DNA of 40,560 nt, taken from NCBI GenBank assembly GCA_021787615.1, contig JAJYLP010000024.1, forward strand, positions 1 to 40,560, in the 5' to 3' direction. Below the pieces are notes generated by a model that was not told the DNA's origin, did no database searches, and saw nothing but the letters and a program-made list of their open reading frames with translations. Of the stretch, positions 1 through 40,560 are shown piece after piece (positions within the stretch are counted from its first letter, which is position 1; every line of letters starts with the position of its first letter). This DNA is from Pseudomonadota bacterium (GTDB taxonomy: Bacteria > Pseudomonadota > Gammaproteobacteria > Steroidobacterales > Steroidobacteraceae). The translations under genes were made by a program, and so were the position numbers.

Positions 1-623
1 ATGATGATCATGGTGGCGTCATAATCGTTGAGCACGCCCTCGAGCCACCGGATCGAGTGAATGTCGAGATTGTTGGTCGGTTCATCGAGCAGCAGCACGT
101 CCGGCTTCGAGAACAGAGCCTGCGCCAGCAGTACCCGCAGCTTCAATCCGGGCGCCACCTCACGCGTCGGCCGCTCATGCAGCGATTCATTGATCCCGAT
201 GTCGCTCAGGATACTGCTGGCGCGCGCCTCGGCGTCATAACCGCCGTACTCGCCGAATCTCACCTCGAGCTCCGCCGCCTTCATGTAATCCAGGTCGGTC
301 GCGTTCGGGTCGGCGTAGATTCGATCCCGCTCCTGCATGGCACGCCACATCTCGAGGTGGCCTTGCATCACCACGTCGAGCACACGCTCATCCTCGTAGG
401 CAAATTGATTTTGCTTGAGGGTGCCGAGGCGTCTCCCGGGTTGCAGCACCACATCGCCCGCACTTTGCTCGAGTTCGCCGCTCAGGATCTTCATGAGCGT
501 CGATTTGCCGCAACCGTTGGCGCCGATCAGGCCGTAGCGATTGCCATCTGTGAATTTGGCGGTGACTTGCTCAAACAGGGGTTTGGCCCCGAACTGCATC
601 GTGACGTTGAATGTGGAGAGCAT
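1..623 (-). CDS. ybiT: ABC-F family ATPase, YbiT-like (3' part outside window)
   Basis: Reading the minus strand from the ATG at 623 gives about 207 residues beginning [12 protein letters not shown] and running off the window edge. The Walker A is GANGCGKST (near residue 35) and the Walker B is [12 protein letters not shown] (near residue 185), preceded by an [16 protein letters not shown] signature region. The sequence follows E. coli YbiT closely, including the QFA(Y/F)E and RDRIYA segments, and this is why I prefer YbiT over Uup or EttA. ABC-F proteins are soluble twin-ATPase factors that act on the ribosome rather than transporters. The second ATPase domain lies to the left of the window. 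The Shine-Dalgarno is weak (GGACGG just before ATG). The signature motif is GLKLR rather than the classical LSGGE, as in YbiT. Confidence 0.9.
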
Positions 624-856
624 GTCCGTCCGTTCAATTGGTGCGGGCCAGGACCCGCCTGTACCTCGTACGTCAGGCCGTTCGCACAGGGTCTGGGCGC
701 GACGATCGTAAGGTCATACCCCGTCCTGCCGGGTGACCGGCGGCCGTCAGTTGCGAATGGGCCGGGGTGCCGCGCAGGGTGGCTCGCTGCGGGGCCGCGC
801 AGTCTAGTCGATGGGCGGCCTGCGTGCAACCAACTCGCGGGAACGGCTGAGCCGCT

Positions 857-1200
857 CTAGGGAAACCTTGCGCAGGCGGTAGCGAGCGCAGTCGTGGGTG
901 AGTAATTGGATCGGATCAGCATGCGGTTCGGCCCCGAACGCGCGGCGGAAGCCCGCCTGGCGGCCTTTGAAGGCCGCTCTGGCGGGTTTCCCCGCTCAGC
1001 ATCCACAACACGCGTTGCCTGTGGCGGCAGCAGCCGCCTGACCATGTACAAGTTTGCCAGCGCCGAGGCGGCGAACAGCCAAGCGGTCTGCTTGGGAAGG
1101 CCCCGGTGGCGCGCCTGGGTGAAATCCCAGAGGCGCTCCGCGACGTGAATGGCGTGCACCCTGAGAGCCCGGGTGGCCGAGCGCAGACGGTTAAGCCGAC
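857..1200 (-). pseudogene. Decayed IS5-type transposase C-terminal fragment
   Basis: On the minus strand this frame reads a stretch matching the C-terminal end of IS5-group DDE transposases: WDFTQARHRGLPKQTAWLF followed by ALANLYMVRRLL. In IS5 enzymes the equivalent is the region around (K/A)xRYRGLAKN and FALANLxMVRRxL. Upstream the frame continues back to about 1200 without a start or any recognisable catalytic DDE core, and no terminal inverted repeats were found. The usual VEHPFRVIKRQFG segment is scrambled (VHAIHVAERLWDF), so this is a remnant. It sits in the otherwise gene-free 624-1389 region between ybiT and the deacetylase gene. I see nothing else in that region. The family call rests on pattern memory only. 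Confidence 0.5.
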
Positions 1201-1389
1201 GCTGGTGTTCGGCCAGGGGGGCGTCCAGCGTTCAGGCTCTCTGCAGAACGCACGAGCAGCGTCGGACGATATCTCCCAATTGCCCGGAAGCGCAACGGCG
1301 CTTGCGTTCGGTGCGCGACGGCATCGTGGCAGTCAGAGCCCTTGAGCGCCACGAGTGGCGCGACTCTGATTAGAGCCAAAACACGGCGT

Positions 1390-2511
1390 TCACGGTGCGA
1401 GGTTCGGCCGGACCCGCTGCGTAAGATCCGAGACCGACTGGCGAATGGGGCGGTCCTGCGGCGGATCTGCGAGCGTGCTCAGCCACAGAGAATCAACCTC
1501 ATCCTCATCAATGAGATCGCATGACAGCCCCGCCAAAATGCGCCGGGCCGAGGGCGGCAATTCCTCCGGGATGCGCCTGCCGCTCAGCGTTGCCCATAGA
1601 CCGCTCCAGCACCGGGCCACGGTCCACGGGTTGTAACCCCCTCCTCCGAGCACGACCGCAGCCGGGGCAAGATCAATCAACTCCTCAACCGCTGCCCACA
1701 ACGCCCCGTTGCTCAATTCCATCCCGCACAACGGGTCACCGGCGAGCCCGTCCGCTCCGCAGGTAATGACTACCGCCTGCGGCCGCACATCGCGCGCGTA
1801 AGGCAACACGGCGGCGTGCATTAGAAATCGCAACTCCGCATCGTGAAAACCCTTGGGCACCGGAAAATTGACCGACCGACCGCCACCACGGTCATCCGCA
1901 CCGCCGGTGAACGGCCAGCGACCCGCCTCGTGAATCGAGAGAGTGTACAGGCGCGGATCGTCACACACGGCATCCTGGACGCCGTCACCGTGATGGGCGT
2001 CGAGATCGACGTACAGGATCCGACTCAAGCCGCGCTCTGCAAAGCGGCGCAGTGCAAATACCGGATCGTTGAAATAGCAGAACCCGCTGGCGCGGTCTGG
2101 TCGCCCGTGGTGAGTGCCACCGCTCGGGTGAAACACGATGTGTCCCTGCAGCGCAAGCTCCGCGGCCAGCAAAGAGCCGCCCACCGTAGCCGCCGCCCTG
2201 GAAAAGAGGCCGGGAAACAGCGGATTCTCACGCGTTCCAATCCTGAAGCGCTCGCGTATCCGCACGCTGGCGACACCGGCCGCCTCAGCCTCGCGCAGCG
2301 CCGAAATGTACTCGGCGTCGTGGAATTGGCTCAATTCAGCCACGGACGCTCGGGGACTCTCGCGTAGCTGGCCGGCATCGAGCCAGCCCAGCTCTGCGCA
2401 CAGCGCGAGCACCGTCGCCACGCGCGGGATCGCAAGAGGATGATCGCTCCCGAAGCCCGGCGCCTTCACCGCGGCACCGCCGATGAGCACCGCCGGACGG
2501 CCTGATCGCAT
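1390..2511 (-). CDS. Histone deacetylase-fold amidohydrolase (AcuC-like)
   Basis: A 373-residue protein of the zinc-dependent deacetylase superfamily. The AcuC-like N-terminus has GSDHPLAIPR near residues 21-30. The His dyad is GGTHHGR (His134, His135). Metal ligands are in YVDLDAHHGDG (Asp171, His173) and CGADGLAGDP (Asp254), and the transition-state Tyr is in GGGGYNPW (Tyr293). All catalytic positions are intact, so it should be active on an acetylated lysine or polyamine-type substrate; the substrate is not readable from sequence. The open frame extends upstream to 2634, but I chose the ATG at 2511: homologues start just before this point and GGGA precedes it. It appears to be a single-gene unit. 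AcuC proteins elsewhere deacetylate acetyl-CoA synthetase, but no acs gene is visible here. Confidence 0.88.
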   Translation of the reverse strand: MRSGRPAVLIGGAAVKAPGFGSDHPLAIPRVATVLALCAELGWLDAGQLRESPRASVAELSQFHDAEYISALREAEAAGVASVRIRERFRIGTRENPLFPGLFSRAAATVGGSLLAAELALQGHIVFHPSGGTHHGRPDRASGFCYFNDPVFALRRFAERGLSRILYVDLDAHHGDGVQDAVCDDPRLYTLSIHEAGRWPFTGGADDRGGGRSVNFPVPKGFHDAELRFLMHAAVLPYARDVRPQAVVITCGADGLAGDPLCGMELSNGALWAAVEELIDLAPAAVVLGGGGYNPWTVARCWSGLWATLSGRRIPEELPPSARRILAGLSCDLIDEDEVDSLWLSTLADPPQDRPIRQSVSDLTQRVRPNLAP

Positions 2512-3227
2512 GCGTTTCGATTCCCAGTGAAGTGACTCTGGAGACGAGCACTCTATCGAATGTGGCCATGCACCGATTGATGAATCGCGCGGTCGGGAGC
2601 CGCCGAATCCGGCGCCGGATCGGCATGGGCTCACCGGCTACCGATTGGGGAAGCACGGTCATGAAGAGACGTTCAGGATCGGAACGAGTTCCTCTGAGGC
2701 GGTGATCCGAGAGCCGGGCTGGGCATCAGCAGGATGCGCCCACTGCGCCGGTCCCATGAGTTCGCCGATGCGGCGCTTGAGATCGTTTGCATCACACAAG
2801 AAGGCTGCGAAGAGCCCTGCCTCCATCTCTGCGTCGCCTGAGCGCGCTGCGACGTTGCGCCGGTGGCCCGCCCGAGCCAGCCCGCGCAATTTTCCGCGGG
2901 AAGGTCCCGCGGGTCGTGTACGCATTGCAAGACCGGAAGGCGATTCTCAGAACGATAGCCATGCCGCCGAGGCGCGGCAGGCGCCAAGGCGCACGCCGCA
3001 TTGTAGAGCGGATCAGACTGCCCGTAGATGCCGAGCCCCGCCGTCTCAGCACCGTTCAGTCTCGCACGTCCGCAACGCGCCAGGCCGTCGAACTCGATTC
3101 GCGATTGAGCTCGGCAGGCCGGCCCATCCGATACGGCCCGCTCGGCGCCCTGCTCGGATACGATTGCTTGCCGTCCTGCGCCATCGCCAGGCAAGCCGTA
3201 CCGCGCACAGCAGGGCGCGTGAGGCAT
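2512..3227. other. 716-bp region with no supported gene
   Basis: Several overlapping open frames exist on both strands, but none resembles a known family, has a convincing ribosome binding site, or ends in a way that fits its neighbours. A minus-strand frame ending at 2659 has a protein-like tail (AAFLCDANDLKRRIGELMG), which could be the end of a decayed gene. I cannot assign it. No repeats or RNA genes were recognised. Confidence 0.4.
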
Positions 3228-3611
3228 TTACTTCGGATCGCTCCATGCGTCAAAGTCCTCCAGCGAATACAGTGGGCGGATCTCCACTTCGCAATCCGTC
3301 GCCGCCGGATTGGGGCTCCTCTTCACCCATTCGACGGCCTCGTCGATGGACTTCACGTCCCACAGCGAGAAGCCTGCGACCACTTCCTTCGTCTCGGAGA
3401 ATGGACCGTCGATCACCGTGCGGCTCTTGCCTGAGAATTGCACGCGCTTGGCAAAGCGGGTTGGCTTCAGTCCGCCGAATACTTGCTCCTTGATGATGCC
3501 GGCGGCGATGAGGGCCTCGGTATACTTGGCCATCGCCTCCATCGCCTCTGGGCTGGGCGGCACACCGGCTTCAGTGTCGTGGGTCGCCTTAACGAAAACC
3601 ATGACTTTCAT
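3228..3611 (-). CDS. YCII/DGPF-domain protein
   Basis: A 127-residue protein of the YCII-related family. It begins MKVMVFVKATHD and carries the hallmark DGPF motif (residues 68-71) followed by SETKEVVAGF. The family has a dimeric alpha/beta ferredoxin-like fold; members are often called DGPF proteins and their biochemical role is poorly known. The ATG at 3611 is chosen because GGGAG lies about 6 nt upstream and homologues start here; the longer open frame to 3755 would run through the promoter region. It is divergent from an ECF42-type sigma factor gene, a partnership that is characteristic of the ECF42 group. A TGTCGG-N17-CGTC promoter candidate lies 38-64 nt upstream, so it is probably a direct target of that sigma factor. 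Confidence 0.88.
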   Translation of the reverse strand: MKVMVFVKATHDTEAGVPPSPEAMEAMAKYTEALIAAGIIKEQVFGGLKPTRFAKRVQFSGKSRTVIDGPFSETKEVVAGFSLWDVKSIDEAVEWVKRSPNPAATDCEVEIRPLYSLEDFDAWSDPK

Positions 3612-3648
3612 TGCGCATCTCCCGGTTGGGGTGGATTTCGCTTCTAAG

Positions 3649-3675
3649 GACGTCCCACGGTTGTCCCTGCCGACA
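3649..3675 (-). promoter_or_regulatory. Candidate ECF42-type promoter of the DGPF gene
   Basis: On the minus strand the -35 candidate TGTCGG occupies 3675-3670 and the -10 candidate CGTC occupies 3652-3649, separated by exactly 17 nt. Transcription would begin near 3642, giving a leader of about 30 nt that contains the GGGAG ribosome binding site. The same motif and spacing recur in front of the divergent sigma factor gene. I recall ECF42 promoters described as TGTCGA-like at -35 and CG(A/T)C at -10, which fits. Confidence 0.65.
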
Positions 3676-3699
3676 ATGGCCAGGAAATTATTTGTACCC

Positions 3700-3726
3700 T
3701 GTCGGTTGGGAGTGTAATCCATCGTC
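3700..3726 (+). promoter_or_regulatory. Candidate autoregulatory promoter of the ECF42-type sigma gene
   Basis: TGTCGG at 3700-3705 and CGTC at 3723-3726, again separated by exactly 17 nt. The predicted transcription start is near 3733, only about five bases before the ATG at 3738. No Shine-Dalgarno is present, so the mRNA would be leaderless or nearly so. Confidence 0.62.
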
Positions 3727-3737
3727 CTTGACCCCAG

Positions 3738-4973
3738 ATGCACGATCCGGCGCACATCGATAGCGCGATCTTAGGGGCCCGGCCGAAGGCCATCGCAGCC
3801 TTGTTGCGGTATTTCCGTGATTTAGACTCCGCCGAGGAGGCCTTTCAGGAAGCCTGCCTTCGGGCGCTGCAGACCTGGCCGCATAAAGGCCCGCCCCGGA
3901 ACCCCACGGCGTGGCTCATCATGGTCGGGCGCAATGCGGCCCTGGACGCCAGGCGCCGCACCCGCTGCACCGAACCCTTACCTGATGCGGATGCCCTCAC
4001 GGACGCCCGCGACGAGCTGACTGCGGAACGCCTCGACGAGAGTCACTACGGAGACGACATCCTGCGGCTGTTGTTCGTGTGCGGGCACCCCACCTTGCCC
4101 GCGACCCAGCAGATTGCCCTCGCACTGCGCATCGTCTCTGGGCTCACGGTCGAGCAGATCGCCAAAGCGTTCTTGGTGTCTCCCGCTGCGATGGAGCAGC
4201 GCATAACCCGCGCCAAGCGGGCGATTGCCGATGTTGGCGTCGAGTTTGACACGCCCGGCGCCGCCGAGCGGCGCACCCGACTCGCCGCGGTTTCGACGAT
4301 GATCTATCTCATCTTCAATGAGGGCTACGGCAGCACCCCGGACAGCGCCGCGGCGCGCGAAGCGCTTGCGGCCGAAGCCATTCGCCTGGGGCGGTTGCTG
4401 TTGAGCCTTTTCCCAGCCGATCCAGAGGTGTTCGGTCTTCTGGCTTTGATGCTGCTGCAGCACTCCCGCGCGCCGGCACGCTTCGATGCCCACGGCGAGA
4501 TCGTATTGCTCGATGAGCAGGATCGGAGCCGCTGGAATCGGGCGCTCATCGATGAGGGGCGGCTGTTGCTGGAAAGAGCCGCCGTCTACCGCAACCCGGG
4601 TCCTTATCAACTCCAGGCGGCCGTTGCGGCGCTCCATGCCCGCGCGGCCCGTTCCGAAGAGACGCCGTGGAAGGAGATCGATTCGCTGTATCAGGTGCTC
4701 GAAGCGCTGCAGCCCTCACCCGTGGTGACGCTCAATCGAGCCGTGGCGGTGTGGAAGCTGCATGGTTCCGAGGCCGCATTAGCGATGATCGACCCGTTGA
4801 GGAGCGAGCTGGATGCGTATTTCTATCTGCACGGGCTGCGTGGCACGCTCCTTAAGGAGCTCAATCGGCTCGATGAAGCCCGCGATGCGTTGCATCGTGC
4901 CATCGCCCTTGCGAATTCCGCGGCGGAAGCCAAATTGATTCGCCGCGAGCTCGATGCGCTCTCGATGGCGTGA
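3738..4973 (+). CDS. ECF42-type RNA polymerase sigma factor with C-terminal helical-repeat domain
   Basis: A 411-residue sigma factor. Region 2 lies near residues 15-75 (RYFRDLDSAEEAFQEAC, then NPTAWLIMVGRNAALD). Region 4 lies near 120-165, with the helix-turn-helix LTVEQIAKAFLVSPAAMEQR. Beyond it is a domain of roughly 240 residues that starts with YLIFNEGYG (190-198), the diagnostic motif of the ECF42 group, and continues as TPR-like helices to the C-terminus. In this group the extension is needed for activity and replaces a separate anti-sigma factor. No anti-sigma gene is adjacent. The partner is the divergent DGPF protein gene. The start is the first ATG in the frame and matches family N-termini. 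The stimulus is unknown. Confidence 0.9.
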   Translation: MHDPAHIDSAILGARPKAIAALLRYFRDLDSAEEAFQEACLRALQTWPHKGPPRNPTAWLIMVGRNAALDARRRTRCTEPLPDADALTDARDELTAERLDESHYGDDILRLLFVCGHPTLPATQQIALALRIVSGLTVEQIAKAFLVSPAAMEQRITRAKRAIADVGVEFDTPGAAERRTRLAAVSTMIYLIFNEGYGSTPDSAAAREALAAEAIRLGRLLLSLFPADPEVFGLLALMLLQHSRAPARFDAHGEIVLLDEQDRSRWNRALIDEGRLLLERAAVYRNPGPYQLQAAVAALHARAARSEETPWKEIDSLYQVLEALQPSPVVTLNRAVAVWKLHGSEAALAMIDPLRSELDAYFYLHGLRGTLLKELNRLDEARDALHRAIALANSAAEAKLIRRELDALSMA

Positions 4974-5197
4974 ATGCCTGCCCGTTTTTTCTCGCAGCGC
5001 GGCGGTTCGAGGTGCCTCGCCCAGGCGCTGCTTTAATCGCCCCAGCGAGCGAGCGCACACGACGGATTTCACGCCCACCTCAACAGGCGGCCCGAGGAGC
5101 CGCCGCTCACGCACCCCGGGTCCAATCCGTTGACCCGTCATCCGTAGCGATTGCCCCGTCAACGACGTACGCACGAGCAGCGGCGGCAATGGGACCT

Positions 5198-5707
5198 TCA
5201 CACCGGTGGCGATATGGCCGTGACGATCCCCTGCAGGATGCGCACCGGGCTCGGAGGGCAGCCCGGCACCGCCACGTCCACCGGGATGACGTTCGAGACC
5301 CGCCCCAGCGAGGCGGGGCATTCCCCGAGCATGCCGCCCGTGCAGCCACAATCCCCGAGCGCCACGACCAGTTTGGGATGCGGCACGGCCGCATAGACGC
5401 GCTGCAGCGGCGCTTCCATGTTCTTCACCACCGGTCCGGTCACCAGCAGCAGATCCGCATGGCGGGGGCTTGCCACGAAGCGAATGTTGCAGCCCTCCAG
5501 GTTGTAATACGGGTTGCCGAGCGCGTGGATCTCGAGCTCGCAGCCGTTGCAGGACCCCGCATCCACGTGACGGATGCACAATGCCCTGCCGAGCACCGCG
5601 ACAATTCTCTCGTCAAGCGCGCGGCGCACGCGCAGCAGCTCCTCGGGCCCTGGCGGCAGCTCCGAGACGAGGCCGACGGAGGCGATCTTGCGCAGCGTCT
5701 TGAGCAT
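5198..5707 (-). CDS. hyfI: Hydrogenase-4/Ehr-type small subunit (NuoB/HyfI-like)
   Basis: A 169-residue homologue of HyfI/HycG and NuoB, the subunit that carries the N2-type 4Fe-4S cluster at the junction of the peripheral and membrane arms. Candidate ligands are all present: SCNGCELE (Cys53, Cys56), ALGDCGCTGG (Cys120) and VPGCPPSP (Cys150). It is the last gene of the six-gene operon and starts 3 nt after the large-subunit stop codon. About 220 bp with no recognisable gene follow before the convergent sigma factor gene. Because the large subunit has lost its NiFe site, the cluster cannot be passing electrons to a hydrogenase centre. It may instead couple an unknown redox partner or quinone-like substrate to the membrane arm. 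Confidence 0.9.
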   Translation of the reverse strand: MLKTLRKIASVGLVSELPPGPEELLRVRRALDERIVAVLGRALCIRHVDAGSCNGCELEIHALGNPYYNLEGCNIRFVASPRHADLLLVTGPVVKNMEAPLQRVYAAVPHPKLVVALGDCGCTGGMLGECPASLGRVSNVIPVDVAVPGCPPSPVRILQGIVTAISPPV

Positions 5708-5710
5708 TCT

Positions 5711-7186
5711 CTACAGATCCACGCCGCTATAGGTGAGGTTGAACGATTTGTTGATCAGCGGGAAGTCCGGCACGATGTTGCCCAGGATGGCGTACTCGAG
5801 TGCCGGCCAGTTCTGCCATGAGGGATCGTGCGCGTGACAGCGGCGAATCGAGCCCTCCGGCCCCGCCTGCAGCGCCACGAGCACTGGCCCGCGCCACCCC
5901 TCGATGAGACCCACGCCGATGGCATCGGCGGCCGGCGCAGCGACCGTTACCGCGTGCTCCCCTGCGGGCAGTGCCGCCAGCAGCCGCCTCACCAGCCGGC
6001 CGGACTCCTGTGCCTCCTCGAAACGAACCGCCACCCGGGCCGCGACGTCCCCGCCCTGTTGCACGATCTTCGCAACCGCCAGCTCCGTGTATGGCGCGCA
6101 CGGCAGGTCCACGCGCGCATCGCGCGCCTGCCCGCTGGCGCGCCCCGCGAGCCCGAGCACGCCGAGCCGGGCGGCAAGCTCTGGCGTCAGGCAGCCAGCG
6201 CCCGTGAAGCGATCGCGCACGCCCTCGTGCTCGTCGTAGATGCCGCGCAATTCGATAGTCTCGGTGCAGACGGCGCGCACCCCATCGGCCAAGGCGTGAG
6301 CCGCCTGAGTCGACACATCGACTGCCATGCCGCCCGGCACGACCATGTCGAACAGATAGCGCCGGCCGAACGCGGCCGACACCGCCCGCAACAGATCCTC
6401 CTTGAGGCGGGAGAACTGCGCCAGTCCGAATGCAAACCCGGCGTCGTTCCCAAGCGCACCGAGGTCGCCGAGATGATTGGCGAGTCGCTCGAGCTCGAGG
6501 CACACCGCGCGAAGCCAGGCGGCCCGCGGCGGCAGCGCACAGCCGCTCATGCCCTCGAGAGCCTGGCAGTAGGCCCAGGAAAACGCCACCGCCGAGTCGC
6601 CTGACACGCGCGCGGCCAGCCGATGGCCCTGCAGAATGGGCAGCTGCGTGAAGCGCTGCTCGAGGCCCTTGTGCACGTATCCCAGGTGCTCCTCGAGCCT
6701 CAGCACCTTCTCGCCCACGACCGAGAAGCGGAAGTGCCCCGGCTCGATGATGCCGGCATGGACCGGTCCGACGCCGATCTCATGGACACCCTCCCCGTCC
6801 ACCCGCACGAACTCATACGGCGCATCGTGATTCAGCCAGGGCCTGAGGTCAGGGTCGCTCGAGCGCACGCCGGACAGGTCGAAAGCGGCGCGTTGCAGGC
6901 GGGATGCGGCAGGAAAGATGTCCTCGAGCCCCGGGTAGCAGACGGACTCGCCGCCGCAGGGCAGCGCGAGTTCCGCGACCAGCACCCCCAAATCCGTCAG
7001 ATACGCGCCGTAAACTGCCGCATCGCCCGCCGGTTCGCGGCTTGCCCACAGCGTGTGCAGCACGCCGCCCGAGTCGGCGACATCGCTCGCCACCTGCAGC
7101 CATTGCTCGGCGCCGACGCCGAGGCCACGCACGCTCGATGCGCCCGCAATCTTGTGCGCGCCGTCCCACCAACGCTTCAGCGGCAT
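5711..7186 (-). CDS. hyfG: Ehr-type large subunit (HyfG/NuoCD-like) lacking the NiFe ligands
   Basis: A 491-residue protein. Its N-terminal NuoC-like part (about 1-125) contains FPAASRLQRAAFDLSG, and its NuoD/HycE-like part (about 130-491) contains VGPVHAGIIEPGHFRF. In NiFe hydrogenases the active-site metals are held by RxCGxC and, at the C-terminus, DPCxxC. Here the first motif reads RVSGDS (Ser195, Ser198), and the C-terminal one, aligned on NIVxDxPLI, reads NLTYSG (Thr485, Gly488). All four cysteines are gone, so it cannot bind the NiFe centre. The protein ends right after the second motif, without the cleavable tail of hydrogenases. TGAGGAG lies just upstream of the ATG. This pattern defines Ehr complexes; database names such as hydrogenase would be misleading. 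Confidence 0.9.
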   Translation of the reverse strand: MPLKRWWDGAHKIAGASSVRGLGVGAEQWLQVASDVADSGGVLHTLWASREPAGDAAVYGAYLTDLGVLVAELALPCGGESVCYPGLEDIFPAASRLQRAAFDLSGVRSSDPDLRPWLNHDAPYEFVRVDGEGVHEIGVGPVHAGIIEPGHFRFSVVGEKVLRLEEHLGYVHKGLEQRFTQLPILQGHRLAARVSGDSAVAFSWAYCQALEGMSGCALPPRAAWLRAVCLELERLANHLGDLGALGNDAGFAFGLAQFSRLKEDLLRAVSAAFGRRYLFDMVVPGGMAVDVSTQAAHALADGVRAVCTETIELRGIYDEHEGVRDRFTGAGCLTPELAARLGVLGLAGRASGQARDARVDLPCAPYTELAVAKIVQQGGDVAARVAVRFEEAQESGRLVRRLLAALPAGEHAVTVAAPAADAIGVGLIEGWRGPVLVALQAGPEGSIRRCHAHDPSWQNWPALEYAILGNIVPDFPLINKSFNLTYSGVDL

Positions 7187-7223
7187 CGGCTGCTCCTCAG
7201 TCGGCGAATCGCCTCGTCCATCG

Positions 7224-8681
7224 CTACGGCCCCCCGATCAGGTGCGCGGCCGCGCGGTACCAGTCGGCGAGGTATGGCGGAATATACAGGCCCAGCAGCA
7301 GCACGATGGCGAGGTGGGCGAACACCGGCAGCAGAGCCGGCGGGTGCGGCAGGCGCCGCCCGCTGGTCTCGCCGAACACCATGGGCTGCACCTTGGAGAA
7401 GATGGCCGCGAAAGCCACGGCGAGCGCCGCCAGCAGAATGGGTGTCGCCCAGGGCTGAGTGCGCATGGCCGTCGTCAGGATCAGGAACTCGCTCGTGAAC
7501 ACCCCAAAGGGCGGCACGCCAAGGATGGCGAGCGAGCCGAGCATCAGCCCCCAGCCCACCGTGGGCGAGAGCGTGATGAGGCCGCGGATGTGCTCCATCA
7601 GCTGGGTGCCGGTCTTCTGCGCGGCGTGGCCGGCGGTGAAGAAGATCGAGGATTTCGTCAGCGAATGCACCGTCATGTGCAGCAGCGCCGCGAAGTTCGC
7701 GATCGGCCCGCCCATGCCAAAGGCGAAGGTCGCGATGCCCATGTGCTCGATGGAGGAATAGGCGAACAGCCGCTTGATATCGCGCTGCCGCCACAGCAGC
7801 AGCGAGGCGAGCACCACCGAGAGCAGCCCGAAGCCCATGAGCATCATCGATGGGAGCTCGGAGTGCAGCGAGCCCTCCACCAGCACCTTGCTGCGCACCA
7901 CCGCGTAAAGGGCGACATTGAGCAGCAGGCCCGAGAGCACGGCCGAGATGGGCGTCGGGCCCTCGGCGTGCGCATCCGGCAGCCAGCTGTGCAGCGGCAC
8001 GAGGCCCACCTTGGTGCCGTAGCCGATCAGCAGGAACACGAATGCCAGCGTCAGCACGGTCGGCTCGAGCTGTGCCTTCACCGCATCGAGATGCGTCCAG
8101 AGCAGCGCCGTCATGCCCTGCGCGCCGAGCACCTTTTCGGCCGCGACGTACAGCAGGATGGTCCCGAACAGTGCCTGAGCGATGCCGACGCCGCACAGGA
8201 TGAAGTATTTCCAGCCCGCCTCGAGGCTGCCCGGTGTGCGGTATAGAGTCACCAGCAGGACGGTCGAGAGCGTTGCGCCCTCCATCGCCACCCACATCAA
8301 CCCCATGTTGTTGGTTGTCAGCGCCAGCAGCATGGTGAACATGAACAGCTGATACATGCTGTGGTAGAGCCGCAACCTCCCTGAGCTCAGGCGGCCATGC
8401 TCCAGCTCCACACGCATGTAGGGGCGCGAGAACAGCGCCGTGGTCAGCCCCACGAACGCTGTCAGCGCCACGAGAAAGACATTGAAGGGATCGATGAAGA
8501 ACTGCTCTTCCCCGAGCAGCAGATCGCCGTGACGGATCACCCGCACCACGAGCGCGCACGCGGCGAGGAGCGTTCCCAGGCTGAACAGTGCGTTGATCTC
8601 GGGCGCACGGCGGTCGGCCCCGATGAGGCCGAGCACGGCGGCGCCCGCGATGGGCAGAGTCAGAAGCAGCAGCAGCTCCAT
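7224..8681 (-). CDS. hyfF: Antiporter-like membrane subunit, HyfF/NuoN-type
   Basis: A 485-residue polytopic membrane protein of the Mrp/NuoL-M-N proton-translocating family. Residues expected for ion pumping are present: Glu134 in LMWVAMEGATL and Lys224 in GYGTKVGLVPLHSWLP, followed by DAHAEGPTPISA. The length and gene position, between a HyfE-like and a HyfG-like gene, match HyfF. It starts one base after the hyfE-like stop and ends 37 nt before the large subunit gene. It should form part of the membrane arm and move protons or sodium ions. Confidence 0.9.
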   Translation of the reverse strand: MELLLLLTLPIAGAAVLGLIGADRRAPEINALFSLGTLLAACALVVRVIRHGDLLLGEEQFFIDPFNVFLVALTAFVGLTTALFSRPYMRVELEHGRLSSGRLRLYHSMYQLFMFTMLLALTTNNMGLMWVAMEGATLSTVLLVTLYRTPGSLEAGWKYFILCGVGIAQALFGTILLYVAAEKVLGAQGMTALLWTHLDAVKAQLEPTVLTLAFVFLLIGYGTKVGLVPLHSWLPDAHAEGPTPISAVLSGLLLNVALYAVVRSKVLVEGSLHSELPSMMLMGFGLLSVVLASLLLWRQRDIKRLFAYSSIEHMGIATFAFGMGGPIANFAALLHMTVHSLTKSSIFFTAGHAAQKTGTQLMEHIRGLITLSPTVGWGLMLGSLAILGVPPFGVFTSEFLILTTAMRTQPWATPILLAALAVAFAAIFSKVQPMVFGETSGRRLPHPPALLPVFAHLAIVLLLGLYIPPYLADWYRAAAHLIGGP

Positions 8682-8682
8682 C

Positions 8683-9351
8683 CTATTCGTGCTCCTTCAG
8701 CGACTCGAGGTGATGCAGGTCGAGGCTCTCGAAGCGCTCGCGGATCTGGAAGAAGAACACCCCCAGCACCAGCACGGCCACCAGCACATCGAGGGCGACG
8801 CCGAGCTCGACCACCATCGGCATGCCGTAGCTCGCGCTCATGGCGCCGAAGAACACGCCGTTCTCCATCGACAGGAACCCCACGACCTGCGACATCGCCT
8901 TGCGCCGCGTGATCATCATCAGGAAGGCGAGCAGCACAACGCTCACCGCGATCCCGATGGCGCTACGCGTGGCGGTACTGGTGAGCCGGGTAATGGGCTG
9001 CGCCAGCGCGAAGGCGAACACCACGATCACCAGGCCCGCGAGCATGGTCCCGGAAACGTTCAACAGTGGCTCGGTGTCCCAATACACCTCGAGCCTGCGG
9101 ATCAGCCTGTGCAGCAGCCACGGCAGGAATGCCACTTTGAGTGCGAGCGTGAGGGCGGCCGAGAGATACAGATGTCCCTCCCCCGTCCGCCAGGCGAGCA
9201 GCAGAGTCGCCGCGGCCAGCACCGCGCCCTGCACGGCGTAGAGATTGACGAGCGTCACCACGCGCCGCTGCGACAGCATGGCGAAGGACAGCAGCAACAG
9301 CAGCGCCGCGCAGGCATCGAGCAGCTGTTGATAGAGAGAAAGGTGTGTCAT
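8683..9351 (-). CDS. hyfE: Membrane subunit HyfE-like (NuoK-like C-terminal half)
   Basis: A 222-residue hydrophobic protein beginning MTHLSLYQQLLDA, close in length to HyfE of E. coli. Helices alternate with short charged loops, and the C-terminal part has a NuoK-like FLSMENGVFF and ends in a charged tail (RERFESLDLHHLESL). The open frame runs much further upstream, but that part lies antisense-frame over the hyfC-like gene. The ATG at 9351 follows the upstream stop by only 5 nt and matches family starts. No separate HyfD gene is present in this operon. Confidence 0.88.
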   Translation of the reverse strand: MTHLSLYQQLLDACAALLLLLSFAMLSQRRVVTLVNLYAVQGAVLAAATLLLAWRTGEGHLYLSAALTLALKVAFLPWLLHRLIRRLEVYWDTEPLLNVSGTMLAGLVIVVFAFALAQPITRLTSTATRSAIGIAVSVVLLAFLMMITRRKAMSQVVGFLSMENGVFFGAMSASYGMPMVVELGVALDVLVAVLVLGVFFFQIRERFESLDLHHLESLKEHE

Positions 9352-9356
9352 CGCGC

Positions 9357-10307
9357 TCACGCTCCAAGCAGCACGTGCACCAGAAGGCCGAGCACGGCAA
9401 ACAGGAACGCCGTGCCGAGGAACTCCGGAATGCGCATCACCCGCATCTTGGCCGACACCGTCTCGATCAGCGCCAGTCCCGCACCGGCGGCGGCGAGCTT
9501 CACCGCAAGCGCCGGGATGGCCACGAGCAATCCCACGGGGCCGATGTGCCCGGTTGCCACGCCCCAGGGCAGGAACAGCGCGAAGCCGATGCAGACGTAG
9601 TTGAACAGCTTCAGCTGCGCGCCCCACTCCATCAGGGCGAGATGGCGCGCCGAGTACTCGAGCACCATGGCCTCGTGGATCATGGTGAGCTCGAGATGCG
9701 TGGCGGGATTGTCGACGGGGATGCGCGCGTTCTCCGCCAGCAGCACCAGGATGAAGGCCACGGCGCTGAAGGCAAGTCCGGGCGAGAGCCCGAGATGCCC
9801 CGAGGCGAGGTGCTCGGTGATGGCCGGAAGCGCGGTGCTCGAGGAGACCAGGGAGGCGACGAAGATCACCATGAGCAATGCCGGCTCGGCGAGGAACCCG
9901 ACCATCATCTCGCGGCGCGCCCCCAAAGTGCCGAACGCGGTGCCGACATCCATCGCCGCCAGCGTCATGAACATGCGCGCGGCGGCGAGCAGCCCCACGA
10001 GGGCGATGGCGTCCGCGGACACGACCAACGGCAGCCGCGTGCCCATTGACGGGATGATGCCCGCGGCGAGCACCATCGCGCCGAAGACGACATAGGGGGC
10101 GATGCGAAACAGCGGTGACGCGTTCTCGGCGATCACCGCCTCCTTGTGGAAGAGCTTGTGCAGACTGCGGTAGGGCAGCCACAGGCTCGGGGCGCGGCGG
10201 TTCTGCAGCCACGCGCGGCACTGGTTCACCCAGCCGAGAAGAGCCGGCGCCGCCGCGAGCGCCACCACCATCTCGAGCACCTGGGTGATCCAGTCGAGCG
10301 CGCTCAT
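9357..10307 (-). CDS. hyfC: Membrane subunit HyfC/NuoH-like
   Basis: A 316-residue membrane protein of the NuoH/HycD/HyfC family, the subunit linking the peripheral arm to the pump subunits. The hallmark loop ENARIPVDNPATHLELTMIH is present near residues 197-216, with the conserved acidic and proline positions of the family. About eight membrane helices are expected. Its ATG overlaps the hyfB-like stop by four bases, indicating translational coupling. Confidence 0.92.
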   Translation of the reverse strand: MSALDWITQVLEMVVALAAAPALLGWVNQCRAWLQNRRAPSLWLPYRSLHKLFHKEAVIAENASPLFRIAPYVVFGAMVLAAGIIPSMGTRLPLVVSADAIALVGLLAAARMFMTLAAMDVGTAFGTLGARREMMVGFLAEPALLMVIFVASLVSSSTALPAITEHLASGHLGLSPGLAFSAVAFILVLLAENARIPVDNPATHLELTMIHEAMVLEYSARHLALMEWGAQLKLFNYVCIGFALFLPWGVATGHIGPVGLLVAIPALAVKLAAAGAGLALIETVSAKMRVMRIPEFLGTAFLFAVLGLLVHVLLGA

Positions 10308-12301
10308 GACATCAACGCCACCGCCAGCAGCACCAGCAGAGTCGCGAAGCTGTAGAGCAGGTAGATCGAGATCCGCCCCTGCTGCACGCGGGCGGCCGTG
10401 TTGGCCAGCCGCTCGACGGCGCCCGCGATCGGCTCGTACGCCAGCTTCCAGATCCGCTCCCGGATGGCGATGCGGTAGTGGGGCGCGCGGTCGGCCGGCG
10501 CGGGAAGCTCGCGCTCGATCTCAAAAAACGACTGGAACAGGTGCCGGATCGGCTGGCCGAAGCCCTCGGCCGTGTCCTGCATGCGCGGCGTGAGGGCGCC
10601 GAAGCCGCAGTCCCAGGCGGGACCGCGCCGCACGCGCTGATGGTATGTCAGGCGCACCCCGAACACGGTCAGGAGCACCACGGCGAGGGTCGCCGTCAGG
10701 AACACCAGAGGACCGTACGAGACCGGCCGACCGGGCACGGGCGCGAGCAGCCACCAGTGGGGCGAGGCCTGCGGAACGGCCGCACCGATCAGCTGGCGGG
10801 TGACCGCCCCGAGGGCGTTGATCACCTGCAGAGGGAACAGCCCGAGCGCCAGGCAGCCGAGGGCAAGCCAGGTGAGCCCGACCCGCTCGAGCCAGCCGCA
10901 GTCGTGCGCCTGCGCCAGCGAGGCCTCGCGCGGCTGGCCGAGGAAGATGACCCCGTAGAACTTCACCATGACGTAGCCGGCGAGTGCCGCGCCAAGCGCC
11001 ACCAGCGCCATGCCCATCGGGATCAGCAGGTTCACGAACGCATGCGGCAGATGATCAGCGAACAGGAACGACTGCAGCAGCAGCCACTCCGACACGAAGC
11101 CGTTCAGCGGCGGGAGGCCGGCGATCGCGAGCGTCCCGATGAGCGTCAGCCAGGCCACCCAGGGCATGCGGTGGATCAGCCCCCCCAGGCGCCCGAGATT
11201 GCGCTCGCCGGTGGCATGCAGCACCGAGCCGGTGCCGAGGAACAGCAGGCTCTTCATGAACGAGTGGTTCAGACAGTGATAGAGCGTGGCGAGCAGCGCG
11301 AGCGCCGCCACGGCCTTCATCCCCGAGCCGGCGAAAACGATCGTCAGCCCGATGCCGGTGAACACAATGCCGATGTTCTCGACCGAGGAGTAGGCGAGCA
11401 GGCGTTTCATATCCGTCTGCACGGCCGCGAACAGCACGCCGTAGAAGATCGTGAGCAGCCCCAGGATCAGCGGCGCGAGTCCCCACCACCACACCGGAGG
11501 GCCGAGCAGGTCGAGCCCCACCCGCAGCATGCCGTACACGGCGGTCTTCAACATCACGCCGCTCATGAGCGCCGAGACCGGCGAGGGGGCCGCCGGGTGC
11601 GCCTCCGGAAGCCACACGTGCAGCGGCACTAACCCCGCCTTGGCGCCGAAGCCGACGAGCGCCAACATGAACGCGGCGGCCGCCCAGCCCGGCGAGAGGT
11701 GCGCGGCGCGCATGGCGGCGAAGGTGAACTGCCAGCTGCCGCCCTGCAGCACCCCGAAGGAGAGCAGCAGGCAGATCGCCCCCACGTGCGCCATCAGCAG
11801 ATAAAGAAAGCCCGCGCTGCGGATCTCGGCCATGCGGTGCTGCGTCACCACCAGGAAGTACGAGGACAGCGCCATCACTTCCCAGGCCACGAGGAAGCTG
11901 TACGCATCGTCGGCGATGAGCACGAGCCCCATGCTCGCGAGGAACAGGTGGTACTGCAGGCACAGCAGCCCCGGGGGCGTGCCCTCCCCGGCACGGAAAT
12001 ACCCTCCGGCGAAGAGCGAGATCCCCCCGGAGCTCGCCCCGAGCAGCACCAGGAACACGCTCGAGAGCGGATCGAGCCGCAGGTGCGCCGGCAGCCCGGG
12101 AAGCCCCAGCGGCACGATGAGCCGCTCGATCCCGCCGCCGACGAGACTCGCCGCCGCCAGTCCCGCCAGCGCGAACCCGAGCAGCGCGCCGAGCGGGAAC
12201 AGGAAGCGCCCGGTGAGCGCGACGCTGCGCGGGCGCAACAGCCCGGCGAGGCCGATACCCATCCAGCCCAGCAGGAGCGCGATGCAGCCGACGAGGAGCA
12301 T
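10304..12301 (-). CDS. hyfB: Antiporter-like membrane subunit HyfB/NuoL-type, first gene of the operon
   Basis: A 665-residue protein of the Mrp/NuoL-like proton-translocating family. Key residues are kept: Glu141 in LVAWEVMALSSY, Lys221 in GFGAKAGLVPLHVWLP and Lys252 in MLKTAVYG. At least fourteen helices are likely, with a C-terminal extension of about 150 residues ending in one more helix, as in HyfB. It is the promoter-proximal gene of the hyfB-C-E-F-G-I set, which lacks HyfA, HyfD, HyfH and any formate dehydrogenase. The ATG at 12301 has no Shine-Dalgarno; the leader next to it is a run of cytosines. No better start is visible downstream. Confidence 0.92.
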   Translation of the reverse strand: MLLVGCIALLLGWMGIGLAGLLRPRSVALTGRFLFPLGALLGFALAGLAAASLVGGGIERLIVPLGLPGLPAHLRLDPLSSVFLVLLGASSGGISLFAGGYFRAGEGTPPGLLCLQYHLFLASMGLVLIADDAYSFLVAWEVMALSSYFLVVTQHRMAEIRSAGFLYLLMAHVGAICLLLSFGVLQGGSWQFTFAAMRAAHLSPGWAAAAFMLALVGFGAKAGLVPLHVWLPEAHPAAPSPVSALMSGVMLKTAVYGMLRVGLDLLGPPVWWWGLAPLILGLLTIFYGVLFAAVQTDMKRLLAYSSVENIGIVFTGIGLTIVFAGSGMKAVAALALLATLYHCLNHSFMKSLLFLGTGSVLHATGERNLGRLGGLIHRMPWVAWLTLIGTLAIAGLPPLNGFVSEWLLLQSFLFADHLPHAFVNLLIPMGMALVALGAALAGYVMVKFYGVIFLGQPREASLAQAHDCGWLERVGLTWLALGCLALGLFPLQVINALGAVTRQLIGAAVPQASPHWWLLAPVPGRPVSYGPLVFLTATLAVVLLTVFGVRLTYHQRVRRGPAWDCGFGALTPRMQDTAEGFGQPIRHLFQSFFEIERELPAPADRAPHYRIAIRERIWKLAYEPIAGAVERLANTAARVQQGRISIYLLYSFATLLVLLAVALMS

Positions 12302-12315
12302 GGGGGGGGTGGGGG
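12302..12315 (-). repeat. Cytosine tract directly before the hyfB start codon
   Basis: On the minus strand, five C, one A and eight C stand immediately before the ATG. A homopolymer of this length is unusual here, and it occupies the position where a ribosome binding site would be. It lies in the leader, so a length change would not shift the reading frame but could alter translation initiation. Confidence 0.6.
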
Positions 12316-12345
12316 TGATTCAGGATGCGGCGGGCGGTGCATGCT

Positions 12346-12374
12346 ATTATCATTGGATACAGATCAAATGTGAA
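12346..12374 (-). promoter_or_regulatory. Sigma70-type promoter of the Ehr operon
   Basis: On the minus strand TTCACA (12374-12369) and GATAAT (12351-12346) are separated by exactly 17 nt; each hexamer is one base from consensus. Transcription would start near 12339, giving a leader of about 38 nt that ends in the cytosine tract. Confidence 0.6.
12354..12367. promoter_or_regulatory. Weak FNR-box-like site in the Ehr promoter spacer
   Basis: TGGAT-ACAG-ATCAA matches the FNR consensus TTGAT-N4-ATCAA at nine of ten positions. It lies between the -35 and -10 elements of the Ehr operon promoter, where binding would be expected to repress rather than activate. It also sits about 22 bp before the start of the divergent ribbon-helix-helix gene. 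Functional status is uncertain. Confidence 0.35.
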
Positions 12375-12388
12375 GAGGATTCCCTGCC

Positions 12389-12604
12389 GTGTCCCTCGAA
12401 ACGCGCACCGCACGCCTGACCATCCTGATCGATCCGCGCAAGAAGACCGTTTTCGAGCGCCTGTGCGCCGAGGAAGACGCGACGCCCTCCCAAGTGGTGC
12501 GGCGGCTGATCCGGGGCTATATCGAGCAGAGGCAGGGGCGGCCGTGGCGGCCGCAAGAGCAGTCGCTGCCGGCTCAGCGCGCGCGCAGCTCGAAGCAGCG
12601 GTGA
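12389..12604 (+). CDS. Small ribbon-helix-helix DNA-binding protein
   Basis: A 71-residue protein from a GTG start preceded by GAAGAGGA. The N-terminal part, TARLTILIDPRKKTVFERL then TPSQVVRRLIRGYI, fits a CopG/Arc-like ribbon-helix-helix: one strand (residues 7-13), helix, turn, helix. The tail is basic and rich in Gln and Arg. Such proteins are usually transcription repressors or antitoxins, but no toxin gene is adjacent. It is divergent from the Ehr operon, with 87 bp between the two starts, so it could regulate that operon; this is inference. Its 3' end overlaps the rlmKL 3' end by 31 nt in the convergent orientation. Confidence 0.75.
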   Translation: MSLETRTARLTILIDPRKKTVFERLCAEEDATPSQVVRRLIRGYIEQRQGRPWRPQEQSLPAQRARSSKQR

Positions 12605-14745
12605 ATGTGCGGGTTGCGCTCGAAGTCCGCCGGCAGGGTCGCCGCGGAGATGTCCCGCAGCGCATAGCGCGTCTCGAGCTCGGGATCGATCCGGAAGCGC
12701 TGAGCATTGGTCGAGAACACGAGCGCCCCGCCGGGCGAGAGCAGCGGCATGCACTGCTCGATGAGCGCGCGATGATCGCGCTGCACATCGAGCACGCCCT
12801 GCATCCGCTTGGAGTTGGAGAACGTCGGCGGATCGAGAAAGATGAGCTCATAGCGGTGCCCGGCGCGCATCGCCTCGCTCAACCATTGCAGGCAGTCCGC
12901 CTGCACGAATTCGTGCCGGGGGCCCACGAGCGCGTTCAGCGCCAGATTGCGCCGTGCCCAGTCCAGGTAGGTGTTTGACAGATCAACCGAAGTGGTGCTG
13001 CGCGCGCCGCCGGCTGCCGCATACACCGTGGCCGTGCCCGTGTAGGCGAACAGGTTGAGAAAGCGGGCCCCGCTGGCGGCGCGCCGCAGCCGCTCGCGGG
13101 TCAGGCGGTGATCGAGGAACAGTCCGGTGTCGAGGTAATCGGTGAAGTTGACCCGGAACTTCAGCCCGCCCTCGCTCACCACGTGAAACGCCCCTTCGCC
13201 GCCGACCTTCTCGTACTGCTCGCCGCGGCGGGTGCGCCGCCGCGTGCGCAACTTGATCCGCTCGCGCGGCACGCCCGTCACGGCCGGCAGACTCGCCACC
13301 ACCTCGCCGCGGCGGCGGCGAGCCGCCTCGGCCTCGATTGTGCGGGGCGCAGCGTATTCCTGCACATACAGCCAGGTGAGCGCCTCATCGACGGTCACGT
13401 ACCGGTCGATGGCGAAGGCATACTCGGGCATGTCGGCGTCATAGAGGCGGTAGCACGAAACGGCCTCGCGCTCGGCCCAGCCGCGCAGGCGCTTGATGTT
13501 CTTGGCCAGCCGGTTGGCGAACATCCGCGCCCCCGGCGTCTCGGCGAGCGGGCTGTCCTCGCGCGCCAGCGTGCCCGGCTGACGAAGGCTCCCCGGTTCG
13601 ATGCGCATGCGCAGCAGCCGACATTCAATCGCGCCGTTCCACAGCGTGTGCGTGCGTTCGGCGCGAACGCCCAGTTCCATCCCGAGCTGCGGCGCGCCGG
13701 TGAGCACCGCCGCTCGCCAGCCCGGGAAGTGCTCGCGCAGCACGGCGCCGAGCTGCCGATGCACCGCGCGCGCCGCCGCGAGATCCGCGAGGCGTGCCCC
13801 GTAGGGCGGATTGGTGCACAGCAGTCCGCTGCCCGCGCCGGCCGGCCGCGCCGCCTCGAGCGGCCCGACCTCGAACCGCACCCACGGGGCGATGCCGGCC
13901 CGCTCGGCATTCGCCACGGCCGCGCGCACCGCAGCCGGATCACGGTCGCGGCCCCGCAGGGCGGGCTGATCCGCACTCGGCGGCCGGCAGCGCGCGCGCG
14001 CCGCCTCGCACAAGCGCCGCCAGAGCGCCGCATCGTGCCCGCGCCAGCCGAGGAAGCCGAAATAGCTGCGCGTCAGGCCGGGGGCGCGGTCTGCGGCGAT
14101 CAGCGCCGCCTCGATCACCAGCGTGCCCGAGCCGCACAGCGGATCGAGAAACTGCGCGCCCTCGGCCGCAAGCTGCGGCCAGCGGCTGCGCAGCAGGACA
14201 CCGGCGGCGACATTTTCCTTCAGCGGCGCCGCGAGCGCCTCGCCCCGATAGCCCCGCCGGTGCAGGCTCTCCCCGGCCAGATCGAGGTAGAGCGTGACCG
14301 CGGTGCCGTGCGCGTGCGCATGCACCCGCACGCCGGGCCGATCCCGCACCACATCGGGCCGGGCGCCGCTCGCAGCGCGCAGGGCATCGACGATGGCGTC
14401 CTTGAGCTTCAGGGCGCCGAAGTGACTGTGCGTGATCGTCGGATGGCGCCCGGTGAACTCGCACGCGAGGCTCGTGCCCGCCGCCAGATGCCCGCCCCAG
14501 GGCACCTCGCGCGCGAGGCGATAGAACGCCTCGGTGCTCGGGGCCTCGAAACGGGCAATCTCGAGCAGCACGCGGTTGATGAGCCGCGACTCGAGACAGG
14601 CTCGGTAAGCGGTTTCGAGCGTGCCGCTGAAGGCGACCGCGGCGCTGTGCTCGCGCAGGTCCTGCGCCCCGAGCGCGGCGAGCTCGGCGGCCGCCAGGTC
14701 GGCGAGCCCGCGCGGCACCGTCGCGAGGAGCGATTGAGTGCTCAC
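12574..14745 (-). CDS. rlmL: Bifunctional 23S rRNA methyltransferase RlmKL
   Basis: A 723-residue fused enzyme. The order is an N-terminal THUMP region (about 50-160), a first Rossmann methyltransferase with LDPLCGSGTLVIEAAL and the NPPYG catalytic motif (N2-guanine methylation of G2445, RlmL part), and a C-terminal methyltransferase with FLNLFAYTGTATVYAA and LDPPTFSNSK (N7-methylation of G2069, RlmK part). The fused form and the length of about 700 residues are typical of gammaproteobacteria. The ATG overlaps the stop of the upstream ClC gene (ATGA at 14742-14745), so the two are probably co-transcribed. It is a housekeeping gene with no odd features apart from the convergent overlap with the small ribbon-helix-helix gene. 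Confidence 0.95.
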   Translation of the reverse strand: MSTQSLLATVPRGLADLAAAELAALGAQDLREHSAAVAFSGTLETAYRACLESRLINRVLLEIARFEAPSTEAFYRLAREVPWGGHLAAGTSLACEFTGRHPTITHSHFGALKLKDAIVDALRAASGARPDVVRDRPGVRVHAHAHGTAVTLYLDLAGESLHRRGYRGEALAAPLKENVAAGVLLRSRWPQLAAEGAQFLDPLCGSGTLVIEAALIAADRAPGLTRSYFGFLGWRGHDAALWRRLCEAARARCRPPSADQPALRGRDRDPAAVRAAVANAERAGIAPWVRFEVGPLEAARPAGAGSGLLCTNPPYGARLADLAAARAVHRQLGAVLREHFPGWRAAVLTGAPQLGMELGVRAERTHTLWNGAIECRLLRMRIEPGSLRQPGTLAREDSPLAETPGARMFANRLAKNIKRLRGWAEREAVSCYRLYDADMPEYAFAIDRYVTVDEALTWLYVQEYAAPRTIEAEAARRRRGEVVASLPAVTGVPRERIKLRTRRRTRRGEQYEKVGGEGAFHVVSEGGLKFRVNFTDYLDTGLFLDHRLTRERLRRAASGARFLNLFAYTGTATVYAAAGGARSTTSVDLSNTYLDWARRNLALNALVGPRHEFVQADCLQWLSEAMRAGHRYELIFLDPPTFSNSKRMQGVLDVQRDHRALIEQCMPLLSPGGALVFSTNAQRFRIDPELETRYALRDISAATLPADFERNPHIHRCFELRAR

Positions 14746-16526
14746 TTGATCACGGTGAGGCGGTCACGGATCGCCAGCAGGACGTCATCGCGCGACACTT
14801 CCCCGAGCAGGGTGTAACGCCACTGCCCCGGCGTCACCGGCAGCGTACGCGCCTTCTCGCGCAGAAACGTATCGAGCGCCTCGGTGAGCGACATATCGGG
14901 CGAGAGCGCCTCGTTCACCGGCTCGGCCACCGCCTCGACCGGGGCGTCCCAGCCGATCTCGCCCTTGCGCAGGCGCTCGTGCACATCGCGCGGCCTGAAC
15001 CACGAGACCAGCTGATCGCCGTCCGTGACGTAGACACGGCGCACCGAGCGGCGCGACAGGCGGTCAAACACCTCTGCGAGGCTTGTCTGGCGCGGCACCA
15101 CCACCGCCGCCGGCTTGACCAGCGCCTGCACCGTGCGCACGCGCCAGTCATCACCCTGCTCGGCGACGATGGCCTGAGCGAGCGTGGCGGTATAGACCGA
15201 ATTGCCGTGCCGATAGACCTTGGCGGTGAAATACGCGGTCACACACGTCAACATCAGCGGCAGCACCACGTTGTAGTCGACGGTCATCTCGAAGATCATC
15301 AGGATCGAGGTGAGCGGCGCCTGCGTGGTCGCCGCCAGGAATCCGCCCATGCCGATCACGCCGAACGCGACGGGCTGGGAGATGATGTGCGGCATCATCC
15401 ATTGCAACCCGCCGCCGAAGAGCGTCCCGACCGCCGAGCCGATGAACAGCGAGGGCGTGAGCACCCCGCCCACGCCGCCTGAGCCGACGGTCGAGGCGGT
15501 CGCGAGCACCTTGGCGAGCAGGATCGCGAGCAGCGTCCAGCCGAAGACGTTGCCGAGCAGCATGTTGCTCACAACGCTGTAGCCGTTGCCCCAGACCTGG
15601 GGCACGAACACGGAAATGATGCCGACGCCGACGCCGCCGAGCGCCAGCTGGAAGTACAGCGGCAGTTTCAACTTCACGAACTTCGACTTGCTGAAATCCA
15701 GCAGCGCGAGGAACGGGGGCGCGAGGTGTCCGAGCAGTACGCCGAGCAGGATGTAGAAAATGAGCTCCCAGTTGCTCGCCACCGACACGTGCGGCACGAA
15801 AAAGACGGGGGTGAAATGGGTGAGCCGATGCAGCGTCGCATTGGAGATCACCGAGGAGATCACCAGCGGGACGAAACTCTCCATCGCCATCGAGCCGAGA
15901 ACGATCTCGGAGGCGAACAAGGCGCCGCTGATGGGCGCGTTGTAGGCCGCGGCGATGCCGGCGGCGACACCGCACGCGACCATCAAGCGCAGCCTCGGCA
16001 CCGGTGCGCGGGCGAGCATGCCGATGCGCGAGCCGAGCATGGCGGCGAGCTGCACCATCGAGCCTTCGCGGCCGATCGAGCCGCCGGAGGAGATGGTCAG
16101 CATCGAGCCGAGACTCTTCAGGATCGCGGCGCGAAAGCCGATCCGCCCGTCGCCCACGTTGACCGCCTCGATATAATCGGCGGCCTGAGCGGAGACGAAC
16201 CGGCGCCGCACGAACAGCAGCACCGCGCCGGCGAGCAGTCCCCCGGCCACGGGCATGATCGCCCGGTGCCACCACGGCAGTTGCATCGCCACGGCCACCA
16301 GTCCCGAGCCGTGCTCGGAATGCGGCCAGTAGCCGCTGAAGAGGCGGATGCACAGGCGGATGCCGGCACGAAACACGATGCCGGCGAGCGCACCGGCGAT
16401 GCCGATCAGCGTCGACCAGAACAGAATGCCCGCGAGCTCCTCGTGCCCGAACAGGGCCAGACGCAGCCGTAACAGCAGCGCAAGCGGATTGCGCGCGGAT
16501 TTTCGGGCCTCGGCGTTCGGCTGCAT
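14742..16526 (-). CDS. ClC-family chloride channel/transporter with CBS domains
   Basis: A 594-residue protein. The membrane part (about 35-430) has the ClC motifs SSGGSIGREGSM (gating-type Glu154), AAAYNAPISGALFASE and GSGGVGGVLTPSLFIG. Two CBS domains occupy about 450-590 (VVVPRQTSLAEVF and LSPDMSLTEALDTF). The intact gating glutamate is compatible with Cl-/H+ exchange, but the canonical GSGIP loop reads SSGGS, so ion selectivity is uncertain. It is first in a two-gene unit with rlmKL. The upstream 145 bp hold a long inverted repeat shared with the divergent sodB gene. Confidence 0.92.
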   Translation of the reverse strand: MQPNAEARKSARNPLALLLRLRLALFGHEELAGILFWSTLIGIAGALAGIVFRAGIRLCIRLFSGYWPHSEHGSGLVAVAMQLPWWHRAIMPVAGGLLAGAVLLFVRRRFVSAQAADYIEAVNVGDGRIGFRAAILKSLGSMLTISSGGSIGREGSMVQLAAMLGSRIGMLARAPVPRLRLMVACGVAAGIAAAYNAPISGALFASEIVLGSMAMESFVPLVISSVISNATLHRLTHFTPVFFVPHVSVASNWELIFYILLGVLLGHLAPPFLALLDFSKSKFVKLKLPLYFQLALGGVGVGIISVFVPQVWGNGYSVVSNMLLGNVFGWTLLAILLAKVLATASTVGSGGVGGVLTPSLFIGSAVGTLFGGGLQWMMPHIISQPVAFGVIGMGGFLAATTQAPLTSILMIFEMTVDYNVVLPLMLTCVTAYFTAKVYRHGNSVYTATLAQAIVAEQGDDWRVRTVQALVKPAAVVVPRQTSLAEVFDRLSRRSVRRVYVTDGDQLVSWFRPRDVHERLRKGEIGWDAPVEAVAEPVNEALSPDMSLTEALDTFLREKARTLPVTPGQWRYTLLGEVSRDDVLLAIRDRLTVIK

Positions 16527-16571
16527 CGGTCTGCCCAGGGTGGGGACGCGTTCCTGAGCGCGGCATTATGC

Positions 16572-16629
16572 CCCGAAGGCCTGCCGGGAGACTCCTAGAC
16601 AAATTCCAAAAAGTCTCCTAGCCTTCGGG
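16572..16629. promoter_or_regulatory. Long two-part inverted repeat between clc and sodB
   Basis: Left arms CCCGAAGGC (16572-16580) and GGAGACT (16587-16593) pair with right arms AGTCTCC (16612-16618) and GCCTTCGGG (16621-16629), giving 16 perfect pairs interrupted by an asymmetric 6/2-nt internal loop, with an 18-nt A-rich apical loop. It lies 41 bp before the sodB GTG. A near-direct repeat, AG(A/T)CTCCTAG at 16589 and 16612, is nested in it. It could be an operator, an mRNA leader structure or an attenuator; no known family is recognised. Confidence 0.6.
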
Positions 16630-16670
16630 ACTCGCCTACCGGGATCGGTATCACTGACGGAGAAGCCACC

Positions 16671-17279
16671 GTGACCTTCACACTACCCTCGCTTCCCTTC
16701 GCGCCCGGCGCGCTCGCCGCCCGCGGCATGTGCCAGGAGACCCTGGAGCTGCATCACGGCAAGCACCATCAGACCTACGTCAACGCGCTGAACGGTCTGG
16801 TGGAGAAGAACGACACGCTCAAGGGCAAGAGCCTCGAGGAGATCATCCGCACGGCCCACGGCCGCGACGATCTCACCGCGGTGTTCAACAACGCCGGCCA
16901 GCACTGGAACCACAGCCTGTTCTGGAACTCTCTCTCGGCCACGGGCGGGGGCATTCCCGGGAGCCTCGAGAAGAAGCTCGCGAGCGACTTCGGCAGCGTC
17001 GATAAATTCAAGGAGACCTTCAAGGCCGCCGCGCTCGGCCAATTCGGCTCCGGGTGGGCGTGGCTCGTGCTCGCCGGCGACGGGCGGCTGAAGATCACCA
17101 AGACCGGCAATGCCGGCACTCCGCTCGCCACCGGCGAGGGCAAGGCGCTGCTGGTGCTCGATGTGTGGGAGCACGCCTACTACGTCGACTTCCGCAACCG
17201 CCGCGCGGATTTCGCGGACAACTTCCTCTCGAAGCTGGCCAACTTCGAGTTCGCCACCGCGCAGCTCGCCGCGGCCTGA
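16671..17279 (+). CDS. sodB: Superoxide dismutase, iron type
   Basis: A 202-residue Fe/Mn-family superoxide dismutase. Metal ligands are His28 (ELHHGKHH), His81 (HWNHSLFW), and Asp164 and His168 (LDVWEHAYY). Gln77 in NNAGQHW and the GNAGTPL segment, which lacks the Mn-type Gln, point to the iron form. There is no signal peptide, so it should be cytoplasmic. The GTG start has GGAG about 9 nt upstream and fits the family N-terminus (TFTLPSLPF). It is a single-gene unit between a long stem-loop and a GC-rich terminator-like hairpin. Confidence 0.95.
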   Translation: MTFTLPSLPFAPGALAARGMCQETLELHHGKHHQTYVNALNGLVEKNDTLKGKSLEEIIRTAHGRDDLTAVFNNAGQHWNHSLFWNSLSATGGGIPGSLEKKLASDFGSVDKFKETFKAAALGQFGSGWAWLVLAGDGRLKITKTGNAGTPLATGEGKALLVLDVWEHAYYVDFRNRRADFADNFLSKLANFEFATAQLAAA

Positions 17280-17335
17280 GCGGCCTGGCGGGCCGCCGGG
17301 AGGCGCCGGCGCGCGCGGCGCCGGGCCCAGGCCGC
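17280..17335. terminator. Large GC-rich stem-loop after sodB
   Basis: An outer stem GCGGCCTGG / CCAGGCCGC (17280-17288 with 17327-17335) encloses an inner GGCGCC / GGCGCC pair (17302-17307 with 17317-17322). It begins one base after the sodB stop and lies between two convergent genes. There is no T tract on either strand, so it is better described as a structural barrier than as a classical intrinsic terminator. Confidence 0.45.
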
Positions 17336-17361
17336 CCGCTCGATCGCGTCCCGGCGCGCCC

Positions 17362-17901
17362 CTACCCGCGGCGCGCAACCCAGAGGCGCACCGTCACACC
17401 GAAGCGCTGCCCTGCCCCGCAGTCGAGGTCGCTGTGGAGCACCTTCACCGGCAGCGAGGCCAGCAGGGTCTCGCGGATCTGGCGCATCAGGGGGCAGTCG
17501 GTGGGCTTCAGCCGCTTCGGCTCGCCCGGCCGGATCGCGATGAGACGGCGCACCGCCGACAGCTCGGCCCATTTGGCCGATGCCCCATGCAACACGGCCG
17601 GCATCCGGAAGCTCACCTGCACACGAGGGGAGCGCAGGTCACCGGAAGGCGTGCGGCTGCAGTGGTAGGGCAGGACGTTCAGGGTGTCGATCGGCGCGCC
17701 GAGGCGCAGCAGGATGCCGTGGAACACGTACCAGAGCTGGTCGCACGTATAAGTGCGCGAGAGGTTATCCAGGTCCACGATCAGGTCGTACGTGCGCCAG
17801 ACGGCCGGCTGCGCCTTGACCGGCAGCGCCCCGCGCGCCCACGCGCAGCCCGGAATCAGCGCCAGAAGGCACACGAACGCAATGTCTCGCAGGCGTCTCA
17901 T
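17362..17901 (-). CDS. Exported hypothetical protein
   Basis: A 179-residue protein with an N-terminal signal sequence: RR, then a hydrophobic core FVCLLALIPG, then CAWARG. Cleavage after AWA is likely; the IPGC could also be read as a poor lipobox. The mature part has four cysteines spread along it (CDQLWY, YHCSRTP, PTDCPLM, LDCGAG), suggesting disulfide bonds in the periplasm. I do not recognise the family. It lies downstream of the carboxylesterase gene on the same strand with a 78-bp gap, so the two may be co-transcribed. Confidence 0.7.
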   Translation of the reverse strand: MRRLRDIAFVCLLALIPGCAWARGALPVKAQPAVWRTYDLIVDLDNLSRTYTCDQLWYVFHGILLRLGAPIDTLNVLPYHCSRTPSGDLRSPRVQVSFRMPAVLHGASAKWAELSAVRRLIAIRPGEPKRLKPTDCPLMRQIRETLLASLPVKVLHSDLDCGAGQRFGVTVRLWVARRG

Positions 17902-17979
17902 GAGGAGCGCCTCCCGCTCGTTGGCTGATATGCCTTGACCGGCACGCGGTGCGCCAGGTTCCCCACCGGATCGGGCGGC

Positions 17980-19566
17980 TCAGAGATCCGGATCACCGAC
18001 CGCGAGCCGCCTGACCAGATCGAGCCGCTTGCGCCACGGGTCGCGCTCGGCCACCGGACCGCGCTCGGTGAAGCTCATCAGCCGCTCGGAGCGGGCATGG
18101 AAGCGCGGCCAGGCGGGCTCGCCGGCCGGATCCGGCCGGCCGGTCTTGGCAAAGGCGACCCAATAACGGTGCATCGCCCGGGCCATGGCCTCATCCGCGC
18201 CCGTCGTGCGCGCGCCGTAATGCGCCCTGACGGTGTCGAAGACGTAGGGAATCTCGCTCGCATGCGGCGCGCCGCTCGCCCAGACCCTGCGCATGGAGGT
18301 GGCGACGTAGGCGAAGCGGTACTCGTAGACCGGCTGGCCGCGGGCCGAGAGTATCCTGGCGATGGCGCGCGCCGGCTCGAGCATATCGCGCGCGCCGCCG
18401 ACCTCCGCGCAGACCTGCTGCAGGGTGAGCGTGCCGTGCGGATCGAATACGGCGCGCGCCTCGCCGGCATACCGGCCGAACTTGCCGAACAGCGCCGGCA
18501 GCGATCTCGCCCTCACCCAGCCCAGATCGTCGCTGTTGGTGCCGATCATCACCGGCACGCGCGCGCCCATCCCCTTGGCGTATTCACGCACCGCGGGACC
18601 GAAGTACGTCCTCTGATCGATCACGGGACCGCCGACGTAGGTCCTGTCGTGCGGCTGAGTCGCCATGTTCAGCCGGTCGAGGACGCGCTCCGCCGGCAGC
18701 GCCCGCAGCGCCTCGAGAGCGCGCATCCCCTCTCCCGATACCCCGAGATGCCGCGCCAGGCGTACGCCCATCGCCTCGGCCGAACCGGCGCCACCGCGCA
18801 GCGGCCGGATCGGCATCAGGGCCCGGCCGCCGCCGGACTCGACGATGGCCTTCTGAAAGAGTCCCCGGGCGAGCGGGCTGATCAGCAACGCGTTGACCGA
18901 CATGCCGCCGGCGGACTCGCCGAAGATCGTCACGTTGTGCCGGTTGCCGCCAAAGGCCGCGATGTTGCGCCGCACCCAGCGCAGCGCGGCGATCTGGTCC
19001 ATGAGGGCGAAGTTGCCGGCCGGCAGGCCGCGGCGCACCAGCGCGGGGAACGCGAAGAAACCGAAATTGCCGAGACGATAGTTGAAACTGACGAGCACGA
19101 CGCCGTCGCGCGCGAACGCCGTGCCGTCGTACACCGCCGCAGAGGTGCCGCCGTCGACGAAGCCGCCGCCGTAGATCCACACCATCACCGCGAGCGGCTT
19201 ATGCGTAGCCCGGGCGGGCCGCCAGACGTTCACGTACAGGCAGTTCTCGCGCGGCTGCGTGCGCAGCGGCGCCATGTCTCCCGGGGTGGGCCGCTGCATG
19301 CAGTCGGGCGCGAATCGGAGCGCCGGGCGCACCCCGCGCCACGGCCGGGGCGGCTGCGGGGCGGCCCATCGCAGTGCGCCCTGCGGAGGCGCCGCGTACG
19401 GGATGCCCTTGAAGGCGAGCACGCCGTGCTCGAGCGCCCCGCGCACCCGGCCGTACTGCGTTTTCACCGTCAATGGCGCCTGGGCGGCATGGGCTGGCAC
19501 GCCCGTCAGCCCCAGCCCCACGAGCCACGCCGCGCCGAGGGCGCCCATCGCCTTGCCGTTGCTCAT
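17980..19566 (-). CDS. Exported type-B carboxylesterase
   Basis: A 528-residue alpha/beta-hydrolase of the carboxylesterase/cholinesterase family. Residues 1-28 form a signal peptide ending AHA. The oxyanion-hole motif is WIYGGGF (130-136), the nucleophile is Ser218 in IFGESAGGMS, and the catalytic His is in GAPHASEIPYVF. NFALMDQIAALRWVRRNI is the usual family segment. The ATG at 19566 is chosen over the longer open frame because GGAGGGGGTGAT stands just upstream and a signal peptide begins there. It probably acts on ester substrates in the periplasm or outside the cell. Substrate unknown. Confidence 0.9.
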   Translation of the reverse strand: MSNGKAMGALGAAWLVGLGLTGVPAHAAQAPLTVKTQYGRVRGALEHGVLAFKGIPYAAPPQGALRWAAPQPPRPWRGVRPALRFAPDCMQRPTPGDMAPLRTQPRENCLYVNVWRPARATHKPLAVMVWIYGGGFVDGGTSAAVYDGTAFARDGVVLVSFNYRLGNFGFFAFPALVRRGLPAGNFALMDQIAALRWVRRNIAAFGGNRHNVTIFGESAGGMSVNALLISPLARGLFQKAIVESGGGRALMPIRPLRGGAGSAEAMGVRLARHLGVSGEGMRALEALRALPAERVLDRLNMATQPHDRTYVGGPVIDQRTYFGPAVREYAKGMGARVPVMIGTNSDDLGWVRARSLPALFGKFGRYAGEARAVFDPHGTLTLQQVCAEVGGARDMLEPARAIARILSARGQPVYEYRFAYVATSMRRVWASGAPHASEIPYVFDTVRAHYGARTTGADEAMARAMHRYWVAFAKTGRPDPAGEPAWPRFHARSERLMSFTERGPVAERDPWRKRLDLVRRLAVGDPDL

Positions 19567-19646
19567 ATCACCCCCTCCACTTTCCGCTCGTTCCGCCATA
19601 CCGGCACCCGGTTCAAGACGCCTTGCGCCGGCGTCCGGCGAAGAAC

Positions 19647-20403
19647 TCACGCATCGTCCGCACGCCCCGCGCGGTCGAGCCCCGTGGCCGCGACCCACTG
19701 GTCGTTGCAATACGTCGAGGCGTAACGCTCGCCCTGATCGCACAGCATCGACACCACCGAGCCGGCCAGGCCCCGTTTCGGCCAGCTCGCCGATCCGCTG
19801 CGCGCAGGCCCCGGGGACGGGTGCCGGTGGAGCCACCGCACACGCGCCCCAGCCGCTCCCTCAGCGCACGCTCCGCGGCGATGCCGTCGGCATCGCGCAC
19901 CACGACCACGCGATCGACCACGTCCGCAATGAACGACGGCTCGACCCGTGCTCGACCGATACCCCCGATGCCGCTCCGGCAGCGCTCGACCGAGGTCGCG
20001 GTGCGGTCGGCGAAGTCGCACTGCCCACACCGGAACTCGACGGCAGCGATCCGCTCCGCCGCCCTCGCACGGGGCACCACCGCGATGAAGCGCAGCCCAA
20101 GCATGCGCGCAAAGTACGCCTCGGAAACCGCAGTGGGGCCGCTCGATGCATCCACAACGGTCGTGTCGGGGCCAATCCAGCCGTTGCACAGCGCGTAGTA
20201 TGAGGATAGAGAGAACGGGCGAGCCTGTGCTTGAGGCTGCCGGTCGGCTGGCTCGACTCGTCCTGCAAGTACCGCTCGATCGCCGGGTAATGCACCAGCT
20301 CGGTCGGGATCCGATGCGTGTCGGCGGAACGCTTGAAATGCGCCTCGATCCGGCGGACCGCTTGGTCCGTCCAGGCCCGGCGGGCGCGCTCGGAATGGGG
20401 CAT
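19647..20403 (-). pseudogene. Broken PLP-dependent cysteine-synthase-family gene
   Basis: Three minus-strand frames together spell pieces of a fold-type II PLP enzyme of the CysK-like family. The start at 20403 gives [14 protein letters not shown] and the PLP lysine motif [11 protein letters not shown] second frame gives [19 protein letters not shown] through [14 protein letters not shown] and, after a jump, [19 protein letters not shown] third frame gives AGSVVSMLCDQGERYASTY to the stop at 19647. Compared with intact relatives, at least two frameshifts and an internal deletion of roughly 100-150 codons, covering the middle of the PLP domain, are needed. The gene cannot make a working enzyme. 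It sits between the esterase and the radical SAM gene. Family assignment is from memory of homologues. Confidence 0.8.
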
Positions 20404-20471
20404 GAGCGGAAAATTAGCACGATCCGGCGGTCGCGGCAGCCGCGCGCGAAACCCGCCCGCGGCAAGCCGAT

Positions 20472-20485
20472 TTGATCTCCGTCAA
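20472..20485. promoter_or_regulatory. FNR box upstream of the radical SAM gene
   Basis: TTGAT-CTCC-GTCAA matches the FNR/Anr consensus TTGAT-N4-ATCAA at nine of ten positions. Its centre is 106 bp before the ATG at 20585. Placing it at -41.5 (class II activation) puts the start of transcription near 20520, with TACCCT (20508-20513) in the -10 position and a leader of about 65 nt. Confidence 0.7.
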
Positions 20486-20584
20486 AAACCGCGGCCCGGC
20501 GCCGCATTACCCTGCGGCTGCTCACGCGAGCGCCGCGGCCGCGGGCCCGGCTCTTCCCCTCCCAAGCCATCCGCTCACAACCTC

Positions 20585-22462
20585 ATGCGCCTGCTGCTGA
20601 TCAATCCCAAATCGCCGGAGAGCTTCTGGAACTTCCACTGGGCCGTGAGCGAGGTGCTCGACGGCAAGCGTGCGGTCAATCCACCGCTCGGGCTCGCCAC
20701 CCTCGCCGCGTTGTGTCCGGCGCACTGGCAGGTGCGCATCGTCGATGAGAACGTCGAGCCGCTGCCGCTTGCTCCCGAGGCCGACCTGATCGGCATCTGC
20801 GGCATGGGCGTGCAGTTTCCGCGCCAGCGCGAGCTCATCGAGTACTACCGCGGACTCGGCCACTTCGTCGTGGTCGGCGGCAGCTTCGCCTCGCTGTGCC
20901 CCGAGCGCTACGAGGGGCTCGCCGATGCCGTCATCTCGGGGGAGGCCGAGCGCATCTGGCCGCGCTTCTGCGCCGAGTTCGAAGCCGGCGCCGCGCAGGC
21001 GCTGTACCGCGAGGACGGCATGATCAATCTGACGGACTCCCCGGTGCCGCGCTTCGACCTGCTGCGCCTCGATCTCTACACCACCGCGACGATGCAGTTC
21101 TCGCGCGGCTGTCCGTACCTGTGCGAGTTCTGCGACATCATCGTCATGTTCGGCCGCAAGCCGCGCCAGAAGGCTGTGGAGCAGGTCGGCCGCGAGCTCG
21201 ATGCGCTGCGCGCCCTCGGCGTGCGCAAGGTCTTCTTCGTCGATGACAACCTCATCGGCCATCGCGCGATCGCCAAGCAGCTGCTGCGCTTTCTCGCCGA
21301 CTATCAGCGCCACCACGATTACGCGTTCAGCTTCGGCACCGAGACCTCCCTGAATCTCGCCGAGGACGAGGAGCTGATGCGGCTGATGCGGGCGGCGGGC
21401 TTCCGCTGGACGTTCATCGGCATCGAATCCCCGGACGAGGCGAGCCTGCGCGAGATGCGCAAGGTGCAGAACATGCGCGCCGATGCGCTCGAGTCGGTGC
21501 ACCGCATCCACGGTCACGGCATCGAGGTGCTGGCCGGCTTCATCGTCGGCTTCGACAACGACACCGTCTCGACCTTCGAGCGCCAGTTTCAGTTCATCGC
21601 GCGCTCGGGGATCCAGACGGCCATGATCGGCCTGCTGCATGCCATGCCGCGCACGCCGCTCTACGAGCGGCTGCGCAAGGCCGGCCGCCTGCGCGACACC
21701 GACAGCGCCGGCGACAACACCAAGCTCGACACCAACGTCGAGCCGCTCAACATGAGCCGTGACGAGCTCATCGACGGCTACCGCGAGCTGCACCGGCGAC
21801 TGCTCGCCGACGCGGCCATCGCGCGGCGCATCCGCAGCAAATGCCGCTCGCTCGGGCGCCCGGCCGGCGGCATGGAATACTCCGCGGCGACCGGACTCGC
21901 CATCGTCGCTCGGCTGCTGTGGCGGGGCATCCTGCCCGGCGGGCCGGCCCGCCACTGGCACTTCCTGCGCACCATTCCGTGGCGCAAGCCCTGGCAGTTC
22001 GCGTTCGTGGTCGGCGACTGGATCGTCGGGCTGTCGATGCAGGACTATGCCCGCCGGCACTTCGGCGCCGCAGCCCGCGCGGACACGCAGGCCGGCAGTG
22101 AGCGCCTCGCGCGCCTGGCGCGCACCCTGCGCCGCCTGCGCGCCGGTCAGGTCTCGGTCAGTCCCGGCGCGCCTCAGCAGAGCGCGCTGATGCTCGATCT
22201 GCGGCTGCACGCGATGCCCGGCCGCGCCCTGCGTCGCATCGGCGCCGATCTCGGCGCGCTGCTGCGCGAGACGCCGGCGCGGCTGACGCTGAACATCGAT
22301 CAGGTCAGCGGCGCGGACCTGCCGCGCATGCGCCGGCTGCTGCGCCGCCTACGCCGCTTCGCCGACCGCATCTCGATCGAGCCCGGCTCGCTGCACGCCC
22401 CGATGCTCTCGCAGGCATGGCCGTTCCAGCTGCGGCTGCGCGTGAGCGCGCCCGGCGCGTGA
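20585..22462 (+). CDS. B12-binding-domain radical SAM protein (DUF4070-type)
   Basis: A 625-residue protein. Residues 1-140 form a cobalamin-binding-type Rossmann domain starting MRLLLINPKSPESFW; the DxHxxG B12 ligand motif is absent, as in several members. The radical SAM core starts near 165 and binds its 4Fe-4S cluster through CPYLCEFC (Cys176, Cys180, Cys183). VDDNLIGH, FGTETSLNLAEDEE and FIVGFDND are further core motifs. Next comes a DUF4070-like region (about 400-510), and then a basic C-terminal domain of about 100 residues (RLRRLRRFADRISIEPGS). The architecture resembles hopanoid methylase HpnP and its relatives, but the substrate cannot be read. The ATG at 20585 is chosen from homology. 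An FNR box upstream implies expression at low oxygen. Confidence 0.85.
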   Translation: MRLLLINPKSPESFWNFHWAVSEVLDGKRAVNPPLGLATLAALCPAHWQVRIVDENVEPLPLAPEADLIGICGMGVQFPRQRELIEYYRGLGHFVVVGGSFASLCPERYEGLADAVISGEAERIWPRFCAEFEAGAAQALYREDGMINLTDSPVPRFDLLRLDLYTTATMQFSRGCPYLCEFCDIIVMFGRKPRQKAVEQVGRELDALRALGVRKVFFVDDNLIGHRAIAKQLLRFLADYQRHHDYAFSFGTETSLNLAEDEELMRLMRAAGFRWTFIGIESPDEASLREMRKVQNMRADALESVHRIHGHGIEVLAGFIVGFDNDTVSTFERQFQFIARSGIQTAMIGLLHAMPRTPLYERLRKAGRLRDTDSAGDNTKLDTNVEPLNMSRDELIDGYRELHRRLLADAAIARRIRSKCRSLGRPAGGMEYSAATGLAIVARLLWRGILPGGPARHWHFLRTIPWRKPWQFAFVVGDWIVGLSMQDYARRHFGAAARADTQAGSERLARLARTLRRLRAGQVSVSPGAPQQSALMLDLRLHAMPGRALRRIGADLGALLRETPARLTLNIDQVSGADLPRMRRLLRRLRRFADRISIEPGSLHAPMLSQAWPFQLRLRVSAPGA

Positions 22463-22468
22463 GGGCCC

Positions 22469-23206
22469 TCAGGCGATTCCGCCGCCGAGCGCCGCGAGCG
22501 CATCGGGCTGCAGGACGCTGATGTCCCGCGCCCGCACCCGCAGCCAGCCTTCCCTCTTGAAGGTGCCAAGGGCGCGGCTGACGGTCTCGAGCGTCAGCCC
22601 CAGATGGCGCGCGATGTCGGCGCGGCTCATGCTCAGGCGGAACTCGGTCGGGGACAGTCCGCGCCGCGCCAGGCGATGCGACAGATCGGCCAGGAAATGC
22701 GCGACGCGGCCGCGGGCATCGCTCTGCGCGAGCTCCCCGCGCAGCCGCTGCGACTCATCGAGCGCCTGACCGAGCAGGCGCAGAATCTCGTGCCGCAGTC
22801 CCGGCAACCGCTCGAGCAGCTGCTCGAGCTTGCGGATCGGAACGCGGCAGTAGCTGAGCGGCTCGAGCGCGCTGACCTCGCACGTATAGCGGCCGCTCGC
22901 GAAGCCCTCCAGGCCAATAGCCTCCCCGGGCAGCACGAAGCCGTGGACCTGCTCGCCTCCGCCGAGCGTCACGCTATAGCGCTTCGCCGAGCCGCTGCGC
23001 ACCACGAACAGCGCGCCCATCGGCTCCCCGGCGCGCACCAGGGTGACCCCGGGGCGCAGCTGCCGCCCGCGCTGCACAGCCGCCTCGAGCGCGCGGGCCT
23101 CCTCGCTCGGCAGGTGGGCGGGCAGACAAATCGCCTGCAGCGCGCACTCCCGGCAGGACACCCCGGGCGGCGCGCCCGCTTCGATCGCTTGACGTCTGAT
23201 GCTCAC
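22469..23206 (-). CDS. fnr: FNR/Anr-type oxygen-sensing transcription regulator
   Basis: A 245-residue Crp/Fnr protein. The 4Fe-4S oxygen-sensing ligands are all present: Cys18, Cys21 and Cys27 in SCRECALQAICLP, and Cys120 in YCRVPI (the counterpart of E. coli Cys122). The cyclic-nucleotide-type beta barrel spans about 40-140. The recognition helix ETVSRAL (Glu207, Ser210, Arg211) is the E--SR signature that reads TTGAT half sites. The GTG at 23206 is preferred because the alternative ATG at 23266 lies inside the FNR box; no Shine-Dalgarno is seen. A TATACT -10 candidate (23220-23215) lies just upstream and would give a nearly leaderless transcript. It is divergent from ubiT and convergent with the radical SAM gene. 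Confidence 0.93.
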   Translation of the reverse strand: MSIRRQAIEAGAPPGVSCRECALQAICLPAHLPSEEARALEAAVQRGRQLRPGVTLVRAGEPMGALFVVRSGSAKRYSVTLGGGEQVHGFVLPGEAIGLEGFASGRYTCEVSALEPLSYCRVPIRKLEQLLERLPGLRHEILRLLGQALDESQRLRGELAQSDARGRVAHFLADLSHRLARRGLSPTEFRLSMSRADIARHLGLTLETVSRALGTFKREGWLRVRARDISVLQPDALAALGGGIA

Positions 23207-23259
23207 GCGGCGGCAGTATATTCGCCGCGTGCCGCGCCGCCGATGTGGATGATCAGTAC

Positions 23260-23300
23260 TTGACATGGATCAAGTTTTGCACCACCCCGCCCGCTAGCAT
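23260..23300 (+). promoter_or_regulatory. FNR-dependent promoter of ubiT (shared with fnr)
   Basis: FNR box TTGAC-ATGG-ATCAA at 23260-23273 (nine of ten positions) followed, 21 nt later, by the -10 candidate TAGCAT at 23295-23300. A class II layout places transcription initiation at 23307-23308, which is the A or T of the ubiT ATG. Seen from fnr, the same box is centred about 58 bp before the predicted start, a class I-like distance, so autoregulation is possible. Confidence 0.72.
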
Positions 23301-23306
23301 GAGTGC

Positions 23307-23810
23307 ATGATCTCGCTCCTGCCGCGTCGTCCGCCGTCGCTTGCGGATCTCGATCCGTTGAGTGAACTGTTCGCACGCCTGTTCAACCACTGGGCGCGCG
23401 GCCAGGCGATCGGCGGGGCGCTTGAGGCGCTCGAGGGTAAGCGGGTGCGCATCCGCCTCACCGACGCCCCGCTGCAGCTGAACCTGCTGGTCACCGGCGG
23501 GGCCCTGAAGGCGGCCGCCGGGCGCGACGAGCCGCACGTCACCCTGCGCGGGCGGCTCACGGACTTTGCGCGGCTCGCCACCCGCGCCGAGGATCCCGAT
23601 ACGCTGTTCTTTCAGCGTCGGCTGAGCCTGGAAGGCGAGACCGAGACGGGCCTGGCCATCAAGAACGCGCTCGATGCGCTCGAGTGGGACTGGCGGCGCC
23701 ACCTCGCGGCGCTCGTACCCGATGGTGCCGCGCAGCTGCTGCGCTCGGTGCTGCGGCCGCTGCCGCCCCCGCCACGCGGCCCGTTCGGGCGCCATCGACC
23801 GCCGCATTAG
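23307..23810 (+). CDS. ubiT: Ubiquinone biosynthesis accessory factor UbiT (SCP2 domain)
   Basis: A 167-residue protein consisting mostly of an SCP2 sterol-carrier-like lipid-binding domain (about 20-130; RLTDAPLQLNLLVTGG, DEPHVTLRGRLTDFARLA, LFFQRRLSLEGETETGL). UbiT is required, with UbiU and UbiV, for oxygen-independent ubiquinone synthesis in proteobacteria and is thought to handle the lipid intermediates. The ATG at 23307 matches homologues and has no Shine-Dalgarno. A three-codon open frame (ATG at 23299, stop at 23308-23310) overlaps it. Promoter geometry implies a leaderless mRNA. It runs toward ubiV, with 4 nt between the stops. Confidence 0.9.
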   Translation: MISLLPRRPPSLADLDPLSELFARLFNHWARGQAIGGALEALEGKRVRIRLTDAPLQLNLLVTGGALKAAAGRDEPHVTLRGRLTDFARLATRAEDPDTLFFQRRLSLEGETETGLAIKNALDALEWDWRRHLAALVPDGAAQLLRSVLRPLPPPPRGPFGRHRPPH

Positions 23811-23814
23811 GCCC

Positions 23815-24678
23815 TCAGCGGCGGGCCTCGAGCAGCGGGCCGCTGCAATAGCCGCCCGGCAATGCGCTCGCCGGACACTCCACGGCGCGCTCCCCGCGCA
23901 CCGCATGCGCGAATGCCTCGATCACCTGCGCGAACGGCACCGCCGCATCCGAATGCGGCGAGAGCCGCAGCATCTGCACGCCGGCGCTCTCGAACTCGTT
24001 CACGCGATCGATGAGATTGCGCACCTGGGCCGACTGCGCCTGCACTCCATTCAGCGCGAACAACGGCTCGTGCTCACGCGTGTAGACGGTCAGGCCGTCG
24101 CGGTCCTCCCCGCACACGAAGCTGCAATCGTCCTTGTTCTGTCGCCGCACACGCGCGCTGAAGCAGCGGGCGGAGAACGCAAGCGGCATGCGCCCGTAGG
24201 CGAACACCTCGCACTCCATGCCGTCGGGCCGCTCGGCGAGCAGCTCGGCGAGCGCCGCCGCATCGAGCTCGAGCGGCGCCACCCAGCGCCGCGCGCCGAG
24301 CGCGCCGAGCAGCCGCAGCGTCTGCCCGTTGTAGACATTCAGATGCGGACCGGCGACGAACGGCCGGCCGCCGGCGAGCTGCACCGCCGCCATGTCGTTC
24401 GCCTCGATCGTCACGCTCGCACTGACGATGCGCGCGAGCGCCGCGAGCTCCGACTCGGCCTCCATCAGCGCCAGGGTCGAGAAGATCACCTCCTTGCCGG
24501 CGGCGCTGAGCTCGCTGGCGATCGCCGCCCAGTCGGCCTGCTTCAGCGCCCTGCGCTTGGAGCACACGACCTCACCGAGATAGACGCTGTCCACCGGGGC
24601 CGGCGCGAGCGCGCGATAGAACGCGAACACGTCCGAGCGCTCCCAGTAGTACAGCAGCGGACCGACCGACAGCTTCAT
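23815..24678 (-). CDS. ubiV: Oxygen-independent ubiquinone hydroxylation factor UbiV
   Basis: A 287-residue U32-peptidase-family protein. The four cysteines that bind the 4Fe-4S cluster in E. coli UbiV are all present with the same spacing: Cys39 (EVVCSKR), Cys172, Cys185 and Cys189 (SARCFSA through DDCSFVCG). UbiV forms a heterodimer with UbiU and hydroxylates ubiquinone precursors without O2, using prephenate as oxygen donor in the described pathway. It is the last gene of ubiD-ubiU-ubiV, 13 nt after ubiU. Confidence 0.93.
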   Translation of the reverse strand: MKLSVGPLLYYWERSDVFAFYRALAPAPVDSVYLGEVVCSKRRALKQADWAAIASELSAAGKEVIFSTLALMEAESELAALARIVSASVTIEANDMAAVQLAGGRPFVAGPHLNVYNGQTLRLLGALGARRWVAPLELDAAALAELLAERPDGMECEVFAYGRMPLAFSARCFSARVRRQNKDDCSFVCGEDRDGLTVYTREHEPLFALNGVQAQSAQVRNLIDRVNEFESAGVQMLRLSPHSDAAVPFAQVIEAFAHAVRGERAVECPASALPGGYCSGPLLEARR

Positions 24679-24691
24679 CGCTCAACGCCTC

Positions 24692-25705
24692 CTATTGCCA
24701 GGGCCTGCTGTAGGCCCCCAGTGTGTGCGTGTGCCCCTCGGTGAGCCGCTCGAGAGCTGCGGCGTGCACCGCGGGCGGGCGATAGCTCGCCGGATCGCGC
24801 CGGCAGGCATCGAGCGCGGCGCGCAGCGCGCGGGTGACCTGCGCCACGTATGCCGGGCTGCGCTGGCGGCCCTCGACCTTGATGGCGCTGACGCCGGCGG
24901 CCATCAGCTGCGGCAGGATGTCGAGCACGTTGAGGCTCACGGGCTCCTCCAACGCGTGCATAATCGAGCCGAGCGCCTCGAAGCGGCCCTTGCACAGCGT
25001 CGGGTACCCGGCCGCCTCTCCCGGCGCGAACTCATCGATGAGCACGCCGTTGAGGCGAGCCTGCCGGCCGCTCGGCCGCTCGACCCAGCGCACCGCGTGC
25101 GCCGGCGAGCACACCCCGTGGGTATTCGGCGACTCGCCGGTCACGTGCGCCGAGAGCGCGCAGCGGCCCTCGACCATGATGCACAGACTGCCGAAGCCAA
25201 ACACCTCGATCTCCAGTCCGCTGCGCTCGATCACCCGCTCGACCTGCGCCACCGACAGCACCCGCGGCAGCACCGCGCGGCGGATTCCGAAGCGCTCGCG
25301 GTAGAACTGCAGCGCCTGCCAGTTGCTCGCCGATCCCTGCACCGAGAGGTGCCGGCTGACACCCGCATGACGCTCGGCCGCATAGGCGAGCAGCCCCGCG
25401 TCGGCGAGGATGAGCGCATCGGCGCCGATCTCGGCTGCGGCATCGACCGCCGCGGTGGCCGCCGCCCAGCGGCTCGGCGACGGATAGACGTTGAGGGCGA
25501 CGAAGACCCGAGCGCCGCGCCGGTGGGCGTACTCGATGCCGCTGCGCGCATCGGCGGCGGAGAAATTCAATCCGGGAAAGTTGCGCGCGTTCAATCCATC
25601 GCGGAACCCGAGGTACACCGCGTCCGCTCCGTTGTCGACCGCAGCATGCAGCGCCGGGAGGCTCCCGGCCGGACAGACCAGCTCGATCCCGCTGCGGTCA
25701 GCCAT
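24692..25705 (-). CDS. ubiU: Oxygen-independent ubiquinone hydroxylation factor UbiU
   Basis: A 337-residue U32-family protein. Iron-sulfur ligands Cys175, Cys182, Cys199 and Cys238 ([32 protein letters not shown]) have intervals of 7, 17 and 39 residues, the same as I recall for E. coli Ubi[13 protein letters not shown] segment near the C-terminus is also typical. The start overlaps the ubiD stop by 8 nt, indicating translational coupling. Confidence 0.94.
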
Positions 25706-27170
25706 GACTCATGCACTCGCGCCACAGCGCATCGACGCGCTGCTCGACCGCCGCATCGAGCCGGATCGGGCGGCCCCACTCGCGCGAGCTCTCCCCCGGC
25801 CATTTGTGCGTCGCATCCAGACCGAGCTTCGAGCCGAGTCCGCTCACGGGACTGGCGAAGTCGAGATAGTCGATCGGTGTGTTCTCGACCAGCATTGCAT
25901 CGCGCGCCGGATCGACCCGCGTGGCCACCGCCCAGATTACCTCCTGCCAGTTGCGCACATCGATGTCCTCGTCGGTGACGATGACGAACTTGGTGTAGGT
26001 GAACTGGCGCAGGTACGACCAGATCGACATCATGATGCGGCGCGCGTGGCCCGGGTACTGTTTGCGGATGCTGACCACCGCGAGGCGATAGGAGCACGCC
26101 TCGGGCGGCAGGTAGAAGTCGAGGACCTCCGGAAACACGCGCCGCAGGATCGGCACGAACACCTCGTTCAGCGCGAGCGCCATCACCGAGGGCTCATCGT
26201 GCGGCGAGCGGCCCATGTAACTGCCCTGATAGATCGCCCCGTCGCGCAGATGCATGCGCTCCAGGGTGAGCACGGGAAAGTCGGCCTGGGAGTTGTAGTA
26301 GCCGGTGTGATCGCCGAACGGACCCTCGCGGGCCGTATCGCCCGGCCGGATGAAGCCCTCCAGGACGATCTCCGCCCCCGCCGGCGCATCGAGTCCGGTG
26401 AGCTCGCAGCGCACGACGTTGCTGCGCTCCCCGCGCAGCAGGCCGGCAAACTCATACTCCGAGAGCGTGTCCGGAATGGGCGCCGCGGCCGCGAGCACCG
26501 TCGCCGGATCGGCGCCGATGGCGATCAGCACCGGGAAGGGCTGCCCGGGGCGGTCCGCCTGCCAATCGGCGAAGTCGCCCGCTCCGCCGCGGTGCGCGAG
26601 CCAGCGCATGATCACCCGATCCCGCCCGAGCACCTGTTGGCGGTAAACCGCCACGTTCTGGCGCTCCTTGCGCGGCCCGCGCGTCACCACCAGACCGAGC
26701 GTGATCAGCCGTGCGACATCCTCGGGCCAGCAGCGCTGAATTGGCAGGCGCGCGAGGTCGATCTGCCCGCCGCCGAGCGTATGCTCCTGAAACGGCGCGC
26801 GCGCCACGCGCCGCGGCGCGACGTGCGCCAGCTGCGCGAACTGCGGCCAGCTGGCGAGCGCCTCACGCACGTTCGACGGCCAGTGCGGCTCCTTCAGCGC
26901 CGCGAGCAGCTCGCCGAGCTCGCGCAGCGCGCCGGCGCCCTCGCGCCCGAGCGCCGCCTCGATCCGACGCGCATGGCCGAATACGTTGCCGAGCAGCGCA
27001 TGGTGTGCGCCGGCGGGCCGCTCGAACAGCAGCGCCGGACCCGCCTGGCGCAGGGCGCGCAGGCAGAACGAGGTGCTTTCCAGCTCGGGGCTGACCGGGA
27101 CAGTAACGCGGCGCAGATCGCCTCGCTCTTCCAGGTGCGCGAGAAACGTGCGCAGATCGTGAAATGCCAT
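25698..27170 (-). CDS. ubiD: UbiD-family prFMN-dependent decarboxylase
   Basis: A 490-residue member of the UbiD family, most likely 3-octaprenyl-4-hydroxybenzoate decarboxylase of ubiquinone synthesis. It starts [21 protein letters not shown] like other UbiD proteins. [19 protein letters not shown] and the conserved [12 protein letters not shown] (about 281-292, with the catalytic-region acid) are present, and the length agrees with E. coli UbiD. It needs prenylated FMN from a UbiX not seen here. It is the first gene of ubiD-ubiU-ubiV. There is no Shine-Dalgarno before the ATG, and an FNR promoter would start transcription one base upstream of it. Confidence 0.93.
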
Positions 27171-27178
27171 CCGCGCGG

Positions 27179-27219
27179 ACGCTAGCGCACCGCGCGCGTG
27201 CGGATTTGACGCGGATCAA
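27179..27219 (-). promoter_or_regulatory. FNR-dependent promoter of ubiD-ubiU-ubiV
   Basis: The FNR box at 27219-27206 reads TTGAT-CCGC-GTCAA on the minus strand (nine of ten positions). The -10 candidate TAGCGT is at 27184-27179, exactly 21 nt from the box, the same gap as in the ubiT promoter. Initiation is predicted at about 27171, one base before the ubiD ATG. Confidence 0.72.
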
Positions 27220-27246
27220 TTTCCGCGCCGCCGAGGCGCCGGCCGG

Positions 27247-30200
27247 CTACTCGGCGGCCGGCTGCATCACCGCGGCTCGCTCGCGGTCGCGCTCGTGATC
27301 GGCCGCGAGCAGCAGGTACACCGCCGGCACGATGAACAGCGTGAACAGCGTCCCGATCGACAGTCCCGTGGCGATCACGATGCCCATCGCGCGCCGCCCG
27401 GCAGCGCCCGCGCCGGTGGCGAACACCATCGGCAGCACGCCCACGACCATCGCCGCGGTCGTCATCAGGATCGGCCGCAGCCGCACCTCGGCGGCCTCCT
27501 CGATCGCCTCGAGCTTGCTGTGCCCGGCGCGCTGCAGATCGTTGGCGAACTGCACCATCAGAATGCCGTGCTTGCTGATCAGGCCGAGCAGTGTCACCAG
27601 CCCGACCTGGGTGTAGATGTTGAGCGTGGTGAGGCCGACGTTGATGAACAGCAGCGCCCCGAACAGCGCCGCCGGCACCGACACCAGGATAACCACCGGA
27701 TCGCGGAAACTCTCAAACAGCGCCGCGAGCGCCAGGAACACGATGATCAGCGAGAACCCGAAGGTCACGAGGAAGCTGTTCGATCCCTCCATGAACTGGC
27801 GCGACTGTCCGGAGTAGTTGGCGCTGAAGCCGCTCGGCGCGACCTGCGCGAGCGTCTTGCGCAGGAAGGCGAGCGCCTCGCCCTGCGGGACCGCCGCCGC
27901 TCCGGCGATGGTAGCGGAATTCAGCCGCTGGAAGTGATTGATCGACTCCGGCACCACCTCGCGCTTCAGGCGCGCCACCGTGCCGAGCCGCACCAGAGCG
28001 CCGCCCGCGGTGCGCAGGTAGTAATCGAGCACCTGATGCGGGTTCAGCCGGTACTTCTGCAGCACTTGCGGCATCACTTCGTACGAACGGCCGGCCAACT
28101 CGAAGTAATTGACGTAGCCGCCGCCGAGCGCTGCGCCGAGGGTGTTGGCCACATCCTGCTGCGTCAACCCGAGGTCGGCCACCTTGTTCGGGTTGACCAC
28201 GATCTGATCCTGCGGCTGATCGATCTTCAGGTCGGAGGCGACGAAGAAGAACAGACCGCTCTCGCGCGCCCGGTCGAGCACCTTCTGCGACACCGAATAC
28301 AGGCGGCTGATCGGCTCGGCGGTGGTGATCACGAACTGCACGGGCAGACCCTGCGCCCCGGGGAGCGAGGGGAACTGGAAGGCGGCCACCTGCGCCCCGG
28401 CGATGTGGTTCCAGCGCTGCTGCAGCACCTGCTGCAGCTGGGTCGCGGTGCGGGTCCTCTGATCCCAGGGCTTGAGCAGAACGCCGCCGAGCCCCTGGTT
28501 CTGCGCGGGGACGCCGATCATCTGGAACGCCTGGCGGTACTCCGGCAGCGTGCGCGCCATGTTGAAGATCTGGTGCGTGTAGGTGTGCATCTGCTGCAGC
28601 GTCGCATCGGGCGGTCCGATCAGCTGGTACATCACCACGCCCTGGTCCTCTTGCGGCGCGAGCTGCGACTTGGACGTTCTGAACAGATAAAACACACCGC
28701 CGAGCAGCGCCACGCCGAGCAGGATCAGCACCGGCCAGGTGGCGAGCCAGCTGGAGAGCACGCGCCGGTACCCCTTGCGCAGCCCGTTGAAGGCGCGATC
28801 GAGCAGATGCGTGAACCGGCTGTCCTCCTGATCGCTGCGGAAGATGCGCGAGCAGAGCATCGGTGAGAGCGTGAGCGCGACGATGGCCGAGCAGACCACC
28901 GCGCCGACCAGGGTGAAGGCGAACTGCGTGAACAGCGCGCCGGTGAGCCCGGTCTGAAAGGCGATCGGCGCGTACGCGGCCACCAGCACCACGGTCATGG
29001 CGATGATCGGGCCGTTGAGCTCGTGCGCGCCGAGTATCGCCGCCTCGAGCGGCGACTTCCCTTCCTTCATGTGCCGGTCGATGTTCTCGACGACGATGAT
29101 GGCGTCATCGACCACCAGACCGATCGCCAGCACCAGCGCGAGCAGCGTCAGCAGGTTGATCGAGTAGCCGAGCGCCAGCATGAAGATGAACGCGCCCACG
29201 ATCGACAACGGCATAGCGAGGGCGGGCACCGCGGAGGCGCGCGCGCTGCCGAGGAATAGGAAAATGACTACGGTGACGATGAGCAGCGTCTCGATCAGCG
29301 TGCGCACCACATCGACGATCGAGGAATAGATGAACGTGGTGGCATCGAACACCACCTTCTGCGAGATGCCGTTCGGCAGCTGCCGGGCGATCACCGGCAG
29401 CTGCGCCTTGACGCGCTTGGCGATGGTGAGCACGCTGGCGCTGGGGGCGGCCTTGATGCCGATGAACACCCCGGGCCGGCCGCTGAAGGCCACCGCCGTG
29501 TCGTAGTTCTGCGCGCCCAGCACCACTGTGGCCAGGTCCTTCAGGCGCACGATCGCGCCGTTGTGGTCGCGGATGACGAGGTTGCGGAACTCGCGCAGGG
29601 TATGCGGGTCGGTCGAGGCGGTGAGCTTGATGCTCACCATCTGACCCTTGGTCTCGCCCGCGGCGGACAGGTAGTTGTTGGCCGCGAGCGCCTGGGAGAC
29701 GTCGGCGGCCGTGACGCCATGGGCCGCCATGCGCTGCGGATCGAGCCAGGCGCGCAGCGCGAACGTGCGTCCGCCGAGGACCTCGGCGTTCTGCACGCCG
29801 GGAATCGCGTTCAGCTGCGGCTGCACCACGCGCAACAGGAAGTCCGTCAGCGCATTGGTGGGGATCACAGTGCTGAAATAGCCGATGTACATCGTGTCGG
29901 TCGTCTGGTTCTTGGCCAGCTGAATGACCGGCAGCTGCGATTGCGGCGGCAGCTGATTGCGCACCGCGTTCACCTGTGCGCTGATCTCCGTCAGCGCACG
30001 ATTGGCGCTGTAATTGAGCCGCAGCGTCGCGGTGATCACCGACGTTCCGGTGCTCGAGGAGGAGGACAGGTAGTCGATGCCCTGGGCCTGGGCGATGGCC
30101 GCCTCGAGCGGCTGGGTGATGAACCCCGCCACCGTGTTGGCATCGGCGCCGTAGTAGTAGGTGGTGACGGTGATGACCGCGCTCTGGGTCTTCGGATACT

Positions 30201-30306
30201 GCGTGACCGGCAGCTGGAAGATCGCGCGCAGCCCGAGCACCAGCATCAGCAGGCTGACGACGGCCGAGAGCACCGGCCGGCGGATGAACAATTCGGTGAA
30301 CTTCAC
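27247..30306 (-). CDS. RND multidrug efflux transporter, inner-membrane pump (HAE1 type)
   Basis: A 1019-residue AcrB/MexF-like pump. It begins MKFTELFIRRPVLSAVVSLL and has twelve expected membrane helices and two large periplasmic loops. The proton-relay acids Asp400 and Asp401 lie in GLVVDDAIIVVEN, and the partner Lys is in LLGLISKHGILMVQFAN. It should export hydrophobic or amphipathic compounds using the proton gradient. It follows its membrane fusion protein by 10 nt in an operon. No outer-membrane channel gene or local regulator is present, so it probably uses a channel encoded elsewhere. Substrates cannot be predicted. Confidence 0.95.
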   Translation of the reverse strand: MKFTELFIRRPVLSAVVSLLMLVLGLRAIFQLPVTQYPKTQSAVITVTTYYYGADANTVAGFITQPLEAAIAQAQGIDYLSSSSSTGTSVITATLRLNYSANRALTEISAQVNAVRNQLPPQSQLPVIQLAKNQTTDTMYIGYFSTVIPTNALTDFLLRVVQPQLNAIPGVQNAEVLGGRTFALRAWLDPQRMAAHGVTAADVSQALAANNYLSAAGETKGQMVSIKLTASTDPHTLREFRNLVIRDHNGAIVRLKDLATVVLGAQNYDTAVAFSGRPGVFIGIKAAPSASVLTIAKRVKAQLPVIARQLPNGISQKVVFDATTFIYSSIVDVVRTLIETLLIVTVVIFLFLGSARASAVPALAMPLSIVGAFIFMLALGYSINLLTLLALVLAIGLVVDDAIIVVENIDRHMKEGKSPLEAAILGAHELNGPIIAMTVVLVAAYAPIAFQTGLTGALFTQFAFTLVGAVVCSAIVALTLSPMLCSRIFRSDQEDSRFTHLLDRAFNGLRKGYRRVLSSWLATWPVLILLGVALLGGVFYLFRTSKSQLAPQEDQGVVMYQLIGPPDATLQQMHTYTHQIFNMARTLPEYRQAFQMIGVPAQNQGLGGVLLKPWDQRTRTATQLQQVLQQRWNHIAGAQVAAFQFPSLPGAQGLPVQFVITTAEPISRLYSVSQKVLDRARESGLFFFVASDLKIDQPQDQIVVNPNKVADLGLTQQDVANTLGAALGGGYVNYFELAGRSYEVMPQVLQKYRLNPHQVLDYYLRTAGGALVRLGTVARLKREVVPESINHFQRLNSATIAGAAAVPQGEALAFLRKTLAQVAPSGFSANYSGQSRQFMEGSNSFLVTFGFSLIIVFLALAALFESFRDPVVILVSVPAALFGALLFINVGLTTLNIYTQVGLVTLLGLISKHGILMVQFANDLQRAGHSKLEAIEEAAEVRLRPILMTTAAMVVGVLPMVFATGAGAAGRRAMGIVIATGLSIGTLFTLFIVPAVYLLLAADHERDRERAAVMQPAAE

Positions 30307-30316
30307 GCCGCGCGCC

Positions 30317-31462
30317 TCACTCTTCCTGGGGCGACGGATTGGGGTTGTTGAGCGGCTGCACGCTGTTGTTGATGGTGACGGCGGAGCCGTTCTTCAGCTT
30401 CAGCTGCCCGCTCGTGACGATGATGTCGCCGGCCTTCAGGCCCTTCAGCACCGCGACCTGATCGCCACGGGTCGGCCCGAGGGTGACGAACACCTGCGCT
30501 ACGGTGATGCGCGCTTTGGGGCCGGGGTCCTTGTGCACCACGAACACGGTGTTGCCGTATGGGTTGTAGGTAATTGCCGTCTGCGGCAGCGTCAGGTAGC
30601 GGCGTTTTGCGCCTGAATCCACCGCCGTGTCCACGAACATCCCCGGACGCAGCAGGCGCTGCGGATTGGTGATGGTGGCCTCGGCCTCGAAGTTGCGCGT
30701 CGACGGATCGACCAGCGAATCGATCGAGGTCACCCGGCCGGTAAAGGTCTTGCCCGGGAACGCATCGGTCCTCACGCGGGCGGGCTCCCCGACACGGATG
30801 CGCGACAGATCACTCTGCGGCAGCCGGAAATCGACGAAGATCGGATCGAGCGATTCCAAACTGACGATCGCCGTGCCGGGCTGCAGGTACTCGCCCGGAT
30901 TGACCGTGGTGATGCCGAGCCGCCCGTTGAACGGCGCCCGCACGGTCTCCTCGGCCACGAGCGCCGCCTGCGCCGCTGCCTGCGCTACGGCGCTCTTCCA
31001 GTCGGCCGTGGCCGCATCGAGCGTCGCTTTGCCGATGGCCTGGGCCTTGTACTGGAGGATGTCGCGCTGATACGTCAGCGCCGCGTAGTGCGCGACCGCC
31101 TGCAATGAATGCAGCTTCGCGATATCCGGGGCGGCGTTCAGCTGCACCAGCACCTGGCCGGTGCGGGCGGTCTGCCCGGACCTGAAGTCCACGCTTGCCA
31201 CCATGCCGGCCACCTGCGTGGTCACCTCGACGCCGTGCACGGCGCGCAGGCTCCCGAGCGCGGTCACCTGCGGCTGCCATTGCGAGTAACTCACCACCGC
31301 GGTGCTCACCGTCTGCGGCTGCTGGGCATTCTTCACCATGAATTTTTGGATGAAATGCGCCTTGATGGCGTTCCACGCCGCCACCCCGCCCAACAGGACG
31401 GCCATCGCGACAATCACGATGATCAGCCGTCGCCACATTACGCGTTTGTCCACGACTCCCAT
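30317..31462 (-). CDS. RND efflux membrane fusion protein (periplasmic adaptor)
   Basis: About 381 residues. An N-terminal membrane anchor (RRLIIVIVAMAVLLGGVAAW) precedes the barrel-sandwich/lipoyl half (VTTQVAGMVASVDFRSGQTARTG), an alpha-hairpin of modest length, the second lipoyl half (TVRAPFNGRLGITTVNPGEYL), and the beta-barrel and membrane-proximal domains (VTSIDSLVDPSTRNF). It links the RND pump to an outer-membrane channel. Possible starts are ATG 31462, GTG 31453 and ATG 31438. The AGGAG lies only about one base before ATG 31462 and is better spaced for the GTG, so the N-terminus may be up to eight residues shorter. Confidence 0.9.
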   Translation of the reverse strand: MGVVDKRVMWRRLIIVIVAMAVLLGGVAAWNAIKAHFIQKFMVKNAQQPQTVSTAVVSYSQWQPQVTALGSLRAVHGVEVTTQVAGMVASVDFRSGQTARTGQVLVQLNAAPDIAKLHSLQAVAHYAALTYQRDILQYKAQAIGKATLDAATADWKSAVAQAAAQAALVAEETVRAPFNGRLGITTVNPGEYLQPGTAIVSLESLDPIFVDFRLPQSDLSRIRVGEPARVRTDAFPGKTFTGRVTSIDSLVDPSTRNFEAEATITNPQRLLRPGMFVDTAVDSGAKRRYLTLPQTAITYNPYGNTVFVVHKDPGPKARITVAQVFVTLGPTRGDQVAVLKGLKAGDIIVTSGQLKLKNGSAVTINNSVQPLNNPNPSPQEE

Positions 31463-31587
31463 TCTCCTGTGTCCTCGGGCGGGCCCGCGCGCAACCGGTC
31501 CGAGACACCGCCCGGGCCGGGCCGCCGGAGCCGCGCCATGCGCATCCGCAAGGGTATAGGCCGCTATTTTAACCGAATCGAGGCCCC

Positions 31588-31604
31588 GCCCGGCATTGCC
31601 GGGC
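31588..31604. other. Perfect 7-bp hairpin upstream of the efflux operon
   Basis: GCCCGGC-ATT-GCCGGGC, a compact stem with a three-base loop, in the 224-bp gap between the exported protein gene and the membrane fusion protein gene. No T run follows on either strand. It may act as a terminator-like structure or an operator for the efflux operon. Confidence 0.35.
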
Positions 31605-31662
31605 CCACCGCGCGGGGGCGCTCGCGGCCCCCCGGACGATAGACCTGCGGGCCGATTGGGCA

Positions 31663-31688
31663 AGCCCCCCCTGAAGAGGGAGGGGGCT
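31663..31688 (-). terminator. Hairpin at the end of the exported-protein gene
   Basis: AGCCCCC (minus strand 31688-31682) pairs with GGGGGCT (31669-31663) across a 12-nt loop. The stem starts inside the stop codon of the gene ending at 31687. No clear T tract follows, so termination efficiency is uncertain. Confidence 0.35.
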
Positions 31689-32211
31689 AGAGTCCCATCT
31701 GGGGGACCCCCGAGCGACGGCGCCGCGCGAGTTCCGCGGCGAGGGCTCTCTGCAGCAGCGCGGTGGCGTGCAGCCGGCCCGCGAGCGCAAAACGCGTGAA
31801 GGCGAAGCCGCCGCCATCGAGCGGCACGGCGAATGCGATCCGCCGGGAGTGCGCGATGCTGGCCTCGAGCTTGCGTTGGTTCATCAGCGCCATGCCATAG
31901 GTGTGCCCGCCGAGCGCGCCGACGCAGAAGATCGCGATGGGGTTGGCGCCGGCGGCGGAATTGGCGAGCACCGGGTAGACGTCGCCGAAGCGGCACGGCG
32001 TGTGCACCGCGAGCAGCCAGTGGCACGCGGCCGATTTGAATTCACAAAACTCGCCGAACACCTCGCCGCGGTGATTGACCGTGGCCGCATACGTGTAATG
32101 ACCGTCGGCGCTGGTGGCGACGCGCCACTGGCCGAACGTGAGTGAGGCGGCGCTCGCCGATCCGGCCGCCGCCAGCAGCGCCAGCAGCATCGTGCCCGTT
32201 ATTGTTCTCAT
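31687..32211 (-). CDS. Exported hypothetical protein, about 150 residues mature
   Basis: 174 residues from the ATG at 32211, which is preceded by GGGAG at a good distance; the open frame extends further but without support. Residues 1-22 form a signal peptide (MRTITGTMLLALLAAAGSAS then A). The mature protein begins SLTFGQWRVATSADGHYTYAA and contains a cysteine-bearing centre (GEFCEFKSAACHWLLAVHTP, then CRFGD, then IFCVGALGG). The alternating small and aromatic residues suggest a beta-rich periplasmic fold. I do not recognise the family; a distant likeness to IalB-type invasion proteins is possible but unproven. It lies between the cyd and efflux units on the same strand. Confidence 0.65.
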   Translation of the reverse strand: MRTITGTMLLALLAAAGSASAASLTFGQWRVATSADGHYTYAATVNHRGEVFGEFCEFKSAACHWLLAVHTPCRFGDVYPVLANSAAGANPIAIFCVGALGGHTYGMALMNQRKLEASIAHSRRIAFAVPLDGGGFAFTRFALAGRLHATALLQRALAAELARRRRSGVPQMGL

Positions 32212-32397
32212 TCTGATCTCCCGCGGCCGTCCGTGCAGGCCCTGCGCCAGGGGCCTGTCGTGAGTCCGAAGCGCGAATTGGGCGCCGCTGACGCGTACGA
32301 GCTTCTGATTTTGTGACTCTACTCCTTGATTTTCACCTCGCCAATGGCGCACGCGACATATTCCGGCGCCGCCGCGCACGCCGGGCTCCCGCGCCAC

Positions 32398-34119
32398 TCA
32401 ACCGCCTCGCTCCCCGGCCAGATACTCGCCCACCGGCGCGCGCGCGCGGATTCTGCCCGCATCCATGACCACCACCTCATCGACGAGCCGCTCGAGGCCG
32501 CTCAAGCGGTGCGTGATCAGCAGCAGCGTCCGGCCGCGACCTGCCGCATCCAGCGCCGTGTACAAATCGCGCGCCGTGCGCGCATCCAACCCCTCGGTCG
32601 GCTCATCCAACACGAGCACCGGCGCATCCTGCAGCAGTGCACGGGCGATCACGATGCGCCGCGCCTCGCCGCCGGAGACCCGTGCGCCGCCTTCGCCGAG
32701 CACGGTGTCGTAACCCTGCGGCAGGGACGCCACGAACGCGTCCAATTGCGCCAGACTCACGGCACGCTCGATCTGCCCGGCGCTCGCCTCCGGCGCCGCG
32801 AGCAGCAGGTTGTCCCGCAACGACAGATCGAACAGCGTGGTCTGCTGCGCGATGACCGCAATGCGCCGGCGCAGCGGATCGCCGGGCAGCCCCGCCACGG
32901 ACTCACCGCCGAACAGGACGCGTCCCTGCTGCAGCGGGTAGAACTTCAGCAGCGCCGCGAGCAGCGAGCTCTTGCCGGCGCCGGAGGCACCGACCACGGC
33001 CACGCGCGCCCCGGCAGCGAGCACGAGATCGACCCCTGCGAGCGCCCAGGGCAGATGCGGCGCATAGCGCAGGTGCGCGTTCTCGAACTCGATGTCGCAG
33101 CGCGGCGGCAGCGGCGTGCCGAGCGCCGGCTCGATGAACACCGGCGGCGTATCGGCGAGATCGAACACCCGCTCCCCGGCGAGGGTTGTGGCGCGCCACT
33201 GCGCCAGCGCCTCCGCGAGCGGCGCGATCGCCTCGAACAGCGCCAGCGTCAGCAGCGCGAGCATCACCAGCTCCGGCGGCGTGAGCGCCCCGCTGTGCAC
33301 CGCCGCCAGCCCGGCGACGAGCACGGCGAGAAGCGACAGCTGCGCAGAGAGTCCGGCCAGTCCGCCGCCAACGGCCTGAAGCTGATCGAGGCGCGTACGG
33401 TGAATGTCCAGCCGCGCGGCAAGCGACTCGACGCGAGAGTTGTGCGCGGGGACCCCGCCCCAGGCGAGCAACTCGCTGTGACCGCGCAGCGCATCGAGCA
33501 GCAGACCCCGCAGCGCCGCGGCATCGAGTACCGTTTGCCGCGAGTCGCGCGCGGCGCGGCGCTCGATCCACAGCGGCAACACGACTGCAGCGAGCAGCGT
33601 GCCGAGCAGCAGGGGCAGCACCGCAGCAGGCAGCGTGAAGGCGGTGAGCACGAGCGCCGTCGCGACGCTGAGCAGCGCCACCGAGGCGGGCACCCATACG
33701 GCCAGATAGAAATGCTCGAGCGCATCGATATCGGCGCGCAGCCGGGCGAACAGCTCGCCGCTGCGCAGCGCGGACAGCCGCGCCGGCGCGAGCGGAATCA
33801 GCCGCCGGAACAGCCAGGCGCGCAGGCCGGCGAGTCCGCGCAGCGTCGCCTCGTGGGTGACGACCCGCTCGCCATAGCGGGCGCCGCTGCGCAGGATGGC
33901 GAAGGCGCGGATGGCCGCCGCCGGTGTGAAGTAATTGATGGCCGCGCCGCTCGCCCCCGCCAGCGCCATGACGGCGATGAACCACCCCGATACGGCCATC
34001 AGACCGATGGCCGCGAGCGCGGCCAGCAGGGCGAGAGCGGCGCCGCCGGCCATCCAGGGGCGATAGGGCCGCATCAGGGCCCACAGCCGAGACAGCACCG
34101 GCGCCAGCGCGGGCCTCAT
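32398..34119 (-). CDS. cydC: ABC transporter CydC (cytochrome bd maturation)
   Basis: A 573-residue ABC exporter half with a six-helix domain (about 15-320) and an ATPase domain. It has Walker A GASGAGKSSLLAAL, the signature RVSGGEARRI and Walker B VLVLDEPTEGLD, followed by LLITHRLSGLERLVDEV. CydC pairs with CydD to export cysteine and glutathione to the periplasm, which is needed to assemble cytochrome bd. The start overlaps the cydD stop by 4 nt (ATGA). It is the last gene of cydA-B-X-D-C. Confidence 0.93.
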   Translation of the reverse strand: MRPALAPVLSRLWALMRPYRPWMAGGAALALLAALAAIGLMAVSGWFIAVMALAGASGAAINYFTPAAAIRAFAILRSGARYGERVVTHEATLRGLAGLRAWLFRRLIPLAPARLSALRSGELFARLRADIDALEHFYLAVWVPASVALLSVATALVLTAFTLPAAVLPLLLGTLLAAVVLPLWIERRAARDSRQTVLDAAALRGLLLDALRGHSELLAWGGVPAHNSRVESLAARLDIHRTRLDQLQAVGGGLAGLSAQLSLLAVLVAGLAAVHSGALTPPELVMLALLTLALFEAIAPLAEALAQWRATTLAGERVFDLADTPPVFIEPALGTPLPPRCDIEFENAHLRYAPHLPWALAGVDLVLAAGARVAVVGASGAGKSSLLAALLKFYPLQQGRVLFGGESVAGLPGDPLRRRIAVIAQQTTLFDLSLRDNLLLAAPEASAGQIERAVSLAQLDAFVASLPQGYDTVLGEGGARVSGGEARRIVIARALLQDAPVLVLDEPTEGLDARTARDLYTALDAAGRGRTLLLITHRLSGLERLVDEVVVMDAGRIRARAPVGEYLAGERGG

Positions 34120-35858
34120 GACTGCTCCGCCTGCAGCAGCTCGGCATAGACGCCACGCGCCCGGGCGAGCTCGAGCGGCGGCCCCTGCTCGATCACGCGG
34201 CCCCCGCCGAGGACCACGACCCGGTCGGCCGCGCGGACCGCGCTCAAGCGGTGCGCCACCAGCACTACGGTGCGCGTCTCGGCGGCCGCGCGGATCACCG
34301 CCCCCACGGCCTGCGCGCCGGCACTGTCCAGGTGCGCGGTCGGCTCATCGAGCAGCCAGACCCGCGCCTGCTCGCGCAGCAGCGCCCGGGCGAGCGCCAG
34401 GCGCTGCAGCTCGCCGCCGGAGAGGCCCAGGCCGCGCTCGCCGAGCGGTGTCTGCCAGCCGTGCGGCAGGCGCTCGAGCACCGCCGCGAGGCCGCTCCGC
34501 TCGGCGGCGCGCCGCAGCGCCCCCGCATCGGCACCGGGAGCGGCCAACAGGAGGTTGTCACGCACGCTGCCCTCAAACACGTGCGCCTGCTGCGGCACCC
34601 AGGCAACGAGCGCTCGCCACTGCGCCACATCGAGTTCGGACAGCTCGAGGCCGTCGATCCAAACGTGCCCGGTATAGGGGGCGGCGAAGCCGAGCAGTAC
34701 GCTGAGCAGCGTGCTCTTGCCCGCCCCGGATGCACCGACCAGCGCGGTCACGGCGCGCGCCGGCACCGCGAAGCTGCACTCGCTCAGCGCCGCGGCCCGT
34801 CCGCCGTGCTCATAGCCGACACGCTCGAAACGGATCTGCGGCGCCGCCTCATGCGGCGCGTGCACCGCGCGGGGCGCCGCCGCCGCCTCGGGCGCGACCG
34901 CATCGAGCCCCTGGAGCTCCTGCGCCGCGGCGAGCGCGTCCATGCGCGTATGGCGCAGACCGCCGAGCGCGCGCAGCGGCAGGTAGAACTCCGGGGCAAG
35001 CAGCAGGACGAACAGGCCCGCGCGCAGCGTCAGCTCACCCCACAGCAGGCGAAAGCCGATCAGCACCGCGACCACGGCGATGCTGACCGTGGCGAAGAAC
35101 TCCAACACCAGGGCCGAGAGGAACGCGACCCGCAGCACCTGCATGGTGAGCACCCGATACGCCTCGCCCTCGGCATCGAGGCGCTCGGCGAAGTCTCCGG
35201 CGGCGCCTATCTGGCGCAGCGTGACGAGTCCGCCGAGCGCCTCGATGAACGCCGCGCCGAGGCGCCTCAGCTGGCCGTAGCGCCGCTCGCTCGCCTGCGC
35301 GGCGGCCTTGCCCACCAGCATCATGAACAGCGGAATGAGCGGCGCGGTCAGCAGCAGGATCAGGCCCGAGAGCCAGTCCGCCGGGAACACGAACATGGCG
35401 AGCAGGGGCGGAATCAGGGCCGCCGATGCGGCCTGGGGCAGGTAGCGGGCGAAATACGCCAGCACCGCATCGATGCCATCGACCAAGCGGGTGATCAGGT
35501 CACCGCTCGCCTGCGCGCGCAGGCCGTATGGCCCGAGCGCCTGAGCGCCGCGCAGCACCCGCGCGCGCAGGCTTGCACCGAGCCGCTGTGCCGCCCGAAA
35601 GGCGGTGCGCCGCGCGCCCACGCCCAACAGCAGCCGCAGCGGCGCGAGCACGAGCAGTGCGAGCCACTGCGGCCACAGCCGCGCGAGCGGCGCGTGCGCA
35701 AAGAGTGCGGCGGTGAGGATTGCGGAGAGCAGCCACGCCTGCGCCACGAGGGCGAGCGCCTGCAGCGCGGTGAGGAGCCCGGAGCGGGCGAGCGGCGCGC
35801 GCAGCGGCCGGGCCTGCCGGCGCAGCCACTCGCCCGCCGATGGGTCGCCGCGCCGCAC
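34116..35858 (-). CDS. cydD: ABC transporter CydD (cytochrome bd maturation)
   Basis: About 580 residues: a membrane domain (QALALVAQAWLLSAILTAALF onward, with LVDGIDAVLAYFARYLPQ as in CydD) and an ATPase domain with GASGAGKSTLLSVLLGF, GLSGGELQRLALARALL and VWLLDEPTAHLD. The start is uncertain. There is no ATG in a suitable place; GTG at 35858 gives the length expected for the family, while a CTG overlapping the stop of the upstream small gene (35897) is also in frame. The open frame to 36020 overlaps the cydX-like gene and is not used. Confidence 0.9.
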   Translation of the reverse strand: MRRGDPSAGEWLRRQARPLRAPLARSGLLTALQALALVAQAWLLSAILTAALFAHAPLARLWPQWLALLVLAPLRLLLGVGARRTAFRAAQRLGASLRARVLRGAQALGPYGLRAQASGDLITRLVDGIDAVLAYFARYLPQAASAALIPPLLAMFVFPADWLSGLILLLTAPLIPLFMMLVGKAAAQASERRYGQLRRLGAAFIEALGGLVTLRQIGAAGDFAERLDAEGEAYRVLTMQVLRVAFLSALVLEFFATVSIAVVAVLIGFRLLWGELTLRAGLFVLLLAPEFYLPLRALGGLRHTRMDALAAAQELQGLDAVAPEAAAAPRAVHAPHEAAPQIRFERVGYEHGGRAAALSECSFAVPARAVTALVGASGAGKSTLLSVLLGFAAPYTGHVWIDGLELSELDVAQWRALVAWVPQQAHVFEGSVRDNLLLAAPGADAGALRRAAERSGLAAVLERLPHGWQTPLGERGLGLSGGELQRLALARALLREQARVWLLDEPTAHLDSAGAQAVGAVIRAAAETRTVVLVAHRLSAVRAADRVVVLGGGRVIEQGPPLELARARGVYAELLQAEQS

Positions 35859-35893
35859 GGGCGGGTCGGCCGGCGGCCTCTGAGGCTGTCCCG

Positions 35894-36106
35894 TCAGGAC
35901 CGGTCGCGCTCGGCGGGGGCGGGCTCGGCGGCGTGCTCCTCCTGAGTATCGAGCAGCGCGCCGCCGGCGGCGCTGATCAGGACGATCATGGCGGTGCCGA
36001 CCAGCCAGGCGAAATACCACGCGCCGTGCGCCCCGAGAACGGCGGCGAGAAAGATCACGGCCACGGCGATGATCATGTACAGCAGAAAGTAAAGGAAGGT
36101 ACGCAC
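35894..36106 (-). CDS. cydX: CydX-like small subunit of cytochrome bd with an extra N-terminal helix
   Basis: A 70-residue protein from a GTG start with GAGGAG six bases upstream (the ATG at 36133 is less well placed). Residues 30-50 read WYFAWLVGTAMIVLISAAGG, closely following the CydX signature WYFAWILG. Ahead of that motif is another hydrophobic segment, FLYFLLYMIIAVAVIFLAAVLG, and the tail is acidic (DTQEEHAAEPAPAERDRS). Ordinary CydX has about 37 residues and begins at the W motif; there is no in-frame start codon at that point here, so the two-helix form is the encoded product. It sits directly after cydB, overlapping its leader signals. Confidence 0.75.
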   Translation of the reverse strand: MRTFLYFLLYMIIAVAVIFLAAVLGAHGAWYFAWLVGTAMIVLISAAGGALLDTQEEHAAEPAPAERDRS

Positions 36107-36116
36107 GGCCGTCTCC

Positions 36117-37253
36117 TCAGTATGCGTGCTCATCGCCTCGAGTGATCTGTTCAGCGCTGACCTTGCCACGCATCACCCAGAACGCCCAACTCGTGTACCA
36201 CAGTACCAGCGGCACGAAGAAGGCCGCGAAGCCGACCATCCACAGCAGCGTCGCCCGGCTCGAGCTGGAGTTCCACAACGTCAGGCTCATCGACGGATCG
36301 GTGCTGGAGGGCAGCATGAACGGGAAGAGCGCCGCGCCCGCGGTGCCGATGACGCCGATCCACGCCAGCGCGCCCAGCCACCAGCCGAGGTGCGAGCGAG
36401 CGGCGCGCGCCGCGAGCAGGGCGCCCGCCATGCCTGCGAAGCCCGCGACCGGCAGCAGCCACAGCAGCGGATGCGCCGCGAAGTTCGAGAGCCAGGCGCC
36501 GTGCGCGACCGCGACGCTCTGCTGCAGCGGCGTCTGCGGCACCCCGGGCCCCGGGCCGCCGATCAGACGATACCCGTCAAGGGCATGCACCCACGGGCCG
36601 CAGATCGCGAACAGCGCGATCGCCACCACCGCGGCGAGCTGCGCGAGCCGGCGCGCGCGCTCGAACATCGCCGCCTCGGCGCCGTTCATCACGGTGAGTG
36701 CGCCCATCATTGCCGAGAGCGCGAACGAGAGCACGCCGGCGGCGATGGCGAAGGGATTGAGCAGCCCGAGGAAGCTGCCGGTGTAGTACGAGGTCATGTC
36801 CCAGGAGAAATGAAACGGCACCCCGTGAAAGAGATTGCCGAAGGCCGCCCCGAAGACGATCATCGGCACCGCTCCGCTGACGAAGAACACCCAGTCCCAC
36901 ACGTTGCGCCAGGCGGGGCTCGCGAGCTGGCTGCGGTACTCGAAGCCGAGCGGGCGCATGATCATGGTCCACAGCAGCAGCAGCATCACCACGTAGAAGC
37001 CGGAGAACGCCGTGGCGTAGATCAGCGGAAACGCCGCGAAGATGGCTCCGCCGCCGAGGATGAACCAGACCTGGTTGCCGTCCCAGTGCGGCCCGATGAT
37101 GTTCAGCGCGATGCGCCGCTCGAGGTCGCTGCGCCCGACGTAGCGCAGGATCGCCCCGACGCCCATGTCCATGCCGACCATGACCGCGAGCCCCATCAGC
37201 AGCACGCCGAGCAGCAGCCACCAGATCACCTGCAGGATCGCATAAAGCGACAT
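36117..37253 (-). CDS. cydB: Cytochrome bd ubiquinol oxidase subunit II
   Basis: A 378-residue membrane protein. It starts MSLYAILQVIWWLLLGVLLMG and contains GMDMGVGAILRYVGRSDLERR and GPHWDGNQVWFILGGGAIFAAFP, the hallmark CydB segments. CydB forms the oxidase heterodimer with CydA in the inner membrane. GGAGGG stands 9 nt before the ATG. It follows cydA by 3 nt. Confidence 0.95.
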   Translation of the reverse strand: MSLYAILQVIWWLLLGVLLMGLAVMVGMDMGVGAILRYVGRSDLERRIALNIIGPHWDGNQVWFILGGGAIFAAFPLIYATAFSGFYVVMLLLLWTMIMRPLGFEYRSQLASPAWRNVWDWVFFVSGAVPMIVFGAAFGNLFHGVPFHFSWDMTSYYTGSFLGLLNPFAIAAGVLSFALSAMMGALTVMNGAEAAMFERARRLAQLAAVVAIALFAICGPWVHALDGYRLIGGPGPGVPQTPLQQSVAVAHGAWLSNFAAHPLLWLLPVAGFAGMAGALLAARAARSHLGWWLGALAWIGVIGTAGAALFPFMLPSSTDPSMSLTLWNSSSSRATLLWMVGFAAFFVPLVLWYTSWAFWVMRGKVSAEQITRGDEHAY

Positions 37254-37256
37254 GAC

Positions 37257-38870
37257 TCAACCCTCCAGTCTGCCGCCGTAGGGCGCTGCCGGCAGCGGCC
37301 GCGGCGAGAGCGACGGGCGCACCTGTGAGCCCGGCCCACCGGCATCGCCGGGCTCGGCCGGGCCCAACCGGATGGCCCGCACCATCAGGTACATCTCGAC
37401 GGCGATGAACACCGAGTAGAGCACCACGAAGCCGATCAGCGAGAACGCCATGTACGCCACGCTGTGCGTCGAGGCGCTCATCCACGTCGGCAGCACATCG
37501 AACACCGTCCAGGGCTGGCGGCCGAGCTCGGCCACGAGCCACCCGGCCTCATTGGCGATGAACGGCACCGGGATCATCCACACCGCCGTCTTCAGCAGCC
37601 ACGTCTTGCGCTGGATCCGGTTGCGCAGCGTGTAGAGGACGGCGATCACGAAGTACGCCAACATCAGCAGCCCGAGCGCCACCATCACGCGGAACGACCA
37701 GAACACCGCCGCCACGGGCGGTATGATGTCGCGGGCCGCCCGCTCGAGCTGCGCCGGACTCGCATCGTTCAGATCCGGCGCGTAGCGCTCGAGCAGAAAT
37801 CCATAGCCGAGATCCTTGCGGTGCGCGTCGAACTCGGCGAGCGCCGCCGCATCCGTCGGATTCCTGGCGAGCACGTGCAGCGCCTGCACCGCCGGAATAC
37901 CGTCCTCGATCCGGCTCACCGCCTGGCGCTCGAGCGCATCAGCGCCCGGCACCGTGCCGGTGAGCGAATGGGTCACCAGCAGCGACAGCAGATACGGCAC
38001 GCGCACGTCGGCCACGTTCCTGCGCTGCGCTTGGCTCGGGAAGGCGATGAGGTTGAACGGCATGGGCGCGGCCTCGGACTTCCACAGCCCCTCCATCGCG
38101 GCGAGCTTGGTCGGCTGCACGCGCGCATCGACGAAGCCGAGCGCATCGCCGAGGGTGATCACGGCAATCGTGGCCAGCACGCCGAACAGCGCGGCCATGC
38201 GGAAGGAGCGCTTGGCGAGCTCGACGTGCCGCTTGCGCAGCATGTAGTACGCGCTGACGCCGGCGACGAAGATGGCCGCCGTGACGTAGCCGGCGACGCT
38301 GGTGTGCACGAACTTCGACTGCGCGTCGGGATTGAAGATCAGCTGCGGGAAGCTGGTGAGCTGCATGCGCATGGTCAGCGGGTCGAACGCCGCGCCCCTG
38401 GGATTCTGCATGAAGCTGTTGGCGACCAGGATCCACAGCGCCGAGAGGTTCGAACCGAACGCCACGAGCCAGGTGACGGCGAGGTGCTGGCCCTTGGAGA
38501 GGCGCTCCCAGCCGAACACCATCAGCCCGATGAAGGTCGACTCCATGAAAAACGCCATCAAACCCTCGATGGCGAGCGGCGCGCCGAAGATGTCGCCGAC
38601 GAAGCCGGAATAGAACGACCAGTTGGTGCCGAACTGGAACTCCATGGTCAGGCCGGTCGCCACGCCGAGCGCGAAGTTGATCATCAGGAGCTTGCCCCAG
38701 AAGCGGGCCATGTCCTTGTAGATCGGCTTGCCGGTGGTGACGAAGACGGTCTCCATCGCGGCGAGCAGGAAGCTCAGCCCGAGCGTCAGCGGCACGAACA
38801 GAAAGTGATACAGCGCCGTCGCGGCGAACTGTATGCGCGACAGCGCGACAACGGTTCCGTTGACCATCAT
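37257..38870 (-). CDS. cydA: Cytochrome bd ubiquinol oxidase subunit I
   Basis: A 537-residue catalytic subunit. Heme ligands are present: His22 (LYHFLFVPL; heme b595 or d site), and His189 (KFVHTSVAGY) with Met396 (FWSFRVMVALG) for b558. Glu102 and Glu110 of the proton path are kept, as are Lys255 and Glu260 of the quinol site (QPTKLAAMEG). GRQPW is at 450-454. The long stretch between about 250 and 385 fits the long-Q-loop form of the E. coli type. The ATG at 38870 has GGAGG six bases upstream; the longer open frame is not supported. It reduces O2 to water with high affinity using ubiquinol. Confidence 0.96.
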   Translation of the reverse strand: MMVNGTVVALSRIQFAATALYHFLFVPLTLGLSFLLAAMETVFVTTGKPIYKDMARFWGKLLMINFALGVATGLTMEFQFGTNWSFYSGFVGDIFGAPLAIEGLMAFFMESTFIGLMVFGWERLSKGQHLAVTWLVAFGSNLSALWILVANSFMQNPRGAAFDPLTMRMQLTSFPQLIFNPDAQSKFVHTSVAGYVTAAIFVAGVSAYYMLRKRHVELAKRSFRMAALFGVLATIAVITLGDALGFVDARVQPTKLAAMEGLWKSEAAPMPFNLIAFPSQAQRRNVADVRVPYLLSLLVTHSLTGTVPGADALERQAVSRIEDGIPAVQALHVLARNPTDAAALAEFDAHRKDLGYGFLLERYAPDLNDASPAQLERAARDIIPPVAAVFWSFRVMVALGLLMLAYFVIAVLYTLRNRIQRKTWLLKTAVWMIPVPFIANEAGWLVAELGRQPWTVFDVLPTWMSASTHSVAYMAFSLIGFVVLYSVFIAVEMYLMVRAIRLGPAEPGDAGGPGSQVRPSLSPRPLPAAPYGGRLEG

Positions 38871-39273
38871 TGCCAGCCTCCGGTATTGCGGTCCGGCGCT
38901 GCCGCAGGTGCGGGCGCAGCGGGCCCGATCGCAGCCATTGGCGCAAGCGCGCATGGCATACGCTCGCGCGAGCCGGCGTGCCGGCAGGGCGCGCCGGCGG
39001 GCGCCGTATCCGCGCAGGACACTGTGGCCGCGTCTGCCATGGCAGCGAAAGATTAGTACAGGAGCGCACGCGCCGGAAATGCCGGCTTGCGTGTCAGCGG
39101 CTGCGGAATGTACCGACTTGCCATCTGCACGCGAGCGGTGGCTGGGCAGTACGCTTGAAAGCGCCGGGATGATTCGTGAGAATCCCCCGCTCCGGTTAAC
39201 GCCGTCAATCCGGCGGAGCGAGAGTCGGCCCGCAGCCCGACCCACACGGCAGGCGCCGCAGCGCGGTCAGCTG
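38871..39273. promoter_or_regulatory. Divergent region between cydA and the ECF sigma gene
   Basis: This 403-bp stretch should carry the promoters of the cyd operon (minus) and of the sigma factor (plus). I see no FNR box and no convincing sigma70 hexamer pair. A small dyad, GATTC-GTGA-GAATC at 39171-39184 flanked by GGG and CCC, lies about 90 bp before the sigma gene and could be an operator. No gene is supported. Confidence 0.4.
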
Positions 39274-39831
39274 ATGAACGACACGTCCACCGAGACCGTC
39301 ACGCTCGAGCAGCTCCTGGCTCGCACCGCAATGCGCGACCGTACCGCATTCGCCCAACTGTACCGCCGGAGCGCACCGCGCCTGTTCGGGCTGTGCGTGC
39401 GCATGATGCGCGAGCGCAGCGAAGCGGAGGAGGTGCTGCAGGAGGCGTTCATCGCGATCTGGCGCCGGGCGGATGGCTACAATCCCGCTGTTGCCAGCGC
39501 CGGCACCTGGCTCACCACACTGGTGCGCAACCGGGCGATCGACCGGCTGCGCCAACGCCGCCCGGACACCGACGCCGAGCCTATCGACCTCGAGCGCCTG
39601 CCCGATGAGGGCCGGGGACCGGCCGCGCGCGCCGAGGCGAGCGAGGATTACCTGCGCCTTGAGCGCTGTCTGGACCAACTTGACCCCAAGCACAGCCGCT
39701 CGGTGCGTGAAGCCTTCTTCACCGGCGCGACGTATCAGGAACTGGCGAGACGCGGTCAGGTACCGCTCGCGACGATGAAGAGCTGGATCCGCCGCGCTCT
39801 GCTGCAGCTGCGCACGTGCCTTGAGACATGA
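39274..39831 (+). CDS. ECF-family RNA polymerase sigma factor
   Basis: A 185-residue sigma factor. Region 2 (about 25-95) has AFAQLYRRSAPRLFGLCVRM, SEAEEVLQEAFIAIWRRA and the TWLTTLVRNRAIDRLR end. Region 4 (about 130-180) has TGATYQELARRGQVPLATMKS as its helix-turn-helix. It is of the SigK/RskA-partnered kind. The ATG at 39274 is chosen over the longer frame because homologues begin shortly before the TLEQLLART segment. The stop overlaps the start of the anti-sigma gene (ATGA), so the pair is translationally coupled. Its inducer is unknown. Confidence 0.92.
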   Translation: MNDTSTETVTLEQLLARTAMRDRTAFAQLYRRSAPRLFGLCVRMMRERSEAEEVLQEAFIAIWRRADGYNPAVASAGTWLTTLVRNRAIDRLRQRRPDTDAEPIDLERLPDEGRGPAARAEASEDYLRLERCLDQLDPKHSRSVREAFFTGATYQELARRGQVPLATMKSWIRRALLQLRTCLET

Positions 39832-40340
39832 CGACTCCGCCCAACGAGGAAGATGGCGAACTGCGCTACGCCGAGTACGTGCTCGGCGTGCTCGATGCCG
39901 ATGCCCGCGCCGCGGTCGAGCAGGAACTGGCCTCGAGCAGCGCAGCGGCGGCGGCTGAAGCGCAGTGGCACCGGCGCCTGCTGCCGCTGGCGGAGCAAGT
40001 CGCGCCGCAGATGCCGCCGGAGCGGCTCTGGCAGCGCAGCCGCACGACGCTGCAATTCGACGCGCCGGCCGGCCGCGCGAGCGACGGGCTGTGGATGAAC
40101 CTGCGGCTGTGGCATTGGCTGACCCTGGGCACCGGCGCACTGCTTGCCGCCGCCTGTGCAGCCCTGGTGTTCATTCTCGTCAGCCGCCCGCCGTGCGGAA
40201 TCAGCCACAGTTCGGGCGTGCGGCCGGGCCGCACCGGCTGCGGGGCCGCCGGCACCACGATCATGCGGGCCTTGCCGATGTCCATCGTAGCCGTCCATCC
40301 GACCTGTCCGTCCGTTTCCGTGATGGTGGCGGCCATGTAG
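39828..40340 (+). pseudogene. RskA-like anti-sigma factor, cut after its membrane helix by an inverted segment
   Basis: Residues 1-122 look like an ordinary RskA-type anti-sigma factor: a cytoplasmic anti-sigma domain (ELRYAEYVLGVLDADARAAV, then HRRLLPLAEQV, then PPERLW) and one membrane helix (about 97-118, ALLAAACAALVFILV). After SRPP, near 40193, the frame loses family character and stops at 40340. The missing periplasmic domain is encoded on the opposite strand of the same stretch. The product would be a membrane-anchored anti-sigma domain with a scrambled tail, which may still bind the sigma factor but could not be regulated in the usual way. Confidence 0.75.
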
Positions 40341-40342
40341 GG
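40187..40342 (-). pseudogene. Inverted fragment encoding the RskA periplasmic domain
   Basis: Read on the minus strand, this 156-bp segment gives PYMAATITETDGQVGWTATM followed by DIGKARMIVVPAAPQP and PGRTPELWLIPHGG. That is the typical RskA C-terminal pattern (tyrosine-alanine start, then a GRxxELWLIPxGG end). It should follow the membrane helix of the preceding gene on the plus strand but lies backwards. The rest of the RskA domain is absent. Confidence 0.75.
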
Positions 40343-40343
40343 G

Positions 40344-40560
40344 ATGGCCGGCGCGGGCGCGCCGCGCATCCTGCTCGGCGCGCTCGGCGGGGCCTGGGCA
40401 GTGCGTCTGGCGGTGCATCTGGCGATGCGCTTGCGTCGCGAGCAGGAGGACGGCCGTTACCAGGCGCTGCGCGCGCGCTGGCGCGGGGATGAGCTCCGTT
40501 GGTTCGTCTTCTTCCAGATGCAAGCGCTGTCGGTGCCGCTGTTCGCACTGCCGTTCGTGC
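40344..40560 (+). pseudogene. Headless DUF1295-family membrane protein fragment (continues beyond window)
   Basis: From the ATG at 40344 the frame reads to the window edge and gives about 72 residues: APRILLGALGGAWAVRLAVH, REQEDGRYQALRARW and FFQMQALSVPLFALPF. These are middle-region motifs of DUF1295 (steroid 5-alpha-reductase-like) membrane proteins. The first 70 or more residues of the family are missing, and the sequence begins directly at the edge of the inverted anti-sigma fragment. It could be an intact gene only if a shorter start were used. Confidence 0.65.

Follow-up and report, generated by a model that had tools for sequence, protein, structure and literature searches.

FNR control of the oxygen-independent ubiquinone genes ubiTUV has already been published (PMC10470549, PMC11707229). 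In E. coli, ubiT has two promoters, of which P1 is aerobic, and transcription has been mapped to begin 33 nt (ubiT P2) and 36 nt (ubiUV) past the FNR box in that paper's counting (PMC10470549). Across Pseudomonadota, ubiT and the leading ubi gene of the operon have been predicted to be under FNR control (PMC11707229); the section of that paper with shares and medians of FNR site positions does not mention leaderless starts, and its main text never uses the term ubiD. Among Gammaproteobacteria, fourteen leaderless mRNAs are listed for Yersinia pseudotuberculosis, having a 5' UTR of <10 nt, no ribosome-binding site and an AUG start (PMC4376681). Rhodobacter capsulatus requires UbiD-X for growth only when oxygen is absent; there UbiD works with UbiUV in the oxygen-free branch, and the ubiD operon includes ubiX (PMC10626278). 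In the literature on leaderless starts, FNR-type regulators and ubiTUV, none of the matches listed has a title on leaderless ubi genes driven by FNR.

The window analysed here is a stretch of 40,560 nucleotides from an uncultured member of the Steroidobacteraceae. UbiT, UbiU and UbiV encoded in it all score above the NCBIfam equivalog cut-offs, and the trio of the oxygen-independent ubiquinone pathway (ubiTUV) is complete. UbiD, with 719.5 bits, scores above the NCBIfam cut-off of the UbiD subfamily and below the 788 bits set for the equivalog, and aligns with E. coli UbiD from end to end (E 1.5e-205). The features of the locus are as follows.

20472..20513, + strand: FNR box, 22 nt, TACCCT; the same promoter type, before the B12/radical-SAM gene
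20585..22462, + strand: B12-binding radical SAM protein with DUF4070; a leadered member of the FNR set
22469..23206, - strand: fnr, divergent from ubiT, GTG start
23215..23220, - strand: TATACT, 8 nt before the fnr GTG
23260..23273, + strand: FNR box of ubiT, TTGACATGGATCAA, 9/10 match
23295..23300, + strand: -10 element of ubiT, TAGCAT, 21 nt past the FNR box
23307..23810, + strand: ubiT, SCP2 domain, UbiT equivalog; ATG at the predicted +1
23815..24678, - strand: ubiV, led by a Shine-Dalgarno (AGGAGG at 24693-24688), a contrast inside the same operon
24692..25705, - strand: ubiU, start overlapping the end of ubiD
25698..27170, - strand: ubiD, heading the ubiD-ubiU-ubiV operon
27179..27184, - strand: -10 element of ubiD, TAGCGT, 21 nt past the FNR box
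27206..27219, - strand: FNR box of ubiD, TTGATCCGCGTCAA, 9/10 match

The locus shares with E. coli ubiT P2 and ubiUV (PMC10470549) the genes, the regulator family and the presence of just one FNR box, 33-36 nt ahead of a start that is mapped in E. coli and predicted here. It differs in that the operon is headed by ubiD, unlike E. coli ubiUV, and in that E. coli ubiT and ubiUV carry the Shine-Dalgarno-like GGGAG and AGGA whereas ubiT and ubiD here carry none. The distance from the box edge to the ATG is 33 nt (ubiT) and 35 nt (ubiD), against 58 nt for ubiT and 80 nt for ubiUV of E. coli; with the E. coli start sites at 33 and 36 nt from the box, transcription here should start at or beside the ATG. 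The short predicted 5' UTR, the missing ribosome-binding site and the AUG recall the Yersinia mRNAs, although those belong to few annotated genes and the present set is that of one oxygen regulator, is kept in relatives and includes some GTG starts (fnr, DUF3079). The new part is the leaderless layout, the FNR control of ubiTUV being known.

The initial annotation had claimed for both promoters an FNR box matching nine of ten positions, a gap of exactly 21 nt followed by TAGC(A/G)T, and no Shine-Dalgarno. All three are borne out by direct reading: each box agrees with TTGAT-N4-ATCAA at 9/10 positions, the gaps and -10 elements are as listed above, and none of GGAG, GAGG and AGGA occurs within -20 to -4 of ubiT or ubiD in the window. 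TAGCAT and TAGCGT are weak matches to TATAAT. The ATG of ubiT at 23307 follows its -10 element after 6 nt and that of ubiD (27170, - strand) after 8 nt, both gaps being read directly and re-checked. Both genes begin with AUG and have no Shine-Dalgarno, as is expected of leaderless genes.

As a rule, transcription starts 7 nt past the last base of the -10 element, and the box of a class II FNR promoter is centred at -41.5. By the 7-nt rule, which uses the position of the -10 element only, +1 of ubiT is predicted on the A of the ATG (5' UTR of 0 nt) and +1 of ubiD 2 nt before the ATG (5' UTR of 2 nt); the claim of initiation within about one base of the ATG fits ubiT and was slightly tight for ubiD. 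This places the centre of the box at -40.5; moving +1 by one base downstream would make it -41.5. The arrangement at the predicted start, 21 nt and then TANNNT, is that of class II, and its register is kept in the genus. The textbook -41.5 would put +1 of ubiT on the T of the ATG, and with a start 1-2 nt inside the ATG (box at -41.5/-42.5) the FNR transcript of ubiT would be without an intact first codon and translation would begin further in. This reading is very improbable, as every row read has its ATG 6-7 nt (ubiT) or 8 nt (ubiD) past the -10 element and the alignment with E. coli UbiD begins at the first Met of the window UbiD; the AUG of ubiD would survive anyway.

From the computed box, spacing, -10 element, missing Shine-Dalgarno, genus-wide distances and co-occurrence with fnr we infer Fnr binding, the start sites and leaderless translation, and it is probable that ubiT and ubiD-ubiU-ubiV are expressed from Fnr-activated class II promoters at low oxygen, as leaderless mRNAs begun on or near the ATG. 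At low oxygen, Fnr encoded beside ubiT would switch on ubiT and ubiD-ubiU-ubiV; on its single box it would replace the -35 element, as in class II, and RNA polymerase would take the -10 element 21 nt past the box and begin transcription at the ATG or no more than about 2 nt from it. An mRNA with such a start would therefore have neither leader nor Shine-Dalgarno, and its 5'-terminal AUG would be read by leaderless initiation.

FNR boxes are in excess over chance. The window contains 15 boxes with <=2 mismatches, against 3.4 (sd 1.8) in shuffles, and 15 was reached in 0/100 of these. The whole genome has 62 boxes with <=1 mismatch, against 8 for the reversed pattern, and four occurrences of box-(20-22)-TANNNT, against 0 in the reversed control; three of the four fall in the window. 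The pattern search over 58 genomes of the genus gave 116 matches, against 17 for the reversed control.

The arrangement box-21-TANNNT-8-ATG has been identified in 18/18 UbiD-bearing genomes found among the 58 genus genomes searched, by a UbiD protein search and an independent promoter pattern search joined by coordinates, 17 of the 18 also being read directly. The ubiT spacer is 21 nt in 19/22 stretches and 22 nt in 3/22, and the ATG follows the -10 element after 6 nt in 16/22 and 7 nt in 6/22. Five of these 22 stretches (G012, G067, G068, G069, G071) were found only via the pattern, G012 being anchored by hand, and the ubiT box of G011 is degraded (7/10). In 39 rows (22 ubiT and 17 ubiD) TANNNT was sought at 8 offsets (18-25) from the best-match box, and it is present at offset 21 or 22 in 39/39. 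The box-to-ATG distance, which had been expected to be conserved in relatives, is indeed so in 18/18 ubiD and within 1-2 bases in 22/22 ubiT. A column count was also made, in which 4/21 ubiT stretches (G003, G018, G067, G069) failed the protein filter and 3/17 of the remaining (48 nt) were omitted. The search rule of this count required the box ends, TANNNT and the ubiD spacing; the invariant box ends, the T1, A2 and T6 of the -10 element and the gapless box-to-ATG interval in it are products of the rule and not evidence.

These genomes are not independent because all belong to one genus, and the layout could in principle be due to descent or chance, the boxes being unused or the ubiT box, which is also 39 nt upstream of the fnr -10 element (TATACT), serving the divergent fnr alone. 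We regard this as hardly credible. The spacers between box and -10 element have diverged, with a mean identity of only 0.53, and the distances are unchanged; the 60 nt upstream of the ubiD box are gapped in 111/136 pairs, whereas box-to-ATG has one length in 17/17 rows. The ubiD box has no divergent fnr beside it. Moreover, all 26 genus genomes with fnr (E <=1e-40) have at least one pattern match, against 10/32 without fnr (Fisher p 1.2e-8), and the regulator side of the Fnr-activated reading is supported by this co-occurrence of promoter type and fnr.

Fnr proteins are characterised by an N-terminal Cys triad and an E-SR recognition helix. The window Fnr has the N-terminal Cys triad, a further Cys and an ETVSR recognition helix. 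It matches Fnr chain 9qlt (E 9.7e-47) with the Cys triad and ETVSR aligned, the Cys that would be the fourth cluster ligand being two residues off the aligned column of 9qlt, and misses the cut-off of the NCBIfam Fnr model NF008365 (184.3 vs 228 bits). The fnr gene itself looks leaderless, from the TATACT 8 nt before its GTG.

No Shine-Dalgarno precedes the ATG of ubiD in 17/17 rows or that of ubiT in 19/22, the exceptions being G023, G024 and G026, with purine-rich letters. G023 and G026 have GGAGGG directly before the ubiT ATG, and G023 and G024 have AGGA at -11 overlapping the -10 element; both motifs are upstream of the predicted +1. These counts bear on the possibility that the class II FNR promoters are real and the protein is mostly made from a leadered transcript of another upstream promoter. 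Such a case is suggested by the two promoters of E. coli ubiT (PMC10470549); also, this genome has a single ubiD match and two UbiH/UbiI-type hydroxylases above cut-off, and some aerobic expression of ubiD might thus be needed. We consider it unlikely, a longer transcript bringing no obvious gain where a Shine-Dalgarno is absent; ubiT may still have a second promoter with a leader, like its E. coli counterpart. UbiD was found only alongside UbiU, none of the 40 UbiU-less genomes of the genus yielding it, as would suit a strictly anaerobic function.

This role would be similar to that in Rhodobacter capsulatus (PMC10626278), where, in contrast, ubiX accompanies ubiD. UbiX above the family cut-off was not found in this genome, and 17/18 UbiD-bearing genomes of the genus lack it. 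COQ4, a weak candidate for the aerobic decarboxylase, has no match in this genome and matches in 2/58 of the genus, both barely above cut-off.

Other genes of FNR type in the genus start 5-8 nt past the -10 element, namely DUF3079 (4 genomes), a hemerythrin-like gene (2) and nadA (5), as identified by a Pfam check of one or two examples per gene. No Rfam family matches at the nadA-type 5' ends of L180-L187, the sole match being a cobalamin riboswitch elsewhere in L186. In a sample of starts from this genome TANNNT is found just before 10/198 gene starts against 2.3 expected, whereas the same script gives 4/91 against 8.7 expected for E. coli; the sample has 198 starts and an earlier one 228, with different training rules. 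About 4% of gene starts in the sample look leaderless, as excess over background. The Shine-Dalgarno is used elsewhere in the genome (77/198 starts, against 15/198 in a control interval). The 14 genome-wide leaderless candidates have no excess of -35 matches (2.36 vs 2.29).

That leaderlessness is particular to ubi genes is rejected by the similar starts of fnr, DUF3079, hemerythrin and nadA and by the genome-wide TANNNT peak. The leaderless ubiquinone regulon proposed in the initial annotation accordingly stands for the FNR-type layout of the ubi genes and falls as to exclusiveness, other FNR targets being alike. Most likely the lineage uses leaderless starts generally and its FNR regulon is built into this habit, rather than their being a ubiquinone-specific device.

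A leaderless start at all class II FNR promoters of this set is also rejected, by the radical-SAM gene, whose start at MRLLL (likely ATG) is 71 nt past the -10 element in the window and, in relatives, 29-81 nt past it; in G065 (L181) and G006 (L218) an in-frame ATG is also present at 7 nt. Of the 116 promoter matches 49 were read (40 stretches), picked by -10 type and locus and not at random. Among them L193, L197-L200, L203, L204, L206 and L219 have no clear leaderless start, and L180 and L186 have an ATG 6-7 nt past the -10 element with ORFs of only 43 and 114 codons. Since a good part of the matches read have no leaderless start, the promoter type does not force one.

A wider proposal, about equally apt to hold or to fail, is that of a genus-wide oxygen-controlled leaderless regulon. 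Fnr and several of its class II targets (ubiT, ubiDUV, DUF3079, hemerythrin, nadA) would have start codons on the transcription start, anaerobiosis would shift part of translation to leaderless initiation, and UbiD would be an anaerobic-only decarboxylase without a recognisable UbiX. If so, the place of the start codon would be dictated by the FNR site itself, a compact design for an oxygen-responsive gene that has no ribosome-binding site, and the group would offer a natural test of whether low-oxygen cells favour leaderless translation. UbiD would in this group be confined to the oxygen-free branch, which is relevant to the search for the enzyme that decarboxylates the ubiquinone ring aerobically.

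The predicted 5' structure is weak at ubiT (-10.5 kcal/mol) and ubiD (-7.3 kcal/mol) compared with internal means of -15.2 and -16.6, and similar at the Shine-Dalgarno-led ubiV (-11.5).

Outside the genus, where start codons are often ambiguous and some boxes are only 8/10, 23 ubiT rows with a box were identified. In four of these (L058, L062, L069, L078) a start is possible at 32-39 nt from the box, 15 have one at 48-64 nt and are leadered, and 4 have neither. The six ubiD rows with a box outside the genus have the possible start at 34-37 nt in three (L058, L070, L078) and at 27 nt in the other three.

The ubiT gene faces the ubiD-ubiU-ubiV operon, and fnr is divergent from ubiT. The initial annotation had assigned to ubiT and ubiD a common layout of FNR box (TTGAT-N4-ATCAA), 21 nt, TAGC(A/G)T as -10 and ATG, which is exact on direct re-reading. 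The elements so read are the following.

23260-23273, + strand: ubiT FNR box, 9 of 10 consensus bases
21 nt past this box, + strand: ubiT -10 element TAGCAT, then 6 nt to the ATG at 23307
27219-27206, - strand: ubiD FNR box, 9 of 10 consensus bases
21 nt past this box, - strand: ubiD -10 element TAGCGT, then 8 nt to the ATG at 27170

The Shine-Dalgarno, also described as missing, was sought in the interval -20 to -4 and no such word occurs there in either gene. Shine-Dalgarno words are in use elsewhere in the genome (77/198 starts versus 15/198 in a control interval), and ubiV, in the same operon as ubiD, carries AGGAGG.

FNR control of ubiUV and ubiT has been shown in E. coli (PMC10470549) and predicted across Pseudomonadota (PMC11707229). 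The mapped E. coli starts lie 33 nt (ubiT P2) and 36 nt (ubiUV) downstream of the FNR sites by the count of PMC10470549, taken here as from the box edge. The start codons of the window are themselves 33 nt (ubiT) and 35 nt (ubiD) from the box edge, whereas those of E. coli are 58 and 80 nt from the box and have Shine-Dalgarno-like stretches. These distances suggest one promoter geometry, which in E. coli yields a leader and here is predicted to yield almost none. We infer Fnr binding at the predicted ubiT and ubiD boxes, as well as where transcription starts and that translation is leaderless. Gammaproteobacteria are known to have a small number of leaderless mRNAs (PMC4376681), and among the literature matches listed none described ubi genes that are both leaderless and FNR-driven.

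Relatives, all of one genus, were gathered by protein search, by a UbiU scan of named genomes, in which the nearest relatives are metagenome assemblies, and by pattern search (FNR box, spacer of about 21 nt, TANNNT). The box-to-ATG distance, proposed for comparison in relatives by the initial annotation, holds for ubiD in 18/18 genomes found by protein search, where coordinates give a pattern hit, a 21-nt spacer and a -10 ending 8 nt before the start; 17 of these loci have also been read as sequence, the stretch fetched for G024 being without the gene. The protein search identified ubiT in 15/37 genus genomes, and its start is 6 or 7 nt past the -10 in 22/22 stretches. Five of the latter (G012, anchored by hand, G067, G068, G069 and G071) were found through the pattern only and thus give no independent support for box and -10. 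When the best-matching box was taken and offsets 18-25 past it were scanned for TANNNT, the element occurred at offset 21 or 22 in all 39 ubiT and ubiD rows. Mean spacer identity is 0.53 for both genes, and the 60-nt stretch preceding the box gave a gapped alignment in 111/136 (ubiD) and 92/136 (ubiT) pairs. Exceptions are G011, with a ubiT box of just 7/10, and G023 and G026, in which GGAGGG abuts the ubiT ATG; G023 and G024 have AGGA overlapping the -10.

The window contains 15 FNR boxes with up to 2 mismatches versus 3.4, a number reached in 0/100 shuffles, and the genome has 62 sites with at most one mismatch versus 8 for the reversed pattern. The unit of box, 20-22 nt and TANNNT occurs 4 times in the whole genome versus 0, at ubiT, ubiD, a B12-binding radical SAM protein gene of the same window (20585..22462, + strand) and a DUF3079 gene elsewhere.

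The fnr product, encoded next to ubiT, aligns with Fnr structures (E 9.7e-47), conserves the Cys triad and the ETVSR helix, and scores below the NCBIfam Fnr cut-off. An fnr of the same kind (E 1e-40) is encoded in 26/58 genus genomes. Promoter hits are present in all 26 versus 10/32 genomes without fnr (p 1.2e-8), with 92 hits versus 7 controls in the former and 24 versus 10 in the latter.

The window UbiD (25698-27170), the one match in this genome, aligns with E. coli UbiD end to end; two UbiH/UbiI-type hydroxylases are above cut-off. Across the 58 genus genomes, the set with a UbiD match (E 1e-30) coincides with the 18 that have UbiU (E 1e-60); the remaining 40 gave none. This co-occurrence fits an anaerobic-only UbiD, in line with R. 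capsulatus, for which it has been shown that ubiD-X is required only without oxygen (PMC10626278). UbiX above the family cut-off was found in just 3/58 genomes, and was not found at that level in 17 of the 18 with UbiD; the one having it, G026, encodes it next to a second UbiD-like gene. In most of the other genomes among the 40 that gave any match, open frames of 414-542 codons match the initial part of the UbiX model weakly (20-30 bits); these are probably CoaBC. Incomplete assemblies may account for single missing cases, hardly for 17/18. One genome (G067, 95% complete, stretch L205) has ubiT with an FNR promoter, UbiU and UbiD being not found at E 1e-60 and 1e-30.

From the 116 genus hits, 49 were read, on 40 stretches of our choice, with Pfam run on one or two members per gene group. 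Starts 5-8 nt past the -10 recur for ubiT, ubiD, DUF3079 (G068, G029 and G006, besides the genome under study), a hemerythrin-like gene (G003, G069) and nadA (G066, G067, G071, G035, G014). The nadA N-terminal extension is alike in all five genomes, so a later start is possible. A clear leaderless start is absent in nine further stretches read. The start of fnr itself has TANNNT 8 nt ahead in 13/17 rows and, by eye, 6, 7, 10 and 10 nt ahead in the remaining four. Over 440 kb of sampled sequence, TANNNT shows a peak immediately ahead of gene starts (14/228 in -16 to -11; 11 in 15 flanking offsets), and a second count gave 10/198 versus 2.3 expected, an excess of about 4% of gene starts; the same script gave no peak in E. 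coli (4/91 starts versus 8.7). The recurring starts, the fnr start and the peak in the sample make leaderless starts look like a lineage habit.

The DUF3079 gene of this genome (contig 79, stretch L130 from 1549), which has an FNR box and whose GTG comes 6 nt past the -10, is its third FNR-linked leaderless candidate. The nadA genes (L182-L185, L187) have an FNR-type promoter, a start codon 5-7 nt past the -10 and a similar 5' coding stretch; in G065 (L181) a nadA-like 5' stretch, its start codon again 5-7 nt past the -10, is in frame with the radical SAM gene instead. The radical SAM gene has the same promoter and a likely start 29-81 nt past the -10, with an additional in-frame ATG at 7 nt in L181 and L218. 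The adjoining cysteine-synthase-like gene (19613-20403, - strand) appears split into two frames and, by eye, seems intact in a relative (L035).
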